Part shown: positions 1 to 64,000 of the stretch, piece after piece
Layout of the letters: each line of letters begins with the position of its first letter
Position numbering within the stretch: the first letter of the stretch is position 1
Assembly (NCBI GenBank): GCA_964036665.1
Contig: OZ038533.1
Location: 19,216,575 to 19,280,574 of the forward strand
Length of the DNA stretch: 64,000 nucleotides
Reading direction: 5' to 3'
Source of the DNA: Gordius sp. MW1
Taxonomy: Eukaryota > Nematomorpha > Gordioida > Gordea > Gordiidae
The notes under the pieces: model-generated
Told to the model about the DNA's origin: nothing
The model's database searches: none
Seen by the model: the letters and a program-made list of their open reading frames with translations, nothing else
Position numbers and translations under genes: made by a program

Positions 1-261
1 ACATACCATAACGTGAAGATAAGATTAAAGTTTATTAATTTGATATTATTAATTATATTTTAATTTATAGGTTAATATGGATTTTAGATCGTCGTCATCT
101 TCAGATTTTGAATATTAAAATCAAATCAGCAGATGAATTGACACTGCCATGGCCAAAATATGATAAATATTTTTAACTCATTTCATATAAAGGACCGAAT
201 TCAATAATTACTAAATGTAAAAAACAAAACAATAAACTTTTAGTTATATTGAAAAAAGTGT

Positions 262-462
262 TTGAAACCCCTAAAATTGATAATGAAAGAACTGTCGATT
301 CCAAAATATCGTTTCTTTGACGAGGAAGTAGAGGGCGGATTGAAGGATGATATCTTATCGGAATTTTTTGAAGCGAAGGACAAAACAAAATGTTTTAACA
401 AATTTCCTGCTTTAAAAGATTTGTTTATTAGGTACGATACTCCAAAAATTATGGCAATTTAA
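262..462 (+). pseudogene. hAT transposase C-terminal scrap
   Basis: A 66-codon open stretch ends in a segment reading FPALKDLFIRYDTP. This resembles the stretch just before the conserved SSAPVERLFS box of the hAT dimerisation domain, where families read like P-x-L-K-x-L-F-x-x-Y-N-T-P. The box itself is missing: the frame ends a few codons later. There are no terminal inverted repeats or other transposase domains nearby, so this is at most a decayed fragment. It could be chance, since it rests on about 14 residues. Confidence 0.4.
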
Positions 463-470
463 TATGAAGA

Positions 471-828
471 TTATATGTACCAAATGATATCAGAAAATCC
501 CGGCCAGCCACTATTGTGAGTTTTGCTTTTCGGTCGGGCCCGATGGGTAACCATAACAAGATTTGGGCAATTTCGTTCTTTAATTGATCGCGTATCCAAA
601 TTCGATTTCCAAACAATCGTGCTACAAAATTTGGGAAAAGGTATTACGGAATAAATAATCGGTACAATGTTGTTTAAAATTACATAACTTATTAATTGCT
701 ATTAATGGATAGTTTACTTTCCTTTTCTGTATATTCTTAGACTAATAGAATGCTCATTGAGCATTCTCATACATATCAAAAATTTGATGCCGAAAATTCT
801 CCATCTTAAAGTAAGTTATTTTTACATT
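471..828. other. AT-rich sequence, no gene recognised
   Basis: Low-complexity AT-rich sequence with one short GC-richer patch at about 500-545 (GGTCGGGCCCGATGGG-like), which could be the eroded end of a GC-tipped hAT element like those further along. No coding potential or splice structure seen. Confidence 0.5.
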
Positions 829-1127
829 GATTATATGGATTTACATTATCTAAGCTGAAATTAAACTATATTTTTGGGCTTAATATATTCGCCTTTCTCT
901 TTTGTGTATATTATTATGTTTTTTTGTATTTAATTTTTGCTAATCTACTAATTTTTATAAAATACAATTAATTTATTACATTAATTATATGGATTTTCAT
1001 ATCTAAACTAAAATAAACTATTTTTAGGCCAAATATATTGCCTAATATATTTTTCCTTCTCTTTTGTGTATATTATCATGTTTTTTGTATTAAATTCTTG
1101 CTTATCTACTAATCTATTGGATTTCAC
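829..1127. repeat. Two-copy tandem duplication, ~155 bp unit
   Basis: The block starting ATTATATGGATTTACAT at about 829 recurs diverged at about 984. Both copies carry the same order of landmarks: TAAACTATxTTT, TTAATATATT or CAAATATATT, CTCTTTTGTGTATATTAT and CTATCTACTAAT-like ends. Roughly 80-85 percent of positions agree by eye. No coding content. Confidence 0.7.
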
Positions 1128-2020
1128 CTAAATGTTAAGAGGAATTTTACACCTAACAAAGACTCTGTACTCTGAATTGCACATTTCACCACCTACTCAT
1201 TTTATCATTTTGTAAATCAATCAAGCAACTCAGAGAAGGTGCAATACCCAATATTTTTAATTTACCGGTTCATCTTATAAGGTAATTCATTTAAGTTAAA
1301 TATTTAATCACTATAATATGGCAGAAAATTTTATTTCATAATAATTCGTGTATTGTAAATCAAACGTTAAAATTAAATATTTGTAACAAACTAATAAAAA
1401 TATTTTCATTTTAGGACAATTCACATCTTTTATTCAAAGTTAATTACCTTCTTCTATTAATTATGCAATATTTGAATGTTAATTATAAATTTGCATTCGA
1501 ATATAAAACCATATATAGATGGCGCTTAAACTAGAATAGTTTGTTCATTAATTTAATGTTATTTTTAATTGCCATGCAATTTATTTTTAGTAATTAAATA
1601 ATTTTATTGTTATACCATTAGCTAATAATATTTAATCGTCTATATGAAGCATTTTTTAATTTAAAGTTTTTATTAAATGCATGAGTCAAATATTTATAAC
1701 ACTTTTATAAGTATATTGCTAAGATATAAATAATTTAATGCAAAGTATTTTAAAAACAATGCTAAGTTATTTTAAAGGCTAAGATTTTGCCAAATTTGAA
1801 TTTTTTATTAGATGCATAGTCTTATTCATAGCTAAATTATAAATATAAGTTTAAAAGCTGTATCTTAAGTTAAATATTTATAAAGCATGTTTTACTTGTT
1901 TTGGGATTTTGAGGCGGATTTTTATAATGCACCTTTCTCCTTTGTGTTTTTCGATTGTTTTGGTACGGAAGCCTATAAAAATTCGTGTTAGTCCACGTGA
2001 TGATAACAATCACGCTAATC
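1128..2020. other. AT-rich intergenic DNA with a few GCTAAG motifs
   Basis: No gene recognised. Between about 1720 and 1870 there are several GCTAAG(A/T)TATTTTAA-like words, the unit that forms arrays at 7.66-8.1 kb and, inverted, at 10.64-10.99 kb. At about 1570 a GCCATGCAATTTATTTTTA word resembles the GCTATGCAATTTATGGG end motif of the composite repeat at 8.58 kb. Confidence 0.5.
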
Positions 2021-2118
2021 TCTTCTTCTTCTTTATCAGTTATTTGGTCCCACAGCGTGGGGTTTGTTTTGATGAGTTTCTTCTATCTTGACTGGGTGAG
2101 TGCCATATCTTGACTAAT

Positions 2119-2448
2119 CTATTTTGTTTTCATTACTTTATCGACTTGCCCTTTCCACGTGACACGGGGTCGTCCTCTTCCTCTCTTGCCCGGTACCTTC
2201 ATGTCCAGTACTTTTCGATTTACGTCATTCGTGTCTCTTTTTAGTATATGCCCATACCACCTTAGCCGATTTTCGTTAATCATGTCCGCCATAGGTTGAT
2301 TACCCATTTTTGTCATGAGAAAGTCATTCGTCATATGGTCGAGCTTAGTATACCCCAAGCTCCACCGTATCATTCTCATCTCTGTGGCTTGTAATAGCTT
2401 TCCTTCCGAGGTGTTTAATGCCCATGTTTCACTCCCATAGAGTAACAC
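2119..2448 (-). pseudogene. LINE C-terminal region
   Basis: 109 codons with the characteristic tail of RTE-like LINE proteins: LLYGSETWALN, EMRMIRWSLGY, ENRLRWYGHILKR and PGKRGRGRPRVTW. The same blocks, differently spelled, end the intact LINE protein at 13120-16329 (SETWPL, EMRMIRW, NRLRWFGHV, PRGRPKSTW). It is open by chance or because it decayed late; it belongs to the same broken element as the RT and endonuclease pieces upstream on this strand. Confidence 0.85.
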
Positions 2449-2599
2449 CGATCATACGATGGATTTGTAAGCTTTGCTCTTCAACCATATTGGCATTTTC
2501 TTGTCGCACATTACACCGGATATACTTCGCCATTTAAGCCAACCTTTTTGGATGCGGGCATTGACCTCCGTTGCGCAACCTCTCTCTTGATGTTGCATC

Positions 2600-3579
2600 G
2601 AGCCGAGGTATGGAAACCTGTCTACTTTTGGGTACTTTAGAGGGTCATTCAGCGAGGCTGCTTGTACCGTTCATTTCCATGTATACCGTTTTTCGATCGT
2701 TGACCTTTACCCATATCCATCTAAGCGCTTTGACCACTTTTCTGTTTCTTCGAATACTTTCTCCCTTGTTTCCTCGCATAGCACTATATCATCGGCATAT
2801 AGCATGCACCATGGCGATGGCTTTTGAATGTCCCTCGTTATCGTGTCTATAATTATATTAAATAAAAGGGACTTAAAGCAAATCCTTGATGTAATCCAAT
2901 TTTAACCCGAAAAGATTAAGAGTCTCCAACTGTCGTCCTAACGCAAGAGTTTGAGTCTTCATAAATATTTTTCACTAGCCGTATATATGCGTCAGGGATA
3001 TATTTTGTTTTCTCAGGCACCACCATACAAAATCGCGGGGGACCGTGTCATAAGCCATCTTCGAATCGATAAAGACCATATGTAGGTTTTTCTTCTTTTC
3101 ACCATACTTATCCATCATTTGCCTTAGTGCGAAGATTGGGTCGATTGTGGATTTACCGGCCACAAATTCGAATTGGTTAGCCGATATTTCCACCTCGTTT
3201 TTCAGCCTCGTTACTAAGATCCTTTCCATAAGTTTCAAGGAATGGCAAGTTAGCTTGATACCTCTGTAATCGCCACAGTCATGAGGGTCTCCTTTGCCTA
3301 ATAAGGGTATAATCGTGCTTGCTCTCCATTGATTAGAAATTCGCTCTTCTACCAATATCTTGTTAAGAAGGTTCGTCATGGTGGTGACTCCTTCTTCACG
3401 ACATCCGATTCATCTAGGCCATTTGCTTTTCCTTTTTGTGTCTTGTTCATTTGTGACCTAACTTCATCCTCCTGAAAGAGTTCGACCATACTTAGATTTG
3501 GCTCAATTTCGGGGAGGGAATCCTTGTCATTTGCAATATTCATAAGGTTCTTAAAATATCCTTTCCACCTTTCCATCAC
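2600..3579 (-). pseudogene. LINE reverse transcriptase, fragmented
   Basis: Two recognisable open parts (3579-3376, 3379-2975) carry the RT finger and palm: a segment ending GKANGLDE (family: GKAxGxDG), then LVEERISNQWRASTIIPLLGKGD, DYRGIKLTCHSLKLMERIL and HMVFIDSKMAYDTVPRDF. In the last of these, S replaces the second position of the usual FIDLEKAYD motif. The catalytic YADD box survives out of frame at about 2789-2802 (minus-strand TATGCCGATGAT). Several stops and frameshifts lie between these parts. Priming synthesis from nicked DNA is the known role of the family; this copy cannot perform it. Confidence 0.85.
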
Positions 3580-3825
3580 TTCCTTCTGCTTGAATAAGGT
3601 TTAACCCTTCTCGTCTTTGACTATTTTAAGAACTCCGACATCGCGGCTTTTCTTCTCCCTTATCTTAACCAATTTGTACATAGCCTATCGCCCCCTTTAT
3701 GATCAAGTTTGTTTGCCATCTCGGTGTAGGTGGCATTCTTCGCTATTGCAACGGCCTTTTTTGCGGCCCTCTTTGCGTCCCTATGCTCTTGATAATCCTC
3801 CGACTTCTTTGATTTATGCCACCGT

Positions 3826-5034
3826 CTATATAGTTTTTTTTCTTTCGATGAAATCCCTAACCGATTGATCCCACCACCATAGTTCCCTATTCATAGCTTT
3901 GCCTCCTTTGGTCTGTCCTAGAACACGAATCGCTGTTTTCTTTATGTCCTTAGATAGCGTCTCCCAATCGTCGTCTACGTCCCTTTGCAACTTCCTTGCA
4001 CCCAAGAGTGAGGAGGCTTTTAGATGGTATTCTTCGTTCGTCGACGTATCCTTTAACCTTTCGTATCGAATTCGAGGTTCATAGACTTTTCTTCTTTCGG
4101 GAAATACTCTCCTGTCAAGATCCATAACAAGGGGACGATGTTGCCTGGCAATTTCTTCTCCCGGTATTACTTTGCAATCCTTGATGCTCCATAAGTCCTT
4201 TCGCCGTATAAGCAAATAGTCAATTTGACTAAAATGCTTTCCACTTCTATAGGTCACAATATGATCTTCGCGTTTTTGAAAATAGGTGTTAACGATCGCT
4301 ATGTCATATGCTTAGGATACTTGAAGAAGTTTTTCCCCTTCTTTGTTCTTCAGACCATACCCATAGCCTCCCTGATTGCGTTCATACCCGATGCGATCTT
4401 TTCCTACACGAGCCTTGAAATCGGCCCCAATAAGTAGCCTTTCTTCCTGTCGGATTCCTTGTATTTCTTTTTTTAATGAATCGAAGAATATGTCTTTCTC
4501 TGATTCCATACACCCAATTTGGGGAGCATATGCGCACATAACGGTTAGGAGGCCCCCTTGATCTGCTAACTTCACCCACGTTAGCCTGTCGGAACAACGC
4601 TTGACTTCCACGACCTTGTCCTTGAACGATTCGCTTAGAACGATACCGACCCCGTTTCTACGATTTGGTGACCCACTGTAAAAAGGCTTGTATCCTTTTC
4701 CTAATTCCCGAGCTTTCGTTCGGTTCCACCTTGTCTCTTGTAGGCAGGTGATGTGTACGTTTCTTCTTTTTAGCATTTGTGCGACCTTGATGCTCTTTCC
4801 CGTCAGCGTTCCCACATTCCAGCACGTTATTCGCATTCTTTCAACAACTAATTTCCTTAACCGCCTTTGTTGTGAGTTGGGCAGTAACCCTAGTGTATTT
4901 TTCACATTGCACGGGCGGGGTATGCAGTGCGCGTCGTTTGTGGAGGACGCCTTAGCCTTTTCTTGTAAAATCTTGTTTGAAACTATCATAACTTTGGAGT
5001 TGGTTTTTAGAGCCAGTTTCCGACCTGACGCCAA
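3826..5034 (-). pseudogene. LINE endonuclease (APE type), two frames
   Basis: Encodes the apurinic/apyrimidinic-type endonuclease that nicks target DNA for LINE insertion. The first 240 codons (5034-4312) show the start of the fold (MRITCWNVGTLTG), the catalytic-glutamate motif LQETRW, the AYAPQIG strand and a GADFKARVG segment where the family usually has GDFN. The second part (4257-3826) has QIDYLLI and the terminal ARQHRPLVMDL histidine region. A frameshift near 4260-4310 separates the parts, so the protein is not made. It lies directly upstream of the RT region of the same element. Confidence 0.85.
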
Positions 5035-5086
5035 CCCTCCACTTTTTGCACACGGACTTGGGACCGTCGTAGGTAGTGTTAGGAAT

Positions 5087-5865
5087 TAGGGCTGCACCGA
5101 TATCGGTATCGGTACCGATATCACGATTTTTTAACGATATCGGTATCGGTTATTAATCGACCGATACCGATACCGATACTTGAAACTTTTTTTTACAAAT
5201 ATTTTATATTTGTTAGAGCTGTATATCTATATACTTTTTAAATTAAATTTTACTTAATTGCTGTTAAATCTAATTTATTTTTTCATTGATTCATTCATTC
5301 AAATTTCTACCACCACTTATTTATATTATTATGTAAGTTAGTTTATATTTAAAATTTATAATATAATGTATTTATTTTTATATTATATATTGTATATACG
5401 ATTTTTAATATATATAATATATAAAATTTATCAACAAAGCATTTTTTATTGGAATTAGACCTATATCTCAAAACACCAATTTACAAGGGTAATAGAATCA
5501 TAAACGAAACATCGATGGGATCATATGTAAATCCATTAGAATATTGGGCAACAAATAGTTCCGATTTGCCAATATTAGCAACACTGGCCAGAAAATATCT
5601 GTCGTCACCCGCCACATCTATCCCTTCTGAACCTATTTTTAGTATAACTGGTGATATTGATAGTCCACATAGAAGATCTCTTCTACCGGAGACTTGAAAA
5701 TTTACTATTTATGAAAAAAATTTTGGAATATTTTAAATTTATAAATATTAACAGGTGTCATTTTTATAAGATGTAAAATATCGGTATCGGTATATTTATT
5801 TAAATATCGGTAGTATCGGTATCAATATCGGTATCGGTTAAAAATTTGATATCGGTGCAGCCCTA
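5087..5865 (+). mobile_element. Non-autonomous hAT, TIR TAGGGCTGCACCGATATC
   Basis: 779 bp between inverted ends TAGGGCTGCACCGATATC (left) and GATATCGGTGCAGCCCTA (right), a perfect 18 bp TIR. Subterminal tracts repeat CGGTATCGGT and CGATACCGAT on both sides. Flanks TTAGGAAT and TAAGGATA agree at 5 of 8 positions, so any 8 bp target duplication has decayed. The interior keeps only the end of a transposase (5449-5697). It abuts the 5' side of the minus-strand LINE at 2.0-5.1 kb. Confidence 0.9.
5449..5697 (+). pseudogene. hAT transposase dimerisation-domain remnant
   Basis: 82 codons matching the C-terminal hAT dimerisation domain (ZBED-like): PLEYWATNSSDLPILATLARKYL is the hydrophobic helix block and PATSIPSEPIFSITGDI corresponds to the conserved PATSVPSERVFSxAG box, with P replacing R. 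RRSLLPE follows as expected and the frame then stops. The BED zinc finger and RNase H-like catalytic core are absent, so this is an internally deleted element relying on transposase from elsewhere. All of it lies inside the 5087-5865 TIRs. Confidence 0.85.
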
Positions 5866-6059
5866 TAAGGATATCTATCTCCGAAAAGTCTAAAAGGTTT
5901 TGTGGACTGCAATCAGATTTCTACAATCAGATGGTCTCATATAGAACGCGCCTTAATAGGTTTCAGGATATAACAAAATATTTACATTTATGCTGCAGAT
6001 TGAAGTTAGACCTGACTTTGCCAAATGCGGGAGCTTTTCAAACTTTTAAATAAACATTA

Positions 6060-6960
6060 TAAGAAAATTTTTAAATATGTTAAAGCATCAAATTCAATGG
6101 CCAAAACCATGTCCCCTATTATGGACACCATACCACCCAACAATTTATAAAAGGATGCCCCTTGGATATAATACTTATGGACAGTGGAAACAGTCTGGGT
6201 ATCTTATGCCTTTCCATGTTTATCAGGGTGCTTTGTGTATTCTACCATATCCAAAAACACTTGATAAGGGGTATCTGTCATAATGGACCTTTTTATAAAT
6301 TACTGGAGAAATATATTCCTTATAACATATATAAATTGATAATTACTTTACCAGCACAAAATTGTTAAATGCAATCTCAAAGATCAATGTTGGCGCGATA
6401 ATAACAGTCAGAACGAATCGAATGAAATGTCCTCTAAGTGATCCTAAGGTTTTGTAAAAAAACGAGGTTATTTCGAGATAAAAGTTACCTTAAATTTATT
6501 AGCAATACAATGGAATGACAACTGTATAGTCAGCATGTTATCGAATTGTCATGGAACCCAGCTATAAGAAAAATCGACGCAATGGGTTCAATCAAAAAGG
6601 TGAAGTCGAAAATACAAGTTGATTTCCCGTTTATGATTGAAATGTACAATTCAATAGATATATGGGTGGGGTGCATAGATTTGACCAATATTTTCATTCT
6701 ACAACGATTTCTTATGAGGGGAAAAATGGTATTGGCCTTTCATCGCATTTGGCATAGACGCGGGGTATCAAAATGTGTGGCAAATAAGTATATTTAATAT
6801 TATGCAACTTTAGAAGATCAATAGTAGTGTTTTATTTCTAAAAATATGGTTTAAAACCAAAAAGAAGTGTTTGATTTGCTTTAACAATATTCAAAATATC
6901 AAAAAAAGCCTGTTTACAGAGGCGCAGTAAAGTTTGTAAGAAAGCTAGAATGTTCTAATT
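6060..6960 (+). pseudogene. piggyBac-like transposase, heavily broken
   Basis: Pieces in several frames follow the order of a piggyBac transposase: a GYLS/FYKLLEKYIP segment (the FDNFFTS region), KCPLSDPKVL, then KRGYFEIKVTLNLLAIQWNDN (family: RGxFxxxxDxxxVxxxxWxDN) and VSMLSNCHGT, PIRKID, and finally MIEMYNSIDIWVGCIDLTN with IFILQRF, equivalent to the YNxxMGGVDxxDxxxxxYR block. Frameshifts occur about every 60-80 codons. A possible cysteine-rich tail follows to about 6960. No TTAA-flanked TIRs were found. The identification rests on the ordered blocks rather than on any one of them. Confidence 0.65.
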
Positions 6961-6967
6961 GTAATGC

Positions 6968-6999
6968 CGTGGGTGCCAGCAGCCAGCGTGGTAATTCCA
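6968..6999 (+). other. 18S rRNA-like 519-region word
   Basis: GGTGCCAGCAGCCAGCG followed by TGGTAATTCCA matches the near-universal small-subunit rRNA segment GTGCCAGCAGCCGCGGTAA plus TTCCA, with small insertions. No further 18S similarity is visible on either side. It may be a tiny rDNA-derived scrap or a coincidence within the tail of the piggyBac remnant. Confidence 0.3.
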
Positions 7000-7650
7000 A
7001 ACACCCCTTTTGATTGGGTAAAGGGATGATTAATGGCTTTTTCACACTCTCGCCCTCCAATGGGATTGGGTAGATGCGTGATCGATGAGATTTTTTGAGA
7101 GAATTTTAGCTCGTGTTAACACCCAGCGTTCATCGTGTTACTACTAAGATAATGTTCTTAAGTAGGTAATAAATCATTCCTCCCTATTACTAAACTTTAA
7201 CTACCGCAAAAAGCACATTATTAATTTTTTGCATACTAAAATTCTTTGTATTGTTCCCTTAATTAGTCTGTTTTTACAAATATTTATTTATTTTAATGGG
7301 GGGGGGACCACCCTAAATTAAATCCCAGCTTTATAAAAATTCATAAATATATTAATAAAATTTTGTTACATACAACAATAATAAAACCAAATAAGTTAAT
7401 AATTTGTCTATATTTGATTAAAATTTATAAAACCCCACAATTTTAAAAATTATACACAAAAGATTTGAACTTAAAATGTTATAACCAAAATGCTAGTCTC
7501 AACATAATTTATTAGAAACAAAAAATATAACGCCTAAAAATAGCAAAAATTCACCTTTGATTGATTGACGGCTCATATTAAACACGGCTGGCCTCTGTTA
7601 TACTACCCCGGCACTGTCGTAGCCATTTAATGATGGGTGTTTTTTAACTG
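7000..7650. other. Intergenic DNA, nothing recognised
   Basis: The GC-richer first part (7000-7140) contains two TTGGGTA-type words and CACCCAGCGTT. The rest is AT-rich with a G9 run at about 7299. No ORF, RNA or repeat family identified. Confidence 0.4.
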
Positions 7651-7654
7651 CTAA

Positions 7655-8105
7655 GTAAACAATACAAATTGCTAAGTAATTTATGCTAAGTATTTTAATT
7701 AAAGTGCTAAGTATTTTATTAAACGCTAAGTATTTTAATCTAAATGCTAAGTATTTTAAAGGAAATTATAAGTATTTTATTTTTAAATGCTAAATTTTAA
7801 AATGCTAAGTTTTTTTTTATAAATTACTTAGTTTTTATTTTGATATGCTAAGTTTTTTTTAAAAATGCTAAGTATTTCATTAAAAAAATTTTAAGCTATG
7901 AATTTTAATCAAAATTCTGAGTATTAAAAAAAATTATAAGATAATGATGCTTTAAAGCTAAAAAGGGCAAAGTCTTAATGGTAATAATTTTAAAGAAATG
8001 TTTAATTAGATGCTAGGTTCTTAATTTAGAAATGCTAGGTTCTCTATTTTGAAGTGCTAAGATATTACTTTAAAATACTAAGTTTTTTAATTCAAAGTTT
8101 TATTT
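7655..8105 (+). repeat. GCTAAGTATTTTAA minisatellite-like array
   Basis: At least a dozen imperfect copies of TGCTAAGTATTTTAAA at roughly 18-30 bp spacing, degrading towards the right (GCTAGGTTCT, GCTAAGATATT). The same word appears inverted (TTTAAATACTTAGCA) at 10.64-10.99 kb, so the two arrays face each other about 2.5 kb apart and may be the arms of one large foldback-like structure. Confidence 0.75.
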
Positions 8106-8574
8106 ATGACACAAAAAAGTGTTAAAAATTGAAATTTTTAATGGGAATTATTTTAATGAATTACAAAAATTTATAGGTGAAAAATATAATATTTCAATTT
8201 TATAATGTTATAGTATAGAAAATAATTTTAGACTAAATTATGATTATTTATTTGTAGGTGAAAAACCCTTCATGTTTTATAATGGCTTCACATATAAAAT
8301 AATCTAAATAGCTAATAGGATTATTAATAGAGATTTTATTCAACTACAAAATATAATTATAATAATGGGGGCTTTATATATGTATTTATTAGACTATCAA
8401 AGCTTTTTTTTTAGCTTTGGAAGGTCTTCCTCGTCTTATTTTTCTCCTATTGTGACATTTTTAGCTTCCATAGGGGGTTTGCATAATTCATGTTAAGGCT
8501 AATCCTATTATATGATTGCATATGCAATTACTGTGAAATAAGGGGCAACTGCATTGACCCTTAATGCGAAGTAA
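8106..8574. other. AT-rich spacer
   Basis: AT-rich sequence between the GCTAAGT array and the composite repeat. No gene, no clear repeat. Confidence 0.4.
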
Positions 8575-8689
8575 ATGTTATTAATTGCTATGCAATTTAT
8601 GGGCTCGTTTTTGGTTGTCCGTTGTCCGTCCGTTGTCCGTCCGTTACCCTCCTATTTATTTGCATTCGGTATATTAGGTTATCGATTTT

Positions 8690-8805
8690 TTAAATTAATG
8701 CATGAGAAAGAGGTGCCCCACCCCTCATCTCTATCTCCCTCGCTGTGTTATTTTTTAAATTAATGCATAAGAGGTGCCCCACCCCTCATCTCTATCTCCC
8801 TCGCT
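8690..8805 (+). repeat. Two-copy tandem repeat, ~63 bp
   Basis: AGAGGTGCCCCACCCCTCAT plus the following CTCTATCTCCCTCGCT occurs twice, with AAATTAATGCATGAGA or AAATTAATGCATAAGA in front of each copy. The copies are nearly identical, indicating a recent duplication. Non-coding. Confidence 0.85.
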
Positions 8806-8904
8806 TTCGGGCGGGGTCGGGTTTTAATTGCTACGTTAAATTAATGCATAAGTATATCTATTCGTTTTTGAATTGGGTAACATTGATATTAATTGCTATA
8901 ATTA

Positions 8905-9055
8905 CCCTATGCCCTCCACTACAAGGGCCTATGCCTCTACTGATATGGGTCCCTGTGCCCCTACAAAAGCCTATGCCTCTATTAATGTGGGTTCGAACCC
9001 CGGCGAACGTTCTGAATTGCTGGTTCGATACCCGAAGAGGGTAAATTTTTTTTTT
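8905..9055 (+). repeat. tRNA-like SINE fragment (B box)
   Basis: Contains GTGGGTTCGAACCCCGGCG, a good Pol III B box and T-arm, preceded by CCTATGCCTCTATTAATG and followed by a second TTCGATACCCG arm-like word and a T-run, as expected at a Pol III terminator. Related minus-strand copies lie at 30.66-30.96 kb and 40.05-40.21 kb, each beside the same satellite. A complete cloverleaf with an anticodon arm was not found, so this is tRNA-derived rather than a tRNA gene. Confidence 0.5.
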
Positions 9056-9104
9056 ATTTTTCAAATTAAATTAATATATTCTTCCTGTTACTACCATTGA
9101 TAAT

Positions 9105-9905
9105 ATGACTTTTTGGCCGTCCGCTTGTTCTATTATTGTTTCATTTTATTATATAATAAACATAAATAAAAGTTGTTTACTTTTAATTGCTATGCAATTT
9201 AACTAATTTTTGGGTTAGAATCCCGGAGTTTTTTTTGACTCTTATGATTTTTCTTGTTACTATCATTGATAATATGACTTTTTGGCCGTCCGCTGGCTGC
9301 TGACCAATGAAAAAAATGACCATTGGCCAAAATGTGAATCCGAGTTTATTTTTTCGTTTTTTTTTGACTATTATGATTGTTCCTGTTACTACCATTGCTA
9401 TTATGACTTTTTGGCCGTCCGCTGGCTCCTGACCGATGGAAAAAATGACCATTGGCCAAAATGTGCGAAATTATTTTTTTCGTTTTTTTTGACTATTATG
9501 ATTGTTCCTGTTCCTACCATTGCTATTATGACTTATTGGCCGTCCGCTGGCTGCTGACCAATGGAATAAAATGACCATTGGCCAAAATGTGATTCGAAAA
9601 CTTTTTTTTCGTTTTTTTTGACTATTATGAATTTATATCCACTTTTACCGTGTCCTGGCTGCTGACCAATGGAAAAAAATGACCATTGGCCAAAATGTGA
9701 TTCGAAAATTTTTTTTTCGTTTTTTTTTACTCTTATAAATTTATATCCACTTTTACCGTGTGCTGGCTGCTGACCAATAGAAAAAATGACCATTGGCCAA
9801 AGTGAGCATCAAAATTTTTTTTTCCGTTTTTTTGGCTATCATTGACTTATAGAGTATCTGTTGGTACTGACCAATGGAGGAAAAATGACCATTGGCCAAA
9901 TTTTT
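9105..9905 (+). repeat. Satellite array, unit ~99-129 bp
   Basis: Six units share TGACCATTGGCCAAAATGTG, starting at 9317, 9446, 9572, 9680, 9787 and 9886 (spacings 129, 126, 108, 107, 99). Each unit also carries TTTTTTGACTATTATG, GGCCGTCCGCTGGCTGCTG and ACCAATGG. The close pair ACCAATGG...CCATTGG is a small hairpin. Reading frames across the array look protein-like only because the unit length keeps them open. Confidence 0.9.
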
Positions 9906-10639
9906 GATTTTTTTAATTAAAAATTGTTCAAATTAAAAAAAAAATTCTCCCAACAATTCTGCAAATTCTTAACATTGTGATGTTTTATAATATAATGTTT
10001 GTTAGACCCATAATCACTAAAGGCCATAAAAACTAATGTAATACGCAACTAGATGCAAACACTAAATCTAACCCTGACCCCTGCCTATATTACATTTTGC
10101 CTATATTACATTTTGCCTATAAATGGAAAATTTGTATAAATAATTAATTAATCATTAGGCATTTAATACCCCCCTATAAGCATACCCGCCCCTTCCCACC
10201 TTTCTCGCCCATAAATTGCATAGCAAATATGATACATTTATACGAAGTACAGATGAGTCGTCCCCCCTTCCCTTCTCCCCCTTCCCACGAGGGCCGAAGG
10301 CCCGAGTTTTTATTTTTATTGTTGTACATTATAGCATTTTTGTTGAGCTTTCCCCATTGCTAATGTCTGCAATTAATTTATCTTGATAGTGCTTATCAAT
10401 TAACATCACTTATTTCAGAATAATATAATTAAATTATGAGTTAAGTACTTTTTTGCTATGTTTCTTCTGACATGGGCCCGCATACCACTTTATACGCATT
10501 ATGAATTGCACTGGCTGCACCAATGACAAGAAATTCAAAAACTGCATTTTTATTATTTAATTTCATGACCTCATTAATCAAAATTTGAAACATGAATTTA
10601 AAATCAACAGACAGCTTTATTTGTTTAAATTAATAAATC

Positions 10640-10992
10640 TCTACTTAGCATAATTTATTTATAAACCTAGATAATATACTTGGCATAATTTATTTAAATA
10701 CTTGACAAATAATTTAAATACTTGGCACAATTTATATAAATACTTAGCAATAATTTAAATACTTATCATAATATATTTAAATACAAACATTAAAATACTT
10801 AGTAAAAAAATAAAATAATTAGCAGAAATTATTTAAATACTTAGCAAATGAATAAAATACCTACCTAGCATTTGAATTTAAAACTTAGAATTAATTAAAA
10901 AACTTAGCAAACGATTTAAATACTTAGCAAATGAATAAAATACTTAGCAATGACGCTAAAAATACTTAGCAATTTGAATAAAATACTTGGCA
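10640..10992 (-). repeat. Inverted GCTAAGTATTTAAA array
   Basis: At least ten copies of TTTAAATACTTAGCAAA-like words, the reverse complement of the array at 7655-8105. Spacing is 20-35 bp. Non-coding. Taken with the left array it frames the composite repeat at 8575-10255. Confidence 0.75.
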
Positions 10993-12625
10993 AATAATTT
11001 GTTGTGTTGAATGATGTCGAGATAATAAAAATTAAAAAATAGTTGAAATTCACGTTATCTCTGAGAATGTTAGATTTTTACGAAATCAATATGGTTCTGC
11101 TGTAATCATGATTCCTTCAAAAAGTGCACGACTTTAAAGCAAATGGGACTTTTTATTTTAAATATAAATGGCTGACACTACTAAAAAAAATACTTTTAGA
11201 ATTCCTTTTTCTCCCATCAGATCTCCCTATCACACTATGCTCAGAACATAAGCCAAACTATCTAAATTTGAATCTATTATATATCGTATATTCATTATCT
11301 TTGATTTTGCATTTCAAATTAAAATGTTTAAAACAATCCAAACCCCTCTCGAACTGTAATTCTGCATTCTTGACTCGTTATCTCCCAACTAAACTTTTAC
11401 AAATAAATGCTATTAATTATAATTTAGTAAACTCTATTAATAATATGGGGGGTGGGAGAGGGGGGGGCAGCCCACTGCCTCCTCATGACTTCGCCCATGT
11501 ATTTGGCAACACGTGAAAGGTTAGGAATGTACAATTAACAACGTGTTTACATATCATTTGGCCGTTACATTTCAGCCAATCAACCATAAGCGCAAAACAC
11601 TTAATTTGCTACTCGTGTACCTTTTTGGGCTTGCTTTTAATTAAAATGTATGGTAGCGTAAAAACAAATTGTTTTGTACAATAGCTAGGGTTTAAGTTAG
11701 GCGGACATGATTTGGGGCCGGGTAAATTAATACGTTTTTGGCAAAATTAATTTAAAGAGGAGTTTAACAGGGCCCCCACCCCTGGCTACGCCCATGTTAA
11801 CTTGTGCTAAAGCTAGACATTTATAACTAATCCTGGCTATTTCTATAATTTATTAGTCAAAAATTGGGCTATTTCTTTTTTGTGATTCCTTCTGGGAGGG
11901 GGCGGGAATTCCAAAAATAATTTTTAAATATTTTAAACAAAAGTTTATGCAAAACAATTTTTGTAAGGATTTAATGCCACTATTGGCTCAGCGCAATACC
12001 GAACTATATCACTTTATTACAATTCAATAATTATTAAATATTTGGCAGAGCACACTTATAAAATATTAAAAAACTATTACTTTTAAAGTAGAAAATGTTT
12101 TAAAAATCGTAATGTTATCAAGATTTATTCTTTTTTTATTCTATTTCTTAATATATTTTCAGTGTTTCTAAGAGTTATGGTGGTTTGGTTCTATATATAA
12201 TCCATTTTAAAAAGGCATGCTTCCTCTGTTAGGTTAATGTTTTACCGTATTTTATATAATTTAAAATAAAGTTTCTAAAGTCCCTTTGAACTAAATTTTA
12301 TTAATTAAAATACCTCGTAATATTAATTTGTCCTGGAAATTGGCGAGATTCGCAATTGTTTACTAGCGATACATCAATATTACTAAATCATCGCAAGTAT
12401 TCGTTATTTTTCGGAGTTTACATTTATTGACATCCGGCTGCGCAAGGGTACACCACATATCGTGGCACTACCTCAAGTAGCCACGGATGGGAGTTAGGAA
12501 ACGGAGGTAGTAAACAAAAAACAAAGCTATATAATAATTTCAAATTTTCCCCAAAATTTATTCTCCATCTTTTTTGCCCAAATTCACTTTCGAACTTCAC
12601 TTCAAACCTCTCCATTAACTTAACA
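10993..12625. other. Intergenic DNA upstream of the small secreted gene
   Basis: Mostly AT-rich. At about 11443-11500 and 11770-11800 there are G-run/C-run words next to CGCCCATGT and GGCTACGCCCATG, remnants of the short GGGCGTAGCC-ended elements seen at 21.7, 24.0, 51.1 and 54.9 kb. A 130-codon open frame at 11124-11516 is low-complexity L/N/K-rich translation and is not accepted as a gene. The last 300 bp should contain the promoter of the gene starting at 12626; no TATA or initiator is obvious. Confidence 0.45.
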
Positions 12626-15600
12626 ATGTTTTCACTCCTAAAAGTTATCTTCCTAGTGTCGCTGATAGCCAAGTGGTCAGGCAAGTATCATTTAATCCTA
12701 TGTGATAAATTTATTATAATTATAAAAATCGTTTGGATATGTATTTTATCATAATTCTCTTTTTTTTTATTAAAGAAGCCCAAGAAGTACCCCTGCAAAT
12801 CCGCTCTCCTACGTCCTCGTCGTGCAGGGGGGACAACAGATCCTAATATCTGGCTAAAGGAGAAACGGTCCGTGTTACTCAGAAAGACTGCTGAAAATGT
12901 TAAAGTGACACGGCTCATACCTTTCTATATGTGGATTCGTTTATATGGAAAGGTTTCAAAAGAATGGTCCTTTAGAACTCACCCTCTAAGGAAAACGACT
13001 CAAACCCCTGTGATCTGGGGTCAGAATAGGATCTCCGCTCCTCGCGAATCGTACAAACCGACGAAGAGGTTGGCGCCAGGAAGGGCATCCGGCTGTAAAA
13101 CCTGCTCCAATCTCCCCCTATGAATACAAAGGCGAATGGGCGGGGTACAGCCCTAAGTACCCCGTGGGTTAACTCATCGACCTACGTCAAAAAGAAAGAT
13201 GAGGATCCTGGCCAAATCGTTTTGGGAACTCCGCAAGGATTCCCTCCTAATGATGGTCATCGACCTGAAAATATTCGAGGAGGCCGGTCTAAAGGCTACA
13301 CCCTAAGGGTTGCAACCTGGAACATAGGGAGCATGACGGGAAGAGCGGGCGAGGTAGTGGAAGCACTCAATCGGAGAAGGATAGATATATGCTGCATACA
13401 GGAGACAAGGTGGAAAGGAGAGGGTGCTAGGATGATGGGAGCCATTGGTGCGCGGTATAAATTCTACTGGCAAGGGCACAAGGATGGAAAAGCTGGTATA
13501 GGAATACTTGTCGCTGAGAAATGGGTGGACAAAGTTATCGATGTCAAGCGATGGAATGACCGGATTATAGTTATAAAGATGGCGATGGGAGAAAGGCTAT
13601 TCAACGTTATATCGGCCTACGCCCCTCAAGTAGGAAGAAGCGATGAAGAAAAAGACATTTTCTGGGATCGTCTGATGGAAATTACTTCCCACCTTCAAGA
13701 ATCTATTATTTTAGGCGGGGATCTAAACGGACATGTTGGCGCGAATATCGATGGTTATGAAGGTGTCCATGGTGGTCACAGCTACGGAACCAGGAACACG
13801 GAGGGGGAACGCATTCTGGATTTTGGGGACGCTACTCAGATGGTTATATGCAATACTTTCTTCAAGAAAGAAGACAGGAAGCTTATAACCTATGAATCGG
13901 GCACCCTCAAAAGTACTGTCGATTATATGATGGTCAAAAAATCGGACAGATGTATGGTGAAAAACGTCAAGGTTGTCCCTGGGGAAGAATGCGTGACACA
14001 ACACCGTCTTATTGTTGGGGATCTCGTAATGAAGGGGCTTATAAATCCAAAGAAACGCTATATCCCGAGACTCAAGGTGTGGTGTTTGAAAGATGATACT
14101 CAAAAGAGGGATTTTGCCGAAGCACTTGATGGAACCTCAGTGGAGATGGCGAAGAACGTAAACGACAAATGGACGGCTATGAAGAATGCTTGGCTTGACA
14201 CAACATCGCGCGTGTGTGGTTGCACAAAGGGGCCCCCAAGACATAAGGAAACTTGGTGGTGGAACTCTGAGGCGGCTAAAGCTATCGAAGATAAAAGGCG
14301 TTGCTATAAAGTCTGGCATGAATCTCAACAAAGGTGCGATAAGGTTATGTATCAAGAGGCTAAAAGAATTGCAAGAAGGACCGTCGCCAGAATAAAGGAA
14401 ACAAAAAGATGCGAGTTTGCTCTACGCCTTGACTCAGAGGAAGGGAAGAAAAACATGTTTCGTGTAGCCAAACAAATGGCGAAAGAACGACTCGATGTTG
14501 TGGCGACTAAATGCGTTACGCCGGCGGGTAACATCATCTCCCATGGCGATGGAATCAAAAAAGTTTGGGAAGACTATATGAAACGACTCTTAAACGAAGA
14601 GAATACCTGGGACAATGACGTTGTTTGTGATAAAGTGAAGGGACCCTGCTGCTGGATTGGGACTGACGAAATTCAGCGTGCCATAAAGAAAACGAAACAA
14701 GGTAAAGCGGCAGGCCCAACAGGAATAGTGGCGGAGATGGTAAAAGCTTCTGGACATTTGGGAGTCGTTTGGCTTACACAGCTGTGTAATGCCATAATTC
14801 AGGAAGGGACTATACCTAGCGATTGGAAAAAGAGCGTTCTTCTACCAATCTACAAACGAAAAGGCGACCCACTTGACTGCGGATCATATCGGGCTATTAA
14901 GCTCCTCGACCAAACTATGAAAGTTATAGAGAGGGTGCTCGAGAAAAGAATCCGGGAACAAACGTACATCGACGCTATCCAGTTCGGATTTAAACCAGGG
15001 AAAGGGACCACCGATGCCATCTTTATAGTACGACAGATGCAAGAAAAACACCAAGCAAAAGGGAAAAGACTATACTACGCCTTCGTAGACCTAGAGAAAG
15101 CGTTCGATCGGGTGCCGCGGGAAGTTGTAAAATGGGCTCTTAGGAAAACAGGTGTGGAAGAATGGTTGGTTACGGCTGTGATGGTTATGTATGACGAATC
15201 TCAAACAGCAGTGAGGACCCACGATGGCGATAGCGAAAGCTTTGAAGTGAAGGTTGGGCTACACCAAGGTTCCGTTTTAAGCCCCCTACTTTTCATACTC
15301 GTAATGGAGGTGGTGACAAAAGAACTGCGAGATGGACTTCCATGGGAACTTTTATACGCCGATGATCTCTTGATAATGGGTGAGAGTGAGGCTGATCTCT
15401 TTAAAAAGATACAAAAATGGAAAAACGGAATGGAGAAAAAGGGCTTAAAAGTTAACATGGGAAAAACAAAGGTGATGTTTGGCGGGAAAAGTACGAAGAG
15501 CGCCGAGACAACTTGCGCCTGGCCCTGTAGCGTATGTCACAAAGGAGTGGCTAGCAACTCTATACAATGTACAAAATGCCTAGGATGGGTTCACAAAAAA

Positions 15601-17284
15601 TGTAGCGGTGTGAAAGGAAGTCTTTTATTGGCAAGCCGTACTTTTAGCTGCAAGCCCTGCGTGACAGGACCTCTACCGGATAATGCCATAACCGACTTTA
15701 ACATCGGTAATGGGGAGACGCTAGGAAAAGTTAACACCTTTACCTATCTCGGGGACTCTTTAAGTGCAGATGGGAATGTTGACTCGGCAGTTACAGCAAG
15801 GATACGACAAGCCTGGAAGAAGTTTAGAGAGATGGCCCCTCTTTTGACCGGAAAAGGTGTTTCACTCACTTTAAAGGGTAAAGTCTACGCGGCATGTATT
15901 AGAAGTTGTCTTGTATATGGAAGCGAAACGTGGCCTTTAATGTCGATACATAAAGCCAAATTGGAAAGCACAGAAATGCGTATGATAAGATGGATGTCAA
16001 ACGTGTCGCTACGGGAAAGAATAACAAGCAATAGACTCAGAGAAAAAATCGGGATCGAGCCAATCAACGAGGTCATCCGGAAAAACAGGCTAAGATGGTT
16101 TGGACATGTGGAGCGGAAGAATGACGACGACTGGGTGAAGAGATGTACTTCCCTGGAGGTATCTGGAAAGAAACCGCGCGGGAGGCCGAAATCAACATGG
16201 GCCTCTGTTCTAGCTACCGACATGGAAGCAATGGGTCTGACAAAACAGGATTCGCATGCTCGGATAAAATGGAGGAAATGCATTAGGGGAAAACAGGCTA
16301 ACCCAGGAGATCCTGGAAAACGGCCTTAAAACGATGAAGAAGAAGAAGAAGAAGAAGAAGAAAGAAGCCCAAGAAGTATGAGCTTAAATGTTAACGTGTG
16401 ATTTTATGATTAACATTTCCAGTTTTTTATAATTATACTTGAATTATCTCAATTTCTAGGCCAACGTGTAAGTATTTGCCTTTTACCATTATGACTTTGA
16501 CTTATAAATTTTATTAATTCAGAGATAAACCTGTGGCTTCATTGGATGCTCTTAAAGTTGAAGGTTAGTGCTTATAATTATGGAATAATGATAACATTTT
16601 TAAATACACGCTTAACTGGGGGTTATTTTATTTTATTTGTAATTATAAAGCGCCAGTACAAAGTAACAATTTGCCAATAATTTGTTATTAAAATAGTTAT
16701 GAAGTAGCTTTAAGCTTAGTTTTAAAAAAAAAAATTTCTTTAAATGCTTAAATAAATTTAAATTATATTCGTTATACCATATGTATTAATAAAACTCCCT
16801 TTAGGGTCAACTGAAACTCAATTCTATACATGATACTTAAAATATCTTTTTTAGCAAATAAAAATACTTGACGATATCACATGATAATCTATCAACAAAT
16901 GATTGCAACTCTTAATTGTATCATTATAGTTAGTATGTCCGTGCCAGAACTTGGAAGTAAACAGCCTATAATAAACAACATGAACAAATCTATATCAATT
17001 TTACTGTACACGTTCTTTCTTGCTAATTTTTTCATTTATTTTAGATAATAACGGCTCTGCAATATTTACACCTGTGGAGGCTAACGTAGTAAATATATAA
17101 CTAAATTTAGAATACTTAAATATAATAATCATCTATAATTTTCATGCATATTTAAATTATTTTTTTGACAAATATACAGACATCGCCTATTGATGGAAGA
17201 ACCGTTCATGAGAGCAAAGATGAAACTGAAATTCTTCCTACCGCCGAAGAATTGATGCTTTCTTATAAACCGATAATTCATTAA
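12626..17284 (+). CDS. Predicted small secreted protein (4 exons, LINE in intron 1)
   Basis: Inferred gene of exons 12626-12680, 16525-16563, 17045-17085 and 17180-17284 (240 nt, 79 residues plus stop). Exon 1 encodes a textbook signal peptide: MFSLLKVIFLVSLIAKWS. The mature part is hydrophilic and acidic (DKPVASLDALKVE, DNNGSAIFTPVEAN, then a 34-residue last exon ending SYKPIIH). Donors are GCAAGT (a GC donor with perfect AG|GCAAGT context), GTTAGT and GTAGTA; acceptors end AGAG, TTAG and ACAG. Phases 1, 1 and 0 are mutually consistent, and AATAAA follows the stop by 22 bp. An 8 nt microexon (16460-16467) followed by GTAAGT is an alternative and would shift to another open frame. No homologue recognised. 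It could be a neuropeptide- or secretion-type product, but function is unknown. Intron 1 carries the 3.6 kb LINE. Confidence 0.45.
12790..12863 (+). ncRNA. HDV-like self-cleaving ribozyme at LINE 5' end
   Basis: The first 74 nt of the LINE fold as a nested double pseudoknot in HDV order. P1 is CCCCTGC (12790-12796) with GCAGGGG (12824-12830). P2 is TCTCC (12805-12809) with GGAGA (12859-12863). P3 is ACG (12811-12813) with CGT (12821-12823), closing a 7 nt L3 TCCTCGT. P4 is CAGAT/ATCTG (12837-12841, 12848-12852) with a 6 nt loop. J4/2 is GCTAAA, giving the expected catalytic C at 12854. P1.1 can form from the two C of L3 and GG at 12831-12832. P1 begins at the first base after the target duplication, where cleavage would define the transcript 5' end, as known for R2 and some RTE elements. 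Cleavage itself is not shown. Confidence 0.85.
13120..16329 (+). CDS. LINE polyprotein: endonuclease-RT with PHD finger
   Basis: One 1069-residue ORF. Residues about 60-300 form the APE endonuclease (ATWNIGSMTG, IQETRW, SAYAPQVGRS, GGDLNGHVG, VTQHRLIVGDL). Residues about 490-790 form the reverse transcriptase (GKAAGPTGI, LPIYKRKGDPLDCGSYRAI, AFVDLEKAFDRVPRE, GLHQGSVLSPLLF, catalytic YADD near 745). At about 801-848, just after the RT thumb, lies a C4HC3 zinc finger (CSVC, CTKC, HKKC, CKPC) of PHD type. The tail has SETWPL, EMRMIRW, NRLRWFGHV and PRGRPKSTW. It nicks the target and copies its own RNA there. The role of the finger is unknown; PHD fingers often read histone tails. No stop or frameshift was seen, so it is probably still active. 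GC content is well above the surroundings. Confidence 0.95.
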   Translation: MNTKANGRGTALSTPWVNSSTYVKKKDEDPGQIVLGTPQGFPPNDGHRPENIRGGRSKGYTLRVATWNIGSMTGRAGEVVEALNRRRIDICCIQETRWKGEGARMMGAIGARYKFYWQGHKDGKAGIGILVAEKWVDKVIDVKRWNDRIIVIKMAMGERLFNVISAYAPQVGRSDEEKDIFWDRLMEITSHLQESIILGGDLNGHVGANIDGYEGVHGGHSYGTRNTEGERILDFGDATQMVICNTFFKKEDRKLITYESGTLKSTVDYMMVKKSDRCMVKNVKVVPGEECVTQHRLIVGDLVMKGLINPKKRYIPRLKVWCLKDDTQKRDFAEALDGTSVEMAKNVNDKWTAMKNAWLDTTSRVCGCTKGPPRHKETWWWNSEAAKAIEDKRRCYKVWHESQQRCDKVMYQEAKRIARRTVARIKETKRCEFALRLDSEEGKKNMFRVAKQMAKERLDVVATKCVTPAGNIISHGDGIKKVWEDYMKRLLNEENTWDNDVVCDKVKGPCCWIGTDEIQRAIKKTKQGKAAGPTGIVAEMVKASGHLGVVWLTQLCNAIIQEGTIPSDWKKSVLLPIYKRKGDPLDCGSYRAIKLLDQTMKVIERVLEKRIREQTYIDAIQFGFKPGKGTTDAIFIVRQMQEKHQAKGKRLYYAFVDLEKAFDRVPREVVKWALRKTGVEEWLVTAVMVMYDESQTAVRTHDGDSESFEVKVGLHQGSVLSPLLFILVMEVVTKELRDGLPWELLYADDLLIMGESEADLFKKIQKWKNGMEKKGLKVNMGKTKVMFGGKSTKSAETTCAWPCSVCHKGVASNSIQCTKCLGWVHKKCSGVKGSLLLASRTFSCKPCVTGPLPDNAITDFNIGNGETLGKVNTFTYLGDSLSADGNVDSAVTARIRQAWKKFREMAPLLTGKGVSLTLKGKVYAACIRSCLVYGSETWPLMSIHKAKLESTEMRMIRWMSNVSLRERITSNRLREKIGIEPINEVIRKNRLRWFGHVERKNDDDWVKRCTSLEVSGKKPRGRPKSTWASVLATDMEAMGLTKQDSHARIKWRKCIRGKQANPGDPGKRP

Positions 17285-17305
17285 ATGAATCATTTATTAA
17301 TTTCA

Positions 17306-17315
17306 AATAAATAAA
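17306..17315 (+). promoter_or_regulatory. Polyadenylation signal of small secreted gene
   Basis: Overlapping AATAAATAAA 22 bp after the TAA at 17282-17284 and before the hAT element begins at 17348. It supports the 17180-17284 segment being a true last exon. Confidence 0.55.
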
Positions 17316-17347
17316 CTTAGCATCTAATTATTATCTATTATACCGGC

Positions 17348-19959
17348 TAGAGACCAGCAACGGGCCTGTTTAGGTCAGTCGGTCTGCCCGTTATAAAAAT
17401 TAAAAAGCACGGGCCAAATAAAGGTGATAGGCCCGGGCCCGCTAATTAATTGCAAAGCCCGAGCCCGGCCCGGGCCCGTATACAAAATTTTTTAGTTTAC
17501 TCATTTCTGTTGGATTTTAATTTTTTTTTTATTAAAATATTTATTCAATATATTACAAATATTAATGATAATCATGTAGAAATAATAAATCATCAATTAT
17601 TTCCAGTCTCAAGCGAGTTCTTCTTTCTTCAATCAATCGACCTGCAGTTAAAAATTTTCTTTCACTAGTGACACTTGTGGCAGGAATACATAAAACTTTA
17701 TATGCCAAATGAGATAGTTTTGGATACCTAATTTAAGGTTGAATTCATATTAATAACATTGCTTCTTTGGCTTTCCACCATTTTATAAGATCAAAACATT
17801 CAGGATCTACATATTCCTCAAGATATTAATTAAATTCATATATTGATGAAAGTATGCTTTTATTATCCTCCAATTCTAAAAATACGCATTTAGTTTTAGC
17901 TAAAATATTACTCAAATTGCCTTAAAATTTAAAATCTTACCTTGAGACATACTTTTGTCATTTTCTATATTCTCGGAAAAACTAACTGATTGAGTAAAAT
18001 CATCGCGATCTATAAGACTTTTTATTTCTTCATAAGTCTCCATTTTCTCTCGAGTAGTAGCCGTTTTCATGTGTTTAAATTTGGGGTGAAGCGCAGTAGC
18101 CATTCTATGCAAGGAATGGATGGCATATTTTTGATTAATCAATTCTTTAATTTTATTTTGATATTTCTAATTTGATTATCAGAAAATCCATCATTTTCCA
18201 TCATATTAATTAATTTCAATTTCCATAAAAATACATAAGGCATAGTGGATTTTGAGTCCGCCTATAATTGTATGCTTGCTCCTTTAAATGGCCTCACTAA
18301 CTCAATAGTGGATTTTAGCAAACGTTTGTTTATATCAACCAACTTAAATGTTTTATTCCTTTTTGTTAAAATCTCTTCAATTTCATCTAACATATTATTA
18401 ACACTTTCCAAAAGATTCAATTTAGAATTCCACCTAACAGCTACATCTTTAATATAGGTATGTAATACCAACTTGATATAAACAATGGCTTGGATTTCTA
18501 TTTAGGCCACTTTGTTTAAAGTACGTACAAGAGTTTTAGTGTCATTTACCATGTTCAACACATCTGGAGCATTTCCCCTCAAAAATAATTCATTAAAAGC
18601 CCCTTTAATGATATTATTTATCTGGTGAGCCTTAAAATTCAGTCGTCTATAATTTTGTAGAGCTTTTATGATCTGAAACAAATGCAATTTTAAAAATATC
18701 ATTTAGAGATAATCCCAATGATGTTAATTTATTTAGGATTTCACTTTTAATATTTTCTGCATTTTTTTATGTGGGAATTGTGATGTGAACAATATCCTTT
18801 TAACAAGTTTATCATTAATGTAGCGTATACTTAATGTTATATAAGAATTCTTGGCATAGTCATCTGTCCACATGTCTGTGGTTGCCGAACACAATCACCT
18901 TTCTACATATGATATTACTTCTGGTAGAATTAGCTTTCTTACAGCAATGGCAGACTGCTTGACATGCCTGGCTACAGTAGTTGGATGAGGCATTATATCC
19001 TATATCTTCACTTGTCCAACTATTGGAACACTATCCATCAGAAATTGGCAAAAAATTTTAAATCCTTCTTTGGCTAAAGCTTCAAAGGGTCATAATTCTT
19101 TGACACAAAATTTAATTGCCTTATCTATTATTTTGGTTTTTAGGCGTTTTACTTTTTTAGTATCCATCACCGTAACAAATTGATCCATCGTTCCAGACTT
19201 TGAATCATTGCTAGCACATTTATGTCTTCTAAGATGGGATGTTCCATCAGATGGTTTGTAGGATAAATACTTTTTGCAGATGCAAATACTAGCTTGGGTC
19301 AGTTTCATCCAGTAGTATATCAACCTTTTCCACACTTCACTCTTCAAGTTATGGTTAAATTTTATTTTGAGATTATTATAAGTTCTTTTATCAGCCATTA
19401 TTAATTCTTCCGACATGCTAATATGTTATGCACATTTCTACAACAATTATTTAATTAAAACATAAAATTTTGTTATAGAGTGAAAATCTCAAATAGTTAT
19501 ATAACAAAGTTTTATAATAAGAATATTCAAAATATTAATCTTGAAATTTTATTAACTTACTCTTAAGTTTGTGACTAGAAGGATAATGTAGGTTATTCCT
19601 ATATATAGTAGTTAATGAAACTTATATATTTGAATTGCGCGGTATTTTTATAAATGAATGAATAAAGAAGGAAATTTTATTTTCATTGTCAATTAGACAA
19701 AAATCAATTAAAAAATTAATAAAAAAAAGTTTAACACATTTTTGTTTTTACTTTATATTTCTAGTATAATAAAAACCTAAACTATTCTGCAACGGGCTTT
19801 TAGCGGGCCTCAGTTTAAACTAGGCCCGGCCCGAGCCCGTTAGTGAATTGAACGGCCCGTCCAGGCCCGGCCCGTTTATTTTTTTTAAACCTAAAGCCCG
19901 GCCCGGCCCGCGGGCCGGGATTTTAGGCCTGTCCACGGGCCAGGCCGTGCAGGTCTTTA
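17348..19959 (-). mobile_element. hAT transposon, 2.6 kb, 8 bp TSD
   Basis: Flanked by ATACCGGC (17340-17347) and ATACCGAC (19960-19967), 7 of 8 matching. Ends TAGAGACCAGCAACGGGCCTG and, inverted, TAAAGACCTGCACGGCCTG. Subterminal regions are dense in GGCCCG/CGGGCC words. The internal minus-strand transposase is present from BED finger to dimerisation domain but broken. It begins about 60 bp past the end of the small secreted gene and may bear on its 3' processing. Confidence 0.93.
17560..19416 (-). pseudogene. hAT transposase with BED finger, inactivated
   Basis: Minus-strand pieces in transposase order. 19416-19090 holds a BED-type finger (SEVWKRLIYYW, then CICKKYLSYKPSDGTSHLRRHKC with C-x-C and H-x4-H-type ligands), where the first cysteine pair is degenerate. 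18702-18502, 18471-18262 and 18142-17912 correspond to the RNase H-like core: DVAVRWNSKLNLLESV matches the family's RWNSTYxML box and HSLHRMATALHPKFKH matches MAxxLDPRYK. 17700-17560 carries PATSVTSERKF, AGRLIEERRTRL, the dimerisation box. Stops separate all the parts. The encoded role was cut-and-paste of the surrounding element. Confidence 0.85.
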
Positions 19960-19967
19960 ATACCGAC

Positions 19968-21656
19968 ACAAGAATGCTACATTTCTTCTTATATATAGCG
20001 CCCCATATTCAGTTACTATAAAATCGAAGTATAAAGCTAATGCTTTTTTACTTATTTAACCAGAGGCGCAGGCAGAATTACCCGGAGGGGAGGGGCAGCG
20101 TTTGATTGTTTTTATTATAAGGATTTTTTAAAATAAATATATACACCTAGGGCTCTGTAAAACTAATTTTTAGCGTTCCGAGCCCAAAGTTTTGTTTTAA
20201 TTTGTCCGAACTTAAGCCCACCCAAGTTTTTCTAATCGAACAGGCAAATTATAAATCTTTAATCGATTGATTAATATGTAGTGAAACTTATTGTTATTGA
20301 TGATTAATTTAAAACAGGTGATCAGCAAGAATCGAGAATCCAATTAGCCTTTCTACAATATATAAATCTTAATAAAAATTAAAATGTAATGATTAGCTCT
20401 AAAATTATTTAACTGTTAAAAATTAGAATTCTGTTTCACATTATTTTTTAAATGATTTTTAAAGTTTTTTTTAAATGTGTAATTTAAGAAAATAAAGAAC
20501 AAACATAACAATTTTGAACAAGGTTTGAGAAACCTTCCTAAATACCCCAAACAAACTCTATATCTTAAATATAATAAGATTAAATAAAAAAAATCTTTCT
20601 AAATTTGCGACAATAATTTAAATCATTTATTATTTTTATAAAGAGAATTACATATTTTGTGAAGGTGAGATAAATAAATTAATAAATTAAGAATCGTAAA
20701 TATTGGGACAACATTCCGTTATGGCTAATAAATTATATTTACAGATAGTTATAAATTTATTATTCTTTAGTTAAAATTATAATGTTTAAAGAATAATAAG
20801 AATAATATTAACCCGACAGGTACCAGTGTAACTTTTAGGTGACGCAACTTTAGAACCACTTTTCTTAAAAACTACTGAAGATAAAAACATGGTTTAAATT
20901 AAATTTGAAAGATTTGATTGGGATAAATCATCTGATAAAATTTTATTTTCTTCGTTGGTTCTTAAATTATAATCGTTCAAAAATCGTAAAAATCGCAATT
21001 CCGACCTACCTTTTATTAAATATTTTAGTACACTCTACAATAAGTTCTGTATAATTTTTCCAACATTTTGTAAGTAATTTAAAATTCATATGAATACTTT
21101 AAAGACTTTAAAATTTGCCTTAAAGTTGAACTTCACCTACAGGTTACACTGGGCAGAGCTTGTGAGCCTAGCCTAACGTTTTCGATGATTTAATTATAAA
21201 ACTATGAATCTATTAATGATTTTTTTCTTTTTTCCTCTACAAAAGTTGATAGTATAAAGGGGGTGGGAATGGAATAGTCAAGAATGGCGAAAATTTTGCG
21301 TTCTTAAGCTATTAAAATCTTAATAAAACTATATTCTCGATTTTTATATTTTTTTGATAGGAAATATGGCGGATAAACATGATATTTATAGATAAAATTG
21401 TACTCATAAAATACCAAATTAGTTACATTGATAATTTTAATGCGGTTAAAGATGGAGATCTTCATTTATATAATTCATTAGGATTTTATTATATTTTTAT
21501 CGAATTTAATCATGGTTGGGGAGGGTTTTGGGGTTGAAACCTCCTCCCCCCGCGGACAAAAATTTATAAAACTTATGTAATTGCATAAAATTTAATAAGT
21601 ACGATAGCGGCGTAATTAGACTCGTAATACTCAATTTTACTTTACTAAATAAATCA
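19968..21656. other. Intergenic DNA, transposon debris
   Basis: AT-rich. Near 20065 a GAGGCGCAGGCAGAATTACCC end-like word precedes G runs, and near 20148-20260 GGGCTCTGTAAAAC with GAGCCCAAAG and TAAGCCCACCC looks like an eroded GC-tipped hAT end. No gene recognised. Confidence 0.45.
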
Positions 21657-21826
21657 TGGGCTTAGCCAATGGGGGGGGGGCAGAGATGGGCCGTTGCCCC
21701 CCTCCAAATCCAAAAATTTGTTGGAATATATTAAAATTATGGTATAAATTTCAAAAAATGTTCATTTTGCCCCTCCCTAAATCATTATTGCCCCTCTCTA
21801 ATTCCAAAGCTGGCTAAGCCCATAAA
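21654..21826. mobile_element. Short TIR element, GGGCTTAGCC ends and G/C runs
   Basis: Starts ATCATGGGCTTAGCCAATG followed by a G run and ends GCTGGCTAAGCCCATAA. The interior is shared with copies at 49312, 51053 and 54933: TGCCCCTCCCTAAATCATTATTGCC, with AAAATTATGGxATAAATTT before it. About 170 bp, non-coding MITE. Confidence 0.8.
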
Positions 21827-23156
21827 ATATTATTATAAAAATTATTTGTGCTGACAAGTAAGAGAAAATTTAATACCTATATCTATATATTGTTGGAAAT
21901 TATGTTGCTAATAAACATTTTAAATAAGGTGACAGAACGTAAGAAATAATGCTCTTAATAAATTAATAATTGTATCAACTTAGAATTTAAAAAAAAAATC
22001 AATTTTGGATCTATTTTGAGCCCCAATCGGGCTTCAGAAGATTCCCTCAACTGAAATAATCGGGCTTCTCAAATTATATTTTGATAATTTTTTTTTTCAA
22101 ACTGCAAAGCCCAGAATTTCAATAGTGAATTGAGTAATGTGATAATTTTTAACAAATCAATTATCGAAATTTTTATGGTTTTTCTCACTTATTAGCAATT
22201 AAATTTATTGTATGCTTAGAGATAAATTCAGATTCTGAATTCATAATCTCATTAAAATTTCCAGGGGCTTAAAAAGATTATTGTCTGGGACGGGCACAAC
22301 AAAACCACCAAGCTTGAATTGAGCTCAGCCCAATAAAAAACAATAAGCAGGACTCTAAATTCGCCTAAGAAAGTGTAATTAATAACAAATTTAGAAACCT
22401 TAAATGTTAATCTACACCTATCACAGGCATTAAATGCTGTTAATTTGAAAAGGGGAAACAACTGAAAGAGAATTTTAAAGAGGGATTTCATGTTAGTTTT
22501 AAAATTGGGTATTTATTATCGAGACAATTTGTTATTTTTAATAATTAGAACAAATAGACAATCACAAAGTAAGACTTCACATCAACATATTAATGTGTTG
22601 TGTTACAATATACCAAATTAGCCCTTTATAATCTCATCTTCTTTACACCAGCCTCAATAGAATTTAAAATCTAAATTTGGCTGGACAATCTCACATGGAT
22701 GCTACATTATGTATATAGATCTTTAATTAAATTGCATAAAAAAAATTTCCTATACATTATTTCGATATTTGAAGAAAATATTTGAAAACCCACCCCCCCC
22801 CCCAAAAAAAAAATAAAATTCTGCGTACGCCCCTGCATGATTTTAATAGATGGCGGACTGGTCCCATTTTTCGGTTTGTAGCAATAAGACAGTCCTTATA
22901 AAAGGTTAAAAGGGATCGAAAATATAATTTGACTGTCGTTACTCTTATTCAAATGATGTGAAAGTTTTATTATTTTGTTTAAGATCTTTAATTTATATGC
23001 AAAGAAACACGAAATTTATAACAATTTTCAAAACTGGTATTAGTCACCCAAAAATGTCTAATTGTTTTAAAAACTTAAAAAGTCCTATTCTTCAACATAA
23101 TATCCAATGGTATGCGTAGAAATCGGGTAAAAAGCATAATCAGACAACTCTAAACA
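21827..23156. other. Intergenic DNA, nothing recognised
   Basis: AT-rich with scattered GGGCTT/AAGCCC words (22028-22110, 22260) that may be transposon debris, and a C11 plus A9 run near 22793 followed by CTGCGTACGCCCCTGCA, the end of another GGCGTAGCC-type element. No coding evidence. Confidence 0.45.
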
Positions 23157-23164
23157 GTCCAAAC

Positions 23165-23847
23165 TAGAGTGTGCACGGATCTCCGATCCGACACCCGATC
23201 CGATCCTATCCGTCCGAACTTGGATCGAATCGATCGGATCGGATACACATTTTATTTTAGTCGGATCAGATCGGATTTTCAAATTTAAAATAAACAATAA
23301 TAAGTTATAATTAATTAAATTAATAATTTTTAGTATACCTTTTCATAATTATCTTTGAAATGAAGATTGCAAATATGATTCAAAAAAGATTTGCTGAAAT
23401 GGTGGGTTTCATATCAAACAGTCCTACCAAGGCTTTATAAGCTGGCAAATAAAGTTTTAGCCATACCTGCTACCTCTACCACTTCGAAAAGAAATTTCTC
23501 GGTGGCCGGAAGAACATTAGAAGAAAGAAGAATGCGAATTAAACCAGAAAATTTTCATTTATATTTTTTTACTAATATGGAATTAGTCAAATAAAATTTT
23601 ATATTTATTTCGGGTCTATTAAAATTGCTATACCTTGTTTTTATGTATTTTGAATTTAATCATCAATAAAAAGTTCTGTTCGTAAAATTTTAATTTAAAA
23701 ATTTCGGATCGGATCGGATTTTAAAAAACTCGGATCGGATCGGATTTAGATTTTAAAAAACTCGGAACGGATCGGATGGATATAAAATTTTTCAAAAACC
23801 CCTCAGATCGGATCGGATCATAAAAATTTGATCCGTGCACACCTCTA
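23165..23847 (+). mobile_element. Non-autonomous hAT with perfect 8 bp TSD
   Basis: 683 bp flanked by identical GTCCAAAC at 23157-23164 and 23848-23855. Ends TAGAGTGTGCACGGATC and, inverted, TAGAGGTGTGCACGGATC. GGATCGGATCGGAT tracts fill both subterminal regions. It contains a transposase end (23391-23594) only. Confidence 0.95.
23391..23594 (+). pseudogene. hAT dimerisation-domain remnant
   Basis: About 67 codons: WWVSYQTVLPRLYKLANKVL is the helix preceding the conserved box, AIPATSTTSKRNFSVAGRTL is the dimerisation box (family: PATSxxSERxFSxAG, with K-R-N replacing S-E-R), then EERRMRIKPEN as expected. It stops soon after. Only the last tenth of a transposase is present, so the surrounding element is internally deleted. 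Confidence 0.85.
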
Positions 23848-23855
23848 GTCCAAAC

Positions 23856-24474
23856 ACACAATTTTTCCAAGGTATGAGTTTTCTGGGCATTTTATAAGAT
23901 TGGTTTAAATTCAATTACAAATAGTGCAATCAGTGGCGTAGCTAACCTTTTTGCCTTGGAGGGGGGGGGGGGAGGGGCTGGCTGGTCAAACCATGGGCGT
24001 ATTTGGGGGGGGGACAAAAAATTTTTTACTACAAGAACCCTTAAAAATTACAAAAAATTGATGTTTTGCCCCCCCCCCCCCTAATTGAACTTAAAACATT
24101 TTCGCCCTACCCTAATCCAAAACCTGGATACGCCCATGGGTCAAACGCAATTGAAAATTTAAACTTGGACAAACTTAAAATTCCGCTACTATTTTGTACA
24201 TTTTTTCTAATAACATCTCACAGTTATGAATCAGACCCTCATGTTTATAGGGCATAAAATAAACAAAATTTATTCATAAATAAAACAAAGTAATGTAGTT
24301 AAAGCAATATAGAAAATTTCACATTGTTTAATAAGTTTTTGAATAAATGAGTTGTAAAGGCACAAAGTGGAATGGGGGTATAGACAAAGATCTTTGATAT
24401 TTTAAAAAATGATACAAATAGTTAGAAAACTAAACAACAAAGTTTTTATAAAAATATTTTATTGTCACAGCCCC
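23856..24474. other. Intergenic with GGCGTAGC / poly-G element ends
   Basis: CAGTGGCGTAGCTAACC at 23933 opens onto a G12 run. From 23992 CATGGGCGTATTTGGGGG runs to CTGGATACGCCCATGGG (ends ~24139), an inverted pair about 150 bp apart with CCCCCCCCCCTAATTGAAC inside, very like 41656-42015. The remainder to 24474 is unremarkable. Confidence 0.6.
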
Positions 24475-24884
24475 AAAAAATCTTGGCCATATATATAAAT
24501 AAAATTCTAGTGTCACGGTGTGGGTAGTTAAACTCTTCCGAAACAGCTGGACCGATTTGGATGGAAATTTCTGCGAATGATTGGTATGTCTGAGCCTAGG
24601 TTTTAAACTATATTCCAAATCTCTAAGTGAAAAGACGATCAAGTTATTTTGTATACGTTTTGACGTTTAATAAAATGTCAATCAAAAGCAACCTCATGAC
24701 GTCATACAGTGTAAAATTAAATAATGTAAACAAGCTTTCGTATAAAAAAGGGCTGAAGTATTTTATTCTATTTTAACTTATCAACAATAACATTTGGCGC
24801 CGTACGTTGCTGGATGTATTCGAATAAGTGGCAAATGCGAGGATTAGAATATGCTCACATTTTAACGCTGTAATACACTTATTT

Positions 24885-26215
24885 CCCTACAAGGGTATAT
24901 TAGATTAGATGCATTACCTCGTGCGTGCTATGCTAGTCTAGTCAAAGCTGGGTTATTATAAAATTTTTAGCCTAATGCAATAAATCTGAATGTACATCGT
25001 ATTTTTTAACAGTTTTTTTTATAGACGCAACGCAATTTATATATAAAAGCGAATCAAAAATATATATATTAAAAATGATGATCTAAATCATCGTTATCTA
25101 CCATTATCCGTGTAATAATCAGCCATGGCTTATGAATTTCAAAAAGATCAATAAAGGAAAAATAAAGTTTTCGCATAATAATTCAATATAAAAAGTTCCG
25201 GGTTAATTAATAATTAAACTCTAAATGATTTTTTCTTGTTTTATTGACATTTAGTATTTTGACTACATAACTGTTTTGCAAAGTTTATTGATAAATATCA
25301 TATGCCGTATACAAGTAAATTAAACTTAAACGGTATAATTTAAAAATTAAATATTTCCCCAATTGTTTATCGACAAAATTTCGCGAAGAGTCCTACAGCC
25401 GAGATCTCTTCTTTGTCATATCACCGGCATTTGTAAAAATTCTTTCATACGCCACAGAACTAGGTTGTGAAAGTAATTCGCCATTTTGCTTAAATCTTTA
25501 TAAGTATTCTCATTCATGCACCACCAGGCTTTTTTTTATTTTAATGCTTTTGGTCACGTCCGTTATATAGATTAAAAAAATAAAATTAAATTCTTAATTT
25601 AATCTGTTTAAATTAAGAGTGTAGCAGAGGATATTAATTTTACTTAATTAACTTTCGACTGACTTAAATATGAAGTATTTAGAACATTTACTATTAAACC
25701 AAATGTACTAAAAAATCACGATATGAGTTCTCCATTAAATTAAGTAAAATTTTAATTTAATTTTGGTGCCGCTAGGCCGTCCTACTATTAATACACCCTA
25801 GAATATATAAAATACAATTATCGCACGTTACAATTTTAAGGCGTTTGCCGACTCTTGGCCCTAGGTAACGATGATTTAAATTTTTATTTTTATTTTATGC
25901 GCTTATATATATATATATATATGTTTTTTTACATTTTATTTTTTTAATTTAATTATCCGGTATAAAAAATTACATTCGCGACTAAAAAAAACTATAAAAA
26001 CGCGCAACTAAACTGATGCCATTTATCCGTGTATAAAAATCATGTTAGATTTAATGATTTCCATTGTGATCTTTTGCCTGATAACTCTTTCAAATCTAAT
26101 GAGACGTTAGAGATCGCTTTTCCATTTTGTTTTAAGAGAGCAAGGCATCAATGGCTAAATTTCCTGTAGTTGCCACTAAGGGAATGAATGTTGTAATATT
26201 GCGTCCATAAAAAAA
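24885..26215 (+). repeat. Long-TIR repeat family, copy 1
   Basis: Left end TAATACACTTATTTCCCTACA then GTGCGTGCTATGCTAGTCTAG. It shares its whole length, with small indels, with 28823-30110. Landmarks in order: AATGTACATCGTATTTTTTA, AAAAGTTCCGGGTTAATTAA, TTTATCGACAAAATTT, CCGTCCTACTATTAATACAC and GCGTCCATAAA. It lies inside the Helitron; its right TIR is cut off at the helicase remnant. Confidence 0.8.
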
Positions 26216-26219
26216 TACA

Positions 26220-26981
26220 ATGTACATAGATATTGCTGATGAAAAATTTGCTTCACATGAAAATACTGGATGCATAAAATTACCGCCGGATTTCTGCACA
26301 ATCGTCGTCGACTCGCAAAATACTCTCATCAAGCACATATTTCCAGATCCTTACACACGATACAAAACTCTTGATTTGCTGGCAGAAAGAGCAATATTGG
26401 CAGAAAAAAATGTGGGCGTCAATGGTAAAAATTCCAAGGTACAACAGTTGTTGCCGGGGGACTTGGTGTCATACAAATCTGACGATGCAGTTTGCGATGC
26501 TAACGAAATAGTTTTTGAATTCATTGGATTTGTTAGGCATGCCACCGCACTAGAATCGAATGTTGGATCTCCGGTAATTTTGCTCCGTAATTTGAACCCA
26601 CCACGGCTGTGCAATGTCACAAGATTAATAATTAAAAAATTAAAGAAAATCTTTATCGAAGTCAGCATTTTGAATGACAAGTTCCGAGGTAAAATGTATT
26701 GCTGCCACGAATCCCTATGATTCCCACAGATGTGCTGATGGAATTCAAGCATTCAAATTTCAATTAGATTGGCATTCGCAATGACAATCAATAAGGCGCA
26801 AGGCCAAACGATGTATATTTGTGGCTTAGATTTAAGCATATCATTCTTTTCCCACGGACAACTATACGTTGCATGTTCTCGCGTGGGTAAACCATTCAGT
26901 TTGTATGTGTTGATGTTTAAAAATATCCAATATTTAAGAAATCCCAATTATATTTATTTGCATTTAACATTTTATATGTGA
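26220..26981 (+). pseudogene. Helitron Pif1-type helicase C-terminal part
   Basis: Two pieces separated by small frameshifts. The first (to about 26690) reads LPPDFCTIVVDSQNTLIKHIFPD, then LAERAILAEKN, LLPGDLVSYKSDDAV, GSPVILLRNLNPPRLCNVTR and LIIKKL, the end of the Pif1-like helicase as found in Helitrons. The second (26769-26981) has [14 protein letters not shown], the helicase motif with KAQGQT, and [12 protein letters not shown]. The family unwinds DNA during rolling-circle transposition. The Rep nuclease HUH motifs and the Walker A part of the helicase are missing, so this copy is dead. It must be separated from host Pif1, which lacks the LRNLNPP..CNGTRL spelling. Confidence 0.85.
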
Positions 26982-27189
26982 AGTGAATCATCCAAAATAT
27001 AAATTTAAACTAAATTTACTATATATGAATATGATTACCAATAAAAAAAATTTAATCCAAGATCTCGAATATAAAATCTCGTCTCGAGGTCAGAATTCTC
27101 GTCTCGACTCGACTCCATTTTTCAAATTATTGTCTCATCTCCTGATTTCCTTTATTAATAAAATCTTTGGGCAACTTGTCTAGGTTGTT

Positions 27190-27735
27190 GCTATATATCG
27201 GATAATGCGAAACTGGCTAAATAATTCCCTGCAAATTAATGCTGACCGTTGCTTACATCTAATTTGTCTCACCCCCTAGGCTAAAATTTTGGTTAATTGC
27301 TATTTATATTTGCTGCTCTGTGAATTTCATTTATCAATCTATCTAGGTTGTTGCTTTAGAATGGATGAATGCGAAACTGTCTAAATAATTTCTTGCAAAT
27401 TAATAATGACCGTTGCTTACTTTTACTTTATTTGACCCTGGCCGAAGATCGACCATTCTGTCCTTACTTCAGACCTCACTTGATTCTTAATTGTTTGTGC
27501 ATCTTTGTTGGTCTGGGCGGCTAACTTTTTGGCCAAAAATGTATATATTACTCTGACCTATTGCTTAAACTTTGACCATTAACCCCTCTCCGCTCCATTT
27601 CTAACCCCCTTGGCCCCTGCTTTGCCCCCTAACCCATCGCCCTTTTTGACCCCCATTTTTGCCCCCCCCCCCTTACCATGAATTTATAACTTGGTTGGAA
27701 TACCCAAATTAGCTTAAAAATTAAGATCCGAATTA
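27190..27735 (+). repeat. Dispersed repeat, copy at 27.2-27.7 kb
   Basis: 27346-27700 matches 33196-33555 in the same orientation: GCGAAACTGxCTAAATAATT, GACCGTTGCTTACTTxTACTTTAT, TTTGTTGGTCTGGGCGGCTAAC and AATGTATATATTA, then C-runs between TTTGACC words. The first half (27190-27290) is a shorter internal duplicate of the GTTGCTATATATCGGATAATGCG start. Non-coding, identity not known. Confidence 0.75.
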
Positions 27736-27750
27736 TGAGTTGCTTGTAAA

Positions 27751-28638
27751 TAACACAGCTCGACAAATATTGACTTTGTGAATACATCCCGCAATCCGAT
27801 ATAATTCTGATAGAATATTTTGCGCTGAAAAATAATCTGTTTTTAGTTTTTTTCTACAATTACAAGTTTTTTTTAGATATACGAGGTTGAAGGTGCCAAA
27901 AATGCCACTTTTAAGCCTTTTTGAGGCTATATTGCCACGGTTTTTAATATTTAGTGAAAAATAGTAATATATTTATGTAGATTAAAGTTTCATCTATAGG
28001 TCCATTAATTTATTTTTTTGTTACACCTCTATACTCAAATTTATACGCGTTTGCGTTAACCCTTTCTCCTTATCTAAATTCGTCCCACTATGTCTGGAAA
28101 AAGGAGTACATTAGAGTACATACATACGCGCTGTTTACTAACACATCTCTCTCTCCCTTTCTCCATCTCTTTTACTCCCGCCCCCATATCTATCCAAGCA
28201 TACATGAAGGGGGCGGGATGGAGGAGAAAGAAAGGAGAGTAGGTGAAGGGAGAGAGATAAGTGTTAGTAAACATTGCGTACGCAGTATCAACTCTAATGT
28301 ACTCCGTTTACCAGACATCGTGCGACGAATTTTGATATGGAGAAGGGGTTCACGCAAACGCGTATAAATTTGAGTATAAGGGTGATATAAAATCAAAGAA
28401 TGGACTTATAGATGAAACTTTAATCTACAAGAATATATTACTATTTTTCACTAAATATTAAAAATGCCGTGGCAATATAGCCTAAAAGACTTTAAAAAAA
28501 AGCATTTTTGGCACTTTCAACCTCGTATATCTAAAAAACCGGTAATTGTAGAAAAAAACATATTATTTTTTAACGCAAAATTCTCTATCAGAATTTTTGG
28601 TCGGATTGCGGGATGTTTTTTTTGTAGACCTGTGTAAT
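27751..28638. mobile_element. ~890 bp palindromic foldback element
   Basis: Nearly the entire length is one inverted repeat centred near 28195. The left arm runs from AACACAGCTCGACAAAT through CATCCCGCAATCCGA, ATATACGAGGTTGAA, GCCACGGTTTTTAATATTTAG, AAATTTATACGCGTTTGCG and CTCCCGCCCCC. The right arm gives the reverse complements in reverse order and ends GTAGACCTGTGTAAT. Arms are about 430 bp and 90 percent or more alike by eye. No transposase. Short open frames at its centre are translation shadows. Confidence 0.9.
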
Positions 28639-28822
28639 TACTAAATTAGATTTTTAAAACAACATAATGAATACGCTATGCCTTTTAAACGTATAAAAAA
28701 AATAATGACAAAAATAGTGGGGTAGGGGTAAATTAGTGATGATGAAACGCTTAGCACTTCCCATCTACTTGCGTTTTATATTTTATACATCCCCTTCCCC
28801 CATTTCAAAACTATATTATATG

Positions 28823-30180
28823 CTGCATTGCGTCGTGCGTGCTATGCTAGGTCAGAGCTGGGCCTAATTCAATAAATCTTAATGCACATTGTATTTTTTC
28901 TAATCTTTTTATAGACACAACGCAACATATATATAAAAGCGAATATAAAATAAACGTTCTAAAAATGAATATCTAAATTATCGTTACCTACCATTATCTG
29001 TGTATTAAATTAGCCATTGCTCATGAATTTCACAACATATTAATAAAGGAAAAATATAAAATAAATTTTTCACTTAATAATTCAATGTAAAAAGTTCCGG
29101 GTTTATTAATAACTAAACTCCAAATAATTTTTTCTTGTTTTATTGGCATTTAGTATTTTGACTACTTAACTGTTTTGCAAAGTTTATTGATAAATATAAT
29201 ATCAAGTAAATTAACATAAACCTAAACGGTATAATTCAAAAATTAAATATTATTTTCCCCAATTGTTTATCGACAAAATTTTGCGAATAGTTCTACTAGC
29301 CAACTGAGATCTCTTCTTTGTCTTTAAATAACCGGCCCTTGCGAAAGATCTTCCATACGCCACAGAACTAGGTTGTTGACTTAATAAATATTTCGCCACT
29401 TGTTTAAACCTAGAGTTGTTAAATTGCTAACTTTCTTCAAACTCCAGACGCGAGCACGCACACTGAGTTGCTTAATATGCGCGTTAGCACAATTTGTGCT
29501 CCTGTTCGGTGCACTAGGCAGAACAGTAGCCTATAAAAATGCTCGAGGGCCGAGCAGAAACTCGAGCAGATGGAAGCTGGAGTTGAAGAAAGTTAGCAAT
29601 TTAACAACTTTACTTAAACCTCTATAAGTGTTCTCGTTTGAGCACTACCAGAATCTTTTTATTATAATGTTTTTATGTTTTGATCGCGTCGCGTTATATA
29701 GATTAAGAGAATTAAATTAAATTGCATAAGAATTTAATCTGTTTAAATTGAAAGTGTGACAGAGAATATTACTTTATTAACTTTCGATCAACCTAAATAT
29801 GAAGTAATTTGAACATTTACTTTTATACCTGTTTGTAATGTACTGAAAAATCACGATATGAGGATTCTCCATTATGTTGCAAAAATTTTAAATCTAGCCG
29901 CCAGGCCGTCCTACTATTAATACACTCTAGAATATATAAAATACAATTTTATCGCTCGTTACAATTTAAAGGCTTTTGCCAACTCTTGAACCCTTTTAGA
30001 CAAGTATGATTTAGATCTTCATTCTTAATACGTTTATTTTTATTCGCTTATAAATATATATTGTAATAATGCGTCCATAAAATATTTATAAAAAATACAA
30101 TGTATGCCATTATTCATCTTATGATAATCCAGCTTTGACTAGACTAGCTTAGCACGCAATTATAAGAATAAAATAATTAA
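28823..30180 (+). mobile_element. Long-TIR element, copy 2 (most complete)
   Basis: The left end CGTGCGTGCTATGCTAGGTC, continuing to AATGCACATTGTATTTTTT, is repeated inverted at the right end (AAAAATACAATGTATGCC to GACTAGACTAGCTTAGCACGC), giving a ~90 bp TIR around ~1.35 kb. The interior matches 24913-26215. A 202 bp MITE is inserted at 29411. No coding region was seen, so it is non-autonomous. Superfamily not assigned. Confidence 0.75.
29411..29612. mobile_element. 202 bp hAT-type MITE nested in long-TIR element
   Basis: Inverted ends TAGAGTTGTTAAATTGC(TAACTTTCTTCAA) and the reverse at the right, about 36 bp, around a GC-richer core. Flanks TTTAAACC (29403-29410) and CTTAAACC (29613-29620) agree at 7 of 8 and correspond to one TTAAATCT in the uninterrupted copy near 25490, an empty site. 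Confidence 0.92.
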
Positions 30181-30535
30181 TGATTTGAAAATAAAAATTT
30201 ATAAATTACATACCTGATTCCCAAATAAAAAAAATTACTTGACTATTTTTAATAAATAATTTAATAAATCCCATACTCGTGGATATATTAATTATGCGTT
30301 TATTGCATTGTATATTCGACTCCTCGAGTATCGAAAATAGACGGACAAACAGCCTATAATAAATAATATAAGGCAAAATTTAAAATAATTTTTACCAATA
30401 GAAAATCACCTTGTAAATTGTAAAATTCAATAGTATTTCAATCCATGGCGTTATGCCAGCATTTTAATTTAATTTATTTTAGTATGTATCATACATTATT
30501 TGGAAATAAACCTCTATTAGAAAAAAACAAAATTT
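30181..30535. repeat. AT-rich repeat shared with 34.7-35.0 kb
   Basis: ATTAATGATTTGAAAATAAA, CATACTCGTGG-like words and TTxCAATCCATxxCG(T/C)TAT recur in the same order at 34705-35030. This unit follows the long-TIR element in both places. Non-coding. Confidence 0.65.
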
Positions 30536-30539
30536 GACA

Positions 30540-30965
30540 AGAGGCTATGTTTTTTATTGGTCAGTATCCAGTAGACGGCCAAAAAGCCTACATTATAAAT
30601 CTTATCAATAAGAGCAATATATTATCAATGCAAAATTTAGATTAACAACAAAAAGAAGAATGTCCTCACGCAGGTTCAAACTTATATTAGTGGAGGCAAA
30701 AGCCCTCAAGAGGGGGGGGGGGAGGCGCGGGAATTTTAGAATGTAAGGCAAATGCAAAAGTTCAAAAATAAGCTTGAAAATTTTTTTGCCCTCACCGAGA
30801 ATTCAGCGGAGGCATAGGCCCTCGTAGGGGAGGGGAGGGTGTTGCAACTGGGTATGATACTCAGGGGAGCTTAATCGAAACCCCAAGGGGTCGCAGTGGT
30901 AAACACGACGAAATATGAGGTCAATTTGACTTACCCCGCGTTCGTGATGACGCGCGAAGCGAAAA
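30540..30965 (-). repeat. Satellite unit plus tRNA-like SINE pieces
   Basis: One satellite unit (TTGGTCAGTATCCAGTAGAC, then GGCCAAAAAGCC) is followed by two minus-strand SINE-like blocks (around 30660-30710 and 30785-30830) and the shared block AATCGAAACCCCAAGG then GGTCGCAGTGGTAAACACGA, which recurs at 40145-40200. GGTCGCAGTGG resembles a Pol III A box. It is the same neighbour order as at 38.8-40.2 kb. Confidence 0.6.
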
Positions 30966-31305
30966 AAATGGAAGTGAAATTTTGTGCTAATTTATCAAAC
31001 TTTCCATTATTTTTCTTAATATCTTATATTCATCGTGAATTTTATCATATATCACGAAAATAACGATTGTTAATATTAGGTGTTCATAGTGAAACCGCAG
31101 ACGATTATTTTCGCCCGCGGCAAAAAGCGAACAAAAAATAAGATACAAATCATTTTGTACTTTTCGCGCAATGGTAAAAAAATTATTTTTAAGGTGGAGC
31201 AACAGCAAGAGCCCAAAATTTGCAGTGGTCAACACAACACCCTTGCCGACTCAGGGAAGAGGATCAAAAGAAAAAAAAACGGGAAATAAAAGAACGTGAC
31301 CTGAC
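30966..31305. other. Intergenic sequence, partly shared with 40.2-40.35 kb
   Basis: GCAAAAAGCGAACAAAAAATA and GCAGTGGTCAACACAACACC, then CTTGCCGACT, recur near 40235-40320. No gene recognised. Confidence 0.5.
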
Positions 31306-32015
31306 TAGAGCCCTGCAAAATGAAATTTCTTCGGCCCGAGCCCGGCCCGAGCCCGACTTCTCAATTTTTATTTTGCCCGAGCCCGGCCCGAGCCCGAAAG
31401 ACTTTTTTATTTTAGGCCCGAGCCCGAGCCCGACCCGATTTTCTAAATAAAATTTTTTAAAAAATATATTACGGAAATTTTTTTCACCATCTAGATATAA
31501 AATGCATTACATTGTTATTACTCCTAATTTACAACTAGAATGAATTTGAAATAAAAAATTCGTTTCCACTCGTTAGAGTTTATTCAGCTAATCATTTAAA
31601 GCTAAAAATTTAACTTTATAAAATAAATTTTTAACAGTTTCAAATAAAAAACTTTTTGAAATAGTTACTTTTCTTATTTCTAAAGTTGTAACAGCTACTA
31701 TGATTCTATAAAATATAATAAGATTTGCAATTCAGGTCAGTTATATTATATTAGACAAGGGAAATAAGCTGAAGTTTAGAAGCTATATAATGTAGGCTGC
31801 GCGAAGATAATTATTAATATTGAGTTGAGTTGATTTAAATCCTATAATTCAATTCGGGCCGGGCTCGGGCCTCAGGTTGGGCCGCCGCATCAGGCCCGAC
31901 CCGAGCCCGAGGCCCGATTGTTTTATACAATTCTGCCCGAGTTCGGCCCGAAAGCCCGTCGGGCCGGGCCGAACTCGGGCCGGGCCGGGCCTCGGACGGC
32001 CCGTGCAGGGCTCTA
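31306..32015 (+). mobile_element. Non-autonomous hAT, TIR TAGAGCCCTGCA
   Basis: 710 bp with ends TAGAGCCCTGCA and TGCAGGGCTCTA. GGCCCGAGCCCG tracts lie on both sides. The interior contains AAATGCATTACATTGTTATTA, AACAGCTACTATGA and GCAATTCAGGTCAGTTATAT, which match 35460-38400 and identify a second, interrupted family member there. No 8 bp target duplication found. No coding capacity. Confidence 0.88.
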
Positions 32016-32989
32016 AGTGTGTTACATGCGAAGGGGAGAGAAGGAATGAGCGATTCATGTTAAACGTATGTTGGATTACCCCTTTTCTCTCCTACTAGTG
32101 TGCAGGAGAGGAAAACGAAGTGCAAAAGTTTAGGTAAACGCTGTATTAATATTACCTATTCGTGTTAGCATTTTAGACCTAATCAAATAGTTATTAAATT
32201 AGCCACTAATGCTTCAAATTTGACCATTGCCCCCTCCCCCCTCATAACCATTCTCGACCCTTTCTCGCCCATAAATATCATAGCAAATGTGCTACGTTTA
32301 TACGAAGAATGGACAAGTTTTGTAAGAGCAATAGCCCAGAACTAGGCCCAAGTCCCAAGGGGAAAAAACAAAACTGAATGTTGGGGAAGCAGCCCCTAAC
32401 AATAAAAACACTCGAAAACGTCTTATTTACCACCCCATTTTGTATAAAAAAATCAGGATATAATATTAAATTTATGATATTAAACAAAGCACAACACTTG
32501 GAGTCACTAATATAAAAATTTTGGTAAAGTATTTTAAAGGGCCACGGTGTAGATTATAGTCCAACTCTTTATGTCTAGCTATTCAATTGCTTGGGCTTCC
32601 TATATCTAACGCGATAAATGTTCCGTAAATTTTAGATTTATTGGGCCGAGCCTAGCTGGCCATTAGTAGGGATCCGGGCCTGAAGCGCATAAAAAGATTA
32701 GGGACGAGCTCGGTCGGGCCTGGAAGCTTTCGAAGCGGGTATGGGCTAGCCGACTTCCTAAAATTTGCCCGTTGCAGATCTTTAGCCTGTATTAACATTT
32801 GTTATTTTAATGAGGACTTACTAACTTTCTTCATGGATTGTCGAGGGTGTTAAAAACAAATTATAATTATGAACATTGAATATGAGGGTAAAAATCTTAA
32901 AGTCTTACTAACTGTTATGTCACAGATACGAATGGAATAAAAATGAGGCTGCTGCTTAGCAGAGAAATAATGCAATAAATGTGAATTTG
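32016..32989. repeat. Dispersed repeat and transposon debris
   Basis: 32165-32390 matches 41150-41330: TTTGACCATTGCCCCCTCCC, CGCCCATAAATATCATAGC, AATGTGCTACGTTTATACGA, AGAACTAGGCCCAAGTCCCAA. 32640-32790 has GGGCCGAGCCTAGC and CCCGTTGCAGATCTTTAGCC, looking like an eroded end of the 17348-type hAT. No gene. Confidence 0.65.
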
Positions 32990-33195
32990 TATTGCTATGC
33001 AATTTATGGGCTCGCTTTTGGTTGCCGGTCCTGTCCTGTCCTGTCCTGTTGCAAAAGACTTTGTTTGCTTTAGCAAATCGACTAGCTAATGACCGCTGAT
33101 TGGCTTTACATTTTTCGACCTCGCCCGAGACCAAATTTTCTTATTGTTTATGGGCCCGACTTACCTCTACATATAAATTTCTTTTGGCAATTTGT
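32990..33195 (+). repeat. GCTATGCAATTTATGGGC end copy with CTGTC tandem
   Basis: TTGCTATGCAATTTATGGGC then TCGCTTTTGGTTGCC, the left end of the 8.58 kb composite repeat, is followed by four GTCCT units (tandem pentamer) and TGGCTTTACATTTTTCGACC. The satellite part is absent. Confidence 0.65.
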
Positions 33196-33560
33196 CTCGT
33201 TTATTGCCTTATAACGGATGACTGGGGAACTGGCTAAATAATTTCCTGAAAATTAATGACCGTTGCTTACTTCTACTTTATCTGACCCCGGCCAAAGATC
33301 AACCATTTTGTCCTTTTTCGGGCCTCACTTGATTCTTAATTGTTTGTGCATCTTTTTTGGTCTGGGCGACTAACTTTTTGGCCCAAAATGTATATATTTA
33401 TTTGACCCCCTGCTTAAGGTTTGACTATGGCCCCCTCCCCCCCCCCCCCCTCTCTGCTCCATTTCTAACTCCCTCCCCCCTCTTTTCCCCCTTACCCACC
33501 GCCCTTTTTGACCCTCACTTTTGCCCCCCCCTTACCATGAAATTACAACTTGTATAAAAA
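33196..33560 (+). repeat. Dispersed repeat, second copy
   Basis: Same-orientation copy of 27346-27700, including GATGACTGGGGAACTGGCTAA, TTTTTTGGTCTGGGCGACTAAC and the series of C-runs separated by TTTGACC-like words. Non-coding. Confidence 0.75.
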
Positions 33561-33605
33561 TGACAAAAATAGTGGGGTAGGGGAAATCAGTCATGGTGAA
33601 ACGCT

Positions 33606-33975
33606 TAGCCATAGCGCGCTACATAGCATTTTCGTTTGGATGCGCTATAAGCTATAGCAGTCACATAAGGCGCTATAAGCTATAGCACATAGTCACTTGG
33701 AGGCGCTAGAGCCAGTGGCATAAATAAGGAGGGGAAAATGGGAAATTCCCCGCCCCCCTGTTTTTTGATTAATTACTAAATTAAATGGGTTAAAATATAT
33801 AATTTATTTACATCAAAGACTTTAAGACACTTATAAAAACCTGTAAACATAATATATACATCTAATTCTTTTGATTGACAAAATGGGTTGTAAAATTTTT
33901 TTTGCCAGACCCTCCCCCCCTCGTGAAAATCCTGTCTACGCGCCTGGCTAGAGCTATAGCGCATTATATATATAT
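33606..33975. mobile_element. GCTATAGC-rich palindromic MITE, interrupted
   Basis: Built of GCGCTATAAGCTATAGCA words that are self-complementary (AGCTATAGCGC / GCGCTATAGCT). It is split by a 234 bp insertion at 33713-33946, after which CTATAGCGCATTATATATAT resumes. Non-coding. Confidence 0.65.
33713..33946. mobile_element. CAGTGGC-ended element with perfect 8 bp TSD
   Basis: Flanked by identical GCTAGAGC at 33705-33712 and 33947-33954. Ends CAGTGGCATAAATAAGG and, inverted, CAGGCGCGTAGACAGG, with C-runs and G-runs just inside. The 8 bp duplication and CAG start are hAT-like. This suggests that at least some of the GGCGTAG-type short elements in this window are hAT-mobilised. Confidence 0.9.
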
Positions 33976-35030
33976 GTTGTTAGTGCGTCCAAAAAAAAAT
34001 TATTAAAAAAAATATAATGTACATTCAGATAATTGCATTAGGCTATTCATCTTATAATAATTAAGCTTTTATTAGACTTGCAGCATACAATATACCCATA
34101 GACTAGATAGACTGCTCATCAACGCACAAAATGTATACCATTTTTCCACCATTTTGATGTTAACATGGTAAAGGTGATCATATAGAAATTAGTATTTTTC
34201 GCAAATTAAATAATCTTAAAAAGTTAAATAAAAAATATTAAATTGGGTAGATATCAAAAACAGCATTTTAAAATAAATATCATTTACACAATACATAATA
34301 ATTAAAAACTGCGATTAAAGTTTGTTTAATAATATAGTGACATCAATATTTTGTATAATATTAATTTATTGTCGTTTGTTTTAATTTATAAACTAGTAAG
34401 GAAGGTAAATTGACTGTTATAGGGCAAAATTCCATGGTTATTAAATTACACCAGTTGCACTCTTCAAAATGGAGGAAAATTTGACACACAATTAACCATA
34501 TATGGAGCATATGGCATGAGCAGTCTATCTAGTCTATATATACCCTTGTAAAGGGAAAGAAGTGTATTATGATGGTGTGTATATCACACCATACCATCAA
34601 TGCGCGGGGAAGGACATAAAACGTGTTATAAAATATATAACACAATGTAGATGGCAGTATATTATATTTGTACATACCTTAATTATATTAATAATGAAAT
34701 GATTAATGATTTGAAAATAAAGATTTATAAATAAATAATATATGCGTACATCACAAATAAAAAAACCTGTTTCAATATTTTTAATATATATAAATATAAT
34801 GTATCGTATACTCGTGACCATTTGATTGTTCTTGTCTAATTAACTCATTTTATCATTACACAATAACAACTTACTTTATATATTGCATTTAGTGTATCGC
34901 AATTGAAATGAAGCAGCAAAGATAAAGGCAAAATATTGAAAATAATTTTTTTTCAGCAGAAAATCCTCATTAAAATTGTAAAATCCAACACAACTACAAT
35001 CCATTACGCTATTCCAGCTTATTAATTTAA
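33976..35030 (-). repeat. Long-TIR family, copy 3, and following AT repeat
   Basis: GCGTCCAAAAAAAAATT, TATAATGTACATTCAGATAA and GGCTATTCATCTTATAATAA match the right end of copy 2. At 34520-34575 GTCTATATATACCCTTGTAAA with GAAGTGTATTA is the inverted form of the left end of copy 1. 34680-35030 matches 30181-30470. No coding evidence in the AT-rich open frames here. Confidence 0.6.
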
Positions 35031-35289
35031 CGAACCCCTTGCTGAGTTCTCCGCCCCAGACCTCCGTTGGGGGCTCTACCCCCAAACCTCGTGGGCCCAT
35101 GTTGGGGGCTACGCCCAAACCCCCGCTTAGCCATGCGCATTACCTAACTCATATCTCTGGTTTAAATTATCACACACGGTTATAACTCTTTTATACTACG
35201 TATAAACAAAGCACATTTGCTATGCAATTTATGATAATCGGAAGGAGCATTGTGGAGAATTTAATTATATAAAAGGCGAAGGGGTTGAG
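35031..35289. other. GGGGGC-rich short block and spacer
   Basis: 35036-35130 has three near repeats of GGGGGCT(C/A)CCCCCAAACC-like words (CTCCGTTGGGGGCTC, CATGTTGGGGGCTACGCCCA), then AGCACATTTGCTATGCAATTT, a reverse copy of the end motif found at 10208 and 32268. No gene. Confidence 0.5.
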
Positions 35290-35486
35290 TAGAGCCATGC
35301 AAAAGAAAATTTCTTCTGCCCGAGCCCGACTTCTCCATTTTTATTTTGCCCGAGCCCGAAAGACTTTGTTATTTTTGGCGCGACACGAGCCTGACCTGAT
35401 TTTTTAAGTAAAACTTTTGAAAAATTTAATTTTTGAAAATTATTTTACCATCTAAATATAAAATGCATTAGATTGTTATCTCGGAA

Positions 35487-37124
35487 AGAGATCAGAATGC
35501 GCGGCCCGGCCCGCTACCCGACTTGGGCCGGGCGGGCACCTGTCTTAAATTTTAGTTTTCGGGCGGGCCCGGGCGGGCACGCTGATAAAATTCGGGCATA
35601 ATTAAATTAAAAATTTGTTATTTTTTTATTTGATTGAGAAAGCTTAGCATAGCACCCCCTTCCCTTTATTTAACCCTCGAGAGTATCCTGAAAATCCCGA
35701 ACGCGAGAGCATTCGTGGCGTATTTGCCCCCATTTTTAACTTCTTATAACTATCGAACTATTAGTTAAAATTATCTCAGATTTTGAATATATGTTTGTTA
35801 AGGACTCTTAATTTGGTATAAATTTTGATAAATAATTAAACAATATTACAGAAATTATTAACATATTTCTGAAGTCATATTATTTTTTTGTAGTTTCAAT
35901 GCCTCGCCTCATTTTGCCTCTTAACATCATATATCATGAAATAATTCAAAATTAAAATGATTTTTTATTAAATAAAGTCGGAAATCATGAAAAATAAAAT
36001 TTCACAAACATATAATGATATAAAAAAATACCAACATTCGTGGGGTACACAGGACCCCTGTGATCAAAAAGATGCTATATTTAAGAAAGAAGTGGGCCAA
36101 AAGTTATAAAATTTCCCAAATTTAGTTCTTGGTAAAATATTAGACTACAGGCCAGAATTCGTCTTTAAACGCGTTTTATATGTATGTTCATAACTATCGT
36201 GGGGTCCGTGGTGTCCCACGAATGCTCCCGAGGGTTAAATCCTATCGCTAAGTACGTTGGTTTTGGAAAAAACTTAATGAATTTGAATATTTACTTTTAC
36301 GTCCTTTTTTTATTGCTAACTAACGCAACGCATGTGCATGTGCGTGCAGTCTAGTCAAACATCCAATTTTGTTAGGAGTTAAAAAGTAGATTAGAGAGAA
36401 ATTATAAAATATTAAATGAGGAATGATTTATAAGAAAAGTGTTTTCCCTATTCCAATAAAATCTTACGATCGGCATCTTCAACTTCAAGGCGCCACGTTT
36501 AAACAGGATATTATTTAAGTGTAAAATACTATTTAAGTTTCATATTCATTCTAACAAAAATTTAATCGCTATAATTAATTTCCTTAATTTTTTTTCCATA
36601 TTTTCACATTATTTATTCCATTCAAGTAAATTATATTTATAAATTGTTTATTTTAAAAAAAAAAACGTTAACACATTATTATTGAAAGACTAAATTATCT
36701 TAAGTTCAAATAAGTTTTTCATATTCTCGAATCTATTTAAAATGAGAGAATCACATTAGTTTAAGCTAAAACTAATTTAAAAACCTGATTAAATCAACTA
36801 AACCAATTTAAATAAAAAATTTTAGGGTGCCCCGTTTAAAAATAAGTTAGTGAATGTTATGATTTTATTGCTTAACAAAATTTATCCTTAAATATCTCTC
36901 CAAAATTTGGCTAGTTTTTATCGGGTAATTTTTAAGATTGAAATAAAAAATTTGGGCTTAACGGACACATGTTATATTTCGGGCGGGCATTTCGGGCAGC
37001 TCTTGCGCTTCGGGCCGGGCCTGGCGGAAACTAAGAAGGATTCGGGCGGGCTGGGCGTGCAGTTTAATCATAAAATCAAACCGGGCCGGGTTAGGGCAAA
37101 ATTTTTCAAACAAATCTGACCTCT
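35487..37124. mobile_element. Nested hAT, TIR CAGAGGTCAGATTTG
   Basis: Ends AGAGATCAGAATGC and, inverted, CAGAGGTCAGATTTG, with GGGCGGGC/GCCCGCCC-rich tracts beside each. Flanks TCTCGGAA (35479-35486) and GCTCGTAA (37125-37132) agree at 6 of 8 and collapse to one site in the host element. It is the same family as 56332-57161. AT-rich interior, no transposase recognised. Confidence 0.88.
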
Positions 37125-37164
37125 GCTCGTAATTTACACCAGGTTAAGTTTAAAATAAAAAAAT

Positions 37165-38212
37165 CCTTTTTCGCTTGCGATTTCCTTAGCCGCCTTTATT
37201 TCCCCCTCCCTTTCTTTTAAACAATCTATTAACGACCTTGTCCCTTTCTCACTCAACTCCTCTATCAATCAAGCCTTATCTCTATGAAATGAGAATGTCA
37301 ATTTAGTAGTTGACATTCCACAATCATATGCCCAAAAAGATTTGGATGCAAGTTTGGTGTCGCGGTCCGTTGCTTACCTTCTCTCGACATGCGACGCCAA
37401 ACAGCATTGCAATCTTAGGTCATTGGCTTTCGACCAATCCGGTCATGAATGGCTTAAAGCTTACCCTAGTAAATTTTCGGGAATGTTTCTAGAGAACCCT
37501 ACCCTGTCCTTCAACATAGCCCTCCGCTTGGGCTGTAAATACACGTCCCCATACCCCTGCCGGCTTTGTAATTCACTTGTAGATGAGGAAGCGCGTCACC
37601 CTCTGCATTGTAAATTTAACAAAAGCCGGTATAGTAGGCTCCAAAATTAAATACACTGCTTCAAGCTGCTCTCAAACGGGCAAAAGTTCCTTCCATCCTT
37701 GAACCATCAGATCTCTCTCTCGAAGGGCGGATGCGTCCTGACAGTTCGCTATTTATCCCATGGGACAAAGGCCTTTTCTTAAAATGGGACTACACCTGTA
37801 TTGACCTGTTTGCCCCCTCCAACGATACTCACGACCCCCTAGGATCGGCAGAGCATCGTAAATCCTTAAAATACTCACCTTTATCGGAAACCTCCATTTT
37901 TATTCCTATCGTCTCGTCGTGCTCAGGGACGTTTGGAAAGAGCGCATTAAATTTTTTTAAAGAACTCAATAAACGCTCGCCCCCTTCTAAAATATCGAGT
38001 AGTTTTTTACTAAGACAATCAATTGCCATTGCGATTGCTAAATCCAATTTTTATTCTTTGATGGATTCAATGCCCATTCTTAAAGAAGACGAAGAAACGG
38101 ATAATGTGTTTTAATCATTTTTTTATAAATGTTTTCGTTCTTGTATCTTTTTATTAATTTCACTCTATGTTTAATACTTTTTATTTAATAAAGCATGTCA
38201 ATTCAAATAAAA
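37165..38212 (+). pseudogene. RT-associated endonuclease-like retroelement 3' part
   Basis: Frame-shifted coding remnant. 37200-37650 reads PQSYAQKDLDASLV, SFNIALRLGCKY and a zinc-ligand run CRLCNSLVDEEARHPLHC, where the family has C-x2-C...HxLxC. After a frameshift, 37662-38114 reads RMRPDSSLFIPWDKG and LKWDYTCIDLFAPSN, then SSFLLRQSIAIAIAKSN. This pattern, RPD...WDxTCxDT...QRxSxAIQRGN, is known downstream of reverse transcriptases in many invertebrate genomes and looks like a PD-(D/E)XK-type nuclease fold. The exact element class is not certain. The RT itself is absent, so this is a 5'-truncated copy. It ends AATAAAGC...AAATAAAAAAATT, a poly(A)-like tail, and sits inside the outer hAT. Confidence 0.65.
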
Positions 38213-38669
38213 AAATTTATTTAGCTAATAATTTAAAACTAAAAAGTAACTTTAAAAAATATATCTTATTCACCAGTTCCATTTAAAAAACTGTTAAAAA
38301 TATTAACTTATATTTTTCACGTTCTAACAGCTACTATGAATAATTTAAGCACTAGAATAAGATTTGCAATTCAGGTCAGTTATATTATGATAGACAGGGG
38401 AAAAAAAGCTGAAGTTTGGACCTATATTATGTAGGCTGTGCGAAGATAAATTTAATATCAAGTTGAGTTTAATTAAATCATATTTCATAAAAGATTAGTT
38501 TGCTTTATATCAATTCAAGCCGGGCTCGGGCCTCAAATCGCGCCGCCTCATCAGGCCCAACCCGAGCCCAAGGCCCGATTTTTTTATAAAGTTCTGCCCG
38601 AGCCCGGCCCAAAACACGATTGGGTTGGGCCAAGCCCGAGCCGGGTCGGGCAGCCCGGGCAGGGCTCTA

Positions 38670-38814
38670 GTTGAACGTGAGGTATATTCATGCACTACTT
38701 GTGTGCGGTCCGGAATGCAGGGACAGTTGCTAAAGTAAATTAATTGTTAGCTACTTCGCCCTCAACCCCACAGTGGGGGCTCCGTTTATACAAAAAACTT
38801 TATTATAATCACAC
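38670..38814. other. Short spacer
   Basis: Includes CCTCAACCCCACAGTGGGGGC, a small hairpin. Nothing else seen. Confidence 0.4.
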
Positions 38815-39044
38815 TTGACCAATGAGAATTTCTATTGCTCAGTAGCGAGTAGACGGCCAATTATTAAATTGTGATATGCTATTGGGCCGAAAATATTAAT
38901 ATGCTTTCGGGTCGGGCTCGCGTTGGTTTAAAAAAATGTCGGATCAAAAGCTATAAATAGCGTAAAACTTAAAAAAATTTGTATTTAAAAGCTTGCTAGA
39001 TAGATACTTAATCTAAATTTATTCGTGGAAAAACTTTATCAAAG

Positions 39045-39350
39045 TTGCTATTAGCCTGTACCGACCGCGCATTTCAAAAATGTCACAGGTGCCCAAAAAT
39101 AATTAATAAAAGGCTTGAAGCGCAATTAAAAAAAATATCGTCACCGAAATTCAAACATATTTGGAAGCAAAGGCCCTTGAAAGGGACAATAAATTATATA
39201 AGGGTAGGGCACATTAAACATGCTAATCGTTGCAGCGACAGCAGTAGCTCCGCTATTGCCTGTATCGACCGCGCATTGGTCAGCAAAAGCGTATTTATAA
39301 TAAGAAATATAAAAAAAAACAAAAAAATTTATTCACACTTTGGCCAGTAG
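39045..39350 (+). repeat. Internal duplication with GACCGCGCATT words
   Basis: GCCTGTACCGACCGCGCATTT (39053) recurs as GCCTGTATCGACCGCGCATTG (39259), flanked by satellite-like sequence. The open frame crossing it is repeat-derived and not accepted as a gene. Confidence 0.5.
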
Positions 39351-39359
39351 TCATTTTGT

Positions 39360-39990
39360 TTAATGGTCAGAAGTCAGTGATGGGGATAAATTTATAAATA
39401 CATAAGGGCCAAATATAAAGAATCCATTGGTCAGTAGCCAGCAGACGGGCAAAAAGCCTATAAATACATAAGAGCCAACTATAAAATAAAAAGAAAAAAA
39501 TTAGATTCACTCTTTTGTCAGTGCTCATTTTTTCCTTTGATCAGCAGACGGCCAAATAGCCTATAATAAGGGCAAAATCTAGATAGCAAACTAATTTACA
39601 ATTTGGCCAGTGGTCGTTTTTCTCTATTGGTCAGCAGACGGCCAAGAAGCTTATAAATACATAAGGGTCAATTATAAAAAAATGTTCGATTTATACTTTG
39701 TCAGAGGTCATTTTTTTTAGTGGTCAGCAGACGGGCAAAAAGCATATAAATACATAAGAGCCAAATATAAAAAAAAGTTTCGATTCACACTTTGGCCCGT
39801 GGTCAGCAGACGGCCAAGTAGCCTATAATTACATAAGGGCAAAGTAAAAAAAAAATTCATTAACACTTTGGCCATTGGTCATTTTTTTCTTTTGATTAGC
39901 ATACGGCCAAATAGCCAATAATTTTAAATACATAAGACCAAATATAAAAGGTCAGTAGCCAGCAGACGGCCAAAAAGCCAATATTATTAA
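39360..39990 (-). repeat. Satellite array, minus orientation
   Basis: Seven units marked by CAGCAGACGGCCAAAAAGCC-like words (about 39441, 39543, 39634, 39725, 39805, 39899, 39959; spacing ~60-100 bp). Each also has ACATAAG(G/A)GCCAAATATAAA and CACTTTGGCCAGTGGTCATTTT, the reverse complement of the 9.1-9.9 kb satellite. Confidence 0.88.
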
Positions 39991-40049
39991 TGTTATTAGC
40001 AGAAACAATATATTATCAATGCAAAATTTAGATTAATAACAAAAAGCGA

Positions 40050-40210
40050 AAAAATTTGCCCTCTCCGAGATTCGAACTCATATCAGTAGAAGCACAAGCC
40101 TTTGTAAGGAGGGTGTTGCCACCGGGTATCGTACGCGAATAGCTTAATCGAAATCCCAAGCGGTCGCAGTGGTAAACACGACGAAATATGACGTCAATTT
40201 GAAGTAGGCA
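40050..40210 (-). repeat. tRNA-like SINE copy
   Basis: On the minus strand ATGAGTTCGAATCTCGGAGA is a B box and T-arm, followed by GGGCAAATTTTTTCG, a T-run terminator. Upstream on that strand, TACCACTGCGACCGCTTGGG contains the complement of an A-box-like GGTCGCAGTGGTAA. Homologous to 8905-9055 and 30660-30960. Confidence 0.55.
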
Positions 40211-40432
40211 TATCGGAGCAAAAACGAAAAAACGCTGTAATTAAATAAAAAGAACAAAGTGGAGCATCAAAACGGCAGGAAGCCATTTGTAGTGGTCAAC
40301 TCCACAACACCCTTGCCGACTTCAGCGAAAAGGGGCAAAAGCGAAAAGAACGGAATAATATGGGGCGTGGGACGGGACGTGGGACATTAAACAAATACAA
40401 AGTGAGCTCTTAAAATGCATAGCAATTAATTG

Positions 40433-41120
40433 TATTATTCTCGCGCCATCATGATCATCTAAATTCCCAGGACATATTTCTATTCTCCCCACCCTAGCGG
40501 AACTTAAATAAAGTGACTATAATTTAGTCTTAAAATGTAGCTATAAAAAATTATTCATATATGTTAAAACCTCAAGGTGACCTAAGCACCCCCTTACATA
40601 GGCCTATAGCGATAAATGATGATGCATAACATACGAAGTTAAAATGCCATAAACTTTTTACTCGCCAAAGTAAAATCGGGAAGAGAGAGAACCCTATATT
40701 TGGCATAAATATTTTTCATTTCCATATTAACAATTATGCCAATTTTGGAATATGAAGTACGATATTATCTATAGAAGTTTTTTCTCTCTTAACTTGCAAA
40801 TCAAACTTTTTATGATGTATTTCCATTTAAAATAATTAAAATGCTAATTATATAAAATAAAAAATGGATAAATAACTATAGAAACTTTTTGTCTCCAAAA
40901 CAAAGGGGTAACAATTTTTATGCCAAATTTTCTACATCTACATATTCAAACTTATTTATATAATGTTATTAATTTAACCTAAATTATTTTTATGAGCCAA
41001 ATTAGTCATGTAAAGGAAAACTTCGGAGGGCGTATTCTTAATTTAAACGTCAGATAATCATGAATTTTTGTAAAACACAACTATTTTAAATATTTGGGGT
41101 CATCATAATCCCCTTTATTT
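40433..41120. other. Intergenic DNA, nothing recognised
   Basis: AT-rich. No ORF, repeat or RNA that I can support. Confidence 0.45.
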
Positions 41121-41345
41121 CTTATATTCATGTTAGCATTTTTAACCTTATCAAATAGTTTGACCATTGTCCCCTCTCCCCTCATAGGCATTCTCGGCCC
41201 TTTACCCCTTTTACGCCCATAAATTGCATAACAAATGTGCTACATATATACGGAGTTCGGATGAATTTTGAAAGAGCAATACCAGAACTAGGCCCAAGTC
41301 CCAATGATAAAAAACTAAATTGAGGTCGATCCCTCGGCGCGCCTC
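41121..41345 (+). repeat. Dispersed repeat, copy of 32165-32390
   Basis: TTTGACCATTGTCCCCTCTCC, ACGCCCATAAATTGCATAAC, AATGTGCTACATATATACGG and AGAACTAGGCCCAAGTCCCAA repeat the order at 32.2 kb. Ends in a C16 run. Confidence 0.75.
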
Positions 41346-42014
41346 TCCACAACCCCCCCCCCCCCCTTAGTAATTAAAACTGTTTAAAATTTATTTATTA
41401 AAAAAAGGTTTATCAAAAATAGTATTAGACAGCCTAGAGAATAGCCTGGACATGAATGACTAGAGGCCTATCTGAGCAAGTTTCTATTAGGATGTTAGAG
41501 GAGATTGCTAGCCACCTACAATATGCCCGGAATCAAATAAACCAAAGCATATGTTTGTAAAAATTGCAACACGCTACCCGTTACGTCGCATATTGAACAA
41601 TTCAGATATTGCCGACAATGACATTATCCAATGAGCTCCTAAAAGGCTCAAATTTTATGGGCTTACCAGGGGGGGGGGCGCCCCCCCCTGATTAAAAAAA
41701 TAAATTTTCTATATAAAGACCCTTAAAAATTAAAAAAAAAAGTATGTCTTGCCCCCCCCCCCTATTTGAACTTAACTTAAATTAATACAGATGCTCATTA
41801 GCAAATTTACACATAAATTTAAATTTTGGTAAAATTAAATTTAAATTTGAGATTAGATTACTAGTTGCTATTGTGTTTGTGTAGTCATCATTAATTTCCT
41901 ATTTCTAATATTTTTTTAGTCGCAGAAAATTTTTTGAATAGTCAAGCAAAAATTTTTTGTTAAAAATAATCTGCCCCCCCCCCCCCCTTAATTCAAAACC
42001 TGGGTACGCTCATG
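41346..42014. other. Poly-C/G short elements and unexplained spacer
   Basis: 41655-41760 begins TATGGGCTTACCAGGGGGGG and has GCCCCCCCCCC then TATTTGAACTTAA; 41960-42015 ends TTCAAAACCTGGGTACGCTCATG. Together they match the pair at 23992-24139 but with ~200 bp of extra sequence. 41400-41650 is GC-neutral and unrecognised. Confidence 0.55.
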
Positions 42015-42425
42015 CCAAATTCCATCTATACTTGAACCGTCAAATCCTTTTGTTGTAGTTTGAATGCGTCCTGACCGTTCCTCATTAGTCACATGAGAAA
42101 ATGGTCTTCTTTTAAAATGGGACTTCACATGCATCATTGCCCCCTCAAATCTTAATTACGACGTTCTCAGCGAAGATCGCAAGCTCCAAAAAAACAAGGT
42201 TTTCTTGAATTCATGTTTTTTTTATCCTAATAGCTTCCTTCTGTTCAGGATCTTACGTAAAAATGGAATTGGCTTTATTCAAAGAAATAGACACATGATC
42301 CCCTCCTAAATATTCGTTAGCATTTTTTGAAACAAACAATGACAATTTTGATCGCAAAATTTAATCTTTTTGAATATCTGGCCTCGTTTGAAAGGGAAAG
42401 ACGGGGGCATATTATTTATATAGCG
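42015..42425 (+). pseudogene. Second copy of RT-associated endonuclease-like fragment
   Basis: Degenerate copy of 37690-38110: CCATCTATACTTGAACCGTC, GAATGCGTCCTGACCG (the RPD codons), AAAATGGGACTTCACATGCAT (the WDxTC codons) and TTTGAAACAAACAATGACAA follow the same order. Multiple frameshifts and stops. The match is at DNA level and supports a repetitive retroelement. Confidence 0.6.
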
Positions 42426-42596
42426 CTCTTTTTATATTAGATCATAATTGTAGTATTTTAAATCAATTGGAATAATAATCCAAAACTAAACTATCTATTA
42501 TTAAAAAAAGTATGGATTAAAATTAAGGAGCTGCTATAATATAAAACACTTAAAAATTCATTTTTATATTGTGAAATACCACAGGACATAAATAAA

Positions 42597-43175
42597 GAGC
42601 ATAAACTGGTGTCCTTTATACGAATTTTACGGTGCTCATAAATGAATCCGAAAAATGCTATTTCAATTTATAATTCGCAAACTTTTCTTCACCGTATATT
42701 TCGAATAAAACTATATAAAGAAAAGATATTCATGTGTATATCGTTAAAAATAAATATTTATCGACAGTCCACCAATAAAAATAATTTACTCTGATGCCAT
42801 ATCATAAATCAAAGGTCATCACCCTAACATATATACGAACTTATTAATGTGGGCTTATAAAATGTGAGAAAACCTAATGATTCTATTTTTACATTTATCA
42901 ATCTGCCTTTGTTATTTTTTAGTGACTCACAAATCTTTAGGTCACAATAGGCTAAACAAGCCCTTCTGGGGTTGACAGCATATTTTTATTTCTTGATTCG
43001 AATAAATATAATAAACATAGACAAATTTTAAACAAAATGCCTTTCAATTCATAGATAATATTGTTGTGCTAAGCGCGTTTTTATGATATCACATGCTAGA
43101 CACATTGTCCCATCATACCCATAAATCATTTTACCTAGCCCTTACCTTAACGGTGACTGAAAGCTTTATCCCAAC
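42597..43175 (+). repeat. Direct repeat A (left flank of LTR element)
   Basis: 579 bp, from GAGCATAAACTGGTGTCCTT to GAAAGCTTTATCCCAAC, abutting the LTR at 43176. It recurs at 46079-46645 with a few small indels and about a dozen substitutions by eye. Non-coding. Not part of the LTR, since primer-site and polypurine-tract positions define the LTR as the next 150 bp only. Confidence 0.9.
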
Positions 43176-43325
43176 TATTACAAAGCTTCAAAGTCCAATT
43201 TATAGTTTATTCAAATATATCATAAGATCCCAATAATGCGCAATTCATTACATTGTGACGTGTTAATGCCATGTTGTTTTATATAAATATGTTTAGGTAA
43301 TAACATTGTATAATCATTTATTACA
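43176..43325 (-). repeat. 3' LTR
   Basis: Copy of the 5' LTR, directly following the minus-strand polypurine tract at about 43326-43337 and directly abutting direct repeat A on the outside. Confidence 0.9.
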
Positions 43326-43351
43326 TTTCCCTTCGCTAATTTTAGTTAGAA

Positions 43352-44149
43352 CTAAATTTCTTGAATAAGCCGCTTAGGAGGATGTATTTCTCGATTTGAC
43401 CTTCGAGGCCCTGTGTCGCAATTTATTTCGTCATCGCTCTCTTCTCTAACATTCTTGGTTGGCTGGTATCGTTCCCTTAGCTGGTCACTATGCTTTTTCA
43501 CGGTTCTATTCATCGTATCGACCACGTAGGAATAAGGTCCATTTCGCTTAAGGACTTTCCCCAACCGCCATCCTTTTTTTCTCATTTTTTACCCATACAT
43601 CCTGACCTGGAATAAACTCTTTGGTAACAGCTTTGTCCCTTTGCCTGTTTTTACTTTTCTCTGTCTTTTATTCTATGTAATTGCCGACTGTTGGTTGTAT
43701 CCAATCGAGTGACGTTTTTAGGTTTCTCCCCATATCACTTTCGACGGTGTTCTCCCAGTTGATGAGTGTTCACTTATTCTATACCCCATCAACACGTCAA
43801 GCATACATGACTCGGGATCTTTGGTATATTCCCTGCATGCTTGATATCTGCTCTTTATAGTTCTAATAGCTCTTTCCACCAATCCATTTGTTTTTGGATG
43901 ATATGGCGTAGATCTGATGTGTTTTATGTTTAAAGATTTGCAAAATTGTTCCATTTCATAATTTCGAAACTGAGGACCGTTGTCTGTAACGATCTGTTTT
44001 GGAACTCCCCATCTTGCAAACCATTGGCGCATGGTTTTAATGGTCGTTGTAGTGGTGGAGCTATTTTGTAGCTGTACTTCGACCCATTTTGAATATGAAT
44101 CAACAGCTATGCACCAAAAATATCCATCTATGGGACCCGCGTAGTCCAT
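43352..44149 (-). pseudogene. LTR element integrase core and tail
   Basis: 44149-43718 is the DDE integrase core: MDYAGPIDGYFWCIAVDSYS (first D), VTDNGPQF (second D), YHPKTNGLVERAIRTIKS (final E), with all three acidic residues in place. 43585-43352 is the C-terminal part (GKVLKRNGPYSYVV, then RRSNREIHPPKRL), similar to the tail of K02A2.6-like gypsy integrases. The H2C2 zinc domain is not seen upstream, where sequence jumps to the protease end across the TRIM. A frameshift lies between 43590 and 43718. The product would have joined element cDNA to host DNA. Confidence 0.85.
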
Positions 44150-44296
44150 ATGTATACGTTCCCAAGGCTGTTCTGCTACATTCTACGAATACAGTGGAAC
44201 TTCGGACTTGTTGCATCTGATTTTTTGATGAATTTTTACTTCTTGTGGAATATTTAATCCGAATTTTATAATCCATGGTAATCCAAACAAGGGGAC

Positions 44297-44812
44297 TGTA
44301 ATGTATGCAAATACTATCTTGACCTTGAGCGTTCGAATTGAAATGTAATGTTAATTGATTGTTAATTGGTTGTAAATTGAATGTCTATTTAAACGTGTTA
44401 TTGTAATTACCATCAGTCACCTTTTGTTCTGTTTCTTATATGTTACCTAATAAACCGGATATTCTATAATGGCGACGAGTTAATATAGACGGAAATACAA
44501 GAAGGAAACACGGAGATCAGTTACGGGAAAGAACAACGATTGACCAAGGTGCGGTGTCCGAGCGAAACATTCTAGAACACAAAAGGGTATCCAAACCACC
44601 TGATCGATACGATGTAGGGCAACTTTAAAAGGGGGAGTAATGTAATGTATGCAAATACTATCTTGACCTTGAGCGTTCGAATTGAAATGTAATGTTAATT
44701 GATTGTTAATTGGTTGTAAATTGAATGTCTATTTAAACGTGTTATTGTAATTACCATCAGTCACCTTTTGTTCTGTTTCTTATATGTTACCTAATAAACC
44801 GGATATTCTATA
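44297..44812 (+). mobile_element. TRIM-like mini LTR element, identical LTRs, 5 bp TSD
   Basis: Two 172 bp LTRs at 44297-44468 and 44641-44812 appear base-for-base identical (TGTAATGTATGCAAATAC to AAACCGGATATTCTATA). The 172 bp centre starts ATGGCGACGAG, a primer-site-like sequence, and ends AAAAGGGGGAGTAA, a polypurine tract. Perfect 5 bp target duplication GGGAC at 44292-44296 and 44813-44817. LTRs contain AATAAA. No coding capacity, so it is mobilised by another element's proteins. It is inserted in the 43176-46076 element in the opposite orientation. Confidence 0.95.
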
Positions 44813-44966
44813 GGGACATCATCTGTCTTTGTAACCACAGCTGTCAAATTATGATTAATTTTCCCCATCTGGACATTTATTAATGTTTTGCCCAATGTTT
44901 CTACTGGCTGGTTACCATAAGCTTTGGGAGACATACATTTGGTCAATCTGGGTCTGCCTATTTGTT

Positions 44967-45883
44967 TCACATTTTAAGGTTGATAAGACTAATCTGAGCC
45001 CCCGTGTCATATTCCATTATGAAATTTTGACCATTTAATTTAACTTCTATTGTGGCTCGTTTAGATAATTGACATACACGCTTGATAGAATCACCAGAAT
45101 CATCATTATCGTTTTCGAGAGTCATTTGATTTAATACACTACGACAAGCTATAGCAAAATGACCTTTCTTTTGACATCTGAAGCATGTTGCTGTAAAGGC
45201 TGGACAACGAAATTTTGCATGTTGTTTTAGACACCTTGAACATTTAAATAATGTTTTGTTATCATTCTTGTTGTGATCATTCAACTGTTTCTTAGTGTCA
45301 TATTTTAGTTTAAAAAGTCTTTCCTCAGAATCACCATTTGTCTCTACTTCAGCTCTCTCCATACATAAAGCCATATTTATTATTCTATCAAACGTAAGGG
45401 GCTTGCCTTCCTCATCTAGAGTATCAGGATATTTTGTCTTAAGCTCCATCTCTAGTTGTTTAAATTTAAGGGCAAAGATAAAATGATCTCGGGCTCTTTC
45501 ATCAAAGTCATGCTTGTATGCACATTAAGCATATTCTAATTCTTTTTGACAATTCTAAAATACTTTCAAAAGGCAATCTGCTTAAGTTCATCAAATCTAA
45601 CCTATGAGCAAAAATAGTTTTCATTGGTTGATATCTTTGATATAAGGCCTTTTCAAGATTTTCCCATTTTGCATCATTTAAAGTCATGGGATATAAAATT
45701 TCCCTCAGTTCCTTGATTATTGGTAATCCTATGTATGCCAAAAACTATCTTCTTTTTAACTATTGGACTAGATTTAATTCCTTTTATGTCTAGGATGGCA
45801 TCTAAATTGTACAGATAATCTTCAATTGAATGAATTTCTGGATTAAATTCAGCCATGGATATTCTTTTCAGTTGCTCATCCAT
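44967..45883 (-). pseudogene. LTR element gag with zinc knuckle, and protease start
   Basis: Three overlapping frame pieces. 45883-45674 and 45741-45508 are gag capsid-like: IEDYLYNLDAILDIKG, then TLNDAKWENLEKALYQRYQP, RLDLMNLSRLPFESI. 45449-44967 carries a first cysteine cluster (CSRCLKQHAKFRCP), a classical nucleocapsid knuckle CFRCQKKGHFAIAC (C-x2-C-x4-H-x4-C) and the aspartic protease active site MEYDTGAQISLI (D-T-G). Gag packages the RNA and the protease matures gag. Two frameshifts interrupt it. The minus-strand start MDEQLKRISMAEF lies about 35 nt after the 5' LTR. Confidence 0.85.
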
Positions 45884-45926
45884 TCTTGGTATATATATAT
45901 TTATAATAGTTTTACCTAGTCGCCAA

Positions 45927-46076
45927 TATTACAAAGCTTCAAAGTCCAATTTATAGTTTATACAAATATATCATAAGATCCCAATAATGCGCAATTCATT
46001 ACATTGTCACGTGTTAATGCCATGTTGTTTTATATAAATATGTTTAGGTAATAACATTGTATAATCATTTATTACA
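45927..46076 (-). repeat. 5' LTR
   Basis: 150 bp, minus-strand TGTAATAAATGATTATACAA to GAAGCTTTGTAATA. It is the same as 43176-43325 apart from T/A and C/G differences in the middle, which suggests a fairly recent insertion. Confidence 0.9.
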
Positions 46077-46078
46077 TT

Positions 46079-46645
46079 GAGCATAAACTGGTGTCTTTTA
46101 TATTACGGTGCTCATAAATGAAAAATGCTATTTCAATTTATAATTCGCAAACTTTTCTTCACCGTATATTTCGAATAAAACTATACCAAGAAAAGATATT
46201 CATGTGTATATCGTTAAAAATAAGTATTTATCGACAGTCCACCAATAAAAATAATTTACTCTGATGCCATATCATAAATCAAAGGTCATCACCCTAACAT
46301 ATATACGAACTTATTAATGTGGGCTTATAAAATGTGAGAAAACCTAATGCCTCTATTTTTACATTTATCAATCTGCCTTTGTTATTTTTTAGTGACTCAC
46401 AAATCTTTAGGTCACAATAGGCTAAACAAGCCCTTCTGGGGTTGACAATATATTTTTATTTCTTGATTCGAATAAATATAATGAACATAGACAAATTTTA
46501 AACAAAATGCTTTTCAATTCATAGATAATATTGTAGTGCTAATCGCGTTTTTATGATATCACATGCTAGACACATTGTCCCATCATACCCATAAATCATT
46601 TTACCTAGCCCTTACCTTAACGGTGACTGAAAGCTTTATCCCAAC
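46079..46645 (+). repeat. Direct repeat A' (right flank, upstream of D2HGDH)
   Basis: 567 bp copy of 42597-43175 beginning two bases after the LTR. It ends 59 bp before the first ATG of D2HGDH, so it probably holds promoter or 5' UTR sequence of that gene. If so, copy A is a displaced promoter duplicate. Confidence 0.88.
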
Positions 46646-46704
46646 AAATGACTATAGAACATTTTATACCTATAGAAATTTTAATAATCTAAAAAAATAT
46701 AAGG

Positions 46705-49700
46705 ATGGCATATGAGAAGAATAAGACACTATTAAAAGAAAGATTTTGTATTAAAAGACCATTAATATTTAAATCATATGTTGATCATATGTTCAAAAAA
46801 TCTCATGCTTTTACAAAAAGTTTGCTGCATATTTTTAAAAACTATGGCACAATGCCTACTCACACAAGATATCCCTATATTAAGAGGCTAAATTTTAAAG
46901 AGGTTGATGGTGACCACATTAATTTTTTTAAATCAATAATGTCACCTGAGCAAGTTGTGACTGATGAAAATATTATTGATTCTTATAACATGGATTGGTT
47001 GAAGGAATGCAAAGGTAGTATTTGATTTTATTTATATATGTCTTAAAGGATCAAGCAAATTAGTTTTGAGACCAAAAAATTCTAAACAAATATCTGATAT
47101 TCTAGCATATTGTAATAAAAATAACTTACCCATTGTACCTCAGGTTTGCAGATTTATAATGATTATTTGTAATATATAAGGGAGGCAATACTGGTTTAGT
47201 TCATGGGAGTATACCAGTTTTTGATGAGATTATACTATCACTCTCACTTATGAACAAAATAGAGAGCATAAATGAATTATCAGGTATATAATATATTTAT
47301 ATATTTAATTAAGTTAAAAAGGTGTTGTTGTGTGTCAAGCAGGTTGTATTCTAAAACAACTCGATGATTACATTTCTCAATATGGGTACATAGTGCCTCT
47401 AGATTTAGGTGCTAAAGGGAGTTGTCAGATAGGTGGCAATCTCTCAACAAATGCTGGTGGCATTAGACTTTTAAGATACGGTCCTTTGAGGGGTTCAGTG
47501 TTGGGATTAGAAGCAGTAATAAATTTGTATATTTAAATAATAACATTAAATGGCAATAGTTACATGAGTTATTATAACTAACCATAATTTTTGTGGACTA
47601 ATGTGGCTAAATATTTTCAAAAATTACAGGGTACTATACAGAAAGGATAGGGGCATTAGTTTTCTCCGTTTATTGCTTATACTATGTACACATTTAGAGT
47701 TTTTAAATTTTGAGATCAAAATTTTTGTTTCTTTTGCTTTTTAAATTTGTGTTATGTAATTGTGGTGATGAAATGTGATAGGGGCTCTAAATTATTATGC
47801 TTAGTAAAACAATAACATTAATTTTCAAGGTTGACTAGATTTACATAATTAAGAGCTCCTTTACCATGTGCAGACATTTTTTATATATATATTTTAAAGT
47901 ATTTCAATTTACAAATATGTCTTATTTTATCATATAATCAACTTCCTAACATTTTTTGCTTAATTTTATGTTTGTTTTAAGCTAAATTGGGAAGTATTTT
48001 GGGAATTAACTAAATTTATAGCAAAATCTTTGTTTTTGTTAAAAATAGATTTCTAAAATATCTAGAATTAAATAGAAATTTTTAAAAAAATAGATGCAAT
48101 TGTAAAATATATTTAAGTTTAATTCTACAAATAAAAATTATAAAGGTCTTACCTGATGGGTCGATACTAGATTGCATGAATACAATGCGTAAAGATAACA
48201 CTGGCTATGATTTGAAACAATTATTGATTGGCTCTGAGGGTACTTTGGGAATTATAACCAAAGTCGCCATTCAATGTCAACCCAGACCTTTGGACATGAA
48301 TGTGGCATTTTTTGGTAACATATTTATCCAAATTTAATAAACTAAATATTAATTTGCAATTCCAAACTTTTTTATCGTCTGCTTTTTGAAATGGTGAAAT
48401 TTTTTGTTTAATTTATTGTAATTTATATTGTTTAGAGACAAATTTGAACTTTATTTATAATATACTAACTTTTTTACAAAAATATAATAATTTTACTACT
48501 GTTTACTTTTGTATTTTAACGGGTTTTAATGCTTTTGAAGTTATTTTAGACCAATAAATTTTATTAATTTAAAGATAGTAGGTATATTATAATGGATATT
48601 AGGTTGCAATAGTTTTGATACGGTAATTCAAGCTTATACTCTTGCAAAAAAGATGTTGGGCGAAACGATATCTGCCTTTGAATTTATGGACAAAAGTTTG
48701 TAAAAGCTCTTTTATATGATACTTTTAAGATTTTAAATTAATCTTTTGTTTTTTTAACGAGAACGTTATTTAAGCTATTATTAATTTAAGCATTTTGAGT
48801 TTATCTTTCATTTAAACCACCTTTTAATTTTTGAATTAATAAAGACAAGATCTTGTCGAACTTTGTTATATTTAAATTATATTAAGTTAAACGTTTCAGA
48901 CCAAACGATACTATGTATATAAAATATTTACATTCACTAATATAATATTATATTAAGATTTTAAGCCCAACGTTTATACATATATTTATAAAGTTGTCAC
49001 CCCAGATGTCATGCTTAATTTTTATAATTTTATTAAATAATACCCAACAACAATTATGTTTCTACGAGTATTTTAAGATAACCCGTTTTGGCCTAAATAA
49101 TATTGCACTTAAAATGATCAATAAAACATGATAGGAAACAAGTACTTTTGTTTTTATCAAAAAGGAAACTTACTAACTTTTTATGTCATAAAATACTGAA
49201 ATTTGATTGTCAACACACCTTCTTCTTACAGAATATAGAAGCACACTTCACTAACCATACATTGAAAAGCTTTTTAAATTCTAACCATATAATTTAATCT
49301 GCAATGCTACGCCATAGGCCTAGCCAGCATTAAAATTAGAAGGGGACAATAATGATTTAGGCAGGGGCAAAATGATCTTTTTTGAAATTTGAGACATAAT
49401 TTTAGTAAACTACATCAGTTTTTTGGATTTAGAGGGGGGCAGTCGCCCCTCTCTGCCCCCCACCCTGGCTACGCTCATGTGCCCCGTACAATTTATATAC
49501 TAACTTAGAGCTATGAAACAAGATGCCAGGGTTTGTTTCGATAAGTAAATATGATATAGCAACAAAAACACAAAAAAACTATTGATATTTTCTAATTTTC
49601 TTATCATCATTTCTATGCGTAAAATTAGTTTCCACAGACGCTGTGATAAAACAGTTGGGTTATCGAAACCCGCTGCATCAGAAAGGAGGTCCTGTCCCGC

Positions 49701-49875
49701 ATTATCCATTCTACTTCTTAACCGAATGTTCAGGTTCTAATGCAGATCATAACACCGCCAAAATGACCAATTTCATTTCTGCTCTCTTACAAAATGCCGA
49801 CCCCGAGGGTCTAAGTACGTAAAAGTCTTTGAAAATTCTGCAAAGAGTTTTATTGGAATATCATTTAGAGAAAAG

Positions 49876-49915
<40 letters not shown>

Positions 49916-51661
49916 AATTTCAGTGTAAACTTGTTATTCTACTTCTAAATCCAATGTTTAGTAATTATATTAGCTGCTGTTAAATAACGGTTGTAAAAAC
50001 GGGTAGGCTTCGTTTGGTTGACCTTTGGTTAACAAAGACCAATGGCTAAATTAAATCTAATCTGTTTTTCAAATTTTGACTAATCCTAGAGGTCGACTAA
50101 GAAATCCAGACCAAAAAATATTGGTCTGCTTATGTTTAGTCGAATAAAGCAAAGGTCGACCATACAAAACGAAGCCGTTTTTACAAGACTAGAAAGAACT
50201 TTGGGGCTCTTGCAAAATCCAAAATTTCTATGATTTCTCCCTAGATGATCCGCCTTCCTTAGAAGGAGTTCTTTCTAACTCGTTGCGCGAATACAGGGAA
50301 ATTTGGAAGATGAGAGAAGATATATACACTGCCCTGGTGCCACTTTATGCTTCTCTAGGGGCTAGCCTCATCACTTATGACCTATCTTTGCCTATAAATC
50401 AATGGCAAAATCTTGTTGTGGCTTGCGAAAAAATTGTCTCTCCTATCAATGGTATTTAAGATTTTTTTATTTTAAATGGATGGCTTTTAAGGGATTTTGA
50501 TTTGAATTGAGTACTTTTTAATAAATATCTATGGGTTTTAGCGCTAATTTTTGCATGTAGCTCTTGGCAATGGACTCAACTGCTAGACCACTCCACAAAT
50601 GCGCTTATGCTTGTGGTGGTGTTGTAAAAACGGCTGGGTTTTGTTTGGTCTGGTCGATCTTTAGTTTTACTAAGAATATCGGTCGACTCTGGTCTGTTTT
50701 TCAAATTTCGACTAAGCCTAGAAGTCGACCTACAAAAAGAGACCAAAAAAAGTTTGGTTTGCTTATGTTTATTCGACTAAAACCAAAGGTCGACCAAACA
50801 AACCCAGTCGTTTTTGCAACACTATTATATAGTCTTCTTTTCTTATTACCTTTCTTTCTTAAATGTTAAGTATAAAAATTATAATTTAGATACTATTCTT
50901 AATTGTTTATATTATAAAAGGGTTCTTTCATGAAATAATTAATTATTTTAAGCATAGGCTAGCTTAAAGTACATGTTAATATGAAAAAGTGTTATAATTT
51001 TTATCTCGTCGAAAATATCCATTTTTAAAATACTATATGGTCAGGCAGTTTATCATGGGCGTAGCCAGCATTGGGATTAGAGGGAAGCAATAATGATTTA
51101 GGAAGGGGCAAAATGATCATTGTTTTGAAATTTATGCCATAATTTTAATGAATTCAAACAATATTTTGGATTAAGCGAAGGGCAGCCGCCCCCCCCCCCC
51201 CTCACATGGCTACGTTCATGATTAAGCAATCTAGTCTGTAGTCTTACTTCAATATCTGCTTTCTAATTTTAACAAAATTTTCCCAATATAATCTACGTGA
51301 TGCAATTTGAATTTCAGGCGCTGTGAGTTTTTGTGGACACTTGGGCGATCAAAATATACACGTGAACGTGAAAGTGCCATCTGACGCGATGCAATTTGAA
51401 GCCGAGCGTCATGAGAGTAGTAGCGTCAAAAAACGCTTGGACGCTTTAGTTTACGGTGAATTTCCTAAAACCTTGGCCAGCCCTGACAGCTACAGTATTA
51501 GCGCAGAACATGGGATTGGGTTGTGTAAGCAAAAGGCATTTAAAGAACGTAGCAAGAATTATGCGAATGTCAAATTCAAAATTCACATGATGAAATCTAT
51601 TAAAGCCATGTTAGATCCGAATAATATCTTGAATCCTTATAAAATTTTTCAAATGCAATGA
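46705..51661 (+). CDS. D2HGDH: D-2-hydroxyglutarate dehydrogenase (9 exons)
   Basis: FAD-dependent mitochondrial oxidase that converts D-2-hydroxyglutarate to 2-oxoglutarate. Exons: 46705-47014, 47049-47143, 47181-47283, 47322-47515, 48146-48314, 48603-48695, 49629-49814, 50245-50451, 51318-51661; 566 residues (human protein ~521). All junctions are GT-AG with consistent phase. FAD-domain motifs: [46 protein letters not shown] [20 protein letters not shown]. The FAD-oxidase C domain has the metal site [11 protein letters not shown] (Q for the usual G) and SAEHGIG. Exon 8 reads REDIYTAL and LITYDLSLP, where human has RERITEAL and VYKYDLSLP; the substrate-contacting T and K appear replaced. The N-terminus is basic and could be a transit peptide; M at 46855 ([11 protein letters not shown]) is an alternative start. 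Introns 1-3 are 34, 37 and 38 bp. AATAAA at 51771. Confidence 0.9.
49312..49480. mobile_element. GGCCTAGCC-ended MITE in D2HGDH intron 6
   Basis: CCATAGGCCTAGCCAGCAT to CCTGGCTACGCTCATG, with AATAATGATTTAGGCAGGGG and GATTTAGAGGGGGGCAG inside. Same family as 21654, 51053 and 54933. Non-coding. Confidence 0.8.
49881..49911. repeat. (TA)n microsatellite in D2HGDH intron 7
   Basis: About 31 bp of alternating A and T shortly after the exon 7 donor. Likely polymorphic. Confidence 0.9.
49986..50191. mobile_element. TTGTAAAAACGG MITE, copy 1 (D2HGDH intron 7)
   Basis: Inverted ends TTGTAAAAACGGGTAGGCTT and AAGCCGTTTTTACAA, then inside them TTCGTTTGGTTGACCTTTG and AAAGGTCGACCATACAAAAC, so the TIR is about 40 bp. 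Non-coding, about 200 bp. Copies 2 and 3 are at 50616 and 53445. Confidence 0.88.
50616..50824. mobile_element. TTGTAAAAACGG MITE, copy 2 (D2HGDH intron 8)
   Basis: Ends GGTGTTGTAAAAACGGCTGG and CCCAGTCGTTTTTGCAACACTA. Interior TTTGTTTGGTCTGGTCGA and CCAAAGGTCGACCAAACAA. The open frame through it is a shadow of the repeat. Confidence 0.88.
51053..51221. mobile_element. GGGCGTAGCC MITE in D2HGDH intron 8
   Basis: TCATGGGCGTAGCCAGCATT to ATGGCTACGTTCATGA with C-run inside the right end. Possible short direct TTA flanks. Same family as 21654, 49312 and 54933. Confidence 0.82.
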
Positions 51662-51770
51662 CAACTTTCATTCGCCTTAGTGTCTGAAAAAACGATAGAA
51701 AATAGACACCAGAATTAACAAAATTTAACATTGACAAAGCCTAATTTTTGTAAAGTTTAATTATCTTATA

Positions 51771-51776
51771 AATAAA
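51771..51776 (+). promoter_or_regulatory. D2HGDH polyadenylation signal
   Basis: First AATAAA after the stop codon, 110 bp downstream, in an AT-rich 3' UTR-like region. Confidence 0.5.
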
Positions 51777-53354
51777 CAATATTTATCGCCGGTTACATTG
51801 AGAAAACTTTTTATATTATTTTTCTAACTTAACACATTTATCCGACCGAGTTAGCTTTCATTGCACAAAATGCACAGTTTATTTTATATGATTTTGTTAA
51901 ACCCGGACTGTTTGTTTATTACTTTTATTAAAAACTTGTATTTTTTTATTTTTTTACTCTAATTTGGTTTATTTATTCGTCATTAACTTATATACATCAT
52001 TATCGCGACCGCCAATGTGCTATTTTTACTTTCACAATATTTGGTATCCAGTATTTTATATTTCTAAATTTTGTGTTCATTCTAATATTTAATAAATAAA
52101 TATTCGATTTGTCATTTACAGGAATTAAATAGAAATTTGTAGGATAAACTTTATAAAAATAGCCTCTTCAGAACTTTAAAAATAAATGATAACCCCCAAC
52201 TCATAAATTATTTCATTATTGTTCCCATTTAAAAGCTGATGTTGACATTAAAATAAAATTTATAAATAAACTGTAATGGGCCTTACTATTTTCTCGTCCC
52301 GACCCATGCTCTAACAATACAAAAATTTAATTGGATGGTTGCAATAAAATGAGTATATATAGCATTTAAGGTATACTGGGGCTAATAATAGCCTTGGGCT
52401 ATTTTTGTCTTTGTAATTATCTTTAAAAATAATAAATCGTAAAACTTTAAAACTTTAACCATATGTGTACTCTGGCAAAAAGTATAAATAAGAAATTTTA
52501 TGTTTTAAAATAAATCTTTTATAGAGGAAAAAACATTTTTTAAGGGCTATTATAATAGTAAGCCTTGACAGAATTTTGTACTTTGCATATGTAACATTTT
52601 TTAGTTGTATATTTTAAACTAATTTTAGTTTTATCTTTGAAAGGGAAATTATTCTATCAGAAATGTCTAATAATAATTAACTATCCTATCAGGGTCGGGT
52701 CTTGTAGTAGGAGAGTGGTTGGTGCTAGCCATTCCTCATGTATTTTACCACTTAAAAACAAATAACAAAATTTAAAAAATAAAAATTTCTTTTAAAATTT
52801 TAGCTTGTTGTAATTTTGGGGACAAATCGACTTTGTTTATAGATTACTAAACTAATCTAACATTTCCTTTGTAGTGTCTTTTTTAAGGGTACATGATTCT
52901 ATATTTGCAACATGCAAGAGGTAACCATATTAAATGGACATTCTCTATGTTTTATAGAATAAAACAATCTTTTTATTGATTTAAGTTGGCATACACTAAA
53001 AATTAGTGAAAACATAGGATATTCTAGTCTTGAGCACTTTTAAAATTGGAATTTTTGTTTTAATCTAACTTAATTTGTATAATTGAACTATTAACTCGTC
53101 ATATAGTAATTAATAGACATTAGAAATATATTCCAATAAAAACATTTGAAATTTATTTTTTTTCTCAAAACGCTATGAAATTTTCAATGGCTATACTAGT
53201 CCCGGTCTCATAAAATAATTTATTAATAAAAAGAAGTAAGTTTTATAGACAGATATATTGCTTTTTTACATCATTTTATATTTAAAATATCTGTTAAATT
53301 ACTAAACTTTCTTGAAAAATGTTTGTAAACATCCGTGTATATATGTATAAATAG
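51777..53354. other. Intergenic between D2HGDH and its partial copy
   Basis: AT-rich. I looked here for D2HGDH-like FAD-domain exons (GGNTG, GAKGSC, GSEGTLG codons) and for a terminal exon and found none. No transposon recognised. Confidence 0.5.
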
Positions 53355-54225
53355 ATGCGATGAAATCTGTAGTGGAAAACCTTCATCGAGAAGTGCCCGA
53401 TCAATTAAGGCTCAAAGAAAGTTAATAATTCTTTATCCCTTTATTAGTGTTGTAAACAGCTGGTTTTGTTTGGTTGACCTTTGCTTTTATTTGGTCTGTT
53501 TTCCTTAATCGACCACTGGGCTTAGTCGAGATTGGAAAAACAGACCAGAGTCGACCATTGGTTTTAGTTAAAGCAAAGGTTGACCAAACAAAACCCAGCC
53601 GTTTTTACAACACTACCCCTTGTCCCTTCTATCGCAAAAATTTATATATTTTTATTAATAAAAAGATGAAGAGTTGCATAATTTCTATTATCTCATCGAA
53701 AATTCGGGATTTAACGAAGAGCACGATCGGAAAAAAATGATGACACTTTGTCAAACCATTCAAGAACGGCTAAATAATGAATGCGGTATGAAGCGCATTG
53801 TTAATCTATGTATAATACTTTTATTATTTTTAAATTTTTGGATTTAGAGAAGAAGAAGAAGACATTTATCATGAAAAACATTTTATTAATTTTTTCTCAA
53901 AGCGACAACAATCCTAACACTTAGGGGGTCCTTAGGCTTTAAACATTAAATAACTCTTTCATCTATTTTGCAACATTAATTTGGAAATAAACCTTTATTA
54001 GCTCGTTCAAAACTTTAGTTATAAAAATTAATATTTTTTTGCAAATAATGTCATACATAGTATTAGCGTCTAGTATGGAGCAAATTTCAAAGCTCTGGAG
54101 TTACCGAGAATCCATAACCCAATCCTTGCTAGGCGATGGCTATGTATATAAATACGACGTCTCATTACCACTTCAATGCATGGATTCGATGGTGCAATGC
54201 GTTAAGGATAGGCTACAAAATTCGG
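53355..54225 (+). pseudogene. Partial second D2HGDH: exons for the substrate domain
   Basis: Three exons, 53355-53420, 53666-53785 and 54061-54225, all entered and left in phase 1 with usable AG acceptors and GT donors. They encode AMKSVVENLHREVPDQL, then FYYLIENSGFNEEHD (human: FYVLIETSGSNAGHD) and LWSYRESITQSLLGDG, VYKYDVSLPL. Residues equivalent to human R386, T390 and K401 are all kept. The first two exons total 186 nt, exactly the length of exon 7 of the complete gene; an intron separates them here and not there. No FAD-domain exons lie upstream and no GHLGDGN-type last exon was seen downstream to 57.6 kb. It is either a gene fragment or a detached alternative cassette. The lack of stops suggests it is not old. 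Confidence 0.85.
53445..53615. mobile_element. TTGTAAAAACGG MITE, copy 3
   Basis: Ends TAGTGTTGTAAACAGCTGG and CAGCCGTTTTTACAACACTA. Flanks CCCTTTAT and CCCCTTGT agree at 6 of 8, hinting at an 8 bp target duplication. It lies in the intron of the partial D2HGDH copy, so this intron holds a relative of the MITEs in introns 7 and 8 of the full gene. Confidence 0.88.
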
Positions 54226-54716
54226 GTAATTTTATCGTAGAAAAACCTATAAGATGCACTTAAATGTTTTCAGTTTTTTATCAACCTTTATAATGATGGA
54301 AGCGTGTCTTTTAGCGATAATTGAGAGTGTAATTATGAGATTGTTATTGAAAACCTAGCAAGCTCTTTTATAAATTAACTTGTCAATATAAAAGTAGGGC
54401 AGTGGCGTAGGCAGGATTGCTTAAGGGGGGGGGGAGGGTTTTCAAAATTCTTGATAAATAATACTATTAATCAAAGATTTATTGTATGTATGATCGTCCA
54501 ATGAGGGGGGGGGGGTTGTAGCAAAAGATTCGAAAATGATATACATTTAATATCTAAGATTGTGTTTTTTTTAATAAAAATTGCCTTTTCAGTATTGTGT
54601 TTGTATTTAGAGAAAGCATCAGCAGTTAAATTATTTTATCTTTTGTAACCCAATTCCGCCCTTGCAAAGATCTCCTTTTACTTTTTAAGGAAAATGCCAA
54701 CCAGAGCCCTTTGAAC
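54226..54716. other. Spacer with CAGTGGCGTAGG poly-G element
   Basis: 54410-54520: GGCAGTGGCGTAGGCAGGATT, a G10 run, then a second G11 run near 54505. Probably another short GGCGTAG-type element whose right end is lost. No terminal D2HGDH exon was found here. Confidence 0.5.
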
Positions 54717-55440
54717 TAAAGACATGCACGGGTCTTTAGGCTTTATTGACTCACCAGAAAAACTCAGGTCCGTCCTTGGCTCGTTAAGATTAAATTATAT
54801 GCCCGAGCCCGGCCCGCTAATTTTTTGCAAAGCAAGGACCCAGCCTAGACCCTTTCCGAAAAAATTATTTTATTTTTTGCTGCTTTTTAATTGCAAATTT
54901 ATAAAGATTTATCTATATATGTTCAATGATAATCATGGGAATAGCCGGGGGGAGAGGGGCAGGGAGGAACGGCTGCCCCCCTCTAAATCCAAAAAATTGT
55001 TGAAATTCATTAAAATTATGGCTAAATTTAAAAAATGATTATTTTACCCCTCCTTAAATCATTATTGCCCCCCCCCTCTAATCCCAATGCTGGCTACGCC
55101 CATGATGATAATTATTTTAAAAATCATTAATCTGAAACTGGTTTTAAATTTCTTCCAACAAACGACATAGAACCATTTACGTTAAATGTAATTAAAAACT
55201 CTATGCAAGATTAATTTATTGAACAAATATTACCAAGTTTGTCAACCTTATTTAAAACTAAAAACTTTTGGGTTTACCTTTTTTAATCACAAGTTCTATA
55301 CAAAAATAATACCATTCTATAAAGAACTTTGTTCGTCGGAGCCAGGCTTATAGATAACCCCGTTAAGTTACCTTAAAGCCCGTCCAACCCAGCCCTTATT
55401 TTTTTAAACAGGAAGCTCATCAATCTCAGGCACGGTTATA
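54717..55440. mobile_element. Degenerate member of the 17348-19959 hAT family
   Basis: Left end TAAAGACATGCACGGGTC matches TAAAGACCTGCACGGCC. GCCCGAGCCCGGCCCGCTAA and, further right, GCCCGTCCAACCCAGCCC with TATTTTTTTAAAC match the subterminal regions of that family. The right tip is eroded. It is interrupted by the 54933-55105 element. Confidence 0.7.
54933..55105. mobile_element. GGGCGTAGCC MITE with TGATAA duplication
   Basis: 173 bp, ends TCATGGGAATAGCC and GGCTACGCCCATGA. Flanks TGATAA at 54927-54932 and 55106-55111. The uninterrupted site is visible in the related hAT near 17564-17575 (AATGATAATCATG), confirming insertion. Confidence 0.88.
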
Positions 55441-56148
55441 AGCAGGAATTTTATGATTTCAACTCAATCAATTAAAAATTTTTCCTATGTCTTGCTTGAT
55501 CATCTAAAAGTAGACTTCAAAATCATTTTATTATATTATGAGGATTAATAATTCTTAGCTGAAATTAATCATAAATCTATATTGTAGAATTAGCACACTC
55601 ATTTTCTATATAAAAAATGTCTTATAAAGTAAGTTTGAAAATGAAGCATGTACGAATAAAGAGGGCAAAACGCTTTGTAAAATGATTATTTACTTTAAGA
55701 ATTAATTATTTGTATTTTATCATTATGCTTTTCTCTGGTAGTATTAAAACTCGCAATTTCTAAAACAAGGAACTTAAAGAAAGCTTCTATAAGCATGTTA
55801 AACGCTTAGAAAATTTGAATTATTATTTACCCTGGCATCTTCTTCTCTTATTTTAAAAGTTAAGATAGTTTTTTAGAGGAGTAATCAAAAATCAAATTTA
55901 TTTTCATTTTAAACACGTACTGGTACTGGAAATTTTCGTATATTTGTTTTAAAACTAGTAGATTTCATCTAATTAAATCTCAAATTAAGTAAGGTAATTA
56001 TTTCTATCAGCGCAACACTTACAATAGTCCTATTAAAATCAGTGAGTTTTTCTATATAATGCGATTTTTTTTAAACTTTTTTGCTGATGGTGGGTGGGGG
56101 AACCCCCTTTTTGTCCCCCCCCTTCCCTACGCCATTAGGCATACAGAC
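55441..56148. other. Intergenic, nothing recognised
   Basis: AT-rich. 56085-56135 has GGTGGGTGGGGGAACCCCC and CCTACGCCATTAGG, a GGCGTAG-type end. The open frame at 56059-56295 joins this to the hAT tip and is not a gene. Confidence 0.45.
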
Positions 56149-56331
56149 AAGAGGTCATATTTGTTTGGAATTTTCTGCCTGAACCCGGCCCGATTCAATT
56201 TTTTAACTTTATTGCCCGTTCGAACCCATCTAAGTGTCCGCCCGGGCCCGCCCGAATCGTTAAAGCTGCCCGAATTGCCCGGCCCGAAATATTAAATTTT
56301 CCCGTTAGTCCCGAATTTATGAGATCCCAAA
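56149..56331 (+). repeat. Extra copy of a hAT left end, tandem to next element
   Basis: AAGAGGTCATATTTGTTTGG, TTCTGCCTGAACCCGGCC, CCCATCTAAGTGTCCGCCC and TTAAAGCTGCCCG parallel, in order, the first ~150 bp of the element at 56332. It is a partial copy set head-to-tail against it. Confidence 0.8.
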
Positions 56332-57161
56332 CAGAGGTCAGATTTGTTTAAATTTTTCTGCCCGAACCCAGCCCGGTCCAAATTTTTAACTAAATTGTCC
56401 GCCTGAACCCTTCTAAGTGTCCGCTCGGCCATGCCAGAACCATTAGAGCTGCCCGGCCTGATTAATTAAATTTTAAATCTAATTATGAGTTAAGATCAAG
56501 CACGATATTTTATATAATAAAAAGATTTAAAAATTTAAAGCTTAAAAACCAATGGACAGGTACAGCATTTGCATGAACTTGGAACGGACAAATCAAATCT
56601 CCTAAATTAATGCAAAAAAATTTGCCTAGAGTTTTTTTTAAATATTATATCATCGCTGGCGAAACCAATCATAATTCCAATTTTAATTGATAAATAATAA
56701 ATTATTTAAATTAGTATTACTTACTTTTAGAAAAAAAATTTCTATTTGAAGCAAAAAAAGAATGGTTGTGAATTAATTATGTATTATAAAAATTAGTATG
56801 AATCAAAAAGGCTAAACGAAATTTTATTTGTTAAAAAAATTAATGAATTAGAATTAAACACTTATGCGCATACATTGTGTGAAAATGGCATGACGCCTCT
56901 GTTTTAAGCCTAGAAGGCACACATGTGTGTTGCGAACAATGAAATGGCTACATAAATATAAATAATTCAATCCTCCATAAACGTAGCTAGGGATCTGAAA
57001 GAAATGGAGTGGGGCAAAGATTTAACATGGGGGGGTGGCAGCATTCGCGAACGCAATATACAATCTAATAAAAAATTATCTTATCAGCGTGCCCGCCCGG
57101 CCCCGCCCGAAATTTAAAATTTAAGACAGTTGCCCGGGGGGCCGGGCATTTCTGGTCTCTG
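56332..57161 (+). mobile_element. Non-autonomous hAT, TIR CAGAGGTCAGATTTG
   Basis: 830 bp, ends CAGAGGTCAGATTTG and, inverted, CAGAGACCAGAAATG, with GCCCGCCCGG tracts. Flanks ATCCCAAA and ATACAAAC agree at 5 of 8. Same family as the nested element at 35487-37124. No transposase recognised. Confidence 0.85.
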
Positions 57162-57169
57162 ATACAAAC

Positions 57170-57630
57170 CCAATTCATTTCATTCATATGGTATAGATTT
57201 TATTTAAATACTGGTTAAATCGTGAAGTGAATAAGCGACTTCGACATAAGATGTACCATGCTAGATTAGAACAACGACTTCTACATAAAATGTAACGGAT
57301 TGCAATATAACATATTAAATTCCTTACAATTCTAGAACGAATTTAATCAAGAGATCAATTAGTTTATTTCCATACCACTCCATTCAACCCCACTTAGCTT
57401 AACTTCGCGTTGTCCCACCATGTATTTCACTTATTCAACTCCATTCGCGTATAAGATTTCATAACTTAATTAACCGCGATTATTGTGAAACGCATTTCGC
57501 CATTACCAAAATTTCTTACTATCATTTAATAATCTTTTCTTTACTTATATTTTATAATATATTTTTGTACGTGTATAACAAACAAATATTAATTATTATT
57601 CTACACAATACCTACAATTGGTGACTTCCC
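57170..57630 (+). repeat. Probable LTR / leader of plus-strand gypsy element
   Basis: AT-rich block ending ...ACACAATACC, then TACAATTGGTGACTTCCCGAC, a primer-site-like junction typical of mag-type gypsy elements, directly before an ATG at 57633. The left limit is not defined, since no second LTR copy was recognised. Confidence 0.45.
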
Positions 57631-59700
57631 GACATGGACATTACTTCAGATTCCGTAGTAGAGAAAGCGCTATCCATATACGACACCCCGAGTTCCATTC
57701 TAAAAACGTCAGAATTTGGCTATCGCAAGTGGACGCCATTTTCCATTAAAGAAATATAACATCCCAAAAAACAAGATATTCCTATCCTCTCGAATCTCTT
57801 CACCCGAAAGTCGCAGAAGAGGTATCTAAGCTCACCTTTGAGATTTCAGAATCTTGAACGTACGAAAAACTCCATACTTAAAGGGATCGGTTTTAAAAAA
57901 TTTACCTTGTCAACCGCACACCTTCCCAAATTCTAAGGTATTTAAATCAGGATAAGGATACAATATGGTGGATGAATAAATTCGGAAAAGTCTTTGAATC
58001 GACAAGCTATCCCAACACGCGGTGAGCATCTTAGTCACTATGAGTGACGATCAGCCATTAGATCGTATAGCAGACGTGGTTGATAGAATTTATGAAGCCT
58101 TTATGGTAAGCAGCCTGGCATCACTAACTAAGCCTCCCGATACCCAACATTCAGGAGGACATGGATGTAGATAAACAGATCTATCCTCGTCCAGACAACG
58201 TCCCTGCGACATATTTTGGTACCATCAGAGAGCGAAGCAAGAAAATTTACACAACCTTGCTCCTTTAATAAGAACCCTCAAAAAACTCATAGGATGGGTG
58301 AAAGGAAACGGCCGCAAGGTAATCCGATTTATAAGATCGGCCCACAAAACGCAAATACCTATCGGATACAGGAGTCTAAATTAGTGTGATTCCACTCCCA
58401 CACAAGCATCTGTTGATTTCGACTGGCCCGACTCTACAAGCAGCGAACCAAAGTAACATTCACACTTACAGACAAGTTGTTTCGAGTCTAGATCTTGGAT
58501 TACGTCCTGAATTTAAATGGATATTCTTGTTCACTAACGTGCACACCCATAAAAGGGGCTGAGTTTACACACCTAAAAATTAATTGTTGACATTACTAAT
58601 AAGCGGAGTATAGACAGCACAACCCAGCTACATCAAAAAAGATATCCTCGCCACACCAGACATTCGGAATTAGTTTAGCACTCAAAAATTATAGTCCAAA
58701 ATTTGATACCATATTGATGGAATTCCCGTCACTCATATCTCCTCTCACACGTTAAATGTCATTAACAAAAGGATCATCACAATATTTCCGTCCTAGAAGA
58801 CTCACAGCGGAAAAGCTTAATATCGCTAATAAAGAGTTCGAGTTTATGTTAGAAATTGAGGATCATCAGGAAATCACAGAACAATTTGGCAGCCCCATTA
58901 CACTTGGCTTTAAATAAGTCTGGCTATTGGAGACCTAGTGGAGATTATTGAGGTTTTAAACAAAGTCACCTCCCCACCGGATAGTTATTTCATCCCACGA
59001 CTTTACCGCCAATTTCCGTAACAAAACCATATTCTCCAAGTTACACCTGGTAAGAGCCTACCACCACATTCTAGTAGCACCAAACGCCATATGTAAAACA
59101 ACCGTCAGGATACCATTTGGCTTGTATGACTTTACTAATGCCTTTTGGACTAAAAAAACGCAGCTCAGACTTTTTAGCGATTTATAGACTAAGTTCTAAT
59201 ACGATTAAATTTTGCATACATGTTGACGATATTATAGCCAGCACCAGAAAAGGAACGCGAGGATCAGGTTGAGAATCTTTCATCGACGTTTGCAAGACTA
59301 TGATGTTAGAATATACCCTTCAAAATGCAAATTCGGAGTTTACGAACTCCTTGTACATCAGGTAAAAAAAACTCGAACCGCTTCACCATTGGATAAGATC
59401 AACCCCATAGGCGTAATTTTCATTGTTGGATTTAATAAAGAAGCTGCGTAGATTCTAGGAATCGATAAACGTTTATCGCAGACCTCTGCCAGTAATAGCT
59501 CGGACCATTCAACCTTTAATCGACTTGTTAAAGATTTAACAACTATAACTTTTAACGACGATAAGGTTAAAACATTTGGCAAATCAAAAGCAGCATTGGC
59601 AAACTTTAACACACTTACCTTTCTCAATACAGACCCACTCACTAAAATCACGTTGACTCTAGACGCATCAGACATGGCAGTTGGCGCAATTTTGTGTCCT
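57631..59700 (+). mobile_element. Decayed Ty3/gypsy element, gag to RNase H
   Basis: Plus-strand pieces in gag-protease-RT-RNase H order: MDITSDSVVEKALSIYDTPS (gag start, 57633), TGPTLQAANQSNIHTYRQ with SSLDLGLRPEFKWIFL (protease, ~58420-58545; the DTG is followed by a stop), KLHLVRAYHHILVAPN and TTVRIPFGLYDFT (RT, ~59040-59135), CIHVDDIIAS (YIDD box, here HVDD, ~59215), then TFGKSKAALANFNTLTFLN and LTKITLTLDASDMAVGAI (RNase H start, ~59570-59690). Many stops. Protein similarity to the minus-strand element at 60.9-64 kb is close, so both are one family. It breaks off abruptly at ~59700. Confidence 0.85.
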
Positions 59701-60490
59701 GGCTTCATTGTTCTTTCGTGGAAGATTTCCGTGTTGGTGGAAAAGGTGTTTTTGTCATTGCTTGCTTAAGTCAATTCACAAATTGATGTGTCTGTGGGGG
59801 GTTGAGTTCAGGAAATAGTCTACTGGTAAGCGTAGGGTTGTACCGTATACTAGCTCTGTCTACGAAGCTATATCTTCCTTTATGGAAGGACTAATTCCTT
59901 AAAATACTAATGGTAAGGCTTTATTTCATTCCGTGTTCTTAGTCACATTTAACGCTGCTTTATTTGCCTGTGGAATCTCTATCAATCCGTTGGTTGCTGG
60001 GTGGTAAGCAATTATCCTAGCAAGTTAGATATTTCACGAAATAATAATGCTTGGAATATTGGTCCTCGATTTGTGGTGATTGTTTGTGGTACACCGAAGC
60101 AATCCAGTTTTCTATTAACTTCTGTGCGATTACTTTGGTGGATGTTTCCTTTAATGGGATAGCCATAGGCCATCCGATGAACCTGTCAAGTGCAGTTAGT
60201 ATGTAAGTTAATCCGTTGGGTATTGGCAAGAGTCCAACCAAATCTATGTTGACCTGAGTGAATCGAGGGTCAGACTGTCGTGTATTGGTATACTTTGCTT
60301 CGTTGACATCTTGTGCAAGATCTCGCCCAACCACTGACGTCTTTGTTAACGGAAGGCCAGACTACGCGTTAATTATTAGTTTGAGGGCGGCTTGTATTCC
60401 GGGATGTGACAAGGCATGGAAATGAACAAATACCTTTCTCCTAAGTGCTCCTGGTATCACTGGCTTTGAGGTTGAGAGATCTATAATGGT
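59700..60490 (-). mobile_element. Inverted gypsy fragment with integrase
   Basis: From ~59700 coding similarity switches to the minus strand. 60490-60360 has the H2C2-like stretch LRRKVFVHFHALSHPGIQAAL. 60334-60017 has the integrase core start: DPRFTQVNIDLVGLLPIPNG, LTALDRFIGWPMAIPL (first catalytic D in NIDLVG), LIENWIAS. The second D region (TTDRGPIF) and the family E region are decayed. Same family as the neighbours, joined tail-to-tail with the plus copy. Confidence 0.75.
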
Positions 60491-60865
60491 TGTAAAGGAT
60501 GTAATTATAAGGATATATTTTTATTTCCTTTATTCCAATGACACAAACAATATTATAAACAATTATAATTAGCGAGGTTGGATAGAAGCGAATGTTAGAA
60601 TATGAAAGTAGCGACGATATAAGTAAATTATCATATGTAGGAGTAATTGATATGTGTAAAAGGTATTGCGGTGTTGCACATCAAATTCAGATGGATAAAA
60701 GAATTACAGATGTTTTATATCAGAAGTTTAGATGGATAGATAAATTCCGAAAATATCAATTTGATGTCATTAGTCAATTCGTTACTTGATGTCGTCAATG
60801 TCTAAAACCCCGCAATACTTTCCTTCAGATATATTTAAGGTTTTAAATATGTCGATAAAAATTGG
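60491..60865. other. Region between gypsy copies with an unknown 65-codon ORF
   Basis: Includes 60592-60789 (+), a 65-residue frame (MLEYESSDDISKLSYVGVID, then MCKRYCGVAHQIQ...). Composition is protein-like rather than repeat-like, but I recognise no family. It could equally be part of the 3' LTR of the minus-strand gypsy, which should lie here. Function unknown. Confidence 0.3.
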
Positions 60866-61620
60866 CTAAAACTTATGTGATGTATTCATGAAGTTTTTGG
60901 GCCAATGGACTTTTCTACCTTTTCTAGTAACTTTGGCTGGTTCTTCCGCCTCTTGGGACGTTGCCTCAGCTTGAGTTTCGTCGGCAATCAGAAAGGATGG
61001 TTCCTCTTTACTTAGATGGTAGGGTTTTAATCTGTCTAATGAGACTGAATCTCTTTTACCATTTTTTTCTATGACGAAGTATTTTGGCTCGCGTTTTAAC
61101 ACTTTAAACGGCCCGTCGTATGGTGAGGTGAGTGGCCTGCGAACTGCGTCGTGATAAAAACATGAGAAGTTTCTAACAGATCTTGACTAACTTGTTCTTT
61201 TGGCTTCCTGTGGTGTCGCGGTATGGGCTACGGTATTGCCATCATTGCCTTTCTTAGTTTGTTTACAAAGTTATGCAGTTCCATATCCGGTTGTTGGTTA
61301 GCCTCAGGTTGCTGTAGAAAATAGTCTCCAGGCAGTCTTATGTTGGTTCCATATACGAGTTCGAATGGTGTTAATCCAATGTCTTCTTTGATTGTGGCGC
61401 GGATACCATGTAACACGAGTGGAAGAACTTCACTCCATTTGATTTTTTCGGTGGCTTTTAAAGATGCTAATTGTCTGTGGAAGCGTTCCACGAGTCCGTT
61501 GGCGGATGGGTGATAGGCGGTGGTTTTTATATGCTTGCAACCTAGTGTGTTGGATAGTTGTCTGAAAAGTCCTGACTGAAATTGCTCCTCTGTCGGTAGT
61601 AATTGTACTTGGGACACCAT
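60866..61620 (-). pseudogene. Gypsy integrase core and C-terminal tail
   Basis: 61620-61228: FRQLSNTLGCKHIKTTAYHP then SANGLVERFHRQL holds the final catalytic E, and LTPFELVYGTNIRLPGDYF is the GPY-like/linker region. 61102-60866: KYFVIEKNGKRDSVSLDRLK is the small C-terminal fold, ending in an acidic tail (EAEEPAKVTRKGRKVHWP). The second D (TDRGxQF) falls at the frameshift near 61600. It joins element DNA to the host chromosome. Confidence 0.88.
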
Positions 61621-61641
61621 AATTGGCTATCCAACTTTCAA

Positions 61642-62641
61642 TTAGCTTGGAAGCGATCTCTTTGGTAGATGTATTTGAGTGGAACGGCCATGGGCCATCT
61701 TGAGAAACGATCGATTTCTGTCAAAATATGTGTAAAACCGTTTGAAGGTGGTAGTGGTCCAACTATCGACATGTATGTGTGAGAATCTTGCGTCTGGTTG
61801 TGCGAAAGTCCCGGGCGTCGTTATAGTGTGTTTATGAACTTTGTTTTGTTGGCATTTTAAAAAACAATTAGCCCAATTTCTAACGTCTTGGTTCATCGAA
61901 GGCCACACATACACTCTTGAAATCAGTTTGCTTGTCGCTCGTATGCCAGGGTGAGAAAAAGCATGAAAGTGATCGAAAACCTTCCTTCTGAGCGTTTCAG
62001 GTAATACCGGTCGGGGTTTAGTGGTTAAAAGATCACAAAAAACTTTACACTCTGATCCTGGGATAGGAATTAGTTGTAAGTCTAGGGATGATGAGTTTTT
62101 TAGTCCTTCTAAGGATTCATCAGTCCTCTGGTGCTTGCTAATTTCCTCCAAATCCGGGATTTTTGGTAATTTAATAGAATCTATTTCGATCCGGGATAGA
62201 GCGTCCGCTACTGTGTTGCTTTCGCCTTTAATGAATCGTATGAGTAGTATATTGCGAGATAAGGCCAACTGTCTTGTTTCTCTAGGGGAATACTGGTCGG
62301 GTTTTGCGTTGAATGCGTAGGTGAGTGGTTTATGGTCGGTATAGATGGTGAAATTACGACCTTCTAAGATGTGGCGGAAATGTTTTATGGCGAAATAGAT
62401 TAGGGTCTGGTTGTAATTTCGCTGAGAAGAATGCTTATGGGCATACCTTGTCCGAAATGGTTTGCTCCAAAACTGCTCCGACCGCCGTGTCTGATGCATT
62501 AGTGGTTAGTGTGATTTTTGTGAGGGGGTCCGTATTCAAAAAGGTTAGTGTGGTAAAATTCACTAATGCTGCTTTTGCTTCTTCAAATGCCTTGACCTGA
62601 ACGTCGTTGCGGGTTACGGACTTTTTGGACTTCTTCGGCAA
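61642..62641 (-). pseudogene. Gypsy RNase H and integrase zinc domain
   Basis: 62641-62435 is the start of RNase H (FEEAKAALVNFTTLTFLN, then ITLTTNASDTAVGAVL, with N for the usual first catalytic D). 62499-61642 continues in another frame: QTLIYFAIKHFRHILEGRNF, TDHKPLTYAF and ADALSRIE. Then the integrase H2C2 zinc domain: FDHFHAFSHPGIRATSKLI followed by WANCFLKCQQ. It ends at the start of the integrase core with a frameshift near 61750. Confidence 0.88.
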
Positions 62642-62722
62642 ATTGGTCAGAGGTTGAAGGGTTCGGGAAATTCCGGCGAAAAATCTAAGAAATTTATCAT
62701 TCTTAGAATCTCCGGAGTTTCT

Positions 62723-63277
62723 TTAGTGAATCAGGCAGGGGAAACTCGTTGATGTCCTTGACTTTGTCCAGTAGTGGGGCAATACCGGTGCTTGATACCT
62801 GGTGTCCGAGAAATTTGAGTTCGCCAACTCCGAATTTGCACTTCGAAGGGTTGATTCTAAGATCGTACTCTTGCAATCAAGAACGATTCTCAAGTGCTGT
62901 TCGTGTTCCTGCTCTGATGCGCTGGCTATGAGGATATCATCGATGTACGCGTAAGTGCAATCTAATCTTCTTAGTACTTCATCAATGAATCGTTCGAAGG
63001 TCTGTGCTGCGTTTTTTAGTCCGAACGGCATTCTTGTGAATTCGTACAGGCCGAAAGGTGTTTTGACGGCTGTTTTGCATACGCCCTTTGGCGCTACGGG
63101 GATGTGATGGTAAGCTCTCACGAGGTCCAGTTTGGACAATATGTTTTTGTTGTGAAGATTGGCAGTAAAGTCGTGTATGTGTAGTATGGGATATCTGTCC
63201 GGTATTGTGACTTTATTTAGGCCTCTGTAGTCTCCACAAGGCCTCCAATCATCTGTCTTTTTGGCGGCTAAATGCAA
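62723..63277 (-). pseudogene. Gypsy reverse transcriptase
   Basis: DDWRPCGDYRGLNKVTIPDR, LSKLDLVRAYHHIPVAP (first catalytic D in KLDL), TPFGLYEFTRMPFGLKNAAQ and the catalytic box YIDDILIAS, all intact. After EHLRIVL the frame shifts near 62885, and the thumb (GVGELKFLGHQVS codons) is read in another frame. It copies element RNA to DNA. Close to insect and other invertebrate mag/412-like gypsy RTs. Confidence 0.92.
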
Positions 63278-63427
63278 TGGGCTGCCCAGTTGCTTTCTGA
63301 TTTCTTAATGATTCCTAATTCTAACATATATTCGAATTCTTTTTTCGCGACGTTCAACTTTTCCGCCGTTAGTCTTCTTGGACGTGCGTACTGAGCTGGT
63401 CCATTCATCAATATGTGGTGGAGTACC

Positions 63428-63985
63428 TCATGAGGTGGAATCGGTCTTGAAGTTTAGAGGGGATATGAGTGACGGGAATTCATGCAGAATTGCATCGAAT
63501 TTTGTGCTGTGATTGTTGAGTGCCACACGGATATCGAATGTCTGGTGTGGTGAGGATGTTCCTCTCGATGATAATTGTGTGGTGCTGTCTATAATTCGTT
63601 TATTGTTGATGTCCACAACTAACTTATAGTGGTGCAGTAAGTCAGCTTTAATTATAGGGGTGTGTACGTTAGCCACTAAAAATATCCATTTGAGATCCCG
63701 CCTTAATCCTAGGTCTAAACTCAGGACATCTTGCCCGTACGTATTAATGCTGCTTTGGTTTGCCGCCTCGAGAGTTGGGCCGGGAGGAATCCGTGGGTGT
63801 TTTTGCGGAGGTGGGATCACACTGACCTCAGCTCCGGTATCCACAAGATATTTCCATTGGGTGGACCGGTCGAATAAATAGAATAGGCGGCTGAAAGTAC
63901 GGCCGTTCCCCATAGTCGCCCATATGGGACGGCCCGTCAGTTTTTTGGTTGGGGGTTGGTGTGAAAATTGCATGGCTGTACGCAC
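63428..63985 (-). pseudogene. Gypsy aspartic protease
   Basis: KYLVDTGAEVSVIPP is the retropepsin active site (D-T-G), followed by AANQSSINTYGQDVLSLDLG and FLVANVHTPIIKADLLHHY, with the flap/ADLL region that ends the fold. It then runs into the linker before RT (DAILHEFPSLI). It cleaves the gag-pol polyprotein. The frame is open for 185 codons and ends with a frameshift before RT. Confidence 0.88.
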
Positions 63986-64000
63986 TTCTTCGCTTCCTTT

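Follow-up and report, generated by a model that had tools for sequence, protein, structure and literature searches.

The window analysed here, a stretch of 64,000 nucleotides from Gordius sp. MW1, contains on its forward strand a full-length LINE with a predicted HDV-like ribozyme at its first base. The element and its target site duplications (TSDs) are as follows.

12772..12789, + strand: left TSD, 18 bp, abutting nt 1 of the LINE and identical to 16361–16378
12790..16360, + strand: LINE, full length, 3571 bp, with a flush TSD at both ends
13120..16329, + strand: single open reading frame (ORF), 1069 aa, stop-free, with Pfam matches to an APE-type endonuclease, a reverse transcriptase (RT) and, weakly, a PHD finger after the RT
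16336..16360, + strand: (GAA)n 3′ tail of the LINE, read from the sequence
16361..16378, + strand: right TSD, 18 bp, identical to 12772–12789

The LINE and its protein

The copy is young, with 99.4–99.7% identity to three other genomic copies. In its ORF, Pfam recognized RVT_1 (1.8e-32), Exo_endo_phos (4.9e-11) and PHD (5e-4), and no RNase H family was found at E 0.001. The preliminary description had called the element a PHD-finger LINE; a PHD match is indeed present after the RT, but it is weak and below the PHD cut-off. One ORF with an APE endonuclease and an RT and without RNase H is an RTE-type arrangement, and the (GAA)n stretch up to 16360 agrees with it, a short simple-repeat 3′ end being a trait of RTE elements. 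The label RTE-like is our assumption from these general features, as no match listed bears a clade name. A frame that lies upstream and overlaps the start of the ORF was considered as an ORF1 and rejected, being broken in 6 of 11 copies. The ORF has 537 homologous proteins, and among the 120 listed most are on contigs of 2–6 kb; relatives in viral and GTDB contigs were not confirmed. Elsewhere in the window, a minus-strand ORF at 4312–5034 resembles, on reading by eye, the endonuclease region of a further LINE.

The insertion site

Three genomic loci match the joined flanks without the LINE, most clearly L114, and these empty-site paralogues support the junctions 12789/12790 and 16360/16361 independently of the TSD. 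The window and L114–L116 share an exon-like start, which in the window reads MFSLLKVIFLVS... (12626–12680), and a GC splice donor. Read by eye, the window segments 12626–12789 and 16379–17300 and the loci L114–L116 belong to a small family of genes that appear to have several exons, the first of which is signal-peptide-like, and that use a GC donor; the LINE interrupts one member.

Comparison by eye with the three paralogues indicates that the TSD spans the likely 3′ splice site TTAAAG/AAGC, which would place the LINE, in sense orientation, about 14 nt into a small exon. The insertion therefore appears to be exonic, and its earlier placement inside an intron is probably wrong, given splice sites read by eye. 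If the host gene is transcribed, its RNA would reach the ribozyme and be cut.

The predicted ribozyme fold

The first base after the 18-bp TSD opens P1, as had been proposed, with nt 1 at 12790. The predicted cleavage site lies between 12789 and 12790, and the structural parts are listed below with the share of alignment cells that are paired across copies where available.

12790..12868, + strand: predicted HDV-like ribozyme, core 12790–12863 with a P2 extension to 12868, from RF02682, RF01787 and a descriptor
12790..12796, + strand: P1 5′ strand CCCCTGC, partner 12824–12830, 95.8% of cells paired
12801..12809, + strand: P2 5′ strand, core TCTCC 12805–12809 and extension CCG 12801–12803, 91.5% of cells paired
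12811..12823, + strand: P3 (ACG/CGT, strands 12811–12813 and 12821–12823) closing the 7-nt L3 TCCTCGT (12814–12820)
12824..12832, + strand: P1 3′ strand GCAGGGG (12824–12830) and P1.1 GG (12831–12832), by eye and from the copy alignment
12837..12852, + strand: P4 CAGAT/ATCTG (strands 12837–12841 and 12848–12852) with a 6-nt loop, 100% of cells paired
12853..12858, + strand: J4/2 GCTAAA, in which C12854 is the putative catalytic C (C65, invariant in 25 aligned sequences)
12859..12868, + strand: P2 3′ strand, core GGAGA 12859–12863 and extension CGG 12866–12868, by eye and from the copy alignment
12870..12913, + strand: predicted hairpin just 3′ of the ribozyme, containing the breakpoint at 12899–12907 between subfamilies A and B

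The arrangement is that of HDV-like ribozymes: P1 has seven Watson–Crick pairs starting at the predicted cleavage site, P2 crosses P1 in a double pseudoknot, the 3-bp P3 carries an L3 whose CC (12815–12816) forms the two GC pairs of P1.1 with GG 12831–12832, and P4 is followed by J4/2 with C12854. In the window copy P1, core P2, P3, P1.1 and P4 are all Watson–Crick, and reading the sequence by eye places all five helices and the J4/2 cytosine where they had first been drawn. P2 can be extended past a bulge by pairing CCG 12801–12803 with CGG 12866–12868, as in the Rfam alignment of drz-agam-1, and the unit then reaches 12868; pair 15–76 of P2 is open in A-type copies, the window copy among them. 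Counting against the assignment, the first pair of P1 is C-G, and the two best-matching Rfam models begin with G.

The best Rfam match is RF02682 (HDV-F-prausnitzii), which aligns over its full model (1–74) with 12790–12864 at 36.2 bits and E 3e-5. RF01787 (drz-agam-1) aligns with 12789–12868 at 22.8 bits and RF01788 (drz-agam-2-2) scores 12.6 bits, both being ribozyme families that sit in LINEs. The gathering thresholds are 44, 37 and 38 bits, respectively, and no family passes its threshold anywhere in the 64,000-nt window. Thus neither RF02682 nor RF01787 formally claims 12790–12868, thresholds of this kind belonging to single families and not to the HDV fold as a whole. The covariance-model check suggested beforehand gave an end-to-end match from 12790 at a score under the curated cut-off. 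P2 and P1.1 are absent from the structure line of RF02682, so both represent additional agreement.

A descriptor of all helices, run on both strands, matched once in the window and in none of 102 order-1 Markov versions. As it was composed with the candidate in view, this result gauges chance rarity and is not a blind test; together with the whole-model match to RF02682, it bears out the claim that such a set of helices is unlikely by chance. In the minimum-energy fold of 12790–12960, computed with nested helices only (z −2.58 against shuffles), P2 and P4 form and a hairpin at 12813–12834 excludes P1 and P3. The energy program cannot represent crossing helices, so the competing hairpin is a caution and not a refutation.

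A genome-wide search with RF02682 (E up to 10; 61 of 5888 candidates scored) had no copy of the window LINE among the matches listed, and a second Rfam family search (E up to 10; 56 of 9666 candidates scored) listed one, L075, at the place of L039. Of 14 control genomes, 8 and 11 also gave matches in these two loose searches, none of them above the cut-off. Since few candidates were scored genome-wide, these searches say nothing about rarity.

Genomic copies of the 5′ end

With the first 341 bases as query, 40 of 58 candidates were scored, and 24 of these 40 start at nt 1 (a count that includes the window copy and the duplicated pair L011/L015) and 39 within nts 1–14; a 5′-end query misses strongly truncated copies, so these counts are no estimate of the truncation rate. 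A 151-base query gave the same start places. Five of 39 copies (L010, L018, L019, L026 and L038) begin at nt 8, immediately past the P1 5′ strand. A 21-base pattern from P3 to P1, allowing up to two mismatches, matched the genome 38 times, and the reversed pattern did not match.

Both ends could be compared in 29 copies, 16 from a first set (in which the duplicated pair L080/L084 is counted twice) and 13 of 15 from a second. A TSD lies flush with nt 1 in seven of the 29, namely the window copy, L009/L078, L016/L085, L021/L090, L035, L036 and L041; three from the second set and part of that of L021 were read by eye. The other copies have a truncated start, have additional bases between the TSD and nt 1, or yielded no TSD.

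Among copies starting at nt 1 (25 sequences, 17 distinct), 95.2% of cells are paired, versus 37–51% when the partners are slid. Compensatory changes had been named as a further check. Pairing is indeed kept, but among the 17 distinct copies none of 26 pairs has both partners changed, and the observed values are also attained in shuffles; the copies differ too little for covariation to appear. At E 0.1, RF02682 matches 18 of 39 copies (12 of 20 and 6 of 19), eight more match a drz-agam model only, and 13 have no HDV-type match, nine of these being without 5′ bases and four having changes in P1 (L023, L025, L030 and L041). B-type copies score lower, at 29.7 bits; their common sequence differs in P1 (C-G to U-G), J1.1/4 and L4, with every helix kept. 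Helix-breaking changes occur in single copies, for example L023 and L041.

A chimeric young lineage

The 5′ ends form two subfamilies: A has CCCCTGC and a longer L4, and B has CCCTTGC, a shorter L4 and, downstream, an A-tract. The ribozyme fold is intact in the common forms of both. In the B copies L025–L044 and L046, the interval between ribozyme and ORF mostly holds an A-tract of variable length, from about 10 to over 30 As.

Informative sites were taken from the first 400 bases, with the consensus of 12 A and 19 B copies and with L015 and L044–L047 left out. In the window copy, L009, L010 and L012, all 12 such sites up to 12899 are of A type, and all 17 between 12907 and 13160 are of B type; since some are neighbouring gap columns, the sites outnumber the events. 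The breakpoint is sharp (12899–12907) and falls within identical letters of the post-ribozyme hairpin. Over whole copies, identity to the window copy is 98% for B and 92–93% for A, and the first 150 bases are nearer to A. On these sequence comparisons, the young lineage is descended from a single chimeric founder, in which an A-type ribozyme module stands on a B-type body; at least four copies carrying the A-type module derive from that founder. The chimera was likely made by template switching of the RT.

Short 5′ repeats at the predicted cut end

In eight of 39 copies, representing seven insertions (L025, L027, L030, L031, L032, L034 and L011/L015), pieces of the LINE's own nts 1–22 lie directly 5′ of nt 1, and the reversed reference used as a control gave no matches. 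An 8-nt upstream match in L021 does not adjoin nt 1 and was dropped as a ninth case. These pieces have their ends at nts 15–18 (either 18 or 20 if two Cs are shared), the insertion L011/L015 alone ending at nt 22, and come with 0–2 extra bases. L030 holds three full units and one partial, with differing junctions. The order TSD, piece, nt 1 is seen in L025 (15-bp TSD), L031 (12 bp), L034 (10 bp) and L027 (just 6 bp), three of these four TSDs being read by eye; in L030, L032 and L011/L015, no clear TSD was found. Pieces between the TSD and nt 1 must have arisen during integration or been present on the inserted RNA. Added Cs precede nt 1 in L028 and L040, and those of L040 overlap or adjoin the target duplication.

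The repeats are most simply, and probably, explained by an RT that reaches the end of the ribozyme-cut template and jumps back. The tandem duplications of 13–28 nt reported for R2 5′ junctions consist of 28S sequence and are explained by 28S retained on the RNA (PMC3774820). The window LINE inserts at dispersed sites, so that this explanation is unusable for its repeats. The position of the ends at nts 15–18 invites conjecture: the P2 strand may be an accessible landing place, or the RNA may be trimmed to a 5′ fragment of 15–18 nt whose 3′ end takes the jump.

Tentatively, the ribozyme-made 5′ end might serve as a platform, at which the RT repeatedly runs off nt 1, relands on nts 15–22, either on the P2 5′ strand or where the trimmed 5′ fragment ends, and adds units that restore the P1 strand. 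If this is true, then in view also of the A/B swap the ribozyme would be a portable 5′ module that the RT rebuilds, and not a fixed part of the LINE. It is rather unlikely that the short repeats were instead inherited from source copies cut at an upstream P1 strand, with no template jumping. Every full extra unit does have a complete P1 5′ strand, which makes upstream cleavage possible, and L025 and L027 share the same junction, but the other junctions vary among copies and within the units of L030, with 0–2 extra bases, and cleavage at the last P1 would strip the repeats in every cycle.

A second element with an HDV-like 5′ end

The genome-wide RF02682 search also led to a second, distinct element with an HDV-like fold at its own first base. 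It is presumably a LINE, known from its endonuclease ORF: in L069, the ORF after the ribozyme matches an APE-type endonuclease family at 4.2e-11, and the L067 fragment matched nothing. The first base adjoins ACCACAGGGAT in L056, L058, L069 and L070, and other sequence in L048, L067 and L071; Rfam reads ACCACAGGGAT as 28S rRNA in L049 and L069, the loci scanned. In the array C1, represented by L049 (1501–2329) and L056, an insert in 28S, about 835 bases long, is made up of two inverted 5′ ends of this element, both of which match the ribozyme model in L049.

In the fold of the second element, 97.0% of cells are paired, versus 30–50% when slid. Four of its 28 pairs are changed on both sides; three of these belong to P1 and one to P4. 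Covariation scores 0.129 versus 0.086 in shuffles. None of 500 shuffles attains this score, and 19 of them have at least as many doubly changed pairs. The set comprises 11 copies, of which one is decayed and another, L048, was counted though its P1 is shifted by a misplaced gap. GGCTAAA is common to both elements, and the family model built for the window LINE matches the window copy and none of five loci of the second element.

Discussion

In this study, we consider it highly probable that 12790–12868 is an HDV-like self-cleaving ribozyme which defines the 5′ end of an APE-endonuclease, RTE-like LINE, within the cycle proposed below. The RF02682 match, the TSD, the descriptor, the paralogues and the copy starts support the original proposal, which placed such a ribozyme exactly at the 5′ end of a young LINE. 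On this sequence evidence, the ribozyme is real and exactly placed, and it is very probably active. The LINE would be transcribed from upstream promoters, here possibly that of the host gene, as the insertion is in sense. The nascent RNA would fold into the double pseudoknot, with C12854 acting as general acid/base, and a cut between 12789 and 12790 would free a LINE RNA starting at nt 1. In target-primed reverse transcription, the RT would copy to the cut end, so that new copies start at nt 1, and at times it would jump back onto nts 15–22, adding short 5′ repeats.

It is improbable that the window copy holds a degenerate, inactive ribozyme whose fold is kept by recent descent. The score below the Rfam gathering threshold, the family without covariation and the helix-breaking changes in single copies (L023 and L041) would fit such decay, but the helices of the window copy are all Watson–Crick with the J4/2 cytosine in place, and the lineage is young, its chimeric founder having given at least four copies with the module. 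We regard as very improbable a 5′ UTR element without ribozyme activity, involved in protein binding or translation, or a strong RT stop that resembles the HDV fold. In favour of such readings, the GC content of the segment is high, two further hairpins are predicted after it, and the copies that start at nt 8 do so just past the P1 strand. An RT stop, however, does not predict L3, P1.1 or the J4/2 cytosine, and it does not account for nt 1 being the most frequent start; the roles of RT stop and ribozyme are not mutually exclusive. A chance fold at an arbitrary LINE start can practically be dismissed: short helices are common in GC-rich sequence, but the whole-model match, the lack of shuffled matches and the recurrent start at exactly nt 1 speak against it.

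The window LINE, with an active HDV-like ribozyme as the preferred reading, is a clean case of such a ribozyme setting the 5′ end of a dispersed-site LINE that has many close copies in its genome. Each integration is recorded in these copies, as nt 1 starts, nt 8 starts, 5′ repeats, added Cs and a sharp subfamily swap. The last step of LINE integration, with the RT at the ribozyme-cut template end, is poorly understood, and this record makes it accessible to statistics and direct test. For specialists, the integration record and the 28S-inserted second element may be of more interest than the ribozyme itself. An open-access search, which most subscription papers lie outside, found no literature on the window LINE or on its 5′ repeats, and none on an APE-type element that is inserted in 28S and carries a ribozyme of its own.

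Comparison with known systems

HDV-like ribozymes that cut at the 5′ junction are known in R2, R4, Dong, Baggins, L1Tc and RTE (PMC3774820), and trypanosomatid cases have been described (PMC4035085); the rarity implied by the preliminary description was thus overstated, and the window LINE is a well-supported new case of a known kind. Truncated twister ribozymes in RTE elements are mentioned as in preparation in PMC7761336. With the ribozymes of RTE, R4, Dong, Baggins and L1Tc, the candidate shares the topology, the place at the 5′ junction and the predicted cut before nt 1 (PMC3774820).

Among the Rfam families, drz-agam-1 (RF01787) is similar in aligning with 12789–12868 including the P2 extension. 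Ribozymes of the drz-agam/RTE type differ in that the window sequence scores below their threshold (22.8 versus 37 bits), begins P1 with C and has a 5-bp P4, and the window LINE is not identified with any named RTE family. HDV-F-prausnitzii (RF02682) shares P1, P3/L3, P4 and GGCTAA with it. That family is named after a bacterium, and the resemblance is one of the core, from which we claim no descent.

R2 offers a parallel in a LINE RNA processed from a co-transcript and in variable 5′ junctions with duplications (PMC3774820). In contrast, R2 is 28S-specific and duplicates 28S sequence, whereas the window LINE is dispersed and repeats its own nts 1–22. Hybrids of R2 ribozymes with R1, the R2/R1 hybrid SIDEs, likewise carry a ribozyme module on the body of another element and are attributed to template jumping (PMC3414825). 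In the window chimera, unlike these hybrids, both partners are subfamilies of the same LINE, and the coding capacity for the full protein is retained.
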